Shown here piece after piece: positions 1-64,000 of a DNA stretch of 64,000 nucleotides. The notes beneath the pieces are model-generated. The model searched no databases. It saw nothing but the letters and a program-made list of their open reading frames with translations, and was not told where the DNA came from. The stretch spans positions 930,001 through 994,000 of the forward strand of contig NZ_JNLL01000001.1 of assembly GCF_000703085.1 (NCBI RefSeq), read 5' to 3'. The translations under genes were made by a program, and so were the position numbers. This DNA comes from Persephonella sp. KM09-Lau-8. GTDB lineage: Bacteria; Aquificota; Aquificia; Aquificales; Hydrogenothermaceae. Within the stretch, counting starts at the first letter, position 1. Each line of letters starts with the position of its first letter.

Positions 1-1984
1 TGAACTTCCCTGTCTCATAGGCAGGAATTTGTCTTCTGTCAATTTCTTCCTGAGCTACTCCAATAATCACATCCCAGAAGTATTTATATGGGCAGTTTAC
101 ATAAACAGCAAAGCCTGTCGGGGAAATAGGCTTTTTTATATTTACAAAGTCATAAATAAAATTTTCCTTTGTAAGTTCATAACTTACAGGACTTGCCAGC
201 TTATCTCCGTTGTGTAAAACAAAATCAGTATATAAAATAGGCTGAACTTGGATTTTTTCAGGTTCTTTTTCTGTTATTCTAATCACTTCATTTACAAAAA
301 CAGATGGGTATAGGCTTCTTTTTTCTGTATCTGTAGCAGTGTAAAACAGCTTAATCTGTTTGCCTTTGTCCAGTATTGCTGCAAAATTTGCAAGCTCCTG
401 CATAAGCACATGAAAGGGATAATCCATTCCCAGCTCTGAAGCAGTAGCAAGGATTTCTTCCCGTAGTGGTGAAGGATAAACTCCAGAATTCAGGTTCAAG
501 AAATATATATATTTAAAGTTATTTCCCTCGGCAGCTGAAGGAGTAAGAACAGAAACAAAATCCCCTTTTTTGCGGTTTTCTTTATTTTCCTGATTGAAAA
601 AAGTTTCTACTATAGAAACAAATTCCTTATAGGATATTTCTGAGAAAAATTCAGAGTAAATTCTGTTTTCCAGTAAGAACTCAAAAATATTTTCAAGGAA
701 TTCTTTGCATTTTTCACAGGTTATATATCTGTCCTTTATCTCTTCAAAGTATCTTACAAACTCTTTTATATTTGCCTGTTCTGGTAGCAAGTCTAAAATT
801 TTGAGGAGTTCTTTTAAAGGGGAATTATTTCCTTCAAAAACAAAACTTTCCCAGTCTTGATAACTATTTAAATTATTTTCCTGAAGAATTTTTAGATATA
901 AACTGTCTAAATCCGGCAAGCCCAGAAGCTCAGGAGATAAAACCTTTAATACACTTTCCTTTGAGAACTCCTGAAGTTTAATCTGGAAAATTCCAAAAAG
1001 ACGACTGTAAATCGGGTCATCAATAAATCTATTTTCCTCAAACAGATAATATGGAATGTTATATTTTCGGAAAGTCTCCTTTAGCTGAGGTATATATTTC
1101 TGGATATCTGGAATTATAACTCCTATTTGATGGGGCTGCACTCTATCAAGTAATTTACCAACAATATCTATCGCAACATATTCAACCTCTTCTTCTATGC
1201 CTGTTGCCTGATATACCTGTAAATCAGGATTTTTCACAGGTAAATCCTCATAGAAAAATCTATATACATATTTGCCTGTTTTTACATTTGGGTTATCTGT
1301 TTTTTCTATCTCAGGTGGAGTTTCTGATAATTCTTCATAAAAGGCTCTCAGGGTTTTGAAATGGTCGTGGTTTTCATAATATCCGCTATCAAAGAAAAAT
1401 GGCAAAAATACAAATATTTCTTTAGAAAGTTTCTTAAGCTTTTTGAATAATTTCTGATGAATAGGGGCAACTGATTTAATACCAATTATAAACAGATAAT
1501 CAGTCTGAAAATTGGTGTCTTTTGATGTTGCAATCTTATGTGTGTCTTCCCTGTCTATAATCTCTTTTCCTGTTAGATTTATATAATCCTGAACTATTTT
1601 TCTGACTACAGGATTATTTATTTTTCCTGTGGATATTTCATACTCTTTAATCTGCTGGGTTAACAGACCGTACTCCTCAACAAGTCCTTCCAGCTCAAAA
1701 CCATTATCAAACATAATTTTTTTTAATATCAACTGCTTTTCAAAATTCTGAATAGGCTCTACTTCTGCAATTTCTTTTGCTATATCAATAGGGGTGTAAA
1801 ATTTTGCATTGACCAGTATGCCTGCTTTATCTGTTAGATACTCCTTGAAAGCCTGTTTCATCTGGTTTGAGTGGACTATAAATGTAAGTTTGCTTCCAGG
1901 CTGGTTTTTGTTTATCTGAATGATAATTTCCGAGAGTTTTTCTTTCAGATAAGAATAGCTTCCACAAAAAAATCTTTCTTTCAT
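1..1984 (-). CDS. AddB/RecB-like nuclease-helicase family protein (partial, C-terminus outside window)
   Basis: The frame is open from the ATG at 1984 to the left edge (about 661 codons), so the C-terminus is missing. The start overlaps the upstream stop as ATGA. The N-terminal half resembles a degenerate UvrD-type helicase fold. A segment near residue 480 (SVLTPSAAEGNNFKYIYFL) resembles helicase motif V of RecB/AddB proteins. The last visible part has a CPYKYF motif, like the cysteine-containing entry into the PD-(D/E)XK nuclease domain of AddB-type subunits. I see no Walker A motif near the start, which fits AddB/RecC-like inactive helicase subunits. It is probably a DNA end-processing or recombination protein acting in the cytoplasm. 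The nuclease residues themselves would lie outside the window, so the subfamily cannot be settled. Confidence 0.6.
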   Translation of the reverse strand, partial: MKERFFCGSYSYLKEKLSEIIIQINKNQPGSKLTFIVHSNQMKQAFKEYLTDKAGILVNAKFYTPIDIAKEIAEVEPIQNFEKQLILKKIMFDNGFELEGLVEEYGLLTQQIKEYEISTGKINNPVVRKIVQDYINLTGKEIIDREDTHKIATSKDTNFQTDYLFIIGIKSVAPIHQKLFKKLKKLSKEIFVFLPFFFDSGYYENHDHFKTLRAFYEELSETPPEIEKTDNPNVKTGKYVYRFFYEDLPVKNPDLQVYQATGIEEEVEYVAIDIVGKLLDRVQPHQIGVIIPDIQKYIPQLKETFRKYNIPYYLFEENRFIDDPIYSRLFGIFQIKLQEFSKESVLKVLSPELLGLPDLDSLYLKILQENNLNSYQDWESFVFEGNNSPLKELLKILDLLPEQANIKEFVRYFEEIKDRYITCEKCKEFLENIFEFLLENRIYSEFFSEISYKEFVSIVETFFNQENKENRKKGDFVSVLTPSAAEGNNFKYIYFLNLNSGVYPSPLREEILATASELGMDYPFHVLMQELANFAAILDKGKQIKLFYTATDTEKRSLYPSVFVNEVIRITEKEPEKIQVQPILYTDFVLHNGDKLASPVSYELTKENFIYDFVNIKKPISPTGFAVYVNCPYKYFWDVIIGVAQEEIDRRQIPAYETGKF

Positions 1985-2817
1985 AATACCTGAATATCCC
2001 CATCAAGACTTTTTATAAATTCCATATCAGGAAACAGGTATGTTTCATATAAAAGATGCTTATTTATATAAGCAAACAGTAATGCTGTTGCTTTTACATC
2101 TTCTGCACAGTATTTTGCAATTTTTTCCAGTTCTCCATTATCAAAATAATTCTGAACTTTAGAACCATCTCCCTCCTGCTTAACAGGAATACCACACAGA
2201 TAACACAGGTTTTTCAGAGATATTTTTTTATTAAAAATATCAATTGGGATATCTATATGGAACTTTGTATGGTGCATAGTATATCTGGGATAATCATTTT
2301 CCCATTTATCAAATCTATCCAGATATGTGCTTATGATAAATTTTTTGTGGTCTGGAAAATCCGGTATATATTTCAGGCTTCTTAGCTTTATTACAGGTAG
2401 GTCAAAATCCTTCCCATTCACGGTAATAAGCACAGGAAAACGGGAAATGGCTTTTTTCCTGTCCCCATTTTGAGTTTTATAAACCCCGAAGGAATGGGCT
2501 TTCAGATAATACTCCCAGAAAAGCTCTAATAATCTTTTTTCATCTTCTGATGCAAAGCTTTTAAAAATGGTGTCCCCATCAGGCATTTTGATACTCATTA
2601 TGCTAACTGCAACAATACGATGATAAGGATGGGGGATAAAATAATTTTCATCTTCTTCCAGTTTTTTCAGGATTTTTTGGTCATGAATATCATCTATCAT
2701 CTGGGTATCTCTTATGGTTTCAATATCAAGGATAAGAAAGTTTGTAAAATCCTTAGAATAATCTTTTCTGCGATTTTGTATTTTTTCCCTGCCCCAGAGA
2801 TTATTCTGACCCTCCAT
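1981..2817 (-). CDS. DEDDy-type 3'-5' exonuclease (PolB-exonuclease-like)
   Basis: The protein has 278 residues and the three exonuclease motifs of the DnaQ/PolB superfamily. Exo I is D31-x-E33 in FLILDIET, exo II is NGKDFD at 134-139, and exo III is Y236-x3-D240 in YCAEDVKAT, which makes it the DEDDy type. It matches my memory of the family called predicted 3'-5' exonuclease related to the PolB exonuclease domain. It probably degrades single-stranded DNA or RNA from the 3' end in repair. The ATG at 2817 follows an AGAGGG sequence. Its stop overlaps the start of the AddB-like gene (ATGA), so the two are very likely cotranscribed and translationally coupled, which suggests a joint DNA repair role (inference). 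Confidence 0.75.
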   Translation of the reverse strand: MEGQNNLWGREKIQNRRKDYSKDFTNFLILDIETIRDTQMIDDIHDQKILKKLEEDENYFIPHPYHRIVAVSIMSIKMPDGDTIFKSFASEDEKRLLELFWEYYLKAHSFGVYKTQNGDRKKAISRFPVLITVNGKDFDLPVIKLRSLKYIPDFPDHKKFIISTYLDRFDKWENDYPRYTMHHTKFHIDIPIDIFNKKISLKNLCYLCGIPVKQEGDGSKVQNYFDNGELEKIAKYCAEDVKATALLFAYINKHLLYETYLFPDMEFIKSLDGDIQVL

Positions 2818-2879
2818 AACACCCTCTACAAATATTTGTTTCTAATAATTATAAACTTCGGGCAGAGAAAAATCTGACA

Positions 2880-3416
2880 TTACAGATTTTCTTTTAATGT
2901 AAGGATAAGACCTCTAAGAATTATCTCAAAAAATGTTAAATGCTGAAAAAGCATCTCCTGAATGCTGACATGAAAGCTATTAAAATTATCAAATTTCATT
3001 CCTGTATATATTTTATTAAGCTCATCATAGATATCTATAATATTTGCCTTGAAGTCCCCTGAGATTAACTCTGAAAATAAACAGTCCTCACTTTCTGTTT
3101 TTGCCTCAAAATTTTTAAAAATTATTTCAAAATCCCTTATAAATCTGTCTGTTTCTTTCCAGATATCAATCGTATAGTGAACCTTATTTTCTTTTTTATT
3201 TAAAGCATCAAATAACCTTTCTGTTAAATCATTGGAGAAACAAAGAAAAAGCAACGAGTTATAATCAGCACAGCTTTTATATGTTTTTAAAAAAAGCCTG
3301 AGAAGTGTTTTTTTGTCTGAGGAGTCATTATAAGTTACAAGCGAGATAATATTTTTATAAAAATCCTCCCCTGTATTAACAGTCTGGTTTATTAACCTAT
3401 CAATATGTGAATGCAA
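2880..3416 (-). CDS. hypothetical protein, helical, soluble
   Basis: I do not recognise this 178-residue protein. It has no signal peptide and no clear membrane segment, is rich in Leu, Phe, Asp and Lys, and looks mostly alpha-helical. The start is a TTG at 3416, preceded by GGGGGAGG four bases upstream, a very strong ribosome binding site that decides the start. It lies 62 bases upstream of the exonuclease gene on the same strand, so it may be the first gene of the exonuclease/AddB-like operon. No function can be assigned. Confidence 0.6.
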   Translation of the reverse strand: MHSHIDRLINQTVNTGEDFYKNIISLVTYNDSSDKKTLLRLFLKTYKSCADYNSLLFLCFSNDLTERLFDALNKKENKVHYTIDIWKETDRFIRDFEIIFKNFEAKTESEDCLFSELISGDFKANIIDIYDELNKIYTGMKFDNFNSFHVSIQEMLFQHLTFFEIILRGLILTLKENL

Positions 3417-3474
3417 TTTTCCTCCCCCAAAAAACCATAGAACAATATTATTATAACTTAAATTTGATATGGTA

Positions 3475-3681
3475 TTACTTTTTCTTTAACATATCATACA
3501 GATTAAGGGCTGAAATCCAGACTATTATAGCCCCGGCTATGACAGGGAGAAGACTCTGGAGAAATTTTCCAACCACTAAGGTTTCATCCTGATATTGAAA
3601 GGCGGAGAAAACTCCGCCAATGTTGTTAAAAATTGCATAAAGCCCAACTATAATTCCAAATATCAGTAATATGTAAACCAT
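3475..3681 (-). CDS. small two-span membrane protein
   Basis: This is a 68-residue hydrophobic protein with two likely membrane segments, about residues 3-25 and 42-62, and a Lys-rich C-terminus (MLKKK). Its ATG directly abuts the TAA of the topoisomerase gene upstream, so it is almost certainly cotranscribed with it. I do not recognise the family. Such tiny genes are easy to miss, but the tight junction and consistent hydrophobic pattern support it being real. No function can be proposed. Confidence 0.55.
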   Translation of the reverse strand: MVYILLIFGIIVGLYAIFNNIGGVFSAFQYQDETLVVGKFLQSLLPVIAGAIIVWISALNLYDMLKKK

Positions 3682-6600
3682 TTATTCTTCCTGCTTTTCT
3701 TCCTTGAGTTTTGGTTTAACTGCCCTTACGACTTTATCACCTTCTATTTTTATAAGTTGTTCTCCCATTGCTGTTCTTTTGGCAACTGGTATTGTGTTTT
3801 CATCAATCTTGAGCTTCAGGATACGACCTTTTTCTGTAGAAAGTAGAAGGTTATCCCCAATATTTACACTGGTAGCAACTGATAAGGCGTCATCTTTAGA
3901 AAGCTTGACTGCCATAAGTCCCTTCTGGGCTCTTTTTTTCAGTTTTCCTTCTTTTGTGTAAAACTCCTCTTTTCTAACAAGCTTTGTATAACCTTTTTCT
4001 GTTATTGTCAGGACATATTCTTCGCTGTTTATTAAAAATCCGCCTCTTACTTCATCTCCTTCATCTAAGTCTATGGCTTCTACGCCTTTTGCTTTATCTC
4101 CTGTTACCCTTACTTGAGACCTGTCAAACATAAGCAGGTCACCTTTCCTGGTATAAACTGCTATTGCTGATGGATGGTCATCTGAGAATGCCTGAACAAC
4201 CTCGTCATCCTCCGTAAGAGGAATAATCAGATGATTCTGGGATTTATAGAATATATCTTCATAAGACATCCTCTTAATTATTCCCTTTTTAGTCAGAATA
4301 AACAGTCTATCTTCATCTCCTTCACCTTTAAATGAAGTTCCGACTATTTCCCCTTCTTCAATATTTATCTTTCCTTCTCCTTTTGGAAGGTCTGCAACAA
4401 GGCTCCAGTAAGCCCTGCCTTTGTTTGTTATAAAGGCTATAGGAGTTGAGCTTTTTACTTCCTGTATGGAAATAAGTTTTTCCCCGGGGGCTACAGATGT
4501 AATAACTTCGCTTAACACCTTCTGATAAACTTCTTCTTTTGTTTCTGTTTCATCAAATTTTCTGTTTATTATTCTTCCTGAGCTTAAAACAGCCAGTATG
4601 AAATCCTCATCAAATGTGAGCTGCTCTCCTTTTTCTTCTACAACCATTGTTTTTCTTTCATCACCAAACTTTTCAAGCAGCTCATCCATCTCTTGAATGA
4701 ATACTTTTATTTTTTCTTCTTCTGAGGAGAGAATTCTCTGATATTCCTCTATTTTCAGTCTTAGCTCATCAGCTTCTTGATATAGCTTATCTCCTTCCAG
4801 TGCTGTAAATCTGGAAAGTCTCATATCTAGAATAGCCTGTGATTGTGCATCAGAAAGACCAAATTCTGCCTTTAGCTGTTCTTTTGCAGAGGATACATCT
4901 TTTGAGCCTCTGACTATTTCAATAACCCTGTCTGCATTTTCAAGGGCTTTAAGCAGACCTTCTACTATATGAAGTCTTTTTTCTGCTTTTTCAAGTTCAT
5001 AAAGGGTTCTTCTGGTTATTACTTCTATTCTATGCTTTATAAACTCCCATAAAATTCCTTTCAGGTCTAATGTTTTTGGCTGTTTTCCTACCAGAACGGT
5101 AAAGTTTATAGGTATTGATTTTTGGAGCTGTGTTCTTCTGTATAGTTTTTTAAGAACTTTTTCAGGGTCGGCTTCCCTTTTCAGCTCAACAATTATTCTG
5201 ATACCGTCCCTGTCTGATTCATCTCTAAGGTCTGATATTCCTTTTTCCTGTCCTTTTCTTACAAGCTCTGCAATTCTTTTTATAAACTCTACTTTGTTTA
5301 CCTGATATGGTATTTCATAAATGATTATTCTGTGTCTGTTTCCTGGGAGTTTTTCTATTCTGGCCTTTCCTTTTACTGTTACGGAGCCTCTACCATCTTG
5401 ATAAATCTTAATTATTTCTTCTTTTGGTGTGATTAGAACGCCACCTGTGGGGAAGTCTGGTCCTTTTATAAACTGGCAAAGTTCTTCAACTGTTGCGTTT
5501 GGAAACTCAGCCAAGTATTTGAGGGCTTCTGCAACTTCTGTAAAGTTGTGAGGTGGAATATTTGTTGAAAGCCCTACAGCAATACCTGCTGCACCATTAC
5601 ATATCAAATTTGGGAATTTTGCAGGGAGAACCTCCGGCTCCATTAAAGAGGCATCAAAGTTTTCTTTCATATCAACGGTGTTTTTGTCTATATCAGCAAG
5701 CATTTCCATTGCAAGCTTTGTAAGACGGGCTTCAGTGTTATGGTTGATTATTCCATTTCCAACAAAAGAATGACACTGGCTATTTACCCTGATTGAGTAA
5801 ACAACTTTTTCCCCTGTTTCTTCTACAGTTTTAACCTTTGCAAAGTAGTATCTATTTTCAAGAAGTTCTCTATAAAGGGCTAAATCTTCTTCATCAAGTA
5901 TTGTTTCAAGTTTTTCCCAGTATTTTTCAATCTTTGGATATCTATCTATATTGTGTTTTGAGAGCCATTCATTAAAACCTTTCCCTCTATATTTTCTTCT
6001 AATATACTCGGCTATAAAAGGAATAAAATCTGTTTTGCTATTTGCTGTTTCTTTTGCGTTTAACTCTTCTAAAAGCCTTTCTAATTTTTGCTGTTTTGTG
6101 CCTAAAAATCCTATTTTTTCTTTAAACAGTTTTACATTTTCATAACCTGAGATGATAAGTCTAAAGTTTTGCTTATCTCTGTGAATTCTTGAAATAATTC
6201 CAAAGTTCAGGAGTAAAACCTGTAGTTGTTTTAAGAGTTTTTTGCTTTTAGAGGTGTAAGAAATAGCAACAGTCCCTTTCCCTTTATAAACAGAGCCATC
6301 TCCTTCAAATAAAGCTTTGAGAAATGCTCTCTGCACTTTCTTTGAAGACCTTAAAACTGTATGCGGCACTTCTTTATCTGCTGATTTTTTTTCAAAACCT
6401 TTTTCCTTTATGTCTTCAATAACCTCTTTATGATGAACTTGATATTCAATCAGTGTTTTTCCGCTTTTGAGTTTTCTTTCATACCTGCAGCCCACCGTTC
6501 CATAGCTGCCAACAAGGACTGTTTCAAACTGCTTTGCAAAATCCTCGTCTGTGTTATTAAATCCCACTCTACCATCTGAGATATACCCTTCAGAAACAAG

Positions 6601-7338
6601 GGAACCAAGTAAAATAGCCTCTTCCTCTGTAAGTAAATCCTCAGTAGGCTCTATATCGTTTATTCTACTGACTATCACATAATCTCCAGTTTTTATCTGG
6701 TCAAGGGTTTTCCATTTATAGACAGGTTTACCGTTTTCGTCTGTAGTCCATGTTAAAACAGGATGGTTAAAGCTCCCTTCTACTTCGTAGCCTTCTTCTG
6801 TTTCTATTTTTATTGTTTTATGCTTTCCACTGTTGAAAAACATGTCAGATTTATTTATTTTCCTGTTTAAAGACTGGACTTTTATATCTACTGGATTATC
6901 TGAGTTTTCTTTGCTGTCAGGAACTATATCTTTTATTTTTATAAGACCTTTATCTGTGTGGATTAATGTATCTCCAACAACGCAGTATCTCATGGCAGCT
7001 GGTGGGTCACCATCTATAGAACCAAAGTTTCCCTGACCCTGTATAAGAGGATATCTAAGGGTAAAATCCTGAGCCATTCTAACAAGGGCATCGTAAACAG
7101 ATGTATCACCATGCGGGTGGTATTTACCAAGGACTTCCCCTACTACTCTTGCACTCTTTTTATATGGCTTATTTGGATATAATCCCAGTTCATTCATTGC
7201 ATAAAGAATTCTTCTCTGAACAGGCTTAAGGCCGTCTCTGACGTCTGGTATCGCCCTTCCGACGATAACAGACATTGCGTAATCCAAATAGGATGATTTT
7301 ACTTCCTCTTCAATAGGTTGTTTAATGATTTCTGACAT
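3682..7338 (-). CDS. gyrA: Type IIA DNA topoisomerase subunit A (GyrA/ParC type) with in-frame intein
   Basis: The product is 1218 residues, or 802 without the 416-residue intein (residues 119-534), a normal GyrA length. The N-extein (1-118) carries the winged-helix DNA-gate motifs ([30 protein letters not shown]) and ends at the catalytic tyrosine, Y118 in AAMRY. The C-extein resumes at TEARL and includes the tower and coiled-coil region and a C-terminal beta-pinwheel of repeated blades. The enzyme makes transient double-strand breaks to manage supercoiling or decatenation with GyrB/ParE, which is not in this window. I find no QRRGGKG-like GyrA-box in the C-terminal domain, so it may act as a topoisomerase IV-like enzyme, as reported for Aquifex aeolicus. 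ATG 7338 has an AAGGGG sequence 8 bases upstream. The name gyrA follows overall similarity. Confidence 0.95.
5737..6984 (-). mobile_element. GyrA intein with LAGLIDADG homing endonuclease domain
   Basis: This is a 416-residue intein inside gyrA, residues 119-534, inserted exactly between the catalytic Tyr118 and Thr535 (AMRY/TEARL). Splicing residues are visible: first residue Cys119 in CVVGDTLI, block B SFNHPVL with His192, and C-terminal block [13 protein letters not shown] with penultimate His533 and Asn534, followed by Thr535 as the +1 nucleophile. Two dodecapeptide endonuclease motifs are present: [11 protein letters not shown] (243-253, acidic Glu250) and [12 protein letters not shown] (339-350, acidic Asp347). 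Both keep an acidic residue, so the homing endonuclease may be active. The reading frame has no stop or shift. Mycobacterial GyrA inteins use the same insertion site (established knowledge), which points to a shared homing target and possible horizontal transfer. Confidence 0.95.
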
Positions 7339-7394
7339 CTAAAAACCCCTTCAAATATTGATTAAAACAATATTTTACCATATTTACAGGGGGA

Positions 7395-7514
7395 TTTCCT
7401 TACGGGAATTTATTTGGTTATAACTGCGATGAAAATTATATAAACTTAAAACTGTAAAATTTCCTTATAAAAAGGAAAAAGTTTCAAAAAGTTTCCTTAC
7501 TAAAAGGAAACTTT
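7395..7514. repeat. three TTTCCTTA-centred palindromes upstream of gyrA
   Basis: Three related inverted repeats lie upstream of the gyrA start. At 7395-7408 the arms are TTCC/GGAA. At 7460-7478 TTTCCTT and AAGGAAA flank ATAAA. At 7488-7514 an 11-base arm AAAGTTTCCTT pairs with AAGGAAACTTT around ACTAA. All three share TTTCCTTA and a 5-base spacer, and a short direct repeat (AAAAAGTTTC) joins the last two. This looks like a cluster of operator sites or a stacked hairpin leader rather than a simple terminator, although the preceding gene also ends nearby. Confidence 0.55.
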
Positions 7515-7516
7515 AA

Positions 7517-7537
7517 AAGGGCTGATTTACAGCCCTT
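7517..7537 (-). terminator. probable intrinsic terminator of the oxidase-like membrane gene
   Basis: A 7-bp perfect stem AAGGGCT/AGCCCTT with a 7-base loop lies five bases beyond the stop codon of the gene at 7542-8702. On the minus strand it is followed by TTTTAAAG, a short U-rich tail. The position and structure fit a rho-independent terminator, of modest strength because the U tract is short. Confidence 0.6.
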
Positions 7538-7541
7538 GATT

Positions 7542-8702
7542 TTATAGAGTATATAGAAGATAAAGTCTGTAAAACAAAGCTTTGAAGAACATCGCCAGTC
7601 CTGTCAAATATATCAGCGAAGCAAGATATCTTGTTGTATTTAACTCAATAAATGTAGCACCGACCATCAGAATAACACCTGCGATTAGCAGATAAAATGT
7701 AATCATGGTTTCTTTTTTATTTAAAATATTGAACACATTGGGTATCTGCTTTCCTTCCTGTGCCTTTTTAACATGAACCATATTCCAGACAATTCTCGGT
7801 AGTAAATGGAACATTGCACCTGCTATTGTTAATCCACCAAACCCAAAAACCATCAGTATCATATGCATCGGAACAAACTTAAAGTTTTCACTACCTGCCA
7901 GATGTGCACCTGACAACATTCCAACAACAAGGAAAACAAGCCCTGCAAGGAAAAATTTAACAACAAAAGGAATTTCTTTATGTGTGGAGTTTTTAATAGC
8001 ATTAAATACTATCCATAAAAACAATCCAACAGACAGCAGCAGCAGAACCCCTCCAGCTGCAACAACTTTATAATTCATAATTGCAAATCCCGTTAGAAAA
8101 ACAAAAATAGAAACCTGCGTGGCATAAAACACAATATTAGCAAACCTCACATTAAGGGTATGCATCATCAGCATCGGTATCCATGCAAGCTCAACACCCA
8201 GAATCGCATTAAGCATTGTTCCAGTGGTTATTGTATGAATTGCCAGTTGGAACGGAACAAAAGGTAGCCAATCAAGAGGAATATAAGCAAGGACAAAAAA
8301 CAAACTACCTAAATTCATATAAACAAGAGAACCAACCAGAAATCTAATAGTTATCGGCTGATAATTTTTTATCACAGGTAAAACATGAATGGTAAATAAA
8401 ACAACTGCTGTAAGGGCAAATAATGCAGCTATCTGATAGTTTTTTATATACATAAGTAAAGAAGACAACGAAGCAGCTACAAAAACAGCTATCTGGAGTT
8501 TTTCATTTTTTAACTCAGATTGCTGGGAGTTTGGGATTATCTGATAAGCTGCCCCAAGTATTGTATGCAAAATAAATCCAAAAACAGATACCAGACCAAC
8601 AAAAACATAGTCATACCCTATTCCATGTGAAAAAACAGCCATAAATAAATCAATAAAAGCAAGGATAAAAAAGAACGGGGTTACTTTTGATACATAAAAC
8701 AT
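7542..8702 (-). CDS. polytopic membrane protein, haem-copper oxidase subunit I / NnrS-like
   Basis: This is a 386-residue protein with roughly ten to twelve membrane segments. Histidines lie within or next to membrane helices: FILHTILGAAYQIIPNS, LAIHTITTG, MLMMHTLNV, and the pattern PMHMILMVFGFGG followed by GAMFHLLPRI. The last block resembles the CcoN/NorB-like pattern of a helix His followed by YH-x-PR, and the general look also recalls NnrS. It is too short for a full oxidase subunit I and there is no subunit II or cytochrome partner beside it. It may bind haem or copper in the inner membrane, but the reaction is unknown. ATG 8702 is preceded by GGAGAGG. The gene stands alone, divergent from the methyltransferase gene and ended by a terminator-like hairpin. 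Confidence 0.5.
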   Translation of the reverse strand: MFYVSKVTPFFFILAFIDLFMAVFSHGIGYDYVFVGLVSVFGFILHTILGAAYQIIPNSQQSELKNEKLQIAVFVAASLSSLLMYIKNYQIAALFALTAVVLFTIHVLPVIKNYQPITIRFLVGSLVYMNLGSLFFVLAYIPLDWLPFVPFQLAIHTITTGTMLNAILGVELAWIPMLMMHTLNVRFANIVFYATQVSIFVFLTGFAIMNYKVVAAGGVLLLLSVGLFLWIVFNAIKNSTHKEIPFVVKFFLAGLVFLVVGMLSGAHLAGSENFKFVPMHMILMVFGFGGLTIAGAMFHLLPRIVWNMVHVKKAQEGKQIPNVFNILNKKETMITFYLLIAGVILMVGATFIELNTTRYLASLIYLTGLAMFFKALFYRLYLLYTL

Positions 8703-8770
8703 TCAGCCTCTCCAAAATGATATATTATTTTTAAACTATTTTAATATCACAGAAGGAATTAGTTTTATAA

Positions 8771-10060
8771 ATGATAAAAGTCAATATTGAAAAACTTGTC
8801 TATGGTGGAAAAGGACTTGGAAAAATAGATGATAGGGTATGCTTTGTTCCCTTTGTCCTGCCTGAAGAGGAAGTTTCTGTAAAAATAACAAATGAGAAAA
8901 AAAGTTTTATAGAGTGCCAGCCTGTTGAAATCTTAAAAAGTTCTCCCTACCGTGTAGAACCTGTCTGTAAATATTTTACCTACTGTGGTGGCTGTGATTA
9001 TATGCACATCCAGTATGAAAAACAGGTTGAATACAAAAAGGAGATATTCCTTGAAACCTTTGAAAGAATAGGAAAGATAAAAGACATTCCCCTGCAAAAT
9101 GTTTTCCCATCAGAAAATCCTTTCCATTACAGAAACAGAGTTCAGTTTAAAATATACGGAGAAAAGGTCGGCTTTTATCAACGGGAAAGCCATAATGTTA
9201 TTAACATAAACTACTGCTATCTCCTGAAAGAAGAGTTAAATCAGGCTTTAGCTGGTTTAAGAGAAGTTTTACCTTTTCTTACCTTCCAGCCTGTTGAAGC
9301 TCATTTTTATTCATCCTCAGAAGGCCAGATGACAGTCAGATTTATATTTCCCCGTAGGGTAAAAAGCTTCCCTCTGGGGCTGAAACATCTAAAAGCATTT
9401 TTAGGAGAAACCCTTGTAGGTGCCGGTATATACCAGAAGGACAAAATACCAAAAAGAATAAACTTTATAGGCAGCCCATTCGGATATGAAACTGTTGGAG
9501 ATTACAGGTTTAGAGTATCTGCAGACTCATTCTTTCAGGTAAACAGATTTCAAGTCAAAAATATGATACAGATTGTTGAGGAAGAAGCAAAAAACAGTGA
9601 TGTATCAGTTGCATTTGACCTTTACAGCGGAGTTGGAACATTTACCATTCCAATGGGCAGATATATAGAAAAGGTCTTTGGGGTGGAGATAAACCCTTAC
9701 TCCGTTCAGGATGCAAACCACAACAAAAAGCTGAACAAAACCCCCAATGTTCATTTCCACAGAGCACCTGCGTCACAGGTTTTAAACTATATGAAAAAGA
9801 AAAATCCACAGCTTGTTCTGGTTGACCCCCCAAGAACAGGACTGGATAAAGATACTTTAAATGCCCTATTAGAACTACCACAGCTCAAAAAGCTGATATA
9901 TATATCCTGTAATCCATCAACTCTGGCAAGGGATATAAATAAACTGGTAGAAAATGGCTTCCAGCTTACAAAAACCTATATGATAGATATGTTTCCCCAA
10001 ACTTATCATATAGAAAGCATAACAATTTTAGAAAGAAAACCGATGATAATAAACAAATGA
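8771..10060 (+). CDS. rlmD: 23S rRNA (uracil-5-)-methyltransferase, RumA/RlmD-like
   Basis: This 429-residue protein has an N-terminal TRAM-like beta domain (1-55), an iron-sulphur cluster region and a C-terminal Rossmann methyltransferase. The four predicted [4Fe-4S] cysteines are C66, C72, C75 (CKYFTYCGGC) and C149. The S-adenosylmethionine-binding region FDLYSGVGTFTIP and the motif DPPRTGLD are present, and the catalytic nucleophile is C380 in YISCNPSTLARD. The family methylates C5 of a uridine in 23S rRNA. Whether the target is U1939, U747 or both cannot be told, so the gene symbol is tentative. It is translationally coupled by an ATGA overlap to the downstream signalling gene, which is an odd pairing. 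Confidence 0.88.
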   Translation: MIKVNIEKLVYGGKGLGKIDDRVCFVPFVLPEEEVSVKITNEKKSFIECQPVEILKSSPYRVEPVCKYFTYCGGCDYMHIQYEKQVEYKKEIFLETFERIGKIKDIPLQNVFPSENPFHYRNRVQFKIYGEKVGFYQRESHNVININYCYLLKEELNQALAGLREVLPFLTFQPVEAHFYSSSEGQMTVRFIFPRRVKSFPLGLKHLKAFLGETLVGAGIYQKDKIPKRINFIGSPFGYETVGDYRFRVSADSFFQVNRFQVKNMIQIVEEEAKNSDVSVAFDLYSGVGTFTIPMGRYIEKVFGVEINPYSVQDANHNKKLNKTPNVHFHRAPASQVLNYMKKKNPQLVLVDPPRTGLDKDTLNALLELPQLKKLIYISCNPSTLARDINKLVENGFQLTKTYMIDMFPQTYHIESITILERKPMIINK

Positions 10061-12387
10061 AAAAAAGGGACTCAATTTCACGGCTTGTTTTATTCTGGAT
10101 TATACTGCTGGCAGGTATTGCATTTATATTCTTTACAGGATTTAACATATATCAGGAAATTCAGGAATACAATCTGGGCAAAAAACAGCTTAAATCAGCA
10201 ATCATAGAAGAAAGAAAAAAATTAATGGAAAACCAGATAAACCAGATTATAACTCTGGCTGAATTCGAAAACAGTCTGCTTGAAACAAGACTAAAAAATA
10301 ACCTAAAAGATGTTGTTGGAATTGCAGATACCATGCTCGAACAAATCTATCTATTCCTTAAAGGAAAAATCCCTGACAAAGAAATTCAGAATATATTTCT
10401 GGAATCCATAAGAAAAGTAAGATTTTTTGGTGGTAGAGGATACTATTTTATAACCCGTGCAGATACTACAGGTATTGTCCTTGCCAATCCTGCCTTTCCT
10501 GAGATAGAAAATAAATCAATGTGGAATTATCAGGATATCTATGGCAAGTATGTCCAGCGGGAATTTTTACTGGCAGCTTTAAGAGGTGGCGGATTTGTAA
10601 GCTATTACTGGTATCTCCCAGGTCATGGAAAAAAACCTTTTAAAAAAATTGCCTATCTGGAATTATTTGAACCTTTCAACTGGATTATTGGTTCAGGAGA
10701 TTATATAGAATATCTACGGCAACAGGTTAAAACAGAATTTGCCCAGACAATTCAAAAAATGGAAAAAAATAACTTAAACCAGATTCTTCTCATAGATGGA
10801 TTTACACAATCCTGTCTCCTTGATGCAGCCACCTGCAAAAAATTTAGTTTTATCAAAAATCTCAAAGAGGGAATTTCCCAGTATGGAAACTATCTTGTCT
10901 ATAAAAAGTATTACTCCAACTGGGACATGTATATTGTATCTGTATTTTATCTGGGGGATATAAAAGAGATTATTGAGAAAAAGCTAAAGAATTTAGAAGA
11001 AACCGTCAGAAAAGATATACTATCCACAACTGCAGCAGGGGGATTCTTATTTACACTACTTGCAATCTTAAGTTTTATATTTCTTAGACAGGTTTCAACA
11101 GCAGAAAAAGAACTATCTTCAAAGGAAAAATCACTCCAACATGAGCGAAAAAATCTGATGCTAAAAATATACAAAGATAAACTCACTGGGCTGTTCAACA
11201 GGGAAAAATTCAATAAAGATATAGAAAAACATCCTATAGCAACAATAGCAGTTATAAATATAGATAATTTTAGGGAAATAAATGATGTATTTGGCTATGA
11301 GTTTGGGGACTATATATTAAAGACAATTGGAAAAATTTTAAAAAAAGAAGCAAAAAGAATATATCCTAAATTAAAGGTATACAGAATTTTTGGTGATGAA
11401 TTTGTGATAGCCGACCTGAATAACAATCTACCCCCTGAAAAATTTGAAGAATCAATAAAAAAACTTGTCTCAAAAATAAACAATATGATTTTCAAGTATG
11501 GCAACGAAGCAGTTAATCTTAGAGTATCTGCAGGAATAGCCATTGCCCAGAATGACCCTCTCCAAAAAGCAGATATAGCATTGAAAAATGCAAGGTTGCT
11601 GGAACATAAGCCTGTCAGCAGTTATGTGGAAGAAAGCTCAGCAATAGCAGAATACAGAGAAAATCTGATATGGGTAAACAGAATAAAATCTGCCCTTCAG
11701 GACGGACGGATAGTGAACTACTACCAGCCTATTATAAACAACAAAACCGGCCAGATTGAAAAATATGAAGTTCTTGTTCGATTAATCGATGAAGATGGAA
11801 CAGTTTACACTCCATATTATTTCCTTGAAATAGCAAAAAAATATAAACTATACACAGATATATCAAAAACAGTAATACAAAACGCATTTAAGACAGCAAG
11901 AAAATACAAAATAAATCTATCAATAAATCTATCTTTATCAGATATTATCAACGTGGAAATGGAAAACTTTATACTCCAGCTACTTGATACAAAAGATGTA
12001 TGTGAATATATAACCTTTGAATTACTGGAAGATGAAAGTATCGAAGGGGCACAAGAGGTTATAGATTTTGTTAACAAAGTAAAAGAAAAAGGAGCAAGAA
12101 TATCAATTGATGATTTTGGTAGTGGATACTCAAACTTTGTTTATCTGGTAGAGTTAAATATTGATTATATTAAAATAGATGGCTCTTTAATTAAAACAAT
12201 GCTGGAGAATAAAATCTCCCATGCTATTGTAGAAGCCATAGTAACATTTGCAAAAGAAGTAAATATAAAAACCATTGCAGAATTTGTAGAAAATGAGGAA
12301 ATACAAAAAGAGGTAGAAAAATTGGGAATAGATTATTCTCAAGGATACTATTTTGGCAAACCTTCTCCTACCTTACCTATATCATAG
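10057..12387 (+). CDS. membrane Cache-GGDEF-EAL signalling protein
   Basis: The protein has 776 residues: a membrane segment (11-29), a periplasmic single-Cache-like sensor (about 40-310, with a typical GGFVSYYW...PFKKIAYLELFEPFNWIIGSGDYIE pattern), a second membrane segment (325-343), a GGDEF domain (370-530) and an EAL domain (about 545-770). The cyclase signature is FGDEF at 445-449 instead of GGDEF, so cyclase activity is doubtful. The EAL domain keeps the acidic and phosphate-loop elements (EVLVR, SINLSLSD, IDDFGSGYSN, AEFVEN), so it may hydrolyse cyclic di-GMP. It probably turns a small periplasmic ligand signal into cyclic di-GMP changes that affect motility or biofilm. ATG 10057 overlaps the preceding stop. 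Confidence 0.85.
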   Translation: MKKRDSISRLVLFWIILLAGIAFIFFTGFNIYQEIQEYNLGKKQLKSAIIEERKKLMENQINQIITLAEFENSLLETRLKNNLKDVVGIADTMLEQIYLFLKGKIPDKEIQNIFLESIRKVRFFGGRGYYFITRADTTGIVLANPAFPEIENKSMWNYQDIYGKYVQREFLLAALRGGGFVSYYWYLPGHGKKPFKKIAYLELFEPFNWIIGSGDYIEYLRQQVKTEFAQTIQKMEKNNLNQILLIDGFTQSCLLDAATCKKFSFIKNLKEGISQYGNYLVYKKYYSNWDMYIVSVFYLGDIKEIIEKKLKNLEETVRKDILSTTAAGGFLFTLLAILSFIFLRQVSTAEKELSSKEKSLQHERKNLMLKIYKDKLTGLFNREKFNKDIEKHPIATIAVINIDNFREINDVFGYEFGDYILKTIGKILKKEAKRIYPKLKVYRIFGDEFVIADLNNNLPPEKFEESIKKLVSKINNMIFKYGNEAVNLRVSAGIAIAQNDPLQKADIALKNARLLEHKPVSSYVEESSAIAEYRENLIWVNRIKSALQDGRIVNYYQPIINNKTGQIEKYEVLVRLIDEDGTVYTPYYFLEIAKKYKLYTDISKTVIQNAFKTARKYKINLSINLSLSDIINVEMENFILQLLDTKDVCEYITFELLEDESIEGAQEVIDFVNKVKEKGARISIDDFGSGYSNFVYLVELNIDYIKIDGSLIKTMLENKISHAIVEAIVTFAKEVNIKTIAEFVENEEIQKEVEKLGIDYSQGYYFGKPSPTLPIS

Positions 12388-12458
12388 GCAAAAATTTCAT
12401 TTGTGATATACTTTTAAAAAATTTTTTTAGGGGTATTAAAAGCAGGTTAATATAAAAA

Positions 12459-13412
12459 ATGGATAGCAGCAGTCCTACCTTACTGAAGGTAGAAAACTTA
12501 TCAAAAAAATTTCTCATAAAGAAATCCCTTCTAAAAAAAGAGTATTTTACTGCCGTTGATGATGTCAATTTCTGCTTAAACCAGAATGAGATATTAGGTG
12601 TTGTTGGTGAGTCAGGAAGTGGGAAATCAACTATTGGAAAACTAATCCTAAAACTAATAAGAAAAGATAGTGGCAAAATAGAGTTTGAGGGAAAAGATAT
12701 ATACCAGCTAAGCAGAAGAGAAGAAAAAGAGTTCAGAAGAAAAACATCCGTAGTTTTTCAAGACCCTCGAACATCCCTTAATCCAAGGCTAAAAATAAAA
12801 CAGATTATTGAGGAACCTTTAATTGTCCATGAATTCCCAAAGGAAGAAAGAAAAAAATTAGTGGTTCAGGCAATAAAAGATTCAGGACTGGATGAAACAT
12901 TTTTAGATAGATACCCTTCAGAGCTTTCGGGAGGGCAAAGACAAAGGGTTGCTATTGCAAGGGCTATTGTTTTAAAACCAAAAATGATTGTTGCAGATGA
13001 ACCGACCTCAGCCCTTGATGTATCAATCCAGCTTCAAATTATAAACCTGATAAACAATCTTAAACAAAAGTTTGGAATAAGTTTTCTTTTTATATCCCAC
13101 GACCTTAATGTAGTTGGTATGCTTGCAGACAAGATTATGGTTATCTACAGAGGGAAAATAATGGAAAAAGGAAAAGCACAGGATATATTAAAAAATCCAT
13201 TGCACCCTTACACAAAAGTGCTTTTAGCCTCTCTTCCACCTGACCATCCATCAAAAAGAAAAAAACTTGAACAGATAACAGAAGTTTATAGAGAAGAGGC
13301 TGAAAATGGATGTGTTTTTTACTCCAGATGTCCCGTAGCAGAGGATATATGCAAAACAGGGCCAGAATACAAAAAATTTGATAACAGGGAGGTTTATTGC
13401 CACTTTGCTTGA
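12459..13412 (+). CDS. oligopeptide/dipeptide ABC transporter ATP-binding protein, OppF/DppF type
   Basis: This is a 317-residue ATPase with Walker [10 protein letters not shown] (50-58), the Q-loop region [12 protein letters not shown], signature [14 protein letters not shown], Walker [11 protein letters not shown] and switch His in FISHDLN. The C-terminal 60 residues form the oligopeptide-type extension with several cysteines ([14 protein letters not shown]). It would energise import of peptides, nickel or a similar ligand from the cytoplasmic face. No permease, substrate-binding protein or second ATPase (OppD type) lies in this window, so the rest of the transporter must be elsewhere. The next gene overlaps or abuts its end. 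Confidence 0.85.
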
Positions 13413-14688
13413 TAGCAGTTTGCTAATTCAGATAGGAATAATCTTTGGACTTCTTTTACTATCCGCATTTTTTGCAGGTATTGAATCATCCTTCTTCTCA
13501 ATGGACTGGCTTAAAATTAAACGCCTTGCCAGAGAAGGAAATAAATCTGCAATAATAGCTGATTTACTCCGTTCAAGACCAAAAGAACTGGTTATCACAT
13601 TCCTAATTGGAAATGAACTGGTAAACATCACAGCTTCAGCAATCACATCAGGATTAGTTCTGCATTACTTTGGAGAAAAATATCTATTTATAGCAATCAT
13701 AATAATGACTATTCTGATTCTTACCTTTGGGGAAATCACCCCGAAAACAATAGGTTCTTATTATCCTGAGAGATATGCCCTCTTTGCTGCAAGACCTTTT
13801 TATATGTTTTACATAATAATGACTCCTTTCAGATTTGTATTTATGAAACTTGCTGAATATATATTGAAAAAAGCTGGTCTTGAACTTCCTGTAGAAAGCC
13901 ACAAGCTATCTGAGGATGAACTTTTATCTATTATTACAGTAGGAACAGAAAACAAAGTATTCTCAGAGGAAGAAAAAGAAATTATAGAATCAGCTCTTGA
14001 ACTTCACGAGGTAACAGTAAGCGAGATAATGACTCCACGAAGAGATATATTTGCCATAGAAAAAGGGAAAACAGTAAGGGAAGTCCTTGAGATAATTAAG
14101 GAGCATGACTATAGCAGAATACCTGTCTATGAAGGTTCTCTGGATAATATAGTCGGAATTCTATATGTAAAAGACATTATTTTCCTGAAATTTGAAGGCA
14201 GAGAAGAAAAAATAGACAGATTCTTAAGAAAGCCTTATTTTGTTCCTGAATTCACACCTCTTTTAGATATAATGAAAAAATTTGAGGAAACCAAAAATCA
14301 TATTGCCATAGTTGTTGATGAACATGGAACAGTTGTTGGATTAATCACTTTTCAGGACATCCTTGAGTTTATAGTTGGGGATATCCCTGAAGAATATGAA
14401 GAAGAAGAGCCATTTATGGAAAAAATTGGAAAAGATAAATGGAGGGTTTCAGGAAAATTAGAAGTTGAAATCCTTGAAGAAGATCTGGGAATTAATCTTC
14501 CTCCTGATTATGAATTTGATACAGTTGCAGGATTTATACTTGACCATATCAAAAGAATTCCAAAGGAAAATGAAAGCTTTGTATATCAGGGCTACAAGTT
14601 CACCATAGAAAAAGTGGAAAACAACAGAATTATCTCTGTAATTATTGAAAAACTTCCAGAACAACCACAAGAGGAAGAAGAAGAATGA
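13405..14688 (+). CDS. CorC/HlyC-type CBS-domain membrane protein (CNNM family), copy 1
   Basis: The domain order is a DUF21 membrane domain with about four spans (1-185), a tandem CBS pair (about 195-325: EIMTPRRDIFAIE, VVDEHGTVVGLITFQDILE) and a C-terminal CorC/HlyC domain. Members are implicated in magnesium or cobalt efflux, often with adenine nucleotide binding to the CBS pair. I prefer the TTG at 13405, which follows GGGAGG at 13387-13392. A TTG at 13378 is also in frame but has no comparable ribosome binding site and would overlap the upstream gene by 35 bases. The gene ends in an ATGA overlap with its paralogue, so the two were probably formed by tandem duplication and are coexpressed. 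Confidence 0.82.
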   Translation: MLDSSLLIQIGIIFGLLLLSAFFAGIESSFFSMDWLKIKRLAREGNKSAIIADLLRSRPKELVITFLIGNELVNITASAITSGLVLHYFGEKYLFIAIIIMTILILTFGEITPKTIGSYYPERYALFAARPFYMFYIIMTPFRFVFMKLAEYILKKAGLELPVESHKLSEDELLSIITVGTENKVFSEEEKEIIESALELHEVTVSEIMTPRRDIFAIEKGKTVREVLEIIKEHDYSRIPVYEGSLDNIVGILYVKDIIFLKFEGREEKIDRFLRKPYFVPEFTPLLDIMKKFEETKNHIAIVVDEHGTVVGLITFQDILEFIVGDIPEEYEEEEPFMEKIGKDKWRVSGKLEVEILEEDLGINLPPDYEFDTVAGFILDHIKRIPKENESFVYQGYKFTIEKVENNRIISVIIEKLPEQPQEEEEE

Positions 14689-15962
14689 TAAGTTATCTGA
14701 TAGGAATTTTGTTTTTCTTAATACTTGAAGCATTTTTCTCAGGCTCGGAACTGGCATTATTTTCTATTGATAGAAACAGACTGAAATACCTTGCAAAAAA
14801 CGGGGATAAAAGGGCAAAAAAGGTTTATGAAAAATTAGAAAAAAGATTTGATGAATATGTTGCAACCTGCCTTATAGGAACAACCCTCAGCATTGTGACT
14901 ATAACTGCATTTTTTGTAAGTTTCTTATCCTCTTTATCCACATTTATTCCCTTCCTGCAACATAAAGAGGAACTTTTTGCAGAAGGTATTATCGTAATAA
15001 CTCTTTTATTTGGTGAGATACTTCCTAAAAGTGTATTTCAGCATTACGCTGACAAAATAATATTTTATATTGTTCCTGCACTGGAACTTTTCAGGAAACT
15101 ACTATATCCATTTCTAATAATCGCAAAAATAATCAACAAGCTGGTATTTTTCATATTCAGACTCCAGCCTAAAAAGGATAAATTACTTTCAAGGGAAGAG
15201 CTTTTAGATGTTCTTAGACTTGAAACAGAAGGAATAGAAGAATTAGAGAAAAAAATTGTTGCCAATGTCTTGATATTTGAAGAAAGAAGACTTGGTGAGA
15301 TAGTTGTTCCCCTTTCTGATGTTGCAGCTGTCCCTCTAGGCAGTAAAATCAGCGATATAATCCATATCTTTAAAGATACAGGATTTTCCAGAATACCTGT
15401 TTACAAAAAGAGAATAGACCAGATTGTAGGGGTTATTAGGGCTTATGACCTTGTTAAAGCAGATGTTGATGATACAGTGGATAAACTGGTCAGACCTATA
15501 AGATATCTTCCTGAATTTACAAGCCTTCCAAATGTTTTAAAAGGATTTAAGCAGTTCAAAGACCATATGGCAGTTGTTGTTGATGAAAGAGGAGCCACAA
15601 TGGGAATCATTACCCTTGAGGATGTCCTTGAGGAAATAGTAGGAGAAATCAGAGATGAGTTCTCTAAAAAAGAAAAGAAAATGATAAAAAGATTTATACA
15701 GGATAAGATAGTTGTTGATGGTCGTATAGAACTGAAAGAAGTGGAAATGCTTATAAACGAAAAACTGCCACAGGGACCTTATGAAACAATAGGTGGAATG
15801 ATTATCTATATGCTTGGGAGAATGCCCCGAAGAGGAGAAAGCTTAACAGTAGGAAATGCCAAATTTACAGTCTTAAGTATTAATATAAGAAGGGTTCAGG
15901 AAGTCTTAATAGAAAAATTAGAAGGAAAATCTGAGAATAATGGAGCGAGCGACGGGACTTGA
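14685..15962 (+). CDS. CorC/HlyC-type CBS-domain membrane protein (CNNM family), copy 2
   Basis: This 425-residue protein is a paralogue of the preceding one, with the same DUF21 - CBS - CBS - CorC/HlyC order. The N-terminal motif FFSGSELALFSIDRNRL matches the DUF21 signature. The CBS region contains IPVYKKRIDQIVGVI and VVDERGATMGIITLEDVLE. It may form a heteromeric or alternative ion transporter with copy 1. The last codons, encoding a Gly/Ala/Ser-rich tail, and the stop at 15960-15962 lie inside the antisense tRNA-Gly gene, an unusual overlap, so part of the tail sequence is set by tRNA structure rather than by the protein family. Confidence 0.85.
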   Translation: MISYLIGILFFLILEAFFSGSELALFSIDRNRLKYLAKNGDKRAKKVYEKLEKRFDEYVATCLIGTTLSIVTITAFFVSFLSSLSTFIPFLQHKEELFAEGIIVITLLFGEILPKSVFQHYADKIIFYIVPALELFRKLLYPFLIIAKIINKLVFFIFRLQPKKDKLLSREELLDVLRLETEGIEELEKKIVANVLIFEERRLGEIVVPLSDVAAVPLGSKISDIIHIFKDTGFSRIPVYKKRIDQIVGVIRAYDLVKADVDDTVDKLVRPIRYLPEFTSLPNVLKGFKQFKDHMAVVVDERGATMGIITLEDVLEEIVGEIRDEFSKKEKKMIKRFIQDKIVVDGRIELKEVEMLINEKLPQGPYETIGGMIIYMLGRMPRRGESLTVGNAKFTVLSINIRRVQEVLIEKLEGKSENNGASDGT

Positions 15963-16016
15963 ACCCGCGACCCCTTCCTTGGCAAGGAAGTGCTCTACCA
16001 ACTGAGCTACGCTCGC
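15941..16016 (-). tRNA. tRNA-Gly(GCC)
   Basis: A complete cloverleaf is readable on the minus strand: acceptor stem GCGAGCG/CGCTCGC, D arm GCTC/GAGC with AGTTGGTA, anticodon stem CTTCC/GGAAG around loop TTGCCAA (anticodon GCC), variable loop GGGTC, T arm GCGGG/CCCGT with TTCAAGT, discriminator T and an encoded CCA. The total is 76 bases. Its 3' end overlaps the last 22 bases of the convergent CorC-like CDS. Confidence 0.97.
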
Positions 16017-16079
16017 TCAATCAGGGTCAATATTATATATGCAAATTCTTAACAATGTCAAGAATCCAAAAAGCACGAC

Positions 16080-16451
16080 CTAAATATCAATTTTATTTTT
16101 GATAAAGTTTGTATTTCTTAAAACACTTACCAAAAATACAATACTACCAATAAGTGTATAAAAAATCTTATGACCAACAAAAGGGAAAAAATCTATGTCT
16201 TCTATAAGAATAACCAGCAGATATATAAGAATTGTTATATTAATTGAAAATAGCATAATATAAAAAAGATTCCTGAGAGGAAAGAGTTTATTTTTTATTA
16301 ACAAAATAGCCCCTGCTGTATTTAAAATCCCAATTAAAAAATTTACAAGATTTAAATTTGCAACCTCCAGACATACAGCCATACCCAAAACAAACAAGTA
16401 AAATACAGAAACTACAGCAAAAGCAGTTAGCAATTCTCTGTATATCTTCAT
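16080..16451 (-). CDS. hypothetical four-span membrane protein
   Basis: This 123-residue hydrophobic protein has about four membrane segments (roughly 8-30, 33-53, 58-82 and 92-110) and a charged C-terminus. I do not recognise a family. The gene is transcribed alone towards the tRNA-Gly gene and away from rarA. A perfect 8-bp inverted repeat lies 22 bases upstream of the start and may be its operator. No function is proposed. Confidence 0.5.
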   Translation of the reverse strand: MKIYRELLTAFAVVSVFYLFVLGMAVCLEVANLNLVNFLIGILNTAGAILLIKNKLFPLRNLFYIMLFSINITILIYLLVILIEDIDFFPFVGHKIFYTLIGSIVFLVSVLRNTNFIKNKIDI

Positions 16452-16472
16452 TTAAACACCAATCCCCCATTA

Positions 16473-16494
16473 TTAAGACAACATACTGTCTTAA
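16473..16494. promoter_or_regulatory. inverted repeat in the rarA divergent promoter region
   Basis: TTAAGACA and TGTCTTAA form perfect arms around the 6-base spacer ACATAC. If arms of 11 bases are drawn, 9 of 11 positions are symmetric. It lies 22 bases upstream of the minus-strand membrane gene and about 120 bases upstream of rarA. It is probably a dimeric regulator site for the membrane gene. No poly-T run fits a terminator. Confidence 0.4.
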
Positions 16495-16612
16495 TTTATA
16501 CTTCTATAAATATAAATTCGGAATATTTGTTGAAAATTTCAAAAATCTCAGACCTTGAAGGAAAAACCAAATAGTTTATTATTTTAAAAATTTTTATTTT
16601 GGCTGGGATAAA

Positions 16613-17890
16613 ATGAATAAAAAACCGCTAAGCGAAAGATTACGACCTGAGAGATTATCACAGATAATAGGACAGGAAGAACTCCTTGGAGAAGGAAAAC
16701 CCCTTAGACAAATCATAAAATCAGGGAATTTAAAATCTATGATTTTATGGGGACCTCCCGGGACTGGAAAAACAACCCTCGCCAGAGTAATAGCAAAAGA
16801 GACTAACTACCAATTTTTTGAACTTAATGCCATATCATCAGGAGTTCAGGATATAAGAAAAGTTATAGAAGAAAGTAAGAAAAATCCTCTATTTTCAAAT
16901 GGAACAATCCTATTTATAGATGAAATACACAGATTTAACAAAGGACAGCAAGAAGCCTTATTATCTGCAGTGGAAAAAGGGGAAATCATTCTGATAGGTG
17001 CTACGACAGAAAACCCATCCTTTAGCCTTGTTTCTCCTTTGCTTTCCAGATGTCATGTATTTCAGCTTAAACCTCTATCTTATGAAGCATTGGAAAAATT
17101 AATAGATCGGGCTTTAAAAGAAGACAAAATTTTATCTAAGCGGAATATTCAGATTCCTGATAAAGAAATGTTGATAAACCTATCAGGCGGAGATGCAAGG
17201 GTCTTACTAAATGCAATAGAAATGGCAGTTAATATAACAGAAAAAGATCCTGTAATAATAGATAAAGACCTTGTAAAGCAGGTTTTCTCCAGACCAAATT
17301 TAATATACGACAGAAATCAGGATATCCATTACAGCCTGATTTCTGCATTTATAAAAAGCATTAGAGGTTCTGACCCTGACGCAGCAGTGTATTATCTGGC
17401 TAAAATGCTTGAAGGAGGAGAAGACCCAGTTTTTATAGCAAGAAGACTTGTTATTCTTGCGAGCGAGGATGTAGGAAACGCAGAGCCCTATGCCCTTACT
17501 CTTGCAACAAGCTGTTTAACAGCAGTAGAAAAAATTGGAATGCCAGAAGCACAGATTATTCTATCCCAGACAGCTACATATCTTGCCAGCTGTCCAAAAA
17601 GCAACGCAGCATATAAAGCTATAAAAGAAGCTATAAAGGATGTTAGACAAAATCCAAACATTCCTGTTCTCCTTCATCTTATAAACCCTTCAACAAAATT
17701 AATGGAAAAATTAGGCTATGGTAAGAATTACAAATATCCCCATGACTATCCTGAAAATTTTGTGGTGCAAAACTACCTTCCACCTGAACTAAAAAACAAG
17801 CAATATTATCTGCCAACTGAAAATGGTCGTGAAAAAAAGATCAAAGAAAGACTAAAAAATCTGTGGAAAGGAATCAAAAAGTATATATAA
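16613..17890 (+). CDS. rarA: replication-associated recombination protein A (AAA+ ATPase)
   Basis: The protein has 425 residues and belongs to the RarA/MgsA/WRNIP1 clamp-loader-like family. Walker A is GPPGTGKTT (47-55), Walker B is ILFIDEIHRF (about 98-107) and sensor 1 is GATTENPSF. The C-terminal tetramerisation region contains GSDPDAAVYYLAKMLEGGEDP, typical of the family. It acts at stalled replication forks with SSB and influences replication restart. The ATG at 16613 follows GGGATAAA. The gene ends just before a small palindrome and the NifX-like gene, so the two may be cotranscribed. Confidence 0.93.
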   Translation: MNKKPLSERLRPERLSQIIGQEELLGEGKPLRQIIKSGNLKSMILWGPPGTGKTTLARVIAKETNYQFFELNAISSGVQDIRKVIEESKKNPLFSNGTILFIDEIHRFNKGQQEALLSAVEKGEIILIGATTENPSFSLVSPLLSRCHVFQLKPLSYEALEKLIDRALKEDKILSKRNIQIPDKEMLINLSGGDARVLLNAIEMAVNITEKDPVIIDKDLVKQVFSRPNLIYDRNQDIHYSLISAFIKSIRGSDPDAAVYYLAKMLEGGEDPVFIARRLVILASEDVGNAEPYALTLATSCLTAVEKIGMPEAQIILSQTATYLASCPKSNAAYKAIKEAIKDVRQNPNIPVLLHLINPSTKLMEKLGYGKNYKYPHDYPENFVVQNYLPPELKNKQYYLPTENGREKKIKERLKNLWKGIKKYI

Positions 17891-17894
17891 TATG

Positions 17895-17910
17895 GTTAGT
17901 AAATACTAAC
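17895..17910. promoter_or_regulatory. palindrome GTTAGTA-AA-TACTAAC before the NifX-like gene
   Basis: A perfect 7-bp inverted repeat with a 2-base centre sits between the rarA stop and the ribosome binding site (GGAGG at 17912-17916) of the next gene. A bound regulator would block translation-proximal transcription. With no long loop, an RNA hairpin is less likely than a protein operator. Confidence 0.4.
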
Positions 17911-17922
17911 TGGAGGATGAAA

Positions 17923-18285
17923 ATGAAAATAGCAATGCCTGTAAAACCAAAAGGAGATGATTATGTCCTGTCAACTGCTTATGGGAAAGCCAAATTTTTC
18001 CTAATCTATGATACAGATACACAGGAAAGTAAAATAATTGAAAATACAGCATTAAACGGCAAAGGAATTGCACAGGATTTAGCTGCTGAGCATGTTGACG
18101 TGGTGATTACTAATCATATAGGTGGCGGAGCATATAATGCACTTGTTGAAAAAGGTATAAAGGCTTATTTTACAGAGGATAAAAATCAAAGCTATAAAAA
18201 AATCATTCAAGATTTTCTACAAAATAAACTAAATGAGATTACTTCCCAGAACTTCCATTTAATTCCACAACATCACCATCACTAA
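17923..18285 (+). CDS. NifX/NifB-C-terminal-like (dinitrogenase iron-molybdenum cofactor family) protein
   Basis: The product is 120 residues from the ATG at 17923, chosen because GGAGG lies 6 bases upstream. The upstream in-frame ATG at 17917 touches the ribosome binding site. The fold signature is a single NifX/NafY-type domain: MKIAMP at the start, a central HVDVVITNHIGGGAYNALVEKGI and YFTED. Members bind iron-sulphur or iron-molybdenum precursors, but many small ones occur without nitrogenase and have no settled role. No nif genes are nearby. The protein ends in a natural histidine tail (QHHHH), which could bind metal. Confidence 0.75.
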   Translation: MKIAMPVKPKGDDYVLSTAYGKAKFFLIYDTDTQESKIIENTALNGKGIAQDLAAEHVDVVITNHIGGGAYNALVEKGIKAYFTEDKNQSYKKIIQDFLQNKLNEITSQNFHLIPQHHHH

Positions 18286-18290
18286 AATAA

Positions 18291-18356
18291 AATCCCCCTG
18301 CATTTATAAAAAAATCTAACTAAATTTATGGATATAACCCTTTTTGCAGGGGGATT
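18291..18356 (+). promoter_or_regulatory. long-range 12-bp helix that would sequester the nrdJ ribosome binding site
   Basis: AATCCCCCTGCA at 18291-18302 is perfectly complementary to TGCAGGGGGATT at 18345-18356, with a 42-base loop. The right arm contains the GGGGGA ribosome binding site, 6 bases before the nrdJ ATG at 18360. The helix would hide the site, so folding could control translation. It could alternatively act as an attenuator, though no U tract follows. The loop is far too short for a cobalamin riboswitch. Confidence 0.65.
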
Positions 18357-18359
18357 CTT

Positions 18360-20849
18360 ATGATTCAAAAAATTATAAAAAGAGATGGCAGAGTAGTAGA
18401 CTTTAATCCTGAAAAAATCACAAATGCCATTTTTAAAGCAATGATTTCCGTAGGTGAACCGGACAGAGAACTTGCAGAAAAACTAACAAAAAATGTTATC
18501 AAAAAACTCCAAAAAACCCTAAAAAAGAACCAGATTCCAACAGTTGAACAGGTTCAGGATATTGTTGAACAGGTATTAATTGAAGCAAATCTGGCTAAAG
18601 TGGCAAAAGCATATATACTCTACCGTCAAAAAAGGGCAGAAATCAGAAAAGAAAAACAAAAAATACTGAATAAGGATAAATTAGATGAGATAGATAAAAG
18701 ATTTGATGTGAATGCCTTGAGAGTCCTTGCAGCACGTTATCTTTCAAGAGACAGAGAAGGTAATATAATAGAAAGTCCCAAACAGATGTTTGAAAGGGTA
18801 GCCATAAACACTGCAATACCATCAATCCTCTACGATCCTCAAATTTTTTCTTTAAAAAGACTTCCTAAAAAACAGAAAGATGAAAATATTGATCCGGAAA
18901 AACTTGCAGGGAAGCTCAAAATTGGTCAATACAACCTAAATAAATACCATATTGAATCTCTAATAAGGGTTTATAACAGACTTAATAAAAACAGACACAT
19001 GAAAAAGCCCTTATCCCAGATTATAAAAATGATTCAGGATGGAAAACTTGATAAATATGAAGAAGAAATTAAGGAATACTTTGATATTATGACAAGCAAA
19101 AAATTCATGCCTAATACACCTGTTCTTGTTAATTTTGGTAATCCGCTTGGAATGGGAATGGCCTGTTTTGTTCTGGACATAGAAGATAGCATTGTATCTA
19201 TCATGGAAACATTAAAAAGGGCTGCACTGATTTTTAAAGCTGGAGGAGGTTGTGGATACAACTTTTCCAAGCTCAGACCCAAAGGGGATTATATCAGCAC
19301 AACCCACGGGAGAAGCTCAGGACCCATAGCTTTTATGACTTTATACGATAAAATGACAGATGTTATTAAGCAAGGCGGAGTCCGAAGAGGAGCCAATATG
19401 GGCATCCTTAATTCTGACCACCCTGATATTGAGGAGTTCATAACAGCAAAAAAAGGAAACAAGCAGCTAACTAACTTTAATATATCTGTTTTTGTAAAAG
19501 AGGATTTTTGGGATTATTATGAAAAAAACAAACCTTATCCACTTATAAATCCAAGGGATGGAAAAGTCTGGAAATATGTTAATCCCCGAACACTATTTGA
19601 TATGATTGTTTATCAAGGATGGGAATCAGCTGAACCTGGGCTGTTATTTGATGACAATATCAACAGATACAATCCCCTCATAAAAGCATTTGGCAGAATA
19701 TATGCAACAAATCCCTGTGGAGAAGTGGTTTTATACCCAAATGAAAGCTGTGATTTAGGCTCTCTTAATCTATGGGCTTTTATAAAAGAAGAATACCACG
19801 ACGGAAAAAGGAAAGTTTATTTTGACTGGGAGGACTTCAGAAAAAGCATAAAAATAGCCACAAGATTCTTAGATAATGTCCTTGACGTGAATAAATACCC
19901 TTTTCCAGAAATAGAAAAAATGACTCTAAAAAACAGAAAAATAGGTCTTGGAATTATGGGTCTTGCAGATATGCTTTTTGAACTTGAAATTCCGTATAAC
20001 AGCGAAGAAGGTAGAGAATGGATGGAAAAAGTGATGGAATACGTTAATTACTACTCCAAAGAAGAATCTATAGAAAGGGCAAAAAAAAGGGGTAAATTTC
20101 CAACATACAGAAAAAGCTTTTACCCTGAAGGAAAAATGCCAATAAAAGGATTTGAGGAAAGAGACAGCTGGAATCTGGACTGGGATAAACTGGTCAAAAA
20201 AATAAAAAAACACGGCCTTAGAAATACATTTACCACGGTTGTTGCCCCAACAGGTTCAATAAGCATGATAGCCGGAACATCCTCAGGAATAGAACCTGTA
20301 TTTAGCCTTGTATACGAGAAAAAAGTTAGTCTGGGAACATTTTATTATGTTGACCCTGTTTTTGAAAAAATAATGGAAAAGGAAGGCCTATATGATGATA
20401 ATCTGCTAAAAGATGTTTCAGCCAATGAAGGAAGTATACAGCAGATAAAATATATACCGGACAAATGGAAAAAAATATTTGTTACTGCCCTTGATATCTC
20501 AGCAGAAGACCACGTCAGAGCCCTTGCTGCAATCCAGAAATGGACAGATTCCTCTGTATCAAAAACAATAAACTTCCCAGAACACGCAACAGTTGAAGAT
20601 ATGAGAAAAGCCTACTTGCTTGCACATTCCCTTGGCTGCAAAGGATTAACCGTTTATAGATATAAATCAATAAAAAGTGTCTACATCCCTGGTGAAGAAA
20701 AAGAGGAAAAACCCAAATCTGTTAAAATAGAAGAAACCAAAGGAAATGAAGAAAAAATAGAAAAATGCCCTATATGTGGCACACCATTGATTAAATCTGA
20801 AGGATGTAAAAAATGTCCAGTATGTGGATGGAGTGTGTGTGAGCTATGA
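18360..20849 (+). CDS. nrdJ: adenosylcobalamin-dependent (class II) ribonucleoside reductase
   Basis: The 829-residue protein has an N-terminal ATP-cone (1-90, starting IIKRDGRVVDFNPEKI), then the ten-stranded barrel of class II reductases with GGGCGYNFSKLRP, NPCGE and TSSGIEP motifs, and a C-terminal zinc-ribbon-like tail with CxxC pairs (CPICGTPL, CKKCPVCGWSVC). Candidate catalytic cysteines are C269 (redox), C453 in NPCGE (thiyl radical) and C464 (redox). It converts ribonucleotides to deoxyribonucleotides using adenosylcobalamin and needs no oxygen, fitting a low-oxygen thermophile. The GGGGGA ribosome binding site lies in a potential long-range helix. The stop overlaps the ATG of the cobalamin adenosyltransferase gene, so cofactor supply and use are coupled. 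Confidence 0.93.
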   Translation: MIQKIIKRDGRVVDFNPEKITNAIFKAMISVGEPDRELAEKLTKNVIKKLQKTLKKNQIPTVEQVQDIVEQVLIEANLAKVAKAYILYRQKRAEIRKEKQKILNKDKLDEIDKRFDVNALRVLAARYLSRDREGNIIESPKQMFERVAINTAIPSILYDPQIFSLKRLPKKQKDENIDPEKLAGKLKIGQYNLNKYHIESLIRVYNRLNKNRHMKKPLSQIIKMIQDGKLDKYEEEIKEYFDIMTSKKFMPNTPVLVNFGNPLGMGMACFVLDIEDSIVSIMETLKRAALIFKAGGGCGYNFSKLRPKGDYISTTHGRSSGPIAFMTLYDKMTDVIKQGGVRRGANMGILNSDHPDIEEFITAKKGNKQLTNFNISVFVKEDFWDYYEKNKPYPLINPRDGKVWKYVNPRTLFDMIVYQGWESAEPGLLFDDNINRYNPLIKAFGRIYATNPCGEVVLYPNESCDLGSLNLWAFIKEEYHDGKRKVYFDWEDFRKSIKIATRFLDNVLDVNKYPFPEIEKMTLKNRKIGLGIMGLADMLFELEIPYNSEEGREWMEKVMEYVNYYSKEESIERAKKRGKFPTYRKSFYPEGKMPIKGFEERDSWNLDWDKLVKKIKKHGLRNTFTTVVAPTGSISMIAGTSSGIEPVFSLVYEKKVSLGTFYYVDPVFEKIMEKEGLYDDNLLKDVSANEGSIQQIKYIPDKWKKIFVTALDISAEDHVRALAAIQKWTDSSVSKTINFPEHATVEDMRKAYLLAHSLGCKGLTVYRYKSIKSVYIPGEEKEEKPKSVKIEETKGNEEKIEKCPICGTPLIKSEGCKKCPVCGWSVCEL

Positions 20850-21400
20850 TTTATATATTTACAGGAAACGGAAAAGGCAAAACCACAGCAGCTATTGGAA
20901 CAGGTATTAGAGCCGTTGGAGCAGGTTACCGAGTTTTAATGGTTCAATTTATGAAAGTAAAAGAACTTTCATCAGAATACAATGTTCTGAGCAAACTGGA
21001 AAATTTTGATATAGAAAGTTTCGGCAGAAAAGGATTTTACCTTCCACAAGAAGAACTGGAAAAAAATCCTGAGCTTAAAGAAAAAGGGTTCAAACCCTTC
21101 TCAAAAATAGATTATCAAATGGCAAATGATGGAATAGAATTTGTGATTAATGCAGTGATAAATCAAACCTATGATGTAATTATAATGGACGAACTCTGCG
21201 TGGCTTTAAACTACAAACTAATAGAAGAAAACAGAATTAAAAACTTCCTGAAAGAATACAAAAAGGATTTCCATTTTATAATCACCGGCAGATACTGCCC
21301 TGACTGGCTTATGGAAATAGCAGACCTGATCACAGAGATGAAAGAAATAAAACATCCTTTCCACAAAGGCATCCCCGCCCAAAAAGGCCTTGATTATTGA
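20846..21400 (+). CDS. cobO: cob(I)alamin / cob(I)yrinic acid a,c-diamide adenosyltransferase, CobO/BtuR type
   Basis: This 184-residue protein has the N-terminal P-loop GNGKGKTTAAIGTG and the CobA/CobO motifs IIMDELCVAL and HFIITGRYCPDWL, ending in the typical KGIPAQKGLDY. The family transfers the 5'-deoxyadenosyl group of ATP to reduced cobalt, making adenosylcobalamin, the cofactor of the enzyme encoded just upstream. ATGA overlap with nrdJ makes this a functional operon. Its activity could serve salvage or the late steps of synthesis. No other cobalamin genes are in the window. Confidence 0.93.
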   Translation: MIYIFTGNGKGKTTAAIGTGIRAVGAGYRVLMVQFMKVKELSSEYNVLSKLENFDIESFGRKGFYLPQEELEKNPELKEKGFKPFSKIDYQMANDGIEFVINAVINQTYDVIIMDELCVALNYKLIEENRIKNFLKEYKKDFHFIITGRYCPDWLMEIADLITEMKEIKHPFHKGIPAQKGLDY

Positions 21401-21452
21401 TTTTATGATTTTTTGTATAGAGTAAATTTTTCGTTAGATATAAATTTAAAGT

Positions 21453-23255
21453 ATGAAAAGATATCTGATTTTTTTACTTTTTATCCCCATAGCTTTTGGG
21501 TCGGAGATTAGATGGTTTTCCTTTGAGGAAGGATTAAAAAAGGCAAAGCAGGAAAATAAGCTTATATTGATGGACATCTATGCCCAGTGGTGCCACTGGT
21601 GTAATGTGATAGAAAATACAACTTACAGAGACCCAAGGGTTATCAAACTTATTGAAAAATACTATATACCTGTCAGAGTTGATGCAGAAAAAAGACCTGA
21701 GATTAATAAAAAATACAATCAGGGTGGTCTTCCATCAACATTAATACTGGACAAAAACGGGAATATCGTATGGGGTGGTATCTATGTATCCCCTGATGAG
21801 ATGGTTAATCTGCTGAATTATTTCAGAACATTATCTCCTCAAGAAATACAGGAACTTGTAAAAGAAAATCAAAAACGAATACAGCGGCATCAAAAAAGAT
21901 TTTTGAAAAAAACCCGTCCTAAAGAACCATCCCAGAAATATATTAAAAAAACCTTTAAATCTGTAAAGCTAAGATTTGACTGGGACAACGGCGGATTTTA
22001 CGGCCATCCTAAATTCCCTGAAGAAGAACTTCCACATTTTTTGATGCTTTATTCTTTATTTTTCAACAACAACGAAGCCCAAAAAATGCTGGACAGAACC
22101 CTTGAAGGATATATGAAACTTATAGACCCTGTAGAAGGGGGAGTTTATAGGTATAGCGTAAATGAATTCTGGACAGAGCCCCATTACGAAAAGCTCCTGA
22201 AAGACCAGGCAGACCTGTCAACAATGTTTCTTAATGCTTATGCTCTAACACTGAATAAAAAATATCTAAAAGCTGCACTTTCCCTTGTGGATTTTGCTAT
22301 AAACAGACTTTATGACACTAAAACAGGCTTTTTTTATAACTCTCAGGGTGCAGATATTATAGATGAACACGGCACACTGCTAATGACAGGGGAGGAATAT
22401 TTTGTTTTAGACAAAGAAGAAAGAGAAGAAGCTATTAAAAAACTGGGCTATGCACCAAATATTGAAAAAGTTGTGTATTTTAGAACAAATGCCCTTATAT
22501 CACAGGCTTTATTTTATGCCTATGCATTCACAAAAAACCCAAAATATCTGAATATAGCTGAAGAAGTCCTTAAAAATATTCTTGAAAAAGGCTGGACTGG
22601 AAAAGGAATTATATATTCTCTTGAAATTAAAAAATACTTTCTTAACTCCAATGTATATACATTGGAAGCCCTTTTAACCGCATACCAGATAACAGGCAAT
22701 AAACAGTATCTAAAAAAGGCAAAGGAGTTATTTGAAATACTTGATAAATATTACTTTTCAAAAAAAATAAATCTTTTCGCAGATATGGCAGATGTAGGTC
22801 TAAACTATAACAGAATTTCATTTATTGATGACATAGTAGCCTTAAATAGACGACTATCTATAGCCCTTTATCAGCTTACTATGTTTACCGGAAATATGGA
22901 CTACCGAGATAAATACAAAAAAATAATTTCTCATTTACCATCTAACATAAATCTGAATACTGCAATTGGATTTATGCTGGAGCTTTATCCACCGACTATT
23001 GTTCATATAATCGGCGATATAAAAGACAAAGATAGATTTGTTTTATCCTCTTTTACGGTTTTTCCTTACTGGAATTACACCCAGTTTATAGATAAAAATG
23101 ATAAAGAACTACTATCAAGATTAGAATATCCAGCTAAGAAAGAAACAATAGCATATTTGTGTAATATAGATACCTGTTTCTTTGAGATTGAAAAATCTGA
23201 AGATATAAGAAAGCAAATTTTCAGGGTATTTTCCAGCTATAAAAACTTATTTTAA
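21453..23255 (+). CDS. exported thioredoxin-domain protein, DUF255/YyaL-like
   Basis: The 600-residue protein has an N-terminal hydrophobic signal (1-16, MKRYLIFLLFIPIAFG), a thioredoxin-like domain with C47-H-W-C50 and a cis-proline segment (GGLPSTLI), then a long alpha/alpha-barrel-like region (about 150-600) with N-acyl-glucosamine-epimerase-like character. This is the YyaL/SSP411 layout, though those proteins are usually cytoplasmic and slightly longer. The signal peptide suggests a periplasmic role, perhaps redox control, but the function of the family is unsettled. The gene is convergent with pgsA and overlaps it by 9 bases. Confidence 0.75.
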   Translation: MKRYLIFLLFIPIAFGSEIRWFSFEEGLKKAKQENKLILMDIYAQWCHWCNVIENTTYRDPRVIKLIEKYYIPVRVDAEKRPEINKKYNQGGLPSTLILDKNGNIVWGGIYVSPDEMVNLLNYFRTLSPQEIQELVKENQKRIQRHQKRFLKKTRPKEPSQKYIKKTFKSVKLRFDWDNGGFYGHPKFPEEELPHFLMLYSLFFNNNEAQKMLDRTLEGYMKLIDPVEGGVYRYSVNEFWTEPHYEKLLKDQADLSTMFLNAYALTLNKKYLKAALSLVDFAINRLYDTKTGFFYNSQGADIIDEHGTLLMTGEEYFVLDKEEREEAIKKLGYAPNIEKVVYFRTNALISQALFYAYAFTKNPKYLNIAEEVLKNILEKGWTGKGIIYSLEIKKYFLNSNVYTLEALLTAYQITGNKQYLKKAKELFEILDKYYFSKKINLFADMADVGLNYNRISFIDDIVALNRRLSIALYQLTMFTGNMDYRDKYKKIISHLPSNINLNTAIGFMLELYPPTIVHIIGDIKDKDRFVLSSFTVFPYWNYTQFIDKNDKELLSRLEYPAKKETIAYLCNIDTCFFEIEKSEDIRKQIFRVFSSYKNLF

Positions 23256-23780
23256 ATTCTGAATTCCATCATAGGTATACGTAATAGTTGAAAGTACCGT
23301 AAAAAATGCAGCAGTGTATATACAACATTTCACCGCAAGTTCAGGAATCTGGATAATGTTTGCCACCAGCACGACCACAACAGAAAGAATCTGGAAAAAA
23401 GTTGTTGCTTTACCAAAAATAGAAGGCCTGACATCCAGATATCCCTTTAGAAAATATATCAAAGCACTGCCAAGAAGGATATAAACATCTCTGCTAATCA
23501 CAATAACCACAAACCAGTAAGGAAATTTAACAGACAGGTCAGAGGTATATATAAAAACAAAACTACTTATTAATAAGGCTTTATCTGCAATAGGGTCTAA
23601 GATTTTTCCAAGTGTGGTTATCTGGTTAAACTTTCTTGCCACAAAGCCATCAAGGGCATCTGTTAATCCAGCTATTATAAAAACAATCAAAGCATGTAGA
23701 GGTTTTCCATAGCCTAAGAATATTATAAAAACAGGGATAAGAAATATTCTTAAAACAGTTATGTAGTTTGCAATGCTCAA
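23247..23780 (-). CDS. pgsA: CDP-alcohol phosphatidyltransferase (phosphatidylglycerophosphate synthase type)
   Basis: The protein has 177 residues and about five membrane segments. The family motif D41xxDG45xxAR49...G58xxxD62xxxD66 is intact (DALDGFVARK, GKILDPIADKA). It catalyses transfer of a phosphatidyl group from CDP-diacylglycerol, most likely to glycerol 3-phosphate, at the inner membrane. The start is a TTG at 23780 behind AGGAAAATAAA. It follows the heptose adenylyltransferase gene with one base between stop and start, so both belong to an envelope operon. Confidence 0.85.
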   Translation of the reverse strand: MSIANYITVLRIFLIPVFIIFLGYGKPLHALIVFIIAGLTDALDGFVARKFNQITTLGKILDPIADKALLISSFVFIYTSDLSVKFPYWFVVIVISRDVYILLGSALIYFLKGYLDVRPSIFGKATTFFQILSVVVVLVANIIQIPELAVKCCIYTAAFFTVLSTITYTYDGIQNLK

Positions 23781-23781
23781 T

Positions 23782-24237
23782 TTATTTTCCTGATTTTCTT
23801 GCTTTTTCTATTATTTTAGTTGTGGAAATATCATACACAAAATCTATGGTTTTAACTTCTCCACCGTAGGATTTAACAAAATCCGCACCAACAATATTTT
23901 CTATACTCCAGTCTCCTCCTTTTACCAGCACATTGGGCTTTATCTCTTTTATAAGTCTTTCTGGTGTATCTTCTTCAAAAATAATAACTAAATCAACAGG
24001 TTTTAATGCTTCTAAAACCCTTTTCCTGTGTTCCTGAATATTCACAGGCCTATCTTTTCCTTTTATTCTTCTGATGGATTCATCACTATTCAGCCCTACC
24101 ACAAGCACATCTCCAAGGGCTTTTGCCTTTTCCAGATAATCAACATGGCCGGCATGGATAATATCAAAGCAACCATTGGTAAAAACTATCTTTTTACCTT
24201 CCTTTTTCCACTGGTTTATAATTTCCATATAGTCCAT
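23782..24237 (-). CDS. rfaE2: D-glycero-beta-D-manno-heptose 1-phosphate adenylyltransferase (RfaE2/HldE C-terminal type)
   Basis: This 151-residue cytidylyltransferase-fold protein has the nucleotide-binding motif H28-A-G-H31 (FDIIHAGH), [13 protein letters not shown], and the C-terminal ISTTKII signature typical of HldE-type enzymes. It activates heptose 1-phosphate to ADP-heptose for lipopolysaccharide core synthesis. It is a stand-alone second domain, so the kinase half must be elsewhere. It sits between a small membrane protein gene and pgsA, all on the minus strand with almost no gaps. Confidence 0.88.
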
Positions 24238-24615
24238 TTATTTTCCCTCTACAGCTTTTTTGGTAGGTAAGAGCAGCAAATAGCCCAGTAAAAAAACAGG
24301 ATATGAGATAACAAGATAAATACTATTACTTTTTATGAGTGAGTATATAAAACCTATAATCAACGGAATTTCTCCAAAAATTAGCATCACAAAATAGAAG
24401 TTTTTTTCGTATATATATCTAACCTGTTTAATGAAAAATATAGCTGCCGGTACCAGAGAAATAATTCCAAGCACAACATAATCCAGTGATGAAAACTCAA
24501 CAGGCTGGATATTTCTCCCTTTAAAAATAATTATCAACAAAGCAATATAAAATAAAGAAAAATACAAAGAAGCAAAATAAAATCGCCTTAGTTGAAAGAG
24601 CTTTTCTGACATCAT
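24238..24615 (-). CDS. hypothetical four-span membrane protein
   Basis: A 125-residue hydrophobic protein with four apparent membrane segments (about 12-31, 44-62, 74-92 and 96-115). It has no motif I recognise. The gene starts in a 4-base overlap with the ModE-like gene end and abuts rfaE2, so it lies within the minus-strand operon running from the prepilin peptidase to pgsA. No function is proposed. Confidence 0.5.
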   Translation of the reverse strand: MMSEKLFQLRRFYFASLYFSLFYIALLIIIFKGRNIQPVEFSSLDYVVLGIISLVPAAIFFIKQVRYIYEKNFYFVMLIFGEIPLIIGFIYSLIKSNSIYLVISYPVFLLGYLLLLPTKKAVEGK

Positions 24616-24941
24616 TTTGACAACTTTTTAGCTAATTTTTCAAATTCTTTGTTTATTTTTTCAAATTCAGAAAGGAGTTTTTTAGCCTCAGTTGTTAGCT
24701 GAGTTCCACCACCACCTTTGCCGCCTCTCTGGGTTTCCACCAGTTTTATCCCAAGTCTGTTTTCCATTGTTTTTAAAAAACTCCACGCTTTTTTGTAGGA
24801 CATACCAACAGCCTTAGCTGCCTTTGAAATTGAACCGGTTTTTTCTATTTCCCTGAGAAGTTTATCCCGTCCCAGTCCCATAACAATATCCTTATCCTTT
24901 TCAAGCCATATCTTGTATCTAATTTTATATCCTTTTGCCAT
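24612..24941 (-). CDS. ModE-type winged helix-turn-helix protein (DNA-binding domain only)
   Basis: The 109-residue protein resembles the N-terminal LysR-type wHTH domain of ModE: RDKLLREIEKTGSISKAAKAVGMSYKKAWSF is the helix-turn-helix region (about 26-56), followed by a Gly-rich wing (RGGKGGGGTQLT) and a C-terminal helix that likely dimerises. It lacks the molybdate-binding TOBE/MOP domains, so it probably does not sense molybdate alone. Short stand-alone members are common. Its ATG abuts the stop of the prepilin peptidase gene. Its target is unknown. Confidence 0.8.
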   Translation of the reverse strand: MAKGYKIRYKIWLEKDKDIVMGLGRDKLLREIEKTGSISKAAKAVGMSYKKAWSFLKTMENRLGIKLVETQRGGKGGGGTQLTTEAKKLLSEFEKINKEFEKLAKKLSK

Positions 24942-25724
24942 CTATCCACCAAAATACCAGCTTTTTATATTTTCACCAAAAAACAGATAAATCACAGCTG
25001 CAAAGGCAAGAAACGGCCCAAAAGGGATTTCAAACCTACCTTTATCCTCACTTTTTGAAAAATAAGCCCCTAAAATCCCAACAACGGCACCAAGTAAAGA
25101 GCCAAAAAATATTGTAAACAAAGAACCAAACCAGCCTATATATGTTCCTACAAAGGCCATCATTTTAACATCACCCATCCCAAGACCTTCAATTCCCCTA
25201 AACTTCAGGTAAAAATAAGCTATACCAAATAAAAATCCTGCTCCGACAGCAGCACCAATTAATACATCTATCCAGCTAAAATCCGTTCTAAAAAACGAAT
25301 AAATCAGTCCAGAAACAGCCCCTATAAAATTAATCTCATCTGGAATAATTTTAAAATCAATATCTATAAATGTAATGGCTATCATTAGCGCCAGAAATAG
25401 AAAAACAAAGATATAATCAATAGAAAGGCCTGTTTTCCAGAGAGCTGCCATAGAAGCAATACCTGTCAAAATTTCAACAAATGGATACCTGAGACTAATC
25501 TTACTTCCACAATGTCTGCACCTGCCTTTCAGTATCAGATAAGATAGCACAGGTATATTGTCATACCATTTTATTTTCTGACCACAGCTTGGACAGAAAG
25601 AAAATGCTGGACTGGCAACAGACTTACCCCTTGGCAGTCTGTATATAACCACATTCAAAAAACTCCCCACAATAAGACCAAAAATAAAAGCAGTAAACAG
25701 ATAAAAATAAAATAGATTTTCCAT
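24942..25724 (-). CDS. pilD: type 4 prepilin leader peptidase / N-methyltransferase
   Basis: This 260-residue multi-span protein has the N-terminal methyltransferase domain with a four-cysteine zinc-like site (CPSCGQ and CRHCGS) and conserved RLPRG and YPFVE segments. The peptidase aspartates lie in FIDIDFKIIPD and GMGDVK. It cleaves and N-methylates type IV pilins or type II secretion pseudopilins at the inner membrane. No pilus genes are near, so its substrates are encoded elsewhere. It lies second in the minus-strand run that starts at 26056. Confidence 0.93.
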   Translation of the reverse strand: MENLFYFYLFTAFIFGLIVGSFLNVVIYRLPRGKSVASPAFSFCPSCGQKIKWYDNIPVLSYLILKGRCRHCGSKISLRYPFVEILTGIASMAALWKTGLSIDYIFVFLFLALMIAITFIDIDFKIIPDEINFIGAVSGLIYSFFRTDFSWIDVLIGAAVGAGFLFGIAYFYLKFRGIEGLGMGDVKMMAFVGTYIGWFGSLFTIFFGSLLGAVVGILGAYFSKSEDKGRFEIPFGPFLAFAAVIYLFFGENIKSWYFGG

Positions 25725-25726
25725 TT

Positions 25727-26056
25727 TTATTTATTTTCTAAATTATTTTCTTCCTGAGATAACCTTTCGGCCTCTTCCTCAACTTCCTTTTTAAGTTGTG
25801 TTCCCACTTTCACAAGGAAATATATCTGAAATGTAGTAAAACCAACCATAACAGAAATTATTCCCCCGATACCAGCGAGACTTCCGATTAAAACAGCAAT
25901 AACTGGTATAGGTAGTCTGATTATCATACTTCTGAGAACTTTTCCTTTATCGGTGCCAAAATTATTTATACTCTTAAACAGGTGTGTAAAATAAAAAAAT
26001 CCTGCAACAAGCCCTAAAATAAAAAGTGGAAAATAAAAAAGAACCTCTACTGACAT
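25727..26056 (-). CDS. small membrane protein, possibly AtpR/ATP-synthase-subunit-I-like
   Basis: The product is 109 residues from ATG 26056, chosen because GGAGAGG lies directly upstream. A TTG at 26086 in the same frame lacks this support. It has about three membrane segments and an acidic C-terminal tail (EVEEEAERLSQEENN). The pattern FFYFTHLFKSI...RSMIIRLPIP...GFTTFQIYFLV resembles small N-ATPase AtpR or ATP synthase I proteins, but no atp genes are here, so this is a weak assignment. It is the first gene of the pilD operon. Confidence 0.45.
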   Translation of the reverse strand: MSVEVLFYFPLFILGLVAGFFYFTHLFKSINNFGTDKGKVLRSMIIRLPIPVIAVLIGSLAGIGGIISVMVGFTTFQIYFLVKVGTQLKKEVEEEAERLSQEENNLENK

Positions 26057-26167
26057 AAACCTCTCCAGTCTGGAATAACTGGCCAATATTCTATCATATC
26101 AGAAGGTATAAATCCTATTTTCTATTGGAAATACTCAAAAAGCAGGCATAACTTATAAAAGCAGGTT

Positions 26168-26190
26168 TTTTACAAAAATTTTTTGTAAAA
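26168..26190. promoter_or_regulatory. A/T-rich palindrome upstream of dksA-like gene
   Basis: TTTTACAAAAA and TTTTTGTAAAA flank a single base, an almost perfect 23-base palindrome about 28 bases upstream of the dksA-type start, in the divergent region shared with the gene starting at 26056. It lies where an operator overlapping a promoter would sit. A regulator site is likelier than a terminator because both neighbours point away from it. Confidence 0.4.
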
Positions 26191-26218
26191 TAACATTAAT
26201 AAGATAAGGAGGGCAAAA

Positions 26219-26698
26219 ATGGCTGTTAGTCCCTATGTTGCTGATAAGAAAAAGTTAGAAAAATTCAGAAAGCTGCTACTTCAAGAGAAGAAAAGGATTT
26301 TAGACAGAATTTTGCAGAAGGAAGATATAATCAAAAAAATGACAGAAGAAGGTCTTACAATACCTGAAGAGTTAGATGATTATGCAAGAATAGATTACAC
26401 AGAATTTATACTTTCTGAGCTTGAGGATATAGAAGTTGAAATTCTTCAGGAAATAGATAAAGCACTCCAAAGGATGGAGGAAGGAACTTACGGGCTGTGT
26501 GAGGTCTGTGGAAAGCCTATAGAGGAAAAAAGGCTTGAAGCACTGCCATGGACAACACTCTGTATTGAACATGCTGCAGAAGCAGAAAAAACAAGAGATT
26601 TAATTGACCACAGATATACTGTTTATCTGAGAGAAAGTCTTATTCCTTATTATGAACCACTGGAAGAAGATGTAAAAGAGGAAGGAGAGGATAAATGA
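26219..26698 (+). CDS. DksA/TraR-family zinc-finger protein
   Basis: This 159-residue protein has a long N-terminal helical hairpin (10-85) and a zinc finger with C94, C97, C115 and H118 (CEVCGKPI...TTLCIEH), a Cys3His variant of the DksA finger. The family binds the RNA polymerase secondary channel and tunes transcription, often with ppGpp. The segment between finger and hairpin ([16 protein letters not shown]) matches typical members. The C-terminus is longer than E. coli DksA and acidic. The ribosome binding site is AAGGAGGG. Its stop overlaps the gatA start (ATGA), so the two are coupled. Confidence 0.88.
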
Positions 26699-28152
26699 AC
26701 CTGTGGAAAAAAAGCCTTGCAGAGCTTTCCAGTGCAGTAAAAAATAAAGAAGTCAAACCTTCAGAAATTTTAGAGGCATTTTTAGAAAGAACACAAAAAG
26801 TAGAACCAGAGATTAAATCCTACGTTACCAATCTAATAGACAAAGCCTATGAAGAAGCAAAGAAAAAGGATGAGGAACTATCAAAATTAGAAGAGATTCC
26901 AGACCTTTTTGGTCTACCAATTGCCATTAAAGACAACATAATAACAAAGGACATTAGAACTACCTGTTCCTCAAGAATACTTGAAAACTTTGTTCCACCT
27001 TACAACGCAACTGTAATAGAAAAGCTAAATGAGCAGGGATATATCATCACAGGGAAAACAAATCTTGATGAATTTGCAATGGGCTCATCCACAGAAAACT
27101 CTGCATTCTTCACCACCAGAAACCCCTGGGATTATGAAAGGGTTCCAGGAGGCTCCTCAGGTGGTTCGGCTGCAGCTGTAGGGGCAGGAATAGTTCCTGC
27201 AGCTCTTGGTTCTGATACAGGTGGTTCTATAAGACAGCCTGCAGCTTTCTGTGGAGTTGTTGGACTAAAGCCTACCTATGGTAGAGTTTCCAGATATGGT
27301 CTTGTGGCTTTTGCCTCCTCCCTTGACCAGATTGGTCCAATTACCAGAACTGTTGAAGATGCTGCACTGCTGATGAATGTTATATCTGGTTGGGACAGGA
27401 GAGATAGCACATCCTCAAAACAGGAAGTTCCAGATTTTACTTCATATATTGGCAAAGATATAAAAGGTTTAAAAATCGGTGTTCCAAAAGAATTTTTCAT
27501 TGAAGGGTTAGACCCAGAAATCAAAAATATTGTTGAAAATGCTATAAAACAGCTTGAAAAAGAGGGTGCTGTTATAGAAGAAGTATCTCTCCCTACAACA
27601 AAATATGCAATTGAGGCTTATTATATAATTGCTCCTTCCGAAGCGTCATCTAACCTTGCCAGATACGATGGAGTTAGATACGGTTACAGAACATCAGATT
27701 ATAAAGACCTTGAAGAGATGTATTCTAAAACCAGAGATGAAGGATTCGGTGCAGAGGTAAAAAGAAGAATAATGCTTGGGACTTACTCCCTATCTTCTGG
27801 ATATTATGATGCCTATTATCTAAAAGCTCAGAAAGTAAGAACGCTAATCTATCAGGAATTTATGGATGTATTCCAAAAGGTTGATATTCTTGCCACCCCA
27901 ACAACTCCAGATATTGCATTCAAAATAGGAGAAAAAACATCTGACCCTATTCAGATGTATTTATCAGATATATTTACCGTTTCGGTCAATATGGCAGGTA
28001 TTCCAGGAATTAGTATTCCTTGTGGATTTAAAGATGGATTACCTGTTGGCCTTCAACTGATAGGAAAACCTTTTGATGAGGGAACTCTTCTACAGGTAGC
28101 CCACTATTATGAAAGATTAAATGATTTTTATAAAAGATTTCCCGGGGAATAG
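26695..28152 (+). CDS. gatA: aspartyl/glutamyl-tRNA amidotransferase subunit A
   Basis: The 485-residue amidase-signature protein has the catalytic triad K79 (AIKDN), S154 (GGSSGGS) and S178 (DTGGSIRQ), the same numbering as the well-studied staphylococcal enzyme. As part of GatCAB it releases ammonia from glutamine to convert mischarged Glu-tRNA(Gln), and often Asp-tRNA(Asn), into the correct aminoacyl-tRNA. GatB and GatC are not in this window. It forms an operon with the DksA-like gene. Its stop codon lies in a hairpin shared with the convergent chemoreceptor gene. Confidence 0.95.
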
Positions 28153-28167
28153 ACCTTCCTATTCCCC
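28144..28167. terminator. shared hairpin between convergent gatA and chemoreceptor genes
   Basis: GGGGAATAG (28144-28152) pairs perfectly with CTATTCCCC (28159-28167) around a 6-base loop. The left arm ends with the TAG of gatA, and the right arm begins with the complement of the TAG of the opposite gene, so both stop codons are built into the stem. It is probably a bidirectional terminator, although the following T runs are short. Confidence 0.65.
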
Positions 28168-29808
28168 TTCTAATTTAAACTTTTTAACCTCTTCCTGAAT
28201 TTCCTCTGCTGTTTTATACATCTGTTTGATTTTTTCTGTTATCTCCTGATTTTCCTGTGTATTATGCTGTGATATCTGGGATATTTTTTCTATATTCTCA
28301 GACATTTTTGATATATGCTGGGACTGGATAGATATGGCTCTGGCAATCTCATCCATAAGCTCAGACATCCTGTCATAGTTTGCTGCCATCTGGGTATATC
28401 CTGTGTGGGTCTTATTAAGTGAACTGCGGGCTTTTTTGATATTTTCAAAAACCTGGTCAACAACACTCTGAACTTTTCTGGCAAAATTAGATGTATTTTC
28501 TGCCAACTGTCTTACCTCATCAGCAACAACTGCAAATCCTTTTCCGGATTCACCAGCTCTTGCAGCTTCAACAGCAGCATTTAAGGCAAGAAGATTTGTC
28601 TGATTTGCAATTTCTAGAATATTTTTGGTCATAGATTTTATGTTTTCTCCTGCCTCTATCAGTGCAGATACATACTCTTCCAGCTCCTTTATATTCTGTT
28701 CACCACTTGTAATTTCATCTTTAATCTGGGCTCCTAACTTCTGAGCCTTTTCTGCACTATCATAAATAGCTTTTATCCTTTCTTTTATTTCGTATATGGA
28801 ATTTTTAATTTCTTGAATGTTTGTGTTTTCCTCTTTTATATCTTCTGAAATTCTTATTATCTGCTGGGTAATCCTTTCCAGCTCAGTCAAAATTGAGCTA
28901 AATCCCTCTAAAGTTATATGGAGGGTGTTGGCCAGCGATTGAATACTTTTATTGATATTCTGACGGAGTGTCTCAAACTCCCCTTCCATTCTCCTGTTTA
29001 TTCGTTTTGTTAAATCGGCTTCAGCTAAGGCTTTCATAACCTTTTTAATCTCATCAAAATTCTGATTTAGTTCTTCCATAAATCTGTTAAATTCTATAGC
29101 TGTTTGCCCTGCCTCATCTTTCAGGTTGGTGTTAATCCTTGCTGAAAAATCTCCTTTTATTGCTTTGCCCATAGCAGTTTTAAGCTTTTCAAAAATATCA
29201 ACATATTTGCCAATAAATCTATACATATATAAACCTGCCAGAATAAAAATAATCACTGAGGCCAATAAAATCATCTTAGTTGTTGAAAAGGCAAATGCCC
29301 TGACATCTGATATATCTGTGACTATACTTATAGCTCCTAAAACTTCTCCTTCATTAACCTGATGGCATTGAAGACAGTTTATCTTTCCACTGGAAGTGGC
29401 AATGTAAGGAATGGTTATCCTGTATTTTACGGTATCCATATTTTCTATGAGTTTTCTCTGGATTTTCCCTGTTTGAATTGCTTTTAAATCAAGCTCATCT
29501 TTTGGAGCTTCGTAATTATTTCCTTTTCCAAACTGCCTTATGACAGGCTCTCCTCTGATAACCCATAATTTCTCAATTCCTTCAATACTTCTTATCTGGT
29601 CTAAAAAATAATGCCTCATCCCCATAGTTCCTGTCATCATATGGGCAGTAAGACCACTTTCTACCAGCTTGGCAACAATTTTTCCTGTTTTGTCTGCATT
29701 ATGAATTCCATATTTTCTGAAGGAAAACGCATTGATAGCCATAGTAAAAGCAAGAATAAGGGAAAGGATAATAACAATTCTAAGGATAAACTTTTTTCTG
29801 AGGGTCAT
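28159..29808 (-). CDS. methyl-accepting chemotaxis protein with c-type haem motif in the sensor domain
   Basis: This 549-residue chemoreceptor has membrane segments at about 8-27 and 178-196, enclosing a periplasmic domain of about 150 residues. That domain ends with C145-L-Q-C148-H149 followed by GEVLGAISI, the layout of haem-binding PAS-like (Tll0287/DUF3365-type) sensors. A HAMP-like region follows, then a long signalling helix pair with the hairpin tip [23 protein letters not shown] covalently bound haem would let the receptor sense redox state, oxygen or a gas ligand and steer swimming through CheA. ATG 29808 follows GTGAGG. No other chemotaxis genes are in the window, but C-ring-like genes occur at 43.8-45.1 kb. 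Confidence 0.88.
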
Positions 29809-29859
29809 AATAACCTCACCAGAGGTTTTTTTTAATAATCGGTATTTACTCAGAAAATT

Positions 29860-31086
29860 TCAAATTCTTCTTAAAGCCTGAACAGGTTTTATGGTAGAAG
29901 CCCTATAAGCAGGATATATTCCGGCTAAAATTCCTGTGATAATTGATAAAACGAATGAGAACAATATCCAGCTGTAAGATATGGCTACAGGTAGATTAAA
30001 AATCATAAATATTAAAAGGGATAAACCTGTCCCTATAATAGCCCCAATAAAACTTCCTGTTATTGATATGAAAGATGCCTCCAGTATAAACTGAAGTATA
30101 ATATCAGTTTTTTTTGCACCAACAGCCCGTCTAATACCGATTTCTTCTATTCTTTCATTAATAATCAGTATCATTATAGAAAGAATACCTATTCCTCCAA
30201 TAAGGAAAGATATAACTGCAGAAACTCCACCTAATATGCTAAATATATGCATAGCTTCTGTTTCCATTCTCATGTAGTCATCTGGAGAAAGAACAGTAAA
30301 ATCATTTTTGTCAGAAGGTTTCAAATGGTGTCTTTTTCTGAGAAGTTCTCTTATTTTTTCCTTTACATACGGGATATTTTCTTTTTTATCAACCTGAACA
30401 TAGATAGTATTTATATAATCAACATTTGCCAGTCTTCTCATTGCTGTTTTCAGAGGTGTATATATAAGACTATCCTGATCTTCCCCTGATATATCTGCCC
30501 CTTTTTCTTCCATAACTCCTATTACTTTACAGGGAACCCTGAATATAAGCAATGTTTTGCCTATAGGGTCTTCATCCTTAAAAAAATCTTTTGCTATCTT
30601 GTAGCCTAAGACTATTACTTTTTCTCCTGATTTTTCTTCTTTTTGGGTATAAAACCTTCCCTGCCAGACTTTTATATTTCTTACTTCTGGATATTCTTTT
30701 CCAACTCCTATAATTGTTGCAAAAATAGTTGTGCCACCTTTTCTGATAGGGTAAGAAATATGAAAAGAGGGCAGTACCTTTACAACATGGTCTATCTGTT
30801 GCTTTATTGCTATTGCGTCTGAAATTTTTAAGGTGGTTGCCGTGGATATTGTTCTACTTCTTCTTCTGAAAACTCTAATTTTTCCTGCTTTGACCACTAC
30901 AAGATTTTTCCCAAATTTCTCAACTTCCTGTCTGCTTTTTTCTTTCAGGGAGTTTGATATGGAAACCATCATTATAAGGGCAAATGTTCCAAATCCCACC
31001 CCCAGAACTGATAGAATAGACCTCGCTTTATATTCCTTAAAAATCCTTGCTATTACAGCCAGTAAAAGCAAAAATTTATCAATCAT
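29860..31086 (-). CDS. MacB/FtsX-type ABC transporter permease, second of a pair
   Basis: The 408-residue protein has an N-terminal membrane helix (about 15-40), a large periplasmic domain of the MacB_PCD type (45-270) and three C-terminal membrane helices with the FtsX signature ERIEEIGIRRAVGAKKTDI. The C-terminus ends in the typical AGIYPAYRASTIKPVQALR. Such permeases move lipids, lipoproteins or other molecules across the envelope, or transmit force, when paired with a MacB-type ATPase. No ATPase is adjacent. The ATGA overlap with the paralogous permease upstream suggests a heterodimer. Confidence 0.85.
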   Translation of the reverse strand: MIDKFLLLLAVIARIFKEYKARSILSVLGVGFGTFALIMMVSISNSLKEKSRQEVEKFGKNLVVVKAGKIRVFRRRSRTISTATTLKISDAIAIKQQIDHVVKVLPSFHISYPIRKGGTTIFATIIGVGKEYPEVRNIKVWQGRFYTQKEEKSGEKVIVLGYKIAKDFFKDEDPIGKTLLIFRVPCKVIGVMEEKGADISGEDQDSLIYTPLKTAMRRLANVDYINTIYVQVDKKENIPYVKEKIRELLRKRHHLKPSDKNDFTVLSPDDYMRMETEAMHIFSILGGVSAVISFLIGGIGILSIMILIINERIEEIGIRRAVGAKKTDIILQFILEASFISITGSFIGAIIGTGLSLLIFMIFNLPVAISYSWILFSFVLSIITGILAGIYPAYRASTIKPVQALRRI

Positions 31087-32297
31087 CCGCGGATTGCCTC
31101 AATTGGATTAAGATTGGCTGCTTTCATAGCAGGACTGAGGGCAGATATAACTCCAACTATCACGGATACTACTACTGCTGCTAAAAATGCTATAAATGAA
31201 AACTTAATCGGAAACTGGGCAATATACGTAAGCATTTTTGCTCCAATAATAGCAAGCCCAAATCCTATAATAGCGCCAAAAATTGTTATTATCACAGCTT
31301 CAAATAAAAACTGGAATAAAATATCTTTCTTCTTTGCTCCGATAGCCCTTCTTATTCCTATCTCCTTTTTTCTCTCATTTACAGAAAGTAAAAACAGATT
31401 TGCCAGAACAAAACCACCAACGGTTAATGATATAGCCGATGATAAACCTAAAAATAGCACCAGCGTTCCTGTTAAATTAACTAAAAATCTTATTATTTCT
31501 GTTGGAGAAAGTATAAAGAAATCATCACTTTCTCCAGGGGAAAGATGATGCCTCTGCCTTAAAATCTGTCTTACCTTTTCTATAAGCTTTTCAACAGGAG
31601 CTCCTTTTACAAACTTTATTCTTATGGCATTTATATAAAGAAAATCATGGTTAATCTTTGCCATGACTGTGGTATATGGCATTAAAACCCTGTCATCAAG
31701 ATTTCTACCTGTTGGTGTAGTTCCTCTTTTTGAGAGAACTCCCAGAATTTTACAGGGTAATCTATTTACCAGTATCATCTTTCCTATAGGGTCTTCTTTA
31801 CCAAACAGTTCCTCTCTGACATAAAGTCCTATTACACATACATTCTGTTTTGTTTTTATTTCCTGCTTATTAAAAAATCTTCCCTCTATCAGATACCAGT
31901 TCCATGCTTCTTCATACTGGTCAGAAACTCCGTAAACTCGGGAGGTGGTTATATTCCCTCTATAATAAATGGTGGCATCATCAACAAATAAAACCGGCAT
32001 AATTAATTTTATTTCTGGAATTGCCTGTTTAAGTGCTTTCAAATCATCCATTGTAAGGGTTTTTTTCCTGTGCCTGACACCTCTTTCCTCCCGTGAACCG
32101 CCAAAAATAATAATACTTTCAGGACCAAAAACATCAATTATTTCGTAAGCCCTGTTATAAGAGCCTTCTACAGCAGCAACAATAATAGAAAGTGAAGCTA
32201 TACCCAGAGCTATTCCAAGTAAAGAAAAAAAAGTTCTTAGTTTATAAGCTCTTACAGCTATAAATGATTGATTAAAAATTCTAAGTAATTTTTTCAT
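31083..32297 (-). CDS. MacB/FtsX-type ABC transporter permease, first of a pair
   Basis: The 404-residue protein has the same layout as its downstream neighbour: one N-terminal helix, a periplasmic MacB_PCD domain and three C-terminal helices with ERKKEIGIRRAIGAKKKDI, ending SALSPAMKAANLNPIEAIR. It overlaps the tonB stop by one base upstream and the second permease downstream. The two genes probably arose by duplication. The link with a TonB protein is unusual and hints at energised envelope transport, but the ATPase and adaptor must come from another locus. Confidence 0.85.
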   Translation of the reverse strand: MKKLLRIFNQSFIAVRAYKLRTFFSLLGIALGIASLSIIVAAVEGSYNRAYEIIDVFGPESIIIFGGSREERGVRHRKKTLTMDDLKALKQAIPEIKLIMPVLFVDDATIYYRGNITTSRVYGVSDQYEEAWNWYLIEGRFFNKQEIKTKQNVCVIGLYVREELFGKEDPIGKMILVNRLPCKILGVLSKRGTTPTGRNLDDRVLMPYTTVMAKINHDFLYINAIRIKFVKGAPVEKLIEKVRQILRQRHHLSPGESDDFFILSPTEIIRFLVNLTGTLVLFLGLSSAISLTVGGFVLANLFLLSVNERKKEIGIRRAIGAKKKDILFQFLFEAVIITIFGAIIGFGLAIIGAKMLTYIAQFPIKFSFIAFLAAVVVSVIVGVISALSPAMKAANLNPIEAIRG

Positions 32298-33040
32298 CAG
32301 GAGGATGGTTTAAATCTAATTGTGGTTATTGCCCACTCTTCCTTGTTTTCCTTTATCTCATTGAATTTCCAGCTCTGGACGTATCTTTTTATAATCTGGT
32401 CTATTTTGTTATTTCCGGTGGTTTCAAGCAGAACTACTTTTGATACTGTTCCATCCTTGTTTATCCATAGTTTTACCTTTACTGGTGGTGGTGGAACTTT
32501 TGCCTTTATTAAAGGTGGTGGTGGTCTATATATCAGTTTTCTACCAATAGCTGTTCCTGTAGCTGTTTTATCTACTTTGGAAAGTTCCGTCCCAAATGTT
32601 GGATTAAATTCCCCTTTTGTTATCGCCCTGAACTCTTTTATCTCTCCTGTCTCTACAGGTATATCAGAAAAATCTCCTGTATCCATCTCATTTTCAGGAA
32701 GGGATAACTCTTCTTCTGGTAGGGTGGCAACCTCAGGCAGCTCAGGTGTGATAGCTGGCACAGCAGGCTTTGGGGCTACTTTTTCTCCTTTTGAGATTTT
32801 TTGCTTCTGTGGCTTTTTAACTACTTCTTTCTTTATTTTTTTCTTTACTACTTTTTTCTTTTCCGGTGGTTTTATCTGAATATACTTAATTTTTACTTGT
32901 TTTTGTTTTATAGGCTCAACGTTTGCCGTCCAGAAACCAAGAAGATACAGAAAAACAATATTGACAACAAACCCTATCAGTAGTGAAATAATAAGTAATT
33001 TCTTATTTATGTAGCTTTTTTGAGGAAGATAGATATCCAT
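32297..33040 (-). CDS. TonB-type energy-transducing protein
   Basis: This 247-residue protein has a short cytoplasmic start, one membrane anchor (about 14-36), a Lys/Pro-rich linker (PPEKKKVVKKKIKKEVVKKP) and a C-terminal TonB domain (about 165-247) with PPPPLIKAKVPPPP before it and the VKLWINKDGTVSKVVL fold core. TonB couples the proton motive force, through ExbB/ExbD, to outer membrane receptors. ExbBD are not here. It is the first gene of the three-gene minus-strand unit with the two MacB-type permeases. Confidence 0.85.
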   Translation of the reverse strand: MDIYLPQKSYINKKLLIISLLIGFVVNIVFLYLLGFWTANVEPIKQKQVKIKYIQIKPPEKKKVVKKKIKKEVVKKPQKQKISKGEKVAPKPAVPAITPELPEVATLPEEELSLPENEMDTGDFSDIPVETGEIKEFRAITKGEFNPTFGTELSKVDKTATGTAIGRKLIYRPPPPLIKAKVPPPPVKVKLWINKDGTVSKVVLLETTGNNKIDQIIKRYVQSWKFNEIKENKEEWAITTIRFKPSS

Positions 33041-33079
33041 AGCTATATTTTATGACAGAGGAAAAAAGCAGGCAAGGAC

Positions 33080-34078
33080 ATGAATTTTAAAAATTTAACA
33101 ATTTTAGGTTCAGGAAGCTGGGGAACAGCACTTGCGCAGGCATTTGCTAATAAATTTGAGAATGTTTTTGTCTGGGGAAGAAATCAAGAGGTAATAGAAG
33201 ATATAAACCAGAACCATCTAAATTCAAAATATCTACCAGGTCTGGCTTTAAAGGAAAACATACAGGGAACCACAGATATAAAATTTGCCTTTGATAAAGG
33301 GGATATCATAATCGTAGCCGTTCCTACCCAATTCATTAGACAAACATTGCAGCATATAGATTACCCTGTTGAAAAACCTGTTATTTCAGCATCTAAAGGA
33401 ATAGAGATAGAAAGCTTAAAACTAATATCTGATGTAATTGCAGAAACGATTAAGATAGACAAAAAACTGATTTTTGCTTTATCAGGTCCATCATTTGCGA
33501 AAGAAGTGGCTGCAGGGCTTCCAACAGCTGTAACCCTTGCAGGTGATTTAGAGTTAGGAGAGAAATTACAGTCAATTCTGAATACAGAAAGTTTCAGGCT
33601 GTATTTAAATGAGGATATTATAGGCGTTCAGATTGGCGGTGCAGTTAAAAATGTTATAGCAATTGCAACAGGTGCAAGCGACGGGCTTGGTCTTGGAAAT
33701 AATGCCCGTGCAGGTCTTATTACCAGAGGTCTTTATGAGATGACCAGAGTAGCGAAGGTATTCGGTGGAAAGCCTGAAACTTTGTATGGTCTTTCTGGTA
33801 TGGGAGACCTTGTTTTAACTGCAACAGGGGATTTATCAAGAAACAGAACATTCGGTAAATTACTGGGAAAAGGGCTTTCTGTAGAAAAAGCTCTTCAAGA
33901 AGTTGGACAGGTGGTTGAGGGTATAAAAACTGTAAAAGCTCTGAGAAAAATAATGGAAAAGGAGAATATTGAACTTCCCATCTCAGATGTTGTTTACAGG
34001 GTGGTTTATGAAAATCTTTCTCCTGTTGAGGCTGTAAAGATACTTATGAACAGACAACCTAAAAAAGAAGAGCTTTAG
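33080..34078 (+). CDS. gpsA: glycerol-3-phosphate dehydrogenase [NAD(P)+]
   Basis: The 332-residue enzyme has the N-terminal Rossmann motif [10 protein letters not shown], catalytic-domain sequences [38 protein letters not shown] with the conserved lysine, and [11 protein letters not shown]. It reduces dihydroxyacetone phosphate to glycerol 3-phosphate for phospholipid synthesis, using NADH or NADPH. The gene stands alone on the plus strand, divergent from tonB, and its last bases overlap the convergent lipoprotein gene. An AAGGAC precedes the ATG. Confidence 0.95.
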
Positions 34079-34608
34079 AGTATTTTTTCTTTTTTGGCTA
34101 TTGTAAAAAGTAGATAGGCTATGCCACTTCCTACAAATGCAAAAAAGAGTATCAATCCGTATGGAGCATATTTAAGCAGTTTTTCTGTCAGTTCTTGCTG
34201 CATTTTTTCTGTTTTCCGGGCTTCTTTCAGGTATTGCTGGTATTCCTTTAAGGTTGCTATTAGCTGTTTTTGTAGCTGCTTGTCTTCTATTTTTAATGAT
34301 TTTTTTATAAGATTATGCATAACATAGTAATAAACTTCCCTATTGTAAGCTTCTGAGTAGCCTAATTTTTCAAAACCTTTTCTTGGATCAACTGCTTTGT
34401 ATTTGTCGTCTAATTTATCATAGTAAATAAGACCTATCTGAAGGTTGGGATATTCTTTTTTTACTTTTTTGGCAAGGAAATCATCTTTATCTATATCAGC
34501 AAGTTGTTGAGTAAATATCCCTACAAAATGTGCCTTATGTTTTTCCTCTACATTACACCCGTATATAAAAGTCAGAAATAAACTTATAACAAAAACAATT
34601 TTTTTCAT
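34075..34608 (-). CDS. predicted lipoprotein with C-terminal membrane segment
   Basis: This 177-residue protein has a signal peptide and lipobox (FIYGC, Cys18) and a second hydrophobic segment near the C-terminus (about 150-171) followed by a Lys-rich end. Between them is a charged, mostly helical region with a coiled-coil-like stretch (115-145). The domain is not one I recognise. The C-terminal anchor is odd for a lipoprotein and would tether both ends to the inner membrane. The gene is convergent with gpsA. Confidence 0.55.
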
Positions 34609-34676
34609 ATAAACAATTTATTCCTGAAATGAAAATAAAAAAATGGGTTTTGTCAGAGTTTTGATGAGTCTAGAGA

Positions 34677-34696
34677 AAGCCCTTTTTAAGGGGCTT
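34677..34696 (-). terminator. hairpin after the CsgG-like gene
   Basis: AAGCCC and GGGCTT form a stem around TTTTTAAG directly downstream of the gene ending at 34705. On the minus strand the hairpin is followed by TTTCTCTAGA, only a weak U tract. The position supports termination, but it could be a weak or rho-dependent site. Confidence 0.45.
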
Positions 34697-34704
34697 AAAA
34701 TCTT

Positions 34705-36108
34705 CTATTTTTCTATTTTGTAGATTTTTATATTATCAAACCAAGCTTCTCCGTTTATACATATATCTCCAGCCTTATTTAAAAACTGGTCATTATCATT
34801 TATATCCAATATAAGTTTGTTTCCATCGTAAACTTTAATATTATTTCCATTTACCACAAGTTTAGTTTTATACCAGTCGTTATATGCCTTTCCACCGCCA
34901 TTATCTGCAATTTCTACTTCATCATTACCAGAAACTTTCCTTATATAATACCTTTCACCCCTCATTCTGAGTTTGTATCCCACTTTTTCATTAATTCTAA
35001 AGAACAGATTGGCATCATGGTAACCATTGTTTTTTCTAAGCAAGATAACTACGAAATCCTTCTGTTTTGGTATTTTAGCGCATATAAAGTTGTGAAGATC
35101 ATGGAAATCAAGTATTTTTCCAAGATTTTTGTTAATCTGAGGTTTAAGTCTAACTGTTGCCTCTGCAGTTCCATTCCATTTAGTTAAAGGAGTTTTTTGC
35201 CCTATACCATAACTTTCAAAATCATCAGAGAAAATAAGTTTAAGATTAGCTACTGGTTTTTGGGTTGCCTGAGTTGCTGCAGTCCCTGCAACGGCACCAG
35301 CTCCTGCAGCTGCTGCCCCTGTTGTCTGTGCTGTAGGTTTAACAGGAAGCCCTTTTGAATTATATCTGTAATAGCTTTCTGGAACATATTTTTCTATTGC
35401 TTTGACTGCGTTATCCAAAAGAACCATTACAGCTTTTTCCATTGGTGTATTTTTGTATACCTCAAGACCTCCCCCCAGGGGTATGGTTCCAAGCAGTCCT
35501 CCTCCAAGCCCTCCTACACTGAAACTTGAAGCTTTTCCTTCAACCCTTGTAGAGTTTATAATTCTGCCTGTTCTTACATCTATAAGTCTTAAAACAACAG
35601 CTATATAAGCATCCTCTTTTCCAAGTTTAATTCCACCAAGTATCGGAATTTTGGGAACCAGTCCCCCGATACCACCTTTTATTCCTCCTGCATTTGGCTC
35701 AAATGCAACAATTGAACCAACAACAAGTATATCAGCTCCTTCCAACAATCCTGGTTGTGGGGCCTTACCTGGCTGAACCAGACCAGACTGACCCAGTTCC
35801 AGTTCCTCTTTTATAGCTCCTAATCCCTCACCTCTTTCAAGAACAATAAATTTTCCTGTTTTCACAAGGGCATCAACAAGCATATCCCTTATACCTTCTC
35901 CGATACGACCACCGCATTTGGCTGCTTTACATTTGAATTTTGCAACAGCAATCCTTGCCTTTGGGCCTTCGTATTTTACAGCCTCATTTAGATTTTGTTC
36001 TGTTGTCTGAATAGAAGTTGTTGAAACTCCCGCACATCCGGTTAAATAAGTTACTAAACCAATAAATAAAGTTAGGAATGAGATTTTTTTGATTAGATTA
36101 ATCATCAT
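34705..36108 (-). CDS. CsgG-family lipoprotein fused to a C-terminal laminin-G-like domain
   Basis: The 467-residue protein has a lipobox at LTGC (Cys25), a CsgG/HfaB-like domain (about 45-245; IAVAKFKCK, VDALVKTGKFIVLERGE, GADILVVGSI, LRLIDVRTGRIINSTRVEG), an Ala-rich linker (about 260-288) and a C-terminal beta-sandwich-like domain (about 290-467) of the laminin-G/concanavalin type starting LIFSDDFESYG. CsgG proteins form outer membrane export channels for curli or adhesive fibres. This one may instead be a CsgG-like lipoprotein of unknown role. The extra domain could bind glycans on the surface. The gene is single, with AAGGAGG before its ATG. Confidence 0.75.
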   Translation of the reverse strand: MMINLIKKISFLTLFIGLVTYLTGCAGVSTTSIQTTEQNLNEAVKYEGPKARIAVAKFKCKAAKCGGRIGEGIRDMLVDALVKTGKFIVLERGEGLGAIKEELELGQSGLVQPGKAPQPGLLEGADILVVGSIVAFEPNAGGIKGGIGGLVPKIPILGGIKLGKEDAYIAVVLRLIDVRTGRIINSTRVEGKASSFSVGGLGGGLLGTIPLGGGLEVYKNTPMEKAVMVLLDNAVKAIEKYVPESYYRYNSKGLPVKPTAQTTGAAAAGAGAVAGTAATQATQKPVANLKLIFSDDFESYGIGQKTPLTKWNGTAEATVRLKPQINKNLGKILDFHDLHNFICAKIPKQKDFVVILLRKNNGYHDANLFFRINEKVGYKLRMRGERYYIRKVSGNDEVEIADNGGGKAYNDWYKTKLVVNGNNIKVYDGNKLILDINDNDQFLNKAGDICINGEAWFDNIKIYKIEK

Positions 36109-36173
36109 TTTTCCTCCTTAGCCCTGTCCTATCAATAAATTTACGGTTTTTTTAATAAATGGCAATAAGGTTT

Positions 36174-36596
36174 TTAGCCTATAACAGAAAATATAGAGGC
36201 TATATTTTTGAAAAAATCCTGCTGATGTATTTTTATTGAGTTGCCTTGAAGAAAACCTGATAAATCAGGGTTCATCCCAATTTTAAATAGCAAATCTGGA
36301 TTTTCTATCTTCCAGATATACCCTTCATCATAAGGCTCAAGTGTATGTTCATCATTTATTTTGAGAAAATCATCTGTAAAACTGAATTTCAGGTTTATAT
36401 CTCCTGTGTTTCTATATATGACCAGTTCCAGATTTAATTTATCCTGAAAATCTACAGCTATACTTTTAATCTCAACATAACCATCATTTATATTGAATTT
36501 TACCTTATCCCATATTTGTATCTGGAATTGGGGATAGTCAATAAGAATAGATATATTGTTTCCCAGTCTGTTAAAAACCAGATTTTTAACTTCCAT
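36174..36596 (-). CDS. hypothetical protein, beta-rich
   Basis: The product has 140 residues from ATG 36596, chosen because GAGG lies 6 bases upstream, although this start overlaps the end of the ROK kinase gene by 11 bases. The protein has no signal peptide or membrane segment and alternating hydrophobic residues suggest a beta-sandwich. I do not recognise a family. Translational coupling to the kinase implies they are expressed together. No function is proposed. Confidence 0.5.
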   Translation of the reverse strand: MEVKNLVFNRLGNNISILIDYPQFQIQIWDKVKFNINDGYVEIKSIAVDFQDKLNLELVIYRNTGDINLKFSFTDDFLKINDEHTLEPYDEGYIWKIENPDLLFKIGMNPDLSGFLQGNSIKIHQQDFFKNIASIFSVIG

Positions 36597-37464
36597 ATCT
36601 TTCCTCTGCAAGTGCTAATGCTCCAAATGCTCCACTGTATTCTCCAAGTTCCGCCTTTTTTATCTGGCAGGAGGTAAAAGGAAGAGGGAATGTTATTTTT
36701 TTCAGATTTGCCACTGCCATATCAATAACTGCAGGATAGTTTTCTGGTATACCTCCTCCAATTACAATAAAATCAGGATTGAATATATGTAAGATATTCA
36801 TTAGCCCAATAGCAAGGTATTCTGAAAATTCCTCCAAAGCCTTCATTGCAGCAGTATTTCCTTCATTTGCAAGGAGTATAATCTCTGAGGAGTCAAGCTT
36901 TTTGTCTGTATGGAAAAAATAAAATCTTTCAAGCCCATAGGAAGACACATAAGCCTCTAAACAACCTTTTCTTCCACAATGACATTCCCAGCCATTTATA
37001 TCAATGGTTGTGTGGCCTATTTCCATAGCCGTTCCTGATACACCATCTATAAGCTTTCCATCAATAACAAGACCGCCACCCAGTCCTGTCCCCAGTGTAA
37101 GACATACAACTATTCTGCCGTTTTTAGCAGCCCCATACTTATACTCACCAAAGGCCGCAGCTGAGGCATCATTTTCAACAATGACAGGGATTTTAAGTCT
37201 GTCTTCTATTAAGGATTTGAGATTGATACCTTCTAAAAATTTAAGATTAGGAGAATCCTCTAATCTTCCAGTTTCTTTGTTTATTAAACCTGCAACACCA
37301 ATTCCAATTGCTTTTGGATGAAAGTTTTTAATCAGTTCTTCTATCTGATATAAAACACTATCTATATTTTTCTCTGTGGGAACTTTTCCTTTTTTAATAT
37401 CCTGTCCGGCTTTTCCACAGTATTTTATAAATGTTCCGCCTATATCTATTCCTAAAATACTCAT
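36586..37464 (-). CDS. ROK-family sugar kinase (glucokinase-like)
   Basis: The 292-residue protein has the N-terminal ATP-binding motif LGIDIGGTFIKY, the catalytic segment VIVENDASAAAFGE with Asp, LGTGLGGGLVIDG and the zinc-binding ROK signature GHTTIDINGWECHCGRKGCLEAYVS. The enzyme most likely phosphorylates glucose or a related sugar in the cytoplasm. No sugar transporter is adjacent, so the substrate is uncertain. It overlaps the PfpI-type gene upstream by 4 bases and the unknown gene downstream by 11 bases. Confidence 0.88.
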   Translation of the reverse strand: MSILGIDIGGTFIKYCGKAGQDIKKGKVPTEKNIDSVLYQIEELIKNFHPKAIGIGVAGLINKETGRLEDSPNLKFLEGINLKSLIEDRLKIPVIVENDASAAAFGEYKYGAAKNGRIVVCLTLGTGLGGGLVIDGKLIDGVSGTAMEIGHTTIDINGWECHCGRKGCLEAYVSSYGLERFYFFHTDKKLDSSEIILLANEGNTAAMKALEEFSEYLAIGLMNILHIFNPDFIVIGGGIPENYPAVIDMAVANLKKITFPLPFTSCQIKKAELGEYSGAFGALALAEERYGS

Positions 37465-37979
37465 ACTCTTTCTCTAAGCATTGCTGTCATTATTTTTAAC
37501 ATCTCTGGCATAGCCTTTGGATCTGTGGCTGTAATCAGATTTCCATCAACCTCTACAGGCTTTCCTGTGTATATTGCACCTGCATTCTGTATATCATCCT
37601 TTATTGAGAAAAATCCTGTAACTCTTTTGCCTTTTATTATTCCGGCAGAGATTAAAGCCCAGGGACCATGGCATATTGCACCTACAACTTTACCTGACTC
37701 ATACATTCTTCTGATAAACTCAATAGTTTCTTTATCTCTTCTAAATCTATCAGGGGCGTATCCTCCAGGAATAAAAAGGGCTATATATTGTTCAACAGCA
37801 TCAGGGTCAACTCTGTGGGAGGAATGAAAAATCAAACCTTTCTTGCCTGTGAATTCACCGACTCTTGGTGCAAGAACATCAACAATATACCCTTCTTCTT
37901 TGAATCTGTAAAAAGGATATATAAACTCCACATCCTCCACAAAATCCTCAAGTAAAATGGCAACCTTTTTTCTATCCAT
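37461..37979 (-). CDS. PfpI/DJ-1-family protein
   Basis: This 172-residue protein has the nucleophile elbow GAICHGPW with C103 and H104, and an early acidic residue (Glu11 in LEDFVED) that completes the typical PfpI site. The family includes archaeal intracellular proteases, glyoxalases and protein/nucleotide deglycases, so the exact activity is unknown. It is cytoplasmic and probably a stress or repair protein. It lies between mutS2 and the sugar kinase with almost no gap. Confidence 0.85.
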   Translation of the reverse strand: MDRKKVAILLEDFVEDVEFIYPFYRFKEEGYIVDVLAPRVGEFTGKKGLIFHSSHRVDPDAVEQYIALFIPGGYAPDRFRRDKETIEFIRRMYESGKVVGAICHGPWALISAGIIKGKRVTGFFSIKDDIQNAGAIYTGKPVEVDGNLITATDPKAMPEMLKIMTAMLRERV

Positions 37980-37990
37980 GGCTATTCCTC

Positions 37991-40303
37991 CTATTGTATA
38001 TGGGCTATTGTAACACCCATACCTCCTTCATTATAAGGGGCATCCTCGTAACTTATTTTATATGGCAATGTATCTAAATATTCCCTCACTGCTTTTCTCA
38101 GTATTCCGGAGCCATAACCATGTATTATTCTAACTGTTGAAAAACCTTCTGTTATAGCCCTGTCTATAAATTGTTCTAACTCTTTTATGGCCTCTTCTTT
38201 TGTTTTTCCAATTAATTTAATCTCAGGCTTAAATGAACTGTCCCTTTTCCTGCTAAAATTAAATTTAACCTCTGTTTTTTTCTTTTGCTCTACTTTTTCA
38301 AGGTCTGATTTTTTAGTCCATATTTTAATGCCGTTGAAGTTTACATGGACTTTGTTTTCCCTTACAGATATAACTTCTCCTATAGTGCCTTTTCCTTTTA
38401 GGCGGACAAAATCTCCAATATCTATATCCTGAGAAATTTCTTCTTCTTGCTCTTTTAGAGGTAGATTTTTACGCTCTTTTAGAAACTGCTCAAGATTTTT
38501 TCCTGATTTTGTTGTTTTTAATTCCTGTAGTATCTGATATCCTTCTTCTCTAAGCTGCTTTAGATAATCTTCTGCTTCTTTTTTTACAGTTTCCCATCTT
38601 TTTTCTTTTTCCTTCTGGAGTTCCTTTAACAGCCTATCATACTTTTCCTTCTGCTCTGTTAAGTTGCTTTTTAGTTGTTCAAGTTCCTTTAGTTCTTCTT
38701 CATATTTTGCCTTATATACCTCAAGCTCCTGAATTGCCTTTTCAAGCTGCAGGAATGTCTCATCTATATATCTTCTTGCAATATGAAGAACTTCTTCATC
38801 AATACCAAGCTTTTCGGCAATATAAAAAGCCATACTTTCACCAACAGAGTTATAATGGAGTGTGTATGTTGGCGAAAGGGTTTCTTTATCAAATCCTACC
38901 GAGGCAACCTCAAAATAATCATCAGAAAGGGCAAAAATCTTAATCTGTTTAAAGTGTGTTGTCGCCATTACATAGGCCTTTAACTCTTTTATCTTGTGAA
39001 GTATTCCGATACCTATTGCTGCTCCTTCATCTGGATCAGTTCCGGGAATAAGCTCATCAAGAAGTAAAAGACTTTTTTCCCCGGCTTGCTGAAGTATTTC
39101 TTTGATATTTTTGATATGAGCTGAAAATGTGGATAGATTTTGCTCTATAGACTGCATATCCCCAATGTCTGCAAATACTCCTTCAAATACAGGAATTTCA
39201 CTTTCTTCCTGTGCAGGTAGAGGAATTCCAGATTGCACCAGTAATGCTGATAAGCCGGCTGTTTTTAGGGCTATTGTTTTTCCGCCGGTGTTGGGTCCCG
39301 TGATGATTAAACCTTTTTTCTTTTCTCCTAATCTAAGGTCTATTGGTTTAAACTCTTTTCCCATAAACAGAAAAATAGGGTGTCTGACCTGCTTCAAATT
39401 CATCTTATCTGATAGTTTTGGGAACACACAACCGAATTCTCTGCTGTATTTTCCGATTGTGTAAAGAAAATCAAATTCTATAATAGCCTGATATGTCCGT
39501 GATATGTGCTGATATTTGTCCCTGAGTATATCTGTTATAAATTTCAGGATTTTTCTTATCTCAATATGTTCCTGTAGTTTCAGGTCTGAGAGCTTATTAT
39601 TTAGCTCCACAACCCCAACAGGCTCAAGGTATACTGTCTGACCGGAAGATGACCTGTCCTGTATAATTCCCTGAATTTTTCCTGCAAAATTATGCTTAAC
39701 AGGGATTACATACCTATCCCTTCTTATTGTAATAATCCTATCCTGCAAAATATCTGCAAATTTTGAGTTATTAAGTAATTTTTCCAGAATTGTTGTGATT
39801 TGTTTTTCAACCTCTTTTATATTTTTTCTGATGTTATAAAGGTCTCTGCTGGCTGAATCTTTTATCATTCCTGAAGGGTCTATACTATCGGTAATAATCC
39901 TCTCTATTTCCCGAGAGGAATAAAGGTCTTTGTATATGATTTGTAATTGCTGGGTCTCTTTTATGTATGGAGATAAAAAGTTTTTTATCTCTCTGGATAT
40001 TTTTAGAATACTACCTATATCAAGTATTTCCTGAGGGGAGAGAATACTCTCTTCTATTGACAGTAATTCAAGGGCTGTATCTATTTCAGGGAATTCAGAA
40101 AGAGGGAAATATCCTGCATGATTAAGTATATTTAAAAACTCCTGTGTTTTTGTAATTCTGTTCTCTACAGAATATTTATCTATTGCAGGTTTTAGACCTT
40201 TTATTTTTTCTTTTGTTTTCTCATTTGGGGTAAACTGTGATAGGTATTCAAGGAATTTAAAATATTCCAGTGTTTTCAGGTCTTCTGTTCTTTGTTTTAC
40301 CAT
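37991..40303 (-). CDS. mutS2: MutS2 family protein (endonuclease MutS2 with Smr domain)
   Basis: The product is 770 residues from ATG 40303. An in-frame TTG at 40378 and another at 40312 are possible, but the family normally starts just before the TLEYFKFLEYL segment. It has the MutS core and clamp helices, Walker A GPNTGGKTIALKT, Walker B LLLLDELIPGTDP, an extended coiled-coil (about 500-640) and a C-terminal Smr nuclease domain with RIIHGYGSGILRKAVREYL. MutS2 suppresses recombination and can act on stalled ribosomes. It follows the NtrC-type regulator gene closely, a context without obvious logic. Confidence 0.92.
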   Translation of the reverse strand: MVKQRTEDLKTLEYFKFLEYLSQFTPNEKTKEKIKGLKPAIDKYSVENRITKTQEFLNILNHAGYFPLSEFPEIDTALELLSIEESILSPQEILDIGSILKISREIKNFLSPYIKETQQLQIIYKDLYSSREIERIITDSIDPSGMIKDSASRDLYNIRKNIKEVEKQITTILEKLLNNSKFADILQDRIITIRRDRYVIPVKHNFAGKIQGIIQDRSSSGQTVYLEPVGVVELNNKLSDLKLQEHIEIRKILKFITDILRDKYQHISRTYQAIIEFDFLYTIGKYSREFGCVFPKLSDKMNLKQVRHPIFLFMGKEFKPIDLRLGEKKKGLIITGPNTGGKTIALKTAGLSALLVQSGIPLPAQEESEIPVFEGVFADIGDMQSIEQNLSTFSAHIKNIKEILQQAGEKSLLLLDELIPGTDPDEGAAIGIGILHKIKELKAYVMATTHFKQIKIFALSDDYFEVASVGFDKETLSPTYTLHYNSVGESMAFYIAEKLGIDEEVLHIARRYIDETFLQLEKAIQELEVYKAKYEEELKELEQLKSNLTEQKEKYDRLLKELQKEKEKRWETVKKEAEDYLKQLREEGYQILQELKTTKSGKNLEQFLKERKNLPLKEQEEEISQDIDIGDFVRLKGKGTIGEVISVRENKVHVNFNGIKIWTKKSDLEKVEQKKKTEVKFNFSRKRDSSFKPEIKLIGKTKEEAIKELEQFIDRAITEGFSTVRIIHGYGSGILRKAVREYLDTLPYKISYEDAPYNEGGMGVTIAHIQ

Positions 40304-40381
40304 TGTTTTCAAATTTTTCCATAACCTCCAGTAATTTATAACTGACAGAAAAATAGTATCTTTTGGAATAAATTTCAATAG

Positions 40382-41764
40382 CTATTTTCTGTATTTTGCC
40401 GGGTCAACATTATATTTTTTAAGTAATTTTTGCAAAGATTGTCTTTCTATATTTGCCATTCTGGCAGCTTTTGAGATGTTTCCATTTGTCATAGAAAGCA
40501 GAACACTGAGATACTTTTTCATAAATTTTTCCATATATTGTTTTTTTGCTTCTGAATAGCTTAGAGGGAATTCTGAATCACCTTTTATCTCAGGGTCTAT
40601 ATTTTTTACATCTATAGGTTGTCCGGGTTCTGTTAGCATACAGGCTTTGTATATCATATTTTCCAGCTGTCTAACATTTCCTGGCCAGTCATACTCAACA
40701 AGTATTTTTAGAGCCTGTGGGGTTATTCCCTTTACATCTCTATTATATTTCTCATTAAATTTCTGGATAAAATACTCAACAAGCAGGGGAATATCATCCT
40801 TCCTTTCTCTGAGAGGTGGAATTTCTATTTTGAAACCACCTATTCTGAAATACAGGTCTTCCCTGAATTCTCCCCTTTTAACCATTTCTTCCAGATTTCT
40901 GTTTGTTGCTGCAACTATACGGACATCTATTTTTCTTGGTTTTTCCTCGCCTATCCTTCTTATTTCCTTTGTTTCAAGAAATCTTAAAAACTTGGCCTGC
41001 ATATCATAAGGTATTTCCCCAATCTCATCTAAAAATAATGTTCCACCGTTGGCCTTTTCTATTAGCCCTGCACTGTCTTTATCTGCGCCTGTAAATGCAC
41101 CTTTTTTATATCCAAAAAATTCAGCTTCCATCAGGTCAGGGGATATATTTGCACAGTTTACAGGAATAAATGGTTTGTCCTTTCTGGGACTTAATTTGTG
41201 GATAGCTTTTGCTATAAGTTCTTTTCCTACGCCGCTTTCACCATAAACCAGAACAGTATTATCAAATAAAGCTATCTTTTTAATAAACTCAATTATATTC
41301 TGCATTAAAGGATTTCTTGTGATGATAAAATCAACCTCAGCTTTAACAACTTCCAGTTCTTCTTTGAGCCTTTGGTTTTCTTTGAGAATTTGGGCTTTTT
41401 CGACAGCTTCCTGAATAAGTTTCCATACAGCTGGGTCGTTAAAATCTATTGGTTTAGTAAGATAATGAAAAGCCCCTTCTTTCATACACTCAACTGCATT
41501 CTGGATAGTGCCATAGGCTGTCATAACAATGAAACTTGTTATTTTGTTGAAAGTTCTGAGCTTTTTTAAAAACTCCTCCCCTGTCATCTCAGGCATACGC
41601 ATATCAGATATAATTAGGTCGTATAACTCCTGCTTTGCCTTTTCAAGACCTTCTACAGCACTACTGGCAGTATCTACAGTATAACCTTCATCTTCCAGTA
41701 TTATCTGAAAAGAAGTAAGGATATCCTCTTCATCATCTACCAGAAGAATTTTTCCTTTTTCCAT
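40382..41764 (-). CDS. NtrC-family sigma-54-dependent response regulator
   Basis: The 460-residue protein has a receiver domain with phosphoacceptor D54 (LIISDMRMPEM), a central AAA+ domain with Walker A GESGVGKELIA, the sigma-54 contact loop GAFTGA and Walker B GGTLFLDEIGE, and a Fis-type helix-turn-helix C-terminus (NISKAARMANIERQSLQKLLKKY). It activates sigma-54 promoters when phosphorylated. Its partner is the histidine kinase immediately upstream. Because C-ring-like genes precede the kinase, a role in flagellar gene control like FlrC/FlgR is plausible (inference). Confidence 0.93.
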   Translation of the reverse strand: MEKGKILLVDDEEDILTSFQIILEDEGYTVDTASSAVEGLEKAKQELYDLIISDMRMPEMTGEEFLKKLRTFNKITSFIVMTAYGTIQNAVECMKEGAFHYLTKPIDFNDPAVWKLIQEAVEKAQILKENQRLKEELEVVKAEVDFIITRNPLMQNIIEFIKKIALFDNTVLVYGESGVGKELIAKAIHKLSPRKDKPFIPVNCANISPDLMEAEFFGYKKGAFTGADKDSAGLIEKANGGTLFLDEIGEIPYDMQAKFLRFLETKEIRRIGEEKPRKIDVRIVAATNRNLEEMVKRGEFREDLYFRIGGFKIEIPPLRERKDDIPLLVEYFIQKFNEKYNRDVKGITPQALKILVEYDWPGNVRQLENMIYKACMLTEPGQPIDVKNIDPEIKGDSEFPLSYSEAKKQYMEKFMKKYLSVLLSMTNGNISKAARMANIERQSLQKLLKKYNVDPAKYRK

Positions 41765-41765
41765 C

Positions 41766-43793
41766 TTAGTCCTCTGCCAAAGGTAGTTTTACAACAAATT
41801 CAGTTCCTTCATTTTCCTTACTTTTTACCTCAATCTCTCCTCTATGGTCTTTAATTATTTTACTTACGACAGAAAGACCAAGTCCTGTTCCTTTTTCCTT
41901 GGTAGTAAAGAATGGGTCAAATATATGCTCTATCATATCTTCAGGAATTCCTGGACCATAATCCTTTATAGAAATAACTGCATAGTTCTCATTTTTAGTC
42001 AGTCTTATATCTATCTTTCCTTCGTTATTCATTGCCTCTATAGAGTTCATTAATAGATTGATAAACACCCTTTGTAGTGCTGTTGCATCTCCATAAGTAT
42101 AAATATTTTTACCCAGTCTTTTACTTATCTTGACTTTTCTTTTTAGATTTTCAGGCAGGGCAAGATCAAGGGCTGATAGGAGAATTTCTCTTAAATCAAC
42201 CTTTTCTATTTTGTAATAAGAAGGCTTCGCGTAATTCAGTAGCCTTGTGATAATATCCGATGCCCTTTGACTGTTTTTCTCTATTTTTTCAGAAAGCTGG
42301 ATTATTCTGTTATCGTTGAGGGTTTTTGCCCTTTTCTTAATTGCAAAAGCTGAGGCAGCTATAGCTGCCAGTGGATTTTTTATATCATGGGATAAACCTG
42401 CTGCCATTTTACCTATAACTGCATGCTTTTCTGTCTCAAGGAGCTGTGCTTCTAATTTTTCTTTCTCGGTTATGTCCTCAATAATCAGAACTATATTTTC
42501 AGTGTCCTCAAAATCCCCTGATATCAGAGGAAGGGCCTTTACTCTATAAATTGAGCCTTTTTCACTGATTGATGAAAGCACCGTGTCTATTGTTTTTCTT
42601 TTCTGAATTACTTCTTTAAAATCTTTTTCAAGTGGTTGTAATTCAGGTATAAGATTAAAAATATCTGCATCAGGTTCCTGTCCAATTATATTAAGTAAGG
42701 CTTTATTTGCCTTTTCAATTCTGAAGTCTTTATTTACAATCGCTATTCCAATATCTACAGACTCAAATGTCTTTTCAAGTAATTCCTGTAGTTTATTAAT
42801 TTCCCTGAAATATATCGTTTTTGTTATTGATATTGCTACAGAGTTTGCGTAAGTAGACAGATATTCAATTTCCTTTGGCATAATGCCTTCCTTTTTGTAT
42901 ACTCCTAAGACTCCTATCTTTCCTTTGTCGCTTTTAAGTGGAAGAAAAATATGTTTTTCATCTGGAGATATAGTAATTTTTTCAATACTCTGGAATTTAT
43001 CACTCAGATAAGAATTTATATTTGGGAAAAATCCACTTTTTCTATAAATATTTTCCTCTCCTGTATCCACATATACAACAACCCCTGAATATCCCAGATT
43101 ATGTAATCCTTCAACAACCCTTTCAGCAATATCCTCTATTTTTGATGGAGAAAGTGTATAGTTACTTAGTTTAAAAATCTCTTTCAGCTTTTTATAAGTT
43201 ATTTTCAGTTCATCATCCAGCTGAGCATACTGCTTTTGAATTTCACTGTTTATAGCTCTATCAACAAAATCTCTATATCTTCTTTTTTCCTTTTCAAGTT
43301 CAATATAGAGTTTCTGAACACTTTCCTTTATAAAGAATAGAGCAAATAAAATATTTAAGATATAAAAAATTTGATGATTTATCGGATAACTTAAAGCAAC
43401 AGATAAAACAATTAAGACCCATAAGATAGTATCTGTTCTGCTATAATTTTTCTTGAACAAAAGAGGAAAAATAGCAAATGGAACAACGAAATTCAGATAT
43501 TCTGGTTTATAAAAAAAAAGTCCAATATAAACAATTAATACAAGCAAGTAATATGCTGTTATATATCCCTTTAATTTCCAGCTTTTGTCAGAAAAGATAT
43601 GGAGAAAAATAAAGTAAAAATACAGAATAAAAAGTGAATTAAGTAAGTTATAGTTCAATGGAAAACTGCTCAAAACAAAGATTACAACAAGAGTAAGGAA
43701 ACTCCCTGCCAGATATTTAACATTTTTTAAACCTTTTTCTAAAAAAACAACCCCTATCAGAAAAGTAAGCCAGGAAAAGATTAATGCTTGCAT
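41766..43793 (-). CDS. membrane sensor histidine kinase (GAF-PAS-HisKA)
   Basis: The 675-residue kinase has about six membrane segments (1-155), a coiled segment, a GAF-like domain (210-325), a PAS-like domain (340-440), a HisKA domain with phosphoacceptor H469 (LSHDIKNPLAAIAAS) and a HATPase domain (NLLMNSIEA, KDYGPGIPED, GTGLGLSVV). The N-terminal multi-span part looks like a membrane-embedded sensor. It starts directly after the FliN-like stop and is followed by the NtrC-type regulator, so it forms a two-component system with that protein. The stimulus is unknown. Confidence 0.9.
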   Translation of the reverse strand: MQALIFSWLTFLIGVVFLEKGLKNVKYLAGSFLTLVVIFVLSSFPLNYNLLNSLFILYFYFIFLHIFSDKSWKLKGYITAYYLLVLIVYIGLFFYKPEYLNFVVPFAIFPLLFKKNYSRTDTILWVLIVLSVALSYPINHQIFYILNILFALFFIKESVQKLYIELEKEKRRYRDFVDRAINSEIQKQYAQLDDELKITYKKLKEIFKLSNYTLSPSKIEDIAERVVEGLHNLGYSGVVVYVDTGEENIYRKSGFFPNINSYLSDKFQSIEKITISPDEKHIFLPLKSDKGKIGVLGVYKKEGIMPKEIEYLSTYANSVAISITKTIYFREINKLQELLEKTFESVDIGIAIVNKDFRIEKANKALLNIIGQEPDADIFNLIPELQPLEKDFKEVIQKRKTIDTVLSSISEKGSIYRVKALPLISGDFEDTENIVLIIEDITEKEKLEAQLLETEKHAVIGKMAAGLSHDIKNPLAAIAASAFAIKKRAKTLNDNRIIQLSEKIEKNSQRASDIITRLLNYAKPSYYKIEKVDLREILLSALDLALPENLKRKVKISKRLGKNIYTYGDATALQRVFINLLMNSIEAMNNEGKIDIRLTKNENYAVISIKDYGPGIPEDMIEHIFDPFFTTKEKGTGLGLSVVSKIIKDHRGEIEVKSKENEGTEFVVKLPLAED

Positions 43794-44387
43794 TTATAGG
43801 TATAACTCTGAAATTTTTAATTTATATTTATCTTCAATTTTTTTTAATACTCCTTTACCTATAATATTTCCATTTACAAGGAGTTCAACATCCATTTCTT
43901 TATTTTGGGATAAAAGTAGTTCTGAAGTTTCACCTAATTTGTCTATATCTGACAGAGGTATTCTTTTGTTAAATATCCTTATAACAACAGGTAAAGATAT
44001 TTTTGATGGTATCTGTGCTTTAGATACGGAATTTTCGCCAGTTTCCACATGATTATTGACTCTGGATACCCTCAGTACAATTCCATTTTCAAAATATTCA
44101 TCACTGGTTTTTATATTAAAGGATTTATCCCCAGGATAAAGTTCTATTTCTTCCAGAACTTCTGTGCGGAATTCATCTGAACCAAAAACTTCTTTGAATA
44201 GTTTTTCTCCCCAGTTTGATCCCTGTGAAAAAATCAGTTTTACCAGTAATTCCCCTTTGATTAAAAGAGTGTTTTCTCCATCAGTTACCATAAAGTAAGA
44301 TTCATTCAGATTTTGAGAATTTTTTATATCTACAGCCTGAATATCATCTATATCATTTGATAAAAATTCGAATATCTTTTCTTTAAT
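43794..44387 (-). CDS. FliN/SpoA-like flagellar C-ring protein with probable ATT start
   Basis: The C-terminal 70 residues match the FliN SpoA fold: ISLPVVIRIFNKRIPL, a DIDKLGETSELLL stretch, VELLVNGNIIGKGVL and DKYKLKISEL. An ATG at 44291 would give 165 residues, but the frame stays open upstream to the stop of the FliM-like gene, and AGGAGG at 44398-44393 lies 5 bases before an ATT at 44387. I prefer that start, giving 197 residues and an N-terminal domain with KEKIFEFLSND. It would sit on the cytoplasmic rotor and help switch flagellar rotation. The histidine kinase gene starts right after its stop. Confidence 0.7.
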   Translation of the reverse strand: MKEKIFEFLSNDIDDIQAVDIKNSQNLNESYFMVTDGENTLLIKGELLVKLIFSQGSNWGEKLFKEVFGSDEFRTEVLEEIELYPGDKSFNIKTSDEYFENGIVLRVSRVNNHVETGENSVSKAQIPSKISLPVVIRIFNKRIPLSDIDKLGETSELLLSQNKEMDVELLVNGNIIGKGVLKKIEDKYKLKISELYL

Positions 44388-44396
44388 GATGCCCTC

Positions 44397-45143
44397 CTAC
44401 TTTATCTGTTTTATGAACTCAGGCAGAATCTCTATTTCCTGTCCCTCTTTAAGCATGTCTACAGTTATATCAATAGGTTTAGAGATTATTTCAATCGAAA
44501 TCGGAATCATATCTTTCAGTTTTTTTAGTTTTTTCTTCCCTGCTGTCGTAGGTATTGAAAATATAAAAGGTGATATATCAACAGAGTCTATCATTGTTTT
44601 TTCAATCAATAGATTTATCTGAGCTGATTCACCTTTTATATCAAGCTTATACTCCAATTTTACAAACTCATCTTCATAAAACTGAATAACAGGTCTGTTA
44701 ATCTTCCTGAAGGTAAATGGAAAATCATTTTTAAGTTGTGAAACCATAGTGTCGGATAAATTATCAAGGAAACCCTGAATATTAAATTTTTCATTCAAGA
44801 GCTTATTCATATCAAAATTGAGATGTTCATTAATTATATCTTCAATATTTTCGGATACGCATACATACAACCTGTATTTCTTCTCAACATCATATCCATT
44901 TATATAAAAATTTCTTTCTGAAACTTGATTACCTACATACGAATTAAATGAAACGATATCAAACTGAACAGGAATATTTGATATTAGAAAGTTTTTTAGG
45001 GCATATCTATATTTATATGCTAAAAATTTATACTCTTCTTTAACTTTTAAAGAAGGTATAGTATAATCTTTCTCAGTCTGAGGAGAGCTGTAAACTTCTC
45101 TAAAGAGGGCATCTAATTCCTCTTTAGAAACTTTGTATTTCAT
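44397..45143 (-). CDS. FliM-like flagellar switch protein (divergent)
   Basis: The product is 248 residues from ATG 45143, where GAGG lies 6 bases upstream (a second ATG at 45146 is also possible). The N-terminus KVSKEELDALFREV resembles the CheY-binding motif of FliM. The C-terminus (IPISIEIISKPIDITVDMLKEGQEIEIL) resembles the first half of a SpoA domain but is truncated. The middle is divergent and shorter than in typical FliM (about 330 residues). With the FliN-like protein it would form the rotor C-ring. An alternative is a related, non-flagellar SpoA-type protein. Its TAG overlaps the next gene's ribosome binding site. Confidence 0.55.
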   Translation of the reverse strand: MKYKVSKEELDALFREVYSSPQTEKDYTIPSLKVKEEYKFLAYKYRYALKNFLISNIPVQFDIVSFNSYVGNQVSERNFYINGYDVEKKYRLYVCVSENIEDIINEHLNFDMNKLLNEKFNIQGFLDNLSDTMVSQLKNDFPFTFRKINRPVIQFYEDEFVKLEYKLDIKGESAQINLLIEKTMIDSVDISPFIFSIPTTAGKKKLKKLKDMIPISIEIISKPIDITVDMLKEGQEIEILPEFIKQIK

Positions 45144-45204
45144 CATCCCCCTCTTAGAAAAATCCTTAATTATAATTATATATGATTTTTTATAGGAAGG
45201 AAGA

Positions 45205-46359
45205 GTGAAAATAGAATTTTTCTCAGATAAAGAGAAATGGCTTTTCGGATATAAATATATAACTATAAACAAGCCTGTATATAGGGCTATTTATAAAAGT
45301 AATATATTAATCATCAATGATAAAATCTTCAAAACAACAAATCCACTACCGATACTTGAAAAACTTATCCTGAAAAACAAGCTCTTCGCAGCTGGATTTA
45401 TATCCTATGATTACAAAAAGCATTTATTCACTGAAAAATTTCATAAAAGAGATGATATTGGGTTACCTGAAATCTATATGATTCTTTTCAAATTCAAAAA
45501 TTTTGAACCTCAACTGAAAAAAGGGAAAAATTATTCCTCACAGATAAAAAAAATAAAACTTCCAGACAAAAATAGGTTTATTAAAATAGTCCAAAAAGCC
45601 AAGGAATACATATCAGAAGGAGACATTTATCAGGTAAATCTTGCCCATAGAATAGAAATAGAAGGATTTTTTAACACAGACCAAATTTTCAGAAATCTTA
45701 TCGAGTATCAGCCTGCTTCTTATCTGATGCATATACAGGAAAAGGATTTTTCTCTTATATCTGGCTCAATGGAGCTTTTTCTGGAAAAAACAGGCAATAA
45801 AATATATACCAAACCTATAAAAGGAACCCGTCCTGTTGGGAAAAATTACTACAACGAGCTTTTAAACTCAGAAAAGGAAAGGGCAGAAAATCTCATGATA
45901 ACAGACCTTATGAGAAATGACCTTGGGAGAATAGCTGTTGCAGGGTCTGTCCATGTTGAGAAATTATTTGATATTGAGGAATATAACTCTTTGCTACAAA
46001 TGGTTTCTACAGTATCAGCAGAAATAGATGAAAACACACTATTTAGCCATATCATAAAAAACACATTTCCCCCTGGCTCTGTAACAGGTGCCCCTAAAAA
46101 AAGGGCAATTGAGATTATTGACGAACTTGAGGAGCACAGAAGGGGAGTTTACTGCGGGATAACATTTTTAATTAAACCTAACCTCGATTTTGTATCAAGT
46201 GTGGCAATTAGACAGAGTATTTTCAAAAAAAACAGAGCATATATTTATGTTGGAAGTGGAATAGTAGCCGACTCTGACCCGAAAAGCGAGTATCAGGAAA
46301 CAATCCTAAAAGCAAAGGCAAATCTACAGGCTATGGGATTAAAACTTGATATTCTCTGA
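45205..46359 (+). CDS. pabB: aminodeoxychorismate synthase component I (PabB-like chorismate-binding enzyme)
   Basis: The 384-residue protein has the chorismate-binding fold: EGDIYQVNLAHR, KPIKGTRPVG, MITDLMRNDLGRIA, VSTVSAEI, FPPGSVTGAPKKRA and YVGSGIVADSDP. The motif usually SPElF is here SGSMELFLE. It most likely makes 4-amino-4-deoxychorismate for folate with a glutamine amidotransferase that is not adjacent. The start is a GTG at 45205 behind GGAAGGAAGA. It is divergent from the FliM-like gene and its end overlaps the recombinase gene by 21 bases. Confidence 0.85.
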   Translation: MKIEFFSDKEKWLFGYKYITINKPVYRAIYKSNILIINDKIFKTTNPLPILEKLILKNKLFAAGFISYDYKKHLFTEKFHKRDDIGLPEIYMILFKFKNFEPQLKKGKNYSSQIKKIKLPDKNRFIKIVQKAKEYISEGDIYQVNLAHRIEIEGFFNTDQIFRNLIEYQPASYLMHIQEKDFSLISGSMELFLEKTGNKIYTKPIKGTRPVGKNYYNELLNSEKERAENLMITDLMRNDLGRIAVAGSVHVEKLFDIEEYNSLLQMVSTVSAEIDENTLFSHIIKNTFPPGSVTGAPKKRAIEIIDELEEHRRGVYCGITFLIKPNLDFVSSVAIRQSIFKKNRAYIYVGSGIVADSDPKSEYQETILKAKANLQAMGLKLDIL

Positions 46360-47217
46360 AAGGGCTTTGGTAGCTTTCAGAAGCTGCTTCTGGCCAACCT
46401 TTGCATATCTTGCTGTTGTAATAGGAGAAGCATGGCCTAAAAGCTCCTGAATAATCCTCAGTTCAGCTCCAGATTGTAGCGCAATAGTTGCAGCTGTATG
46501 CCTGAGTTTATGGGGATGCAGGGATAGACCTGCTCTTTTTCCTATATTTACAATCATCTTCCACAGGGAATAGTAAGAGATAGGAAATACCTGTGGCGAG
46601 TTATTAAACTTCAGATACTCTATAAACAATTTCATAGGCTCACCTGTTATTGGAACTTCCCGCTCTTTATCTCCTTTTCCTGTAACCCTTATATACATAA
46701 TATCTTCTTCAGAAAAATCTGTGTTATAAATGGCATTCACATTAAAAATCTTTCCCTCTTTTTCCAGCAAAATATTATCCCGTTTTATTCCTAATAGCTC
46801 AGATGCCCTAAGCCCTGTTGTGAGCATAATAACCACAATAACCCTTTCTGTTAATGTTTTTGTTGCGTTTATAACCCTTTTTATCTCTTCGTGAGATAAG
46901 GCAGAAGGTATTTTCTGGGATATTTTCGGTCTATGGGAACGGGTTATTGGGGATGAGCTTACTATCTCTAAATCTATCAGATACTCAAAAAATGAGTTTA
47001 TACAGGCAAGCTTTCTAGCAATTGTTGAGGATTTTTTTCTGTTTGATTGCAGAACCATTCTAAATTTTGCAATATCAGCCTTTGTTACCTTTTCTACATC
47101 TTTATCCCCAACAATCTGAGCAAACTGCTTAAGGTCAGACCTGTAGTTCTTTATTGTATGTGGGGACTTATCGGATATATAAGATAAAAACAGCTCAACA
47201 CATTCGGAAATTTTCAT
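46339..47217 (-). CDS. tyrosine recombinase, XerC/XerD/XerA type
   Basis: The 292-residue integrase has an N-terminal SAM-like DNA-binding domain (1-95) and a C-terminal catalytic domain with all expected residues: R137 (GLRASE), K181 (GKGDK), H236 and R239 (HPHKLRH), H262 (GHASP) and Y271 (ARYAK). The size and compactness fit a chromosome-dimer-resolving Xer protein rather than a phage integrase. No integrated element is seen beside it. It is probably cytoplasmic and acts at a dif-like site. Confidence 0.88.
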   Translation of the reverse strand: MKISECVELFLSYISDKSPHTIKNYRSDLKQFAQIVGDKDVEKVTKADIAKFRMVLQSNRKKSSTIARKLACINSFFEYLIDLEIVSSSPITRSHRPKISQKIPSALSHEEIKRVINATKTLTERVIVVIMLTTGLRASELLGIKRDNILLEKEGKIFNVNAIYNTDFSEEDIMYIRVTGKGDKEREVPITGEPMKLFIEYLKFNNSPQVFPISYYSLWKMIVNIGKRAGLSLHPHKLRHTAATIALQSGAELRIIQELLGHASPITTARYAKVGQKQLLKATKALSENIKF

Positions 47218-47282
47218 CTTGCCAAACTACCTATAAATATTAAAATTTATAATACCATTAAAACAACTTTTTGAGGATTTAA

Positions 47283-47822
47283 ATGGGTATCGAAGCAAAA
47301 CATTTACCCAGATACACAATAGATGATTATAAGCAATGGGAAGGTGATTGGGAGCTTATAGAAGGAACTGCTTATGCTATGGCTCCATCTCCATTAGGTA
47401 GACATCAGAAAGTTGCCTTTGAAATAGGAAGGCAGATAGCAAATCAACTGGAAAAATGCAATAAAAATTGTAAAGTTTACCCTGAGCTTGACTGGATTAT
47501 ATCAGAAGATACTGTAGTCAGGCCTGATTTAATCGTAATATGCAAAGATATAGAGGAGTACTTAAAGGAAACTCCTGAAATAGTTGTTGAAGTAGTTTCA
47601 AAATCAACAGCATACAAAGATGAGCATATAAAATTTGAGATATACGAAAGGGAAAAAGTGCCCTTTTATATTCTGGCCTATCCGGATATTAAAAAGGTAA
47701 GGGTTTTTCAGCTTGTAAATGGAAAATTTGATAAATATTTTGATGGTGAAGATGGCTTTCTTGAAATTAGTTTAAAAAATGGCTGCAAGGCTAAAATAGA
47801 TATAAAAGAACTTTTTGCTTGA
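47283..47822 (+). CDS. Uma2-family (DUF820) putative endonuclease
   Basis: The 179-residue protein has a PD-(D/E)XK-like core with P81-D82 (VVRPDLIVI), E103 (EIVVEVVSKST), and D113 and K117 in the following helix. The N-terminus YTIDDYKQWEGDWELIEG is characteristic of Uma2 proteins. The family is abundant in cyanobacteria and often linked to mobile or toxin-like contexts, but its substrate is not established. It stands alone, convergent with ubiX, close to a tyrosine recombinase gene. Confidence 0.82.
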   Translation: MGIEAKHLPRYTIDDYKQWEGDWELIEGTAYAMAPSPLGRHQKVAFEIGRQIANQLEKCNKNCKVYPELDWIISEDTVVRPDLIVICKDIEEYLKETPEIVVEVVSKSTAYKDEHIKFEIYEREKVPFYILAYPDIKKVRVFQLVNGKFDKYFDGEDGFLEISLKNGCKAKIDIKELFA

Positions 47823-48395
47823 TTATCCCTGCCATCTTTTGTATAAATTGTGCTTTATTCCGAAACTATCCAGCACCTTACCAACAACAAAATCAACCAT
47901 ATCTTCTATTGTTTGAGGTTTATGATAAAATCCTGGAGAAGCCACCGAAACAATAGCACCTGCCTGTGTAATCCTTTCCATATTCTGTAAATGTATCAGG
48001 GATAAAGGCATTTCCCTGACAAGCAGATATAGTTTTTTTCTCTCCTTCAACGCAACATCACAAACTCTATGAATTAGATTGTTAGATAATCCATTTGCAA
48101 TAGCTCCTAATGTTCCTGTAGAACAGGGGGCGATAATAACCCCTTCTGTCTGCACAAGTTTAGAACCGCTTGCCACAGAGGCATATATCTGGTCCTGAGA
48201 ATAAAAATTACAGTTTTCAGGTAGATTTTTTAAAAATTTATCTTTTGAAATATCTATTTCTTTCTCCATAACGGTGAAAGCACTATCTGACACAATAAGA
48301 TGGACTATAAAATCTTTAGACAATATCTCAAGAAGCCGTAACCCATAAACAGTTCCACTTGCTCCTGTGATACACAAAACAATTTCCTTTTCCAT
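47823..48395 (-). CDS. ubiX: flavin prenyltransferase UbiX
   Basis: The product is 190 residues from ATG 48395, or 195 if the ATG at 48410 is used; neither has a good ribosome binding site. The protein starts with CITGASGTVYGLRLLE, the flavin-binding loop, and has VSDSAF, APCSTGTLGAIANGLSNNLI and VREMPLSLIHLQNM, all typical. It prenylates FMN to make the cofactor of UbiD-type decarboxylases used in quinone synthesis. UbiD is not in the window. The gene is convergent with the Uma2 gene. Confidence 0.9.
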   Translation of the reverse strand: MEKEIVLCITGASGTVYGLRLLEILSKDFIVHLIVSDSAFTVMEKEIDISKDKFLKNLPENCNFYSQDQIYASVASGSKLVQTEGVIIAPCSTGTLGAIANGLSNNLIHRVCDVALKERKKLYLLVREMPLSLIHLQNMERITQAGAIVSVASPGFYHKPQTIEDMVDFVVGKVLDSFGIKHNLYKRWQG

Positions 48396-48471
48396 ACTGG
48401 AATGATACATATTTTTGAGTTGTATATCAATGGGATATAATAAATCTGAGATATAGAAGGAGGTAATATAA

Positions 48472-49038
48472 ATAGAAAACTTAGAGCAGTTTCTTCAACA
48501 TTACGGATATATCGCCGTATTTGTAGGCACATTTTTAGAGGGTGAACTATTTTTGCTGGTTGTAGGGTTTTTCATAAAAATGAAACTGCTCAATCCATAC
48601 ATATCCCTTGTTTCTGCAATGGCAGGGGCTTTTCTGCATGAACTTTTGTATTTTTTTGCAGGAAAATGGAAAGGTCGCCAGATTTTATTACGGAACAGGC
48701 ATACCCGTAGGGAATACCGAAGGGCAAAAAAACTTTTACAAAAATATGGGGTGCTGTCTATTTTTATAATCAGATTTTTATATGGAATGAGAATTGTTCC
48801 TATGATGCTGATGGGTGCCACAGGCTTTGGCACAGGTAAATTTATATTTTTTAATCTGATATCACTTTTCTTCTGGGCGGTTATTTATCTATCTATCGGA
48901 TACTTTTTTGGAAAAGCAGCAGAGCATTTCTTTGGACAGGCAAAGGAATACTACTTTGCGGCAGTAGCATTCCTTATTCTTGTGTTATTTGTTGTTCTTA
49001 TATACCCCAAATTAATGGACAAATGGAAAAAAGCCTGA
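48472..49038 (+). CDS. DedA-family membrane protein with probable ATA start
   Basis: The product is 188 residues. Family members begin with a stretch like LEQFLQHYGYIAVFVGTFLEG ahead of FLLVVGFF; this stretch is in frame but begins with ATA at 48472, directly after an in-frame TAA, and no ATG, GTG or TTG lies between it and 48553. GGAGG sits 8 bases upstream of the ATA. The rest matches DedA: RRAKKLLQKYGVLSIFIIRFLYGMRIVPMMLMGATG and several membrane segments. DedA proteins act as flippases for undecaprenyl phosphate or phospholipids. The gene is convergent with the stress-protein gene. Confidence 0.78.
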   Translation: MENLEQFLQHYGYIAVFVGTFLEGELFLLVVGFFIKMKLLNPYISLVSAMAGAFLHELLYFFAGKWKGRQILLRNRHTRREYRRAKKLLQKYGVLSIFIIRFLYGMRIVPMMLMGATGFGTGKFIFFNLISLFFWAVIYLSIGYFFGKAAEHFFGQAKEYYFAAVAFLILVLFVVLIYPKLMDKWKKA

Positions 49039-49473
49039 TTATTTAACAACCAGAACTGACTGGTTTGCATATTTAACAAGGTTTCCGGCCGTTGTTCCAA
49101 GAAGCATTCTTTTGAAACCACCAACACCCCTGTGTCCTACAACAATCAAATCACAGCCATTATCATCAGCATAAGCCATTAACTCCTCTGCCGGTTCCCC
49201 TTCAAGAACTTTTGTAATTGCTTCAACACCCCTTTGTGCTGCGATTTCTTTTGCTTCTTTTAGGTATTTTTCTTCTTTTGAAATCTCTTCCTTTTCATAC
49301 TCTTCTATTTCTTCAGGAGGAATATAATCTATTGCAGCAAATTCAAAAGGTCTAACAACCCCAACTATGTGCAGCTCACTTCCACAACTTTTTGCAAGGT
49401 CTATAGCTTTATCAAGGGCTTTTTTACTGGACTCTGAACCATCATAACCAACGAGAATTTTTTTATAGGACAT
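49039..49473 (-). CDS. universal stress protein (UspA family)
   Basis: The 144-residue protein has the UspA fold: KKILVGYDGSESSKKAL at the start and the ATP-binding motif GHRGVGGFKRMLLGTTAGNLV at the end (G-x2-G-x9-G-T). It probably binds ATP, and the role is in stress survival. AAGGAGG lies 9 bases upstream of its ATG. It is a single gene, convergent with dedA. Confidence 0.92.
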   Translation of the reverse strand: MSYKKILVGYDGSESSKKALDKAIDLAKSCGSELHIVGVVRPFEFAAIDYIPPEEIEEYEKEEISKEEKYLKEAKEIAAQRGVEAITKVLEGEPAEELMAYADDNGCDLIVVGHRGVGGFKRMLLGTTAGNLVKYANQSVLVVK

Positions 49474-49531
49474 TTTGTGTTCCTCCTTAATTGAATCGAC
49501 CTTTTTAGTTTATCATACTGGGAGATAATCT

Positions 49532-50362
49532 TTAAAATTGTTGCTTCTGAACCGAATTTCCAGATTCTGTTTTTTCATTAACCACTTTATAAGCCAAAGC
49601 ATAATAATTTGACATAAAAAACAACATATATAGATATACAAAAGAATAAACAATAGAAATATATAAATAATTTAGAACCAATAAAGCATTAAATTCATTT
49701 TCATCTAAAGTTTCCAGTGCAGGAAATGTCGGAATTAAAGATATAGCAAATACAATACCCACCACCAGAATAACTAAAAAAGCCTTCAAAGAAAGAACAA
49801 AATACTTTAGATTGAAAAGCACCTTTTTCAGCTCAGAAGGAAAAGCAAAAGAGAACATTGTTTTCAGAGCATCTTCAAATGTTTCTGACCTTAAAGCAAT
49901 TTTACCTATGATATAAGGATACATATAAAACATAATAGAAATTACAACTAAAAATGGTAAAACATATAAAGCATCATAAAAATCTAAATTACCTCCTGTT
50001 GCACCTTTAAAAATAATAAGAAATATAGGAAGAAAAACCAAAATAAAAGAAATAACCATAATTATAATAAATCCAAGAAAAACAGCAGTGGCTTTAATTA
50101 TTTCATCGAAAAGGAGCTTTTTAAATTCCAGTGAAGCCAATTTATTTTTATATTCCTGTTGTGAAAAACTTTCATCAAAGATTTTTGCTATCTTTAAAGA
50201 TGCTGAAAAAAACACAATCTCTATCAGTATAGTAATATTTCCAATAATAGGAATAAAAGATATTATTGTTGTCCCCAACATTAGAAAAAACAATATCCAG
50301 AATAATTTTGGAATTCCAAAAACAGAAAAAGCCCAGCCCCAAACATCCTTAAAATTTTTCAT
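49532..50362 (-). CDS. hypothetical multi-span membrane protein
   Basis: This 276-residue protein has about five or six membrane segments (near 15-35, 95-120, 135-155, 185-210, 235-255) and otherwise only short loops. The pattern is like generic DUF-type or glycerophosphoryl-diester-like membrane proteins, but I do not recognise a family. It follows leuS on the same strand by 18 bases, so it may be cotranscribed. No function is proposed. Confidence 0.55.
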   Translation of the reverse strand: MKNFKDVWGWAFSVFGIPKLFWILFFLMLGTTIISFIPIIGNITILIEIVFFSASLKIAKIFDESFSQQEYKNKLASLEFKKLLFDEIIKATAVFLGFIIIMVISFILVFLPIFLIIFKGATGGNLDFYDALYVLPFLVVISIMFYMYPYIIGKIALRSETFEDALKTMFSFAFPSELKKVLFNLKYFVLSLKAFLVILVVGIVFAISLIPTFPALETLDENEFNALLVLNYLYISIVYSFVYLYMLFFMSNYYALAYKVVNEKTESGNSVQKQQF

Positions 50363-50380
50363 CCCCCTCCCCTTTCCCGA

Positions 50381-53065
50381 TTACTTAACAACTATATTTA
50401 AGATTTTTCCTTTTATAAAAATAACCTTAACTATATTTTTTCCCTCTGTCCATTTTTTGACATTCTCATTTTCAAATGCAATGTTTTTAACGGTTTCCTC
50501 GTCAGCATCTGCAGGCACAGTTATTTTAGCTCTAACTTTACCATTAATCTGAACTGGAATTTCTTTTGTTTTTTCCACCAGTGCTTCTTCATCTGGCTCA
50601 GGAAATTTTTGTTCAATTGTATAACCGTTGTTTCCAATTGTTCTCCATAGCTCATCTGCAATAAATGGTGTAAATGGAGAAAGCATAAGAATGAGATTTT
50701 CTATAGCCTCCCTTAAAAGCTTTTTGTTTTCTCCTTTATAGGAGGTAAGCTCATTCATAAGCTCCATAACAGCTGCTATCGCAGTATTAAACTGATATTC
50801 TCTGGTTATATCATCATTTACTTTTTTGATTGTCTGGTGGAGCTTTCTTCTGAGTTTCTGGTCTTCTTCAGGCAGATTTTTAAAGTCTTCTTTTGTATAG
50901 GATACTCCTTTTATTTTTTCTACTTTGTCATTTACAAAATTCCACACTCTTCTTAAAAATCTATGTGCCCCCTCTATGCCGCTATCTGTCCATGCAAAGC
51001 TATTTTGAGGTGGTGCAGCAAATAATGTATAAAGTCTAACTGTATCAGCCCCATATTTTGCTATCATCTCATCAGGGTCAACTGTGTTATGCTTGGATTT
51101 GGACATTTTATCTGCTTTTCCATATTCCTCCTCAAGCTCTTTGAGTTTTTCCATAGGCAGACCAAGTTTTTCAAATATTAGTTTGGCATTATCATTTATT
51201 GTTAAATGGTTTTCCTCAAGCCACTGTTTTATAGTTTTGTTTTCTGTTTTGTCTATATTATATTTGGCGAAAAGTTCTGTAAGAGTTGAATTCTCGGTGA
51301 GCCCTAATATCTCAAGGAGTTTTTCTATCTTTATCCATTTTTTAAGAACCATTCCCTGAGTTAAAAGCTGTGTGAATGGTTCTTTCACATCTACAAGACC
51401 TATTTCTTTGAGGAATTTTGTGAAAAATCTTGAGTAAAGCAGGTGGAGAACTGCATGCTCAATTCCACCTATATAAAGGTCAACAGGCATCCAGTAATCT
51501 GCCTTTTCCTTATCAAATGGTGCTTTATCGTTGTGAGGATCGCAGTATCTAAGGAAATACCATGAACTATCTATAAATGTGTCCATTGTGTCTGTTTCTC
51601 TTCTTGCAGGCTTTCCACATTTTGGACAGGTTGTATTTACAAACTCCTCAACCTTTTCCAGTGGATTACCCATTCCTGTAAACTCAACATTTTCAGGAAG
51701 AACTACAGGAAGGTCTTCCTCAGGAACAGGAACTATTCCACACTCATCGCAGTATATAACTGGGATAGGTGTTCCCCAGTATCTTTGCCTTGATATATTC
51801 CAGTCTCTAAGCCTGAAGTTTATAGTTTTTTCTCCTATACCTTTTTTCTCAAGCTCCTGAGTGATTTTTTCTTTGGCTTCTTCTGATGATAATCCATCAA
51901 ATCCGTTAGAGTTGATTAAAATGCCTTCCTCTGTAAAAGCCTCTTTTTCGTAATCCCATTCTCCTTCAACAGGCTTTATAACAGGTTTTATAGGAATACC
52001 GTATTTTTTAGCAAATTCATGGTCTCTCTCATCATGGGCTGGAACAGCCATAATAGCTCCTGTTCCGTATCCCCAGAGGATATAGTTCGCTATCCAGATA
52101 GGGACTTTTTCATTGGTTAGCGGATTTATGGCATATCTACCTGTGAAAACACCTTCTTTTTCATCAATGATGTTTCTATCCCTTGTGGACATTGAGAGAT
52201 ATTTGTTTACAAATGCTTCAACTTCTTCTTCATAATCTGTTCCTTTTGCAAGCTCTACTGCAAGGGGATGTTCAGGGGCTAAAGCCATAAATGTAACACC
52301 AAAAATTGTGTCTGGTCTTGTGGTGAAAACCTCTAAAACAGATGTTGAATTCTCTATAGGAAATCTAATTGTCGCTCCAATAGATTTTCCTATCCAGTTC
52401 TTTTGCATAGTAAGAACAGCCTCAGGCCATTTACCTTTTAACTCCTCAAGGTCATCAAGAAGAACTTCAGCATAATCTGTTATCCTGAGAAACCATGAGG
52501 GTATCTCTTTTTGAACAACAGGTGTATCACATCTCCAGCATCTTCCCTCTATAACCTGCTCATTTGCTAAAACAGTCATATCATGGGGGCACCAGTTAAC
52601 TACTGCTGATTTTCTGTATGCAATACCTTTTTCAAGCATTTTTAGGAAAATCCACTGGTTCCATCTGTAGTATTCTGGAGAGCAGGTTGTTACTTCCCTA
52701 TCCCAGTCATAAGAAAAACCAAGTCTTTTAAGCTCTTTTTTCATATAATCAATATTTTCATAAGTCCATTTTGCAGGATGGACACCGCTTTTTATTGCTG
52801 CATTTTCAGCAGGCATTCCAAAAGCATCCCATCCCATTGGGTGAAGAGTGTTTTTACCTTTCATTCTAAGGTATCTATTTACAACATCACCAATGGCGTA
52901 ATTCCTGACATGTCCCATATGAATTCTTCCAGATGGGTAAGGGAACATTTCTAAAACATAAAACTTTTCTTTATCTAACTTTTCTTCTGTCTTAAAAACA
53001 TTGTTTTCTTCCCATTCTTTAAGAAGTTTTTCTTCTATCTGGGAAAAGTTGTATTCTCTGTTCAA
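50381..53065 (-). CDS. leuS: leucyl-tRNA synthetase (single chain)
   Basis: The product is 894 residues from TTG 53065, chosen because AGGAGG lies 7 bases upstream; a longer start at 53083 would precede that site. The class I synthetase has HMGH (49-52), the editing CP1 domain (about 220-410), the zinc-like CxxC pairs (CDECG, CPKCG) and KMSKS (653-657). A polar, charged insertion of about 75 residues (575-652) precedes KMSKS, where other bacteria have a leucine-specific domain. In Aquifex the enzyme is split into two chains in about this region (established knowledge, from memory). It charges tRNA(Leu). Confidence 0.96.
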
Positions 53066-53156
53066 AGAAAGTCCTCCTGACAATTATTTAGCCAATAAGA
53101 TATTATAAAATATTTGTTATATTATTATCTTCAAATAACTATGGCGAGGTGAGAAA

Positions 53157-53954
53157 TTGAAAAGATTTCTAATAGTGTTTCTGTGTATATTCTCAATCAG
53201 TTTTGCAGACACTCTGATTTTAACTAAAGGTAAATATGCAACCTATATTCAAGAAGAAGAATTTATGGTGGCTCAGGGGGAAAATCTTATTGGCCCCATA
53301 TCTATTCTTCCTATTGGAGATTACAATGCAATTAAGATATCAACAACAGGTGGTTCAACAATCAGCAGCTACATTCTGGAAAAAACTTCTCTAAACTGGA
53401 AAAAAAATCTCATAGGAAAACATGTAACAATTGAGGGAGAAGGCAGAATAATCAGAGGAGATGTTATCTCAATTAACGGCAAATACATTACAATAAATTC
53501 TAAAAAAGGATTTATGGTTACAACTCTCCCTGAATTCCCTTCCAGAATATCTTCACCTGAAAGATGGGAAGAACTTTTTTCTCCCCAAATAACATTAAAA
53601 GTAAATTCAGATGAAGCAAAATCTGAAATATTCAAAATAAAATATCCAATTCAGGGGATAAGCTGGAAAGTTCATTATATTCTGGATATAAAAAATAGAA
53701 AAAAATACTTAACAGGATATCTAATCATAGACAACAACACAGTAGTTGATTTTAGGAAGGTTAACCTTATTATCTGGGAAATGAAAAACAAAAAATTTTC
53801 GGAAATATCCATACCTCCTCACACAGAAAAAAGGATAAAAATAATCCAGCAGGAAATAAACCAGCGTATTTCCGGTCTGATTAACGGAGAAGTTTCTGTT
53901 TATAAAAACGGTATATTTGTCAAAAACACAACTTTGTCTGCTGTCCTTCCATAA
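53157..53954 (+). CDS. exported DUF4139-like protein
   Basis: The 265-residue protein has a signal peptide (1-17, MKRFLIVFLCIFSISFA), an N-terminal beta-rich region and a segment GISWKVHYILDI...LTGYLIIDNNT that resembles the DUF4139 domain of mucoidy-inhibitor-like proteins. A TTG start at 53157 is preceded by GAGGTGAG. It is probably periplasmic with unknown role. Its stop overlaps the rsmI ATG by one base (TAATG), so the two genes are coupled. This family is uncertain. Confidence 0.55.
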   Translation: MKRFLIVFLCIFSISFADTLILTKGKYATYIQEEEFMVAQGENLIGPISILPIGDYNAIKISTTGGSTISSYILEKTSLNWKKNLIGKHVTIEGEGRIIRGDVISINGKYITINSKKGFMVTTLPEFPSRISSPERWEELFSPQITLKVNSDEAKSEIFKIKYPIQGISWKVHYILDIKNRKKYLTGYLIIDNNTVVDFRKVNLIIWEMKNKKFSEISIPPHTEKRIKIIQQEINQRISGLINGEVSVYKNGIFVKNTTLSAVLP

Positions 53955-54781
53955 TGGGAACGCTTTATGTTGTTGCAACCCCAATAGGAAATCTAAAAGA
54001 TATTACATTTAGAGCTATAGAAGTCTTAAAATCAGTGAATATAATAGCCTGTGAGGATACAAGGGTAACCCACAGGCTACTTTCCCATTACTCAATTACA
54101 GGAAAAAAACTTATTTCTTACCATGAACATAATGAAGAAGAAACAGCCAAAAAACTTGTTTCTTTGCTGGAAAAGGAAGATATAGCCCTTGTATCTGATG
54201 CCGGCACTCCCTGTATATCTGACCCAGGATACAGAGTGGTAAAACTGGCTTGGGAAAAAGGTTATCAGGTTGTTCCGATACCGGGAGCATTTGCAGGAGC
54301 AGTGGCATTATCAGCTTCGGGGCTTCCAACAGACAGATTTTTGTTTGAAGGATTTTTACCTAATAAAAAAGAAAAAAAGCTAAAAAGATTAGAAGAACTG
54401 ATAAATTTGGAAATTACTTTTATTTTATATGAAAGCCCCAAAAGAGTTTTAAGTACCCTCCAAATAATAAATGAACTTGCCCCTGCATCTGATATTGTAG
54501 TGGCAAAAGAACTTACAAAAATCCATGAAAAATTCTTCAGAGGAAAACCTGCACAGGTTATACAGGAATTAAGCTCAAAAGAGGAATACCTGAAAGGTGA
54601 ATTTGTAATAATATGCCATCCTGTTGTAGAAAAACAGATAGATATCGAAGAAATAGAAAAAACAATAAAAGAACTTTACCAGCAAGGATTAAAATCCAAA
54701 GAAATAGCAAAAATAATATCCCAGCAATACAAAATCTCTAAAAACAAGGCTTATCAAATGGTGATAAAAGTTATTTCTTAA
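53954..54781 (+). CDS. rsmI: 16S rRNA (cytidine(1402)-2'-O)-methyltransferase
   Basis: The 275-residue protein belongs to the tetrapyrrole-methylase-fold RsmI family. Motifs are LYVVATPIGNLKDITFRA, ACEDTRVTHRLL, LVSDAGTPCISDPGYRV, ALSASGLPTDRFLFEGFLP and YESPKRV. It 2'-O-methylates C1402 in 16S rRNA using S-adenosylmethionine, tuning decoding. Its start overlaps the preceding stop. The C-terminal extension (about 230-275) ends in a helix-turn-helix-like segment (SKEIAKIISQQYKISKNKAY). Confidence 0.93.
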   Translation: MGTLYVVATPIGNLKDITFRAIEVLKSVNIIACEDTRVTHRLLSHYSITGKKLISYHEHNEEETAKKLVSLLEKEDIALVSDAGTPCISDPGYRVVKLAWEKGYQVVPIPGAFAGAVALSASGLPTDRFLFEGFLPNKKEKKLKRLEELINLEITFILYESPKRVLSTLQIINELAPASDIVVAKELTKIHEKFFRGKPAQVIQELSSKEEYLKGEFVIICHPVVEKQIDIEEIEKTIKELYQQGLKSKEIAKIISQQYKISKNKAYQMVIKVIS

Positions 54782-54844
54782 ATCTTAGATTTTTCCTGAA
54801 ACAAACCAAAAATGTTTTCCATAATAAACAAATTATACCAAATT

Positions 54845-54864
54845 TTGTTTAGCGCGATAAACAA
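54845..54864. repeat. inverted repeat with 6-base GC-rich centre in convergent gap
   Basis: TTGTTTA and TAAACAA flank GCGCGA in the 195-base gap between convergent rsmI and the RND operon. With 11-base arms 8 of 11 positions are symmetric. The layout (arm-6-arm) recalls a Xer recombination site, but it could be a terminator for rsmI or chance in A/T-rich DNA. The rest of the gap holds only A/T-rich sequence and the terminator at 54944. Confidence 0.3.
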
Positions 54865-54943
54865 TTTAAAGGGAATTTATATATTATAAAACCGAATATT
54901 TTTGTCTAAAGGCATTGGGGAATAAGTTTGAAAATTATGAATT

Positions 54944-54970
54944 TAAAATAAAAGGGGCAAAGACGCCCCT
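54944..54970 (-). terminator. intrinsic terminator of the RND efflux operon
   Basis: On the minus strand AGGGGC-GTCTTT-GCCCCT forms a G/C-rich 6-bp stem, followed by TTTTATTTT. It begins 7 bases after the RND transporter stop codon. This is a textbook rho-independent terminator. Confidence 0.85.
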
Positions 54971-54976
54971 ATATGA

Positions 54977-57900
54977 TTATTTCTCTGGTTTTTCATCAAT
55001 TGGAACAGCTGGTGCCATACCAAGTGTAAGAGCTCTTTTTCTTTCTATCATGTAATATAGAACCGGAACAACAACCAGTGTTATCAGAGTTGAAGCACCT
55101 GTTCCAAATATCAGAGCAATAGCAAGACCATTAAATATTGGGTCAAATATGATAACAAAAGCACCAACAATAATTGCCGCAGCTGTCAGTAGAATTGGCC
55201 TTGTTCTAACTATACCAGCTTCAAGAAGTGCTTCCTCAACAGAGTATCCCTCTTTCAGTTTATCCTCTGCAAACTGAACAAGTAGTATAGAGTTCCTGAG
55301 AATAATACCAGCGAGGGCTATAAATCCAATCATAGAAGTTGCAGTAAAGAATGCACCCATTAACCAGTGTCCTGGAACTATACCAACCAGTGTAAACGGA
55401 ATTGGTGACATTATAACTGCAGGCATTCTGAATGAACCAAACCATCCAACAAGGAGCATATACAGAACTACGATTGCAACTGCAAAGGCAATTCCCATAT
55501 CCCTAAATGTTTCATAGGTAATCTGCCATTCTCCGTCCCACTTTACATAGTATTTGTCTTCCAGTTCAGGCTGATGAGTTAATAGCTGAGTTATTCCCTG
55601 ACCATCAGGGGTTTTAATCTCTTTTATCTTATCCCACAGGTCTATAATTGGGTAAACTGGAGAACCGACAGAGTCATTAACATTAGCTATAACATAAACT
55701 ACTTTTTGTAGATTTTTTCTATATATATCATGCTGGGAACTTCCCTTTTCAACCTTCACAAATGTTCCTATTGGAATACCACCTTTTGGACTTGGTATTT
55801 TCATGGCAAGGATTTTGTCAAGGGAGACTCTACTTTTATCATCCAGTCTAACAAAGAGTTTAACAGGCTCTATATCCTTATCAGAATATAGCAATCCTAC
55901 ATGATGACCAGCCAGAGCTACTCTCATAGTTTTTACTATTACTTCTTCATTAAGCTGATATTTTCTGACCTTCTCCCTGTCTATTTTCAGGATATATTCC
56001 CTTTGAGGTAGATTTGCATATATTCCTACATCAATAATTCCTGGTGTTTCTTCGAAAATTTTCTTTATCTTCTCTGCTATCTGAAGCTGAACGCTATAAT
56101 CTGGGCCATATACCTCAGCCACTATTGGAGAAAGCACCGGAGGTCCCGGAGGTGGCTCCACAACAGCCACATATTTTGCACCATTTGCCTTGGCTATTTT
56201 TGCTATATCATCTCTGATTCTTTCAGCTATTTCGTGTGATTGGGCTTTTCTATCATGCTTTCCAATCAGATTTACCTTTATCATTGCATAATAAGGAGCT
56301 TCTCTGAGATAGTAATGCCTTGCAAGACCATTAAAGTCGAATGGAGCAGGAATACCTGCATAAATTACGTAGTTTTTAACCTCTGATACATTTTTTACAT
56401 AATCAGCCAGTTTTTTAGCTACTGTATATGTAGTTTCCAGAGTTGTTCCTTCTGGCATATCAAGAACTATAAACAGCTCACTTTTGTTATCATAAGGCAG
56501 CATTTTTACAAGGACGGCTCTTTTAACAAGCATTCCAATAGATACCAGAAGTAATAATCCCATCACACCAAGAAATATCCATCTTTTCAGACGGCTTTTG
56601 AATAAAGGCATATAAATCTTCTCAAATAGCTTCGCTAAAAATCCAGCTGTTCTTTCCTCTTCTTCCTCCAAATCTCTTGGAGTAAGTTCTTCAGCCTCAT
56701 GCTTAAGCCATCTTATTGCAAGATACGGTGTTAGTATAAATGCAACAAGCATTGAGAAGAACATTGCAACAGAAGAGTTTATCGGAATAGGTCTCATATA
56801 AGGACCCATCATACCTGTAACAAATGCCATTGGAAGCAGAGCAACAATAACTGCAAATGTTGCCAGAATTGTTGGGTTACCAACCTCGTCTGTAGCAACG
56901 ACAGCCGCTTCATCAGGCGGAAGTTTCCGCATTTCAAACCATCTATGTATGTTTTCCAGAACAACAATAGAGTTGTCAACCAGAATACCAATTGAGAATA
57001 TTAGGGCAAACAGTGTAACCCTGTTAAGTGAATAACCATAAAGCTCACTGAGGAATAATGCAATAGCAAGTGTAACCGGTATGGTAACTGCAACTATAAG
57101 AGATTCTCTCCATCCAAGTGTTACAGCAATCAAAAGAACAATAGAAAATGTTGCTATTAAAAGGTGTTCTATCAGTTCATTAGCTTTTTCTGTAGCTGTT
57201 TCACCATAGTTTCTTGTTACTTTAACATACACATCTTTAGGTAAGTATTTCTCTTTTATCTGCTCTAATTTGTGAAGAATATCTTCTGCAACAAAAACTG
57301 CGTTACTTCCTGTTTTCTTTGCTATAGCAAGGGTTACTGCATTATAAATCTTATGTCTATCTCCTTCTCCCTGAACTCCGTACCCAAACTGAACATAGTT
57401 TGTAGGCTCTCCTTCCCCTTCAAATACCTTCGCAACATCTTTTATGAAAATTGGTTTATTGTTATAAACCCCAATAACTACATTTTTTACATCTTCAATG
57501 GTTTTTAGAAACTGCCCTGTCCTTACTTTTACCTTGTAATTATCCTCATCAATTTCCCCTGAAGGCAGTGTAAAATTGGCCTGTTGTAATGCCTGAACCA
57601 CCTGAGGGAGCATTATGTGATATGCATTAAGTTTTGCCTGGTCAAAATATATGTTTATTGTTTTTGGTTTTGAGCCAAGTATTGTAGTTTCTGTAACATT
57701 TGTTAGCTGCTTAAGTTCATCCTCTATCTGTTCAACAAATCTTCTCAGTTCATAAGAGCTATATTTATCACTGTAGAAAGTAAGTGCAAGAATAGGAACA
57801 TCATCAATAGATTTTGGTTTTACAATAGGCTGCATTGTGCCTGGAGGCATTCTATACATATTTGAATTCAGTTTACTATATAACCTTACCAGTGCATCTT

Positions 57901-58234
57901 CAGGATCTGTTCCAACATAAAATCTAACTGTGGTTATTCCAAATCCATCCCCAGCATAAGAATAAACATACTCAACATCCGAAACTTCCCACATTATTTT
58001 TTCAAGGGGTTTTGTGATTAGCTTATCAACATCTGCAGCCTGCTGTCCTGGGGCAGGAACCATAATATCAATCATAGGAACAACAATTTGAGGTTCCTCA
58101 TCCCTTGGTGTTGTCATTACTGCAAAAAGACCCATAAGCAGAGATGCCAGAACAAGCAAAGGTGTTAAAGGCGAGTTAATAAAAGCCTTTGCTATCTTCC
58201 CGGCAAGCCCGTATTCTCTCTTTATTTTATCCAT
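54977..58234 (-). CDS. RND-family efflux transporter, inner membrane pump
   Basis: The 1085-residue protein has the duplicated RND layout of twelve membrane helices and two large periplasmic loops. Features include TTPRDEEPQIVVPMIDIMVPAPG near the start, the helix-4 region LFALIFSIGILVDNSIVVLENIHR with two acidic residues for proton relay, and GLAIALIFGTGASTLITLVVVPVLYY at the end. It drives export of drugs, solvents, metals or lipids by proton antiport. The exact substrate class is not clear from sequence. It is the last of three genes in the TolC-HlyD-RND operon. Confidence 0.92.
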   Translation of the reverse strand: MDKIKREYGLAGKIAKAFINSPLTPLLVLASLLMGLFAVMTTPRDEEPQIVVPMIDIMVPAPGQQAADVDKLITKPLEKIMWEVSDVEYVYSYAGDGFGITTVRFYVGTDPEDALVRLYSKLNSNMYRMPPGTMQPIVKPKSIDDVPILALTFYSDKYSSYELRRFVEQIEDELKQLTNVTETTILGSKPKTINIYFDQAKLNAYHIMLPQVVQALQQANFTLPSGEIDEDNYKVKVRTGQFLKTIEDVKNVVIGVYNNKPIFIKDVAKVFEGEGEPTNYVQFGYGVQGEGDRHKIYNAVTLAIAKKTGSNAVFVAEDILHKLEQIKEKYLPKDVYVKVTRNYGETATEKANELIEHLLIATFSIVLLIAVTLGWRESLIVAVTIPVTLAIALFLSELYGYSLNRVTLFALIFSIGILVDNSIVVLENIHRWFEMRKLPPDEAAVVATDEVGNPTILATFAVIVALLPMAFVTGMMGPYMRPIPINSSVAMFFSMLVAFILTPYLAIRWLKHEAEELTPRDLEEEEERTAGFLAKLFEKIYMPLFKSRLKRWIFLGVMGLLLLVSIGMLVKRAVLVKMLPYDNKSELFIVLDMPEGTTLETTYTVAKKLADYVKNVSEVKNYVIYAGIPAPFDFNGLARHYYLREAPYYAMIKVNLIGKHDRKAQSHEIAERIRDDIAKIAKANGAKYVAVVEPPPGPPVLSPIVAEVYGPDYSVQLQIAEKIKKIFEETPGIIDVGIYANLPQREYILKIDREKVRKYQLNEEVIVKTMRVALAGHHVGLLYSDKDIEPVKLFVRLDDKSRVSLDKILAMKIPSPKGGIPIGTFVKVEKGSSQHDIYRKNLQKVVYVIANVNDSVGSPVYPIIDLWDKIKEIKTPDGQGITQLLTHQPELEDKYYVKWDGEWQITYETFRDMGIAFAVAIVVLYMLLVGWFGSFRMPAVIMSPIPFTLVGIVPGHWLMGAFFTATSMIGFIALAGIILRNSILLVQFAEDKLKEGYSVEEALLEAGIVRTRPILLTAAAIIVGAFVIIFDPIFNGLAIALIFGTGASTLITLVVVPVLYYMIERKRALTLGMAPAVPIDEKPEK

Positions 58235-58258
58235 TATTTTCCTCCGCTACTAAGTGGT

Positions 58259-59425
58259 TTAACGAACTTTGCAGCCTTCACAAGCTTTCTCAACTTCTTC
58301 TGCCACAATAACATCACCAGGTTTTAATCCTGAAATAACTTCCACTTTTCCATCTATCTCATCCCCAAGCTTCACAAAGGCAATATGTGCAATACCGTCT
58401 TTATCTACTTTGTAAACAGCATCAAGTTGTCCCCAGTGGAATATTGCTGTTTTTGGTATCAGAATTTTTTCCTCTTTTGAAACAGGGATTTTAACTTTTC
58501 CATACATTCCAGGCTTTAAATCTGGGTCATGAGGAAGTTCTGCTTTTATTGTGAATGTTCTGTTCATAGGGTCAATGCTATTACTTTTTTCTACAACTTT
58601 TGCTTTATATGTTTTGCCTATTGTTTCCACAGAAACAGTAATCTCATCTCCTATATTCACTTTGTTTATAAGGCTTTCATCTATCATTGACATAAATTTG
58701 AGATTTTTATCTCCAATGATAAATATTGGCATTCCAGGAGCTGCCATATCACCAACATCATTCATTTTTTTGATAATTACACCATCAAATGGAGCTTTAA
58801 CGTAGGCATAATCTTTCATAATTTGTGCATATTTAAGTTTTGCTCTAACTTGCTTTTCCTTAGCATCTAATTGTTTTAGTTTTGCCTTAATCGCATCAAC
58901 CTGAGCCTTTGCTCCTATCATTTTTGTTTCAATTTCTTCAAATTGTTGCTTTGAAATGGCATTTTCTTTATACAGATTTTTGAATCTTTCATATGTTCTT
59001 TTTGCAAACTCATAACCAGCTTGAGCTGCTTTTAATCCTGCATTTGCCTCTTCCCTTGCTTTTGCAAGTTCTTCAAGACCTGCATAAGCTTCTTTTATAT
59101 TCTGGTTTATTTCGCTGTCATCTAAAACTGCAAGTAATTGTCCTTTTTTAACAAAATCACCTTCTTTAACATTTATCTTAAGAATTTTTGCCATTAGTTT
59201 GGTTGCAACTTTTGCTGTGTTATTTGATATCACTGATCCGTCAACCTGATATACCTGTCCAACTTCCTGTGGTTGAACTACCATAGTTGGAACCTGAACC
59301 ACTTTTTTGGCTTCTTCTTCTGCATATCCAGGCTCAACTCTTGGTGTAAGGAAGCCCCCGAGCCATAAGATAAAAATGGCAATAGGTATAACGAAAAACA
59401 CTACAAACTTGACTACGCTTTTCAT
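58259..59425 (-). CDS. RND efflux periplasmic adaptor (HlyD/MFP family)
   Basis: The 388-residue protein has an N-terminal membrane anchor (about 6-26), a lipoyl-like region split by a coiled-coil hairpin (about 95-215), and beta-barrel and membrane-proximal domains (KLMAKILKINVKEGDFVKKGQLL; VKAPFDGVIIKKMNDVGDMAAPG). It links the RND pump to the TolC-like channel. The C-terminus ends in a CEGC pair, which might bind a metal ion, though this is weak. Its start abuts the TolC gene stop. Confidence 0.9.
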   Translation of the reverse strand: MKSVVKFVVFFVIPIAIFILWLGGFLTPRVEPGYAEEEAKKVVQVPTMVVQPQEVGQVYQVDGSVISNNTAKVATKLMAKILKINVKEGDFVKKGQLLAVLDDSEINQNIKEAYAGLEELAKAREEANAGLKAAQAGYEFAKRTYERFKNLYKENAISKQQFEEIETKMIGAKAQVDAIKAKLKQLDAKEKQVRAKLKYAQIMKDYAYVKAPFDGVIIKKMNDVGDMAAPGMPIFIIGDKNLKFMSMIDESLINKVNIGDEITVSVETIGKTYKAKVVEKSNSIDPMNRTFTIKAELPHDPDLKPGMYGKVKIPVSKEEKILIPKTAIFHWGQLDAVYKVDKDGIAHIAFVKLGDEIDGKVEVISGLKPGDVIVAEEVEKACEGCKVR

Positions 59426-60819
59426 TATTTATCTCCTCCGTTATTTTCTTTTTTTAACTGACCTGCCTGGTATTTAAGCTCCAGAAGTGATACTTTTGCA
59501 TCATAAGTTGCTTTTGCTTTTTCAAATTTAATCTTGTCATACATTGTTTGGGTATCCAGCAGGTCTATCATAGATGCAAGCTGGTTTTTGTATCTTTTTT
59601 CTGTGATTTTTAAAACTTCTTCTGCATACTTAACATTGTCTTCTGCTGTTTTCAGTCTATCTAAGGCAGTTAAAAAGTCTTTGTATGCTTTATAAACACT
59701 GAATTTTATATATTCCTCAAACCCTTTTTTCAGATTAGAGTATTGTCTGTAAGTCTCTTTTGCTGCTCTGTATTTGTTGTATGCCTGAAATCCATCAAAT
59801 ATCTTCCAGTTAAGTGCCACACCTAATACAAATCCTGTTCCATCTGTGCCAAAAGGAGAGTATCTATCATCCATTTGATAATATCCAAATGCTCCTATTG
59901 TTGGAAGCATATCTCCCCTTTGGAATTTGGCATATCTTTTTGCATTTTCTACCCTTGTTTTGAGGGCTATAAGGTCTGGTCTTGAGGAAACTGCAACCTT
60001 TTCCCAGAACTGAAGGTCTTTTGGTTGCTCTTTTAACTCCAGCTGTCCTACAACATCAATCTGTCCAGGGTCTCCATCATCTATTCCCATTGCAAGTAAT
60101 AAACCTCTTTTGGCTACCATATATTGATTTTCTGCTTCTGTTATCTTGCTTTTTACTTTGGAAAGATAAACTTTTGCCCTGAGAACATCTGCATATATAG
60201 CAAGACCGTTGTTATACATTGTTTCAGCAGTTTTGTAGTGCTTTTCTACACTTTTGTATGCTTGTTTGGCCAGTTTGATTGCTTCTTTCGCAAGTAAAGC
60301 CCCATAGTATGCTTTCGTAACATCATATATAACTTTTTGTTTTGTTCTCTCTAAATCAAATTTTGATGCTTGGAATTCTTTTTCTCTCATCTGAATACCA
60401 GTTCCTATCTTTCCACCTGCCCATATTGGAACCTGAAACTGAATCTTTGTCTGCCAGTTGTTCCACTCGGGATAAGTAGGTGGCTTAAATACTGGGGCTG
60501 GCATTAACATATTCATGGCAGTCATATCAACATATTTTGCTGAACTCATCATTGTAAGCCTATGCTGGTTAAGCTCATTCATCATCGCCCAACCAGGAAT
60601 GTTGGTTCTCATGAACATTTCACTGAATGTGATAGTTGGCCATCTCAGGCCTTTTGTTGCCAGATATTCCAGTTCTTTGCTTTTTAATTGACGCTGGGAT
60701 GCTTTAAGCTCGTAATTCTTTTGAAGAGCAATATCTATAGCCTCTTCCAGTGTGAGCTCTTTTGCATACCCGCTTAATACTACTGAGATAAGAGTGAGTA
60801 TTATACTGAGCCTCCTCAT
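59425..60819 (-). CDS. TolC-family outer membrane efflux channel
   Basis: The 464-residue protein has a signal peptide (1-19, ending SGYA), followed by the TolC pattern of paired long helices and beta segments: LTLEEAIDIALQKNYELKASQ, and later EVLKITEKRYKNQLASMIDLLDTQTMY. An insertion (about 70-125) is rich in Met and Pro. It forms the outer membrane trimeric duct for the RND pump. It is the first gene of the operon; a Crp/Fnr regulator gene lies just upstream on the same strand. Confidence 0.9.
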   Translation of the reverse strand: MRRLSIILTLISVVLSGYAKELTLEEAIDIALQKNYELKASQRQLKSKELEYLATKGLRWPTITFSEMFMRTNIPGWAMMNELNQHRLTMMSSAKYVDMTAMNMLMPAPVFKPPTYPEWNNWQTKIQFQVPIWAGGKIGTGIQMREKEFQASKFDLERTKQKVIYDVTKAYYGALLAKEAIKLAKQAYKSVEKHYKTAETMYNNGLAIYADVLRAKVYLSKVKSKITEAENQYMVAKRGLLLAMGIDDGDPGQIDVVGQLELKEQPKDLQFWEKVAVSSRPDLIALKTRVENAKRYAKFQRGDMLPTIGAFGYYQMDDRYSPFGTDGTGFVLGVALNWKIFDGFQAYNKYRAAKETYRQYSNLKKGFEEYIKFSVYKAYKDFLTALDRLKTAEDNVKYAEEVLKITEKRYKNQLASMIDLLDTQTMYDKIKFEKAKATYDAKVSLLELKYQAGQLKKENNGGDK

Positions 60820-60931
60820 CGGTCACCTCTCTTATTATTTTCAAGGAATATAACAGGAATCGAATATTAGAATATTATTATATTCTGAAAAATTAAGTTT
60901 TTCAAGAACCGAACTACACAGAACGTTTCTA

Positions 60932-61615
60932 TCAGGCAATCAAATCTTCCAGATAATCAGGGTCTAATATCTCTATTTTTCCTCTTTCTGTATTTACTAT
61001 TCCTTCTTTTTTCCATTTGCTCATTATCCTGATGGCAGTCTCAACAGTGGTTCCTGTCATCTCTGCAATATCCTGCCTTGTGATTGGAGCTTCTATCACT
61101 ATTTTTCCATCGACTTCTTTTCCAATTTTTCTGGATAATTCTAAAAGCAGATTGGCAATTCTCCCTTCAACCTTTTCTGCAGCAAGACTTTTGAGCCTAT
61201 CATAAGCTTCCAGTAGCATTTTACTTGCATCACAGGTTATTTTAATTGCGAGGGCAGGATAGAGATTAAGTAGTTTCAGGAAATCTTTATTTGATATATA
61301 CAGGACTTTTGTATCTACAAGCGCCTGCGCTGTGTATGTGCTCTCTGGTCTACTTTCTCCAACTACGAGCCAACCGAAGACCTCCTTAGGTGTAACAAGT
61401 CTGAGAATAACTGTTTTCCCATCAGCTGTTTCTTTTATCAGCTTTACAATTCCCTCAATAACAATATATATTCCCGGTTCCTCGTCACCTTCAAAAAATA
61501 TATACTCATTTTTCTTATATTCTTTTAGATGGAAATACTTCGATATTTCTGCAAGATCTTCTTCCGGAATTCCTTCCAGAAGTGGCACCATTTTCAGAAA
61601 GTTTTCTTTATCCAT
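60932..61615 (-). CDS. Crp/Fnr-family transcriptional regulator
   Basis: The 227-residue protein has an N-terminal cyclic-nucleotide-binding-like beta-roll (10-125), a dimer helix, and a C-terminal winged helix-turn-helix (ITRQDIAEMTGTTVETAIRIMSKWKKEGIV). It has no cluster of cysteines for an iron-sulphur centre like Fnr, so a small-molecule, haem or redox signal is possible. It may control the efflux operon directly downstream, though it could equally act elsewhere. It lies 15 bases downstream of the MCE gene. Confidence 0.88.
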   Translation of the reverse strand: MDKENFLKMVPLLEGIPEEDLAEISKYFHLKEYKKNEYIFFEGDEEPGIYIVIEGIVKLIKETADGKTVILRLVTPKEVFGWLVVGESRPESTYTAQALVDTKVLYISNKDFLKLLNLYPALAIKITCDASKMLLEAYDRLKSLAAEKVEGRIANLLLELSRKIGKEVDGKIVIEAPITRQDIAEMTGTTVETAIRIMSKWKKEGIVNTERGKIEILDPDYLEDLIA

Positions 61616-61630
61616 CGAAATCCTCTTCTT

Positions 61631-63181
61631 TTAAGGTTTTGGCATACTTCCCAGTAAATATTTTATATCATTATCTCTGAACATAAATCCACCACCTACA
61701 TAAATACCCATTACATCACTATTTAACAGGTCAGAGCCTCCAACTCTTACAAATATTGGATAACTGGGCATCTTATATTGAAAATAAATATCAAGTTGTG
61801 GATTATCAATATCTTTGTTGTTTTTGAGATATTTCCTATCAAAGTTATAAAGGTCAGCTTTTACTACCAGCTCTCTATTTAAATATAGGTCTGCTCCTGC
61901 TGCACCTGTAGAATCTTTGAGACCACCTCTAACCCATAAGCTTGTATCCCATATATCAATAAGCCTGTGGGCATACTGAACATCAAATAAAATTCCATAG
62001 TTTCTTTCTACCTCTTCTCTTGTTCCTGAACTGTCTGTATATTCTTTTCTTTTTGTAACAGTTCCATTACTATTTGTCAGAAGACCTACATATATATAAC
62101 TATTCCCACTGGGAGCAAATCTTCCTGCAATTCCTGCTTTTGAGTCGTCATTTCCTGTGTGTTTTTCTGCATACATCATAATATCAAGCTGAGATTTATT
62201 TATAACTGAAAATGGTTTAGAAAACTCCTTAATTCCAGAGTTTGCATTCTCATAAAGACTATCATCATTAACAAGCTTTCCTAATGTTCCTTTTCCTTCA
62301 TCTATTTTTGCCAGTATTCTGTCTAATTTTTCTGAAGCTTCTCTTATTTTTTGTATAGCCACTTTTATATCTTCTCTGTTTTCTCCAACGGTGCCTTTTA
62401 TTGTCTGTGCTGCCTCTCCAATTTCATCAAGAACTTTTGGTGTTTTTTCTCTAAGGGCTATAGATGTTTCTTTAAGATTTTTGATTAGTTCTCTTATATC
62501 CTCTCTATTTTCCCCTGTGATTGATTCCAGATTTGTTGCTATTCTGTCTATCTTCTGAATAAGCGGTGGTAATTCTCTTCTAAGGCTATCTGTAATAGCA
62601 ACTATATTGTCTATAGCCTGTTTAACTCCTTTGCGGTTTTCAACAACCATTTCATCGGCATGTTTGGCAAGAACTTTTATGTTTTCAACCATTTCTTTGA
62701 GATTTCCATTCCCAAGGGCATCATTCAGATTATCTACTAATTTTCCTATCTTTTGGGCTATTTCCTGAACTGAGGAGAAAGCCTCCTCGGTAGATGCATA
62801 AACCTGTGCATTTGTTATTGTCCCTCCCTCAGCAAGTTCTCCGGCGTCAGGAGTTCCAGGGTCAATATATATATATTTATCCCCCATTAATCCAAGTGTT
62901 CTGACATAGGCTTTGGCATTTTTGTAAATAGGGATACTTTTTCTGATGCCAATCGTTACTTTTATTTTTCCTTTATCAAACTCTATTTTCTCAACTCTAC
63001 CTACTTTAACCCCTTTTACCTGAACATCAGCCCCCTGAGTAAGTCCTTCTACCGCATCAAAGTAAATTTGATACTCTCTTGTAGCTACGCCAAACTCTTT
63101 ACCACTGAATGTTATGATTAAATAACCAGCAATGGCAGAAATAATTAAAACAAAAAGCCCCACCCTAAAGGCTGTATTCAT
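61631..63181 (-). CDS. MCE/MlaD-family protein with coiled-coil and barrel-like C-terminal domain
   Basis: The 516-residue protein has an N-terminal membrane anchor (6-24), one MCE domain (about 36-118, FDAVEGLTQGADVQVKGVKVGRVEKI), a long coiled-coil (about 130-320, ending in the GTLGKLVNDDSLYE motif) and a C-terminal 180 residues rich in alternating beta patterns (YIYVGLLTNSNGT, YGILFDVQYAHRL, GIYVGGGFMFRDND). The last part looks like an outer membrane beta-barrel. It could bridge inner and outer membranes for lipid transport. No MlaE or MlaF genes are in the window. It starts 15 bases after the DHQ synthase stop. Confidence 0.82.
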   Translation of the reverse strand: MNTAFRVGLFVLIISAIAGYLIITFSGKEFGVATREYQIYFDAVEGLTQGADVQVKGVKVGRVEKIEFDKGKIKVTIGIRKSIPIYKNAKAYVRTLGLMGDKYIYIDPGTPDAGELAEGGTITNAQVYASTEEAFSSVQEIAQKIGKLVDNLNDALGNGNLKEMVENIKVLAKHADEMVVENRKGVKQAIDNIVAITDSLRRELPPLIQKIDRIATNLESITGENREDIRELIKNLKETSIALREKTPKVLDEIGEAAQTIKGTVGENREDIKVAIQKIREASEKLDRILAKIDEGKGTLGKLVNDDSLYENANSGIKEFSKPFSVINKSQLDIMMYAEKHTGNDDSKAGIAGRFAPSGNSYIYVGLLTNSNGTVTKRKEYTDSSGTREEVERNYGILFDVQYAHRLIDIWDTSLWVRGGLKDSTGAAGADLYLNRELVVKADLYNFDRKYLKNNKDIDNPQLDIYFQYKMPSYPIFVRVGGSDLLNSDVMGIYVGGGFMFRDNDIKYLLGSMPKP

Positions 63182-63195
63182 AGCAGCACCTTAAA

Positions 63196-64000
63196 TTATT
63201 TTTCTAAAATTGTTTCCTCTACTTTCATACCAAAGTGTCTGCCTGCTTCTTCTACATATCCTAAGATTTCATCCCCTTCTTTCAGGTCTACAACTGATAT
63301 TAATGAACCATCTCCTTTAACCAGTCTGATTGTTTCAGCATTTTGCAGGACAGCACTAAGCTTTTTACCCTGATATTCTGCTTCCACAAGAAGCATAGGT
63401 CTTCTTTCTATCTTAGCCCTTCCAACAACAACAGCCCTCCCATTTCCTTCTATATCATAGGCCATAACTTCTTTTCCTGCTTCCAGTTCACATAGATAAA
63501 CGGTTTTTCCTCCAGGCACTCTGGTATACATGTGGACTGCACCGGCATTAACTCTAAACGGCCTTGATGCTACATAAGGACTTTCTTCTGTTTCTGCATG
63601 GACAAAAATCATCCCTGCAGAGGAGTTACCAACCAGCATACCTTCCCCTCGTTTGAAAAGGGAAGTGGTATCAACTGCAACCCTATCCCCCATTCCAACT
63701 GGAATTATTGCTGTTACTTTGGCTTTTACCAGTTCTATTTTTTCGGATGTTTCCTTTATGACATTGGCAACTTTTTTAATCTCATTCAAATCTTTTGTTT
63801 CCAGAACAACTCCTTTAACACCTTTTTCAAGAATTCCTACTGCAATACCTGCCTCATCGGCATTTTTTACCACTGCATAGATATTCTCTGACTGGGCTAT
63901 CAGATTTTCCAGAGGTATTATTGTCCAGTCTGTTGTTTTTACTATAACTTTTTTCCCGGATTTTGCCAGCTGGGCAGCCCTTTCCTCATCTTTTTTGTCA
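63196..64000 (-). CDS. 3-dehydroquinate synthase II (archaeal-type AroB'), partial at right edge
   Basis: The C-terminal 268 residues are in the window and the start lies beyond 64000. Motifs are TTDWTIIPLENLIA, KVTAIIPVGMGDRVAVDTTSLF, EGMLVGNSSAGMIFVHAETEESPYVASRPFRVNAGAVHMYTRVPGGKTVYLCEL and SVVDLKEGDEILGYVEEAGRHFG. This is the archaeal shikimate-pathway family that works from 2-amino-3,7-dideoxy-D-threo-hept-6-ulosonate. It makes 3-dehydroquinate for aromatic amino acids. Its presence in a bacterium is a good marker for Aquificota-like lineages (inference). It is followed by the MCE gene. Confidence 0.88.
   Translation of the reverse strand, partial: DKKDEERAAQLAKSGKKVIVKTTDWTIIPLENLIAQSENIYAVVKNADEAGIAVGILEKGVKGVVLETKDLNEIKKVANVIKETSEKIELVKAKVTAIIPVGMGDRVAVDTTSLFKRGEGMLVGNSSAGMIFVHAETEESPYVASRPFRVNAGAVHMYTRVPGGKTVYLCELEAGKEVMAYDIEGNGRAVVVGRAKIERRPMLLVEAEYQGKKLSAVLQNAETIRLVKGDGSLISVVDLKEGDEILGYVEEAGRHFGMKVEETILEK

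Follow-up and report, generated by a model that had tools for sequence, protein, structure and literature searches.

In the insertion sequences IS10 and IS50, transcripts that enter the transposase gene from outside fold and hide its start signal, whereas the element's own transcript does not. In bacteriophage T4, the Shine-Dalgarno (SD) sequence is hidden on the longer early transcripts of genes e, soc, 49 and I-TevI, and transcripts from the late promoters lack the 5′ strand; for gene e, which encodes lysozyme, the measured repression is about 100-fold (PMC3014915, PMC2988022). In coupled gene pairs, an SD-masking helix is opened by upstream ribosomes (PMC4825925). A literature search for a cellular precedent of fold-back insulation of the phage type gave nothing direct, and neither did a search on the regulation of ribonucleotide reductase in Persephonella.

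The window analysed here, which is the whole 64,000-nucleotide stretch of DNA, derives from Persephonella sp. KM09-Lau-8 (genome G000; 2.07 Mb) and contains nrdJ, encoding a second, cofactor-dependent ribonucleotide reductase, a conditional enzyme. We propose, with moderate confidence, that a helix over the nrdJ SD constitutes a start-site-dependent translation block, a fold-back insulation built like the T4 lysozyme leader.

The nrdJ locus and the helix over its Shine-Dalgarno sequence

The nrdJ gene is located in a tandem run, 74 nt downstream of a NifX-like gene; the next gene encodes the corrinoid adenosyltransferase that makes the cofactor of NrdJ (Table 1). A gene for NrdR is present in the genome, and inspection of the nrdJ leader by eye revealed no NrdR-box-like repeat. 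The original prediction had described a perfect 12-bp helix that would mask the nrdJ ribosome binding site, and this was confirmed both from the sequence, in which the two arms are exact reverse complements, and by RNA folding. The left arm does lie just past the NifX-like stop codon, its first base being the sixth after the last base of the stop. The GGGGGA motif was correctly placed within the right arm, although 5 bases, instead of the 6 predicted, separate it from the ATG at 18360. At all the folding temperatures used, between 37 and 80 °C, the helix formed and the SD core was paired with a probability near 1. This extrapolated folding, in which the modelled helix stays shut throughout, argues against the temperature switch that had been suggested.

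Table 1. Features of the nrdJ locus and of companion loci; positions without a prefix are those of the window
Feature	Coordinates	Strand	Remarks
rarA/mgsA-like AAA+ ATPase gene	16613..17890	+	PF12002; opens the tandem run
NifX-like gene (dinitrogenase iron-molybdenum cofactor family)	17923..18285	+	PF02579, E 1.5e-16; 5′ of the helix
Stop codon of the NifX-like gene	18283-18285		
Left arm AATCCCCCTGCA	18291..18302	+	starts 6 nt past the NifX-like stop; 12/12 identical in G001
Putative -35, CTGCAT	18298..18303	+	position -62; overlaps the left arm; weak by itself
Loop, 42 nt, A/T-rich	18303..18344	+	32-base stretch unchanged in G001
Putative -10, TAAATT	18321..18326	+	position -39; lies within the loop, separated from the -35 by 17 nt
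Predicted transcription start region of nrdJ's own mRNA	18330..18336	+	inferred from the -10 position
Right arm TGCAGGGGGATT	18345..18356	+	core TGCAGGGGG same in G001
SD of nrdJ, GGGGGA	18349..18354	+	within the right arm
nrdJ, adenosylcobalamin-dependent ribonucleotide reductase	18360..20849	+	TIGR02504 above cut-off; PF02867
CobA/CobO/BtuR-type corrinoid adenosyltransferase gene	20846..21400	+	PF02572, E 6.5e-55; overlaps the nrdJ stop
tetR-family gene	G000:C1:1457659-1458261	-	PF00440; 80 nt after a hypB-like gene (HypB by inspection)
DUF4382 lipoprotein gene	L081:13253-13345 (G000:C1:833338)		SD masked by a 13-pair helix whose loop contains TATAAT
Flagellin leader	L066:5830-5935		9-bp helix; left arm ACCTCCGAT overlaps a sigma28-like -10 (CCGATAA)

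To quantify the masking, the opening cost was defined as the free energy needed to hold the 6-nt SD core unpaired. For the nrdJ leader it amounted to 20.5 kcal/mol at 37 °C and fell to 11.3 at 70 °C, and at neither temperature was the observed cost reached by any of 200 dinucleotide shuffles of this leader. At 70 °C, nrdJ ranked first among 417 genes from about 454 kb of the genome (median 1.1, 99th percentile 5.6) and second among 853 genes from 854 kb (about 41% of the genome), these ranks being approximate because genes and starts were called by our own script, which favours good SD sequences. The value of 11.3 was not reached by any of 5,004 shuffled leaders of the 417 genes, whose maximum was 8.3. 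Perfect inverted repeats of 11-13 bases are also found elsewhere in the A/T-rich window, and arm length alone is therefore unremarkable; the remarkable part is that G+C-rich arms are placed exactly on the SD. The earlier view that the complementarity is unlikely by chance is supported: as a helix that masks the SD, it goes far beyond what chance would give.

Across the genome, the median cost was not shifted and only a tail of few genes stood out. In a stratified table, two of the 108 tandem genes with gaps of 40-200 nt reached a cost of 9, compared with none in shuffles; a tetR-family gene described below is absent from this table, having been excluded by the SD-score cut-off. All three genes with a cost of 9 or more in the 853-gene scan are tandem genes with gaps of 74-84 nt. 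Divergent genes were set apart in the scan; they show SD-to-SD complementarity because the SD of each strand reads C-rich on the other. Elsewhere in the window, gyrA (3682-7338, minus strand) contains an intein with a LAGLIDADG-like domain, and its leader exhibits CCCCCTG...AAGGGG complementarity on the SD, with an opening cost of 4.5 at 70 °C.

A strong NrdJ match was identified in 15 of the 41 genomes of the family (Hydrogenothermaceae), and a homologous nrdJ leader only in the sister species G001, whose NrdJ is 96% identical. In G001 the 9-bp core CCCCCTGCA/TGCAGGGGG is unchanged, the outer three pairs being shifted by a deletion, and the loop is unchanged across AAAAAATCTAACTAAATTTATGGATATAACCC, with third codon positions of the flanking genes 79-83% identical. 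The gene order is also kept, at a stop-to-arm distance about 1 nt longer, and among 935 genes scanned in three genomes (G001, G009 and G015) this nrdJ ranks highest. The covariation sought in related nrdJ leaders was not found: with G001 as the sole homologous leader and an invariant core, there were no compensatory double changes in the nrdJ helix.

The remaining nrdJ leaders of the family exhibit no SD masking above shuffles, with the exception of G015, which carries an independent 9-bp helix (nominal p 0.015-0.035, uncorrected for the 15 leaders tested). Apparent masking in the leaders of G004, G005, G009 and G007 did not exceed shuffles and was discarded. As nearly all other leaders of the family lack the masking, the helix is not a general control element of nrdJ. 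In the G015 leader (L010:1440-1501), which lies downstream of a carB-like gene, pairing of CTGCCCTCC with GGAGGGCGG could cover the SD (9 bp, loop of 34), and CCCCC could also pair locally with the same SD as a competing second mask; both are unrelated in sequence to the KM09-Lau-8 helix. A strong NrdJ match is absent from several members of the genus, and the nrdJ of G008, a Persephonella MAG (G008:C5:13485-16036), contains many stop codons and is likely a pseudogene or affected by assembly errors.

A promoter-like motif between the arms and the proposed mechanism

The original prediction missed a promoter-like motif situated within the span of the helix. In KM09-Lau-8 it reads CTGCAT-N17-TAAATT at -62, and G001 has the same motif with a 16-nt spacer. 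Alignment of the leaders revealed TTGAAN-N17-[CG]AAATT in G004, G009, G005, G008, G002 and G011, located at -62 to -58 relative to the ATG, and the nrdJ leaders of G027, G035 and G062 contain TTG[AC]A-N17-TATACT at about -48. The motif NTGMAN-N17-NAWAYT is found at -62 to -58 in KM09-Lau-8 and in the six former genomes, and in G001 with the 16-nt spacer. This motif, which was written from the leaders of the relatives, occurred in 0.7% of shuffles of the 74-nt KM09-Lau-8 intergenic region and in 3% of those for G001. Moreover, the nearest gene upstream of nrdJ is divergent in G009, G005 and G008, whose leaders consequently need a promoter of their own. The motif may be active as a promoter in this strain as well. 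Against this, the KM09-Lau-8 site, although the best of its leader by a generic sigma70 score, is weak when scored alone (p = 0.86 versus shuffles), which also weighs against the insulation that we propose.

Under the proposed mechanism, mRNA entering from rarA and the NifX-like gene would carry both arms and form the 12-bp helix. Such a read-through rarA-nifX-nrdJ mRNA may exist: the genes lie in tandem, and a search from rarA to the helix loop revealed no terminator-like site. As the helix would hide the SD, nrdJ would be poorly translated from this mRNA; folding of the read-through RNA predicts an opening cost of 10.6 kcal/mol at 70 °C and of 19.3 at 37 °C. A promoter with its -35 on the left arm and its -10 in the loop would instead start a leader of about 27 nt, and mRNA made from it would lack the left arm and leave the SD open. 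Consistently, RNAs starting within the predicted region yielded modelled opening costs of 1.4-1.6 at 70 °C, pointing to an accessible SD on short leaders. The output of nrdJ would then track its own promoter, not the neighbouring genes.

A transcription start after the left arm had been regarded as a refutation of the helix. The conserved promoter-like motif does predict such a start, which in the model that we prefer would belong to the device and would not refute the helix. If this model is true, a genome that is compact, with genes in tandem and few terminators, could stop transcriptional spill-over from making a conditional enzyme, and other bacteria could be scanned for a simple signature: a long SD-masking helix that has a promoter in its loop.

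Several further observations count against insulation. Only two sister species have the helix, and compensatory double changes are absent. The nrdJ genes of G004 and G007, likewise downstream of rarA, show no significant masking. Furthermore, extremes of masking are few, and the samples of G015 and G009 (400 kb each) contained no comparable case.

Companion genes and competing explanations

A similar layout, which speaks for insulation, was observed at three further masked tandem genes of the genome, whose promoter elements lie within the fold-back or overlap it (Table 1). In the leader of a tetR-family gene, an 18-bp perfect helix masks the SD and a good promoter sequence, TTGATA-N17-TATACT, is situated between the arms, with the -35 touching the left arm at -62 and the -10 at -39, distances equal to those of nrdJ; the helix core is kept in four relatives. 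The DUF4382 lipoprotein gene follows a gap of 84 nt, its left arm lying about 16 nt past the upstream stop, and its helix is kept in G001. The loop of this helix contains TATAAT, and upstream of it is a direct repeat, GTAACTCT-N3-GTAACTCT, possibly a regulator site. The flagellin arrangement recurs in many relatives: in much of the genus, the overlapping sigma28-like -10, ACCTCCGATAA, and the SD region, ATCGGAGGT, are complementary, so that read-through RNA would be masked. Among relatives, all changes in the 13-bp core of the tetR helix and in the DUF4382 helix leave a pair that is G-U or better; such G-U changes are one-sided only, and no double changes were found in either.

The companion genes were chosen after ranking and consequently suggest, but do not prove, a common device; this choice, together with a DUF4382 loop that lacks a clear -35, also counts against insulation. 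We put forward only tentatively that, in a Persephonella lineage, promoter-in-loop fold-backs may insulate nrdJ, tetR, the DUF4382 lipoprotein gene and flagellin against upstream read-through, as a cellular counterpart of the devices of T4 late genes and transposons.

The main rival to insulation is translational coupling, which we judge rather unlikely and which could coexist with it; it corresponds to the response to upstream translation raised in the original prediction. Here, the helix would stay closed on polycistronic mRNA unless a ribosome that terminates on the NifX-like gene covers the left arm or melts it, and nrdJ would follow the translation of that gene. The left arm is within reach of such a ribosome: covering 9, 12 or 15 nt past the stop cuts the modelled cost from 10.6 to 5.9, 2.8 or 2.3, respectively, at 70 °C. 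The near-constant stop-to-arm distance and the gene order in G001 point the same way. Nevertheless, coupling leaves unexplained both the promoter-like motif between the nrdJ arms and the same loop plan in tetR and DUF4382, with their 80- and 84-nt gaps and, in the latter, the more distant arm. The 74-nt gap is long for coupling, and strong masking is missing in G004 and G007, where rarA likewise lies upstream.

A neutral or mutational by-product without function, for instance a template switch that copied one arm onto the other in the common ancestor of KM09-Lau-8 and G001, appears improbable. It would be consistent with a helix limited to two sister species and devoid of compensatory changes, and with the lack of any general excess of SD masking across the genome. 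However, the 9-bp core has remained unchanged despite the divergence at third codon positions, and the helices of two more tandem genes are comparably extreme and are kept through G-U changes in relatives. Moreover, shutting a functional enzyme gene with a helix should come at a cost unless the helix is handled.

It is still less probable that the inverted repeat works as DNA, as regulator half-sites flanking the nrdJ promoter and bound, for example, by a bridging repressor. The arms do flank the promoter-like motif, and those of nrdJ and tetR have CCCCTGC/GCAGGGG in common. However, in the tetR and DUF4382 elements of relatives the changes break DNA symmetry but RNA pairing persists through G-U, in every case the right arm lies on the SD, and the arms are single-copy, no other copy of the pair being present in the genome and single-arm matches numbering two, one of them within a coding region.

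Least probable of all is the ligand (adenosylcobalamin)- or temperature-sensing switch, a novel control element for a B12 enzyme, put forward originally: the cofactor requirement of nrdJ, the adenosyltransferase gene that follows and the loop conserved in G001 would suit it, but the A/T-rich loop has no aptamer-like structure, Rfam gave no match in the window and none in the leader with E values of up to 10 allowed, cobalamin riboswitches were found in none of the 41 family genomes (8 of 14 control genomes being positive), and the masking helix is absent from most nrdJ leaders while the strongest similar helices precede unrelated genes.

Comparison with known systems

Cobalamin riboswitches (RF00174) regulate B12-related genes, some of them by hiding the SD, whereas the nrdJ leader exhibits neither a match nor an aptamer. 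Coupled gene pairs resemble nrdJ in that the downstream SD is masked on polycistronic mRNA and the left arm lies near the upstream stop; they differ from it in that nrdJ has a 74-nt gap and a promoter-like motif between the arms. IS10 and IS50 are mobile elements with terminal inverted repeats, and the nrdJ locus gives no sign of a mobile element. Like the T4 leaders, nrdJ is predicted by folding to hold its SD in a helix on long, upstream-initiated transcripts; the T4 promoters yield a short transcript without the 5′ arm, as the putative nrdJ promoter would. The T4 cases are phage late genes with mapped starts and measured repression, whereas nrdJ is a chromosomal gene with a predicted promoter and a helix derived from folding. 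By this comparison, the nrdJ fold-back may quite plausibly represent a chromosomal case of the already known T4-type plan.

Follow-up and report, generated by a model that had tools for sequence, protein, structure and literature searches.

The classic AUU-start gene is infC, which begins with AUU, AUA or AUC and is autoregulated by IF3, and to our knowledge few conserved non-canonical starts have been documented outside infC. In Staphylococcus aureus, conserved AUA or AUU starts are described for infC, ccpN (AUA) and cvfC1 (AUU), and starts of this kind gave about 10 % of the expression of an AUG reporter in poor medium (PMC13009471). In Streptomyces, the GTC start of sigR is described as repressed by IF3 (PMC5472188). 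In the open-licence literature, we found no report of such starts for DedA genes or for the Hydrogenothermaceae or Aquificota, and in a genome paper on the Aquificales the relevant passage mentions only that starts at ATT and CTG had been considered (PMC4227106). Here, we examined a gene of the DedA family in Persephonella sp. KM09-Lau-8. The comparative evidence indicates that the gene has a real, conserved AUA start and is a new case of a known class of non-canonical starts.

The DedA gene and its predicted start

The window analysed is a stretch of 64,000 nucleotides, and all positions below refer to it unless another contig is named. The gene (positions 48472–49038, forward strand) is an open frame of 188 codons that runs from ATA at 48472–48474, the predicted start codon, to TGA at 49036–49038, and it was identified as encoding a DedA/VTT-domain membrane protein from the reading frame, the Pfam match and the orthologs. 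Residues 24–144 match PF09335 (VTT) with 50.7 bits against a curated cut-off of 33.9 (E value 3.2e-13). The protein falls below every NCBIfam cut-off, including that of the UptA equivalog (42.7 bits vs 250), and no solved structure matched its profile at 0.01.

A TAA stop codon at 48469–48471 adjoins the ATA on its 5′ side, and hence an N-terminal extension is ruled out. Between this stop and the TTG at 48553–48555, which is codon 28 and the first canonical codon in the frame, there is no ATG, GTG or TTG. A Shine-Dalgarno sequence, AAGGAGGT, lies at 48457–48464, and its GGAGG (48459–48463) is separated from the ATA by a gap of 8 nt. These features had all been noted in an earlier reading of the sequence on its own, which proposed ATA as the start, and when the sequence was re-read each proved to be exact. 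The Shine-Dalgarno match has a length of 8, a length reached by only 28 of the 446 genes surveyed in this genome. Further upstream, a TATAAT at 48436–48441 is a likely −10 element, as its position, 36–38 nt upstream of the ATA, is kept in 13 of the 14 genomes of the genus; the transcription start placed from it suggests a short leader of about 25 nt. A generic promoter scan returned no full promoter on the forward strand. Rfam gave no regulatory RNA match in the part of the window from 43000 to 50000, and no hairpin shared at the start was seen by eye, the predicted folds differing among the orthologs.

Any annotation restricted to canonical starts would choose the TTG at 48553, leaving the stretch ahead of it untranslated. 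We consider this very improbable. When this genome was compared with genome G009, 22 of the 27 residues encoded upstream of the first canonical start were identical and the codons differed synonymously 11 times, more than in any other of the 468 ortholog pairs, and thus the codons before codon 28 evolve as protein. This bears out the earlier statement that conserved N-terminal residues are encoded upstream of the TTG. Furthermore, the Shine-Dalgarno sequence sits at the ATA, and the TTG itself is not shared: the frame reaches its first canonical codon at number 29 in G009 and at number 37 in G006. In the predicted structure, helix 1 is formed by residues 2–23 (mean pLDDT 79, 19 sequences) and would be lost with a start at the TTG, so that annotation allowing only ATG, GTG and TTG would cut this helix off a whole group of proteins. 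The distant homologs also indicate that the protein begins near the ATA. Of the 28 that were fetched, 25 could be read, and every one of these has a canonical start between codons −1 and +3 relative to the aligned position.

Conservation and origin of the start in the Hydrogenothermaceae

Orthologs with 56–100 % identity are present in 40 of 41 Hydrogenothermaceae genomes, and the start could be read in all 40; the remaining genome, G025, has only a distant relative, which was left out of the ortholog counts. Twenty-six orthologs lack an ATG, TTG or CTG immediately 5′ of the aligned codon. Of these, 24 have ATA at this position and two have ATC, while the codon preceding it takes 11 different forms. 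In the genus that includes the window (g1), ATA was found in all 14 genomes, and in 12 of them a stop codon, TAA or TAG, adjoins it on the 5′ side. The codon is likewise ATA in every genome of g2 (one), g5 (six) and g6 (two), and g4 has ATA once and ATC twice. Conservation of this codon next to one that varies freely, and that is in many cases a stop, places the start at ATA or ATC, and support for the proposed ATA start thus comes from 24 genomes in which the frame opens with ATA and no canonical codon precedes it.

The possibility that the true codon is ATG and that the ATA arose from a sequencing or assembly error was worth considering, given that AUA starts are very rare and that a single base change would repair the codon. 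However, the orthologs refute it: 24 different genomes, among them every one of the 14 in the genus, have ATA at this codon, two have ATC and none has ATG, and we give it almost no weight. The earlier suggestion of two sequence errors, one here and one at a second gene 4 kb away, is thereby refuted.

In the other 14 orthologs, a canonical codon or CTG precedes the aligned position. TTG lies directly before ATA in g3 (one genome) and g10 (one), and CTG directly before ATA in g9 (three). In g7 (two) and g8 (seven), the preceding codon is ATG, which is followed by ATA, ATC, ATT or GTT; the genera with ATG one codon upstream are Sulfurihydrogenibium and one further genus. Hence, use of the AUA start is not universal in the family. 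In the Sulfurihydrogenibium-type genomes of g8 (loci L064–L070), the DedA gene comes immediately after what appears to be a tRNA gene's 3′ end, and the two may be co-transcribed.

In the protein tree, the genes from g7 and g8 fall outside the remaining 31, which form a supported group (96/85). The gene from g10 branches next, followed by a group of 30 (95/86) that consists of the genes starting with ATH (H being A, C or T), with those of g3 and g9 nested inside. The tree took in seven of 28 outgroup loci, and as the outgroup branches are long only the order within the family was relied on. The simplest story is that an ancestral gene beginning ATG-ATA lost its ATG and came to start at what had been its second codon; with the root placed by an outgroup on long branches, this direction of change is likely rather than proven. 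The TTG and CTG codons found before ATA could either have been gained later or be remnants.

The strength of the ribosome binding site varies. Among the 26 orthologs with an ATH start, 21 have a Shine-Dalgarno sequence that matches over 5 or more bases and lies 5–10 nt ahead of the codon, and the other five have a weaker one. In four genomes of g1 (G001, G003, G006 and G013) the site is degraded to GGGGG, with a match of 4 or less, and compensation by a strong Shine-Dalgarno sequence is therefore not universal.

These data bear on whether the weak start is itself maintained. It would be possible for the gene to have lost its ATG and drifted to a weaker codon, which the cell could tolerate since it requires little of the protein, with the start conserved and no control linked to IF3. 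The ATG-ATA arrangement in g7 and g8, which lie outside the rest on the tree, is compatible with this, as are TTG-ATA in g10 and g3, CTG-ATA in g9 and the four degraded Shine-Dalgarno sites. However, ATA is one base from ATG, and in 26 genomes from five genera that single change has not occurred, although the codon before it has varied freely. While tolerance of a weak codon retains an appreciable minority share of our confidence, the missing ATG points to a weak start being selected for, whether or not control by IF3 is involved. As ATA is the most frequent isoleucine codon in this genome (51.6 %), retention of exactly ATA is slightly less striking than it would otherwise be. As five genera have retained this naturally occurring AUA start, it can be tested directly whether a bad start codon is selected for.

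Conserved AUH starts and a probable frameshift elsewhere in the genome

To assess the frequency of such genes, about 0.8 Mb each of this genome (39 % of its 2,074,826 bases) and of G009 were compared. The resulting 468 ortholog pairs were ranked by how many synonymous differences precede the first canonical start. The surveyed sequence was taken in blocks of 0.4 Mb, the first centred on the DedA gene and the second on infC, which served as positive control, and the outcome is thus not a blind rate. The DedA gene ranked first with 11 differences, followed by infC (8, ATT), a copA-like P-type ATPase gene (8), a short doubtful ORF (5) and a FliN-like gene (3, ATT). One further gene has 3 differences, with no Shine-Dalgarno sequence at that point, and all others have 2 or fewer. 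Two ORFs of 52 and 81 aa, for which one or both genomes offer no canonical start, were dropped. Two others, G000_744 (90 aa, with 20 identical residues ahead of its first canonical codon) and G000_1191 (80 aa, with eight), were set aside as probably not genes.

Only infC, the DedA gene and the FliN-like gene were found to have a conserved AUH start, and there was no other in the 468 pairs from 39 % of the genome. Further conserved cases thus exist in this genome, contrary to the outcome, a lack of such cases, that the sequence-only reading had named as one that would refute it. Its broader suggestion of unusual initiation in this organism does not hold in a general sense, with three AUH starts in 468 pairs and an ordinary CAU initiator; on this comparison, AUH starts are confined to a small set of genes and do not reflect an altered initiation rule.

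At little cost, a comparison of the stretch that precedes the first canonical start brings such genes to light, and infC was recovered. The check proposed earlier, a scan of the genome for strong ribosome binding sites followed by ATA or ATT, was made with the pattern AGGAGGN{4,9}ATH, which was not enriched (409 hits vs 463 for the reversed pattern). Therefore, only the comparative evidence carries weight, and pattern counts cannot find genes of this type. Strong Shine-Dalgarno sequences before non-canonical codons were also listed for two genome pairs, giving 25 and 17 sites; those other than the DedA and FliN-like genes were judged on inspection to be intragenic chance matches. The pair G000/G006 was less useful, since at such high identity the sequence outside genes is conserved too.

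The FliN-like gene (positions 43794–44387, reverse strand) was recognized by its FliMN_C domain and from loci in the same genus, and begins with ATT at 44387–44385. It is the ATT case 4 kb away to which the sequence-only reading had linked the ATA, a pairing that was correct. The ATT is invariant in 12 of 12 same-genus loci, each with TAGGAGG 5 or 6 nt before it; G003 and G007, also among the 14 genomes of the genus, have a distant match only. At the corresponding position, ATA is found in G015 (g3), and G017 (g5) has an ATG nearby. In the window, the TAG of TAGGAGG is the stop codon of the preceding gene, and given this overlap the two genes are probably translationally coupled. One of the 12 loci has an internal stop: the FliN-like gene of G010 (L039) contains one internal TAA and is either a broken gene or the product of an assembly error.

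The copA-like gene was rejected as a case of an unusual start, as it proved to be read in two frames in both this genome (G000) and G009. It lies in locus L220, on the reverse strand of contig C1 of G000 at about 1,266,250–1,268,600, and is also found in C1 of G009. The metal-binding domain is encoded in one frame as far as a run of eight A residues, beyond which the ATPase follows in the −1 frame. Programmed frameshifting is known for copA of Escherichia coli, and from the sequences a −1 frameshift conserved in the two species is probably programmed here too. A probable conserved −1 frameshift elsewhere in the same genome raises the question of whether the DedA protein, too, is begun at an upstream start in another frame, with a shift into the DedA frame. 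However, between −45 and +6 no out-of-frame canonical start with a Shine-Dalgarno sequence that would be read past the ATA was found in 25 of the 26 orthologs, G014 being the exception, and by inspection no slippery run shared in the leader was noticed. A start followed by a frameshift hence seems most unlikely for the DedA gene.

Proposed initiation at AUA and comparison with known systems

Forty-one tRNA genes were found, and ARAGORN read the anticodon in 34 of them. Lengths of 80–90 nt are typical of tRNAs for Leu, Ser and Tyr, and the seven genes with no anticodon reading are of this length. Three tRNAs have the anticodon CAT, and one of the three carries a C1-A72 mismatch and a GGG/CCC anticodon stem, which we take to be the marks of the initiator. 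Among the 34 of 41 tRNA genes read, none has the anticodon UAT (UAU in the RNA). A dedicated initiator tRNA for AUA would account for conservation of the ATA, but this we think highly improbable, in view of the missing UAT anticodon, the single initiator-like tRNA among the three with CAT, the ATC in two orthologs and the ATT in other genes. With only an ordinary CAU initiator and no UAU tRNA among those read, it is probably this initiator that decodes the AUA, through a third-base mismatch. Pairs weakened by a third-base mismatch are described as being excluded by IF3 in vitro (Katoh and Suga, PMC10158994). The infC gene starts with ATT in the readable Hydrogenothermaceae genes, that of this genome included, and this conserved ATT points to discrimination by IF3 in these genomes. 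Among the infC loci L186–L215 (families f1 and f3), several genomes of f3 have AAG-CTG after the Shine-Dalgarno sequence, suggesting a CTG start.

The explanation that we favour, and consider likely as a whole, combines these elements. The 30S subunit would bind the strong Shine-Dalgarno sequence on the short leader of the mRNA, the ordinary fMet-tRNA (anticodon CAU) would be placed on the AUA at 48472 with its third base mismatched, and IF3 would tend to reject the complex, leading to slow initiation and a low level of DedA protein. From the sequence, we infer that ribosomes start at the AUA and that the product begins with fMet, and by analogy we infer that the yield is low and would rise when IF3 is scarce. 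The AUA start is probably sensitive to IF3, as judged from the systems discussed below, and is probably a built-in brake on the amount of DedA protein. More tentatively, and with considerable doubt, the DedA gene (AUA) and the FliN-like gene (AUU), 4 kb apart, may form a small regulon with infC that senses IF3. If so, all three would be translated more when IF3 is scarce relative to ribosomes, and a membrane transporter and a component of the flagellar switch would be tied to translation capacity in the Hydrogenothermaceae.

Among the known systems, infC resembles the DedA gene in having an AUH start beside a Shine-Dalgarno sequence that is kept over a bacterial family. Unlike infC, the DedA gene has AUA, and no feedback loop is expected as DedA takes no part in initiation. 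The E. coli pcnB gene is similar in that a weak start limits an ordinary gene, though its codon is reported to be AUU and the organism is a proteobacterium. At the level of the protein, DedA has the VTT domain in common with the undecaprenyl-phosphate transporters of the UptA type, whose model it matches weakly. For sigR, as described, the rare start is also conserved, holds the amount of protein down and was missed by automatic annotation, but the codon is GTC and the dependence on IF3 is experimental (PMC5472188). The ccpN and cvfC1 genes of Staphylococcus and Bacillus, as reported, share with DedA a conserved start of this type, AUA in the DedA gene, a strong Shine-Dalgarno sequence and a role unrelated to translation, but they are different genes in another phylum and their starts were established by ribosome profiling and reporters, (PMC13009471), whereas that of the DedA gene is supported by sequence comparison.
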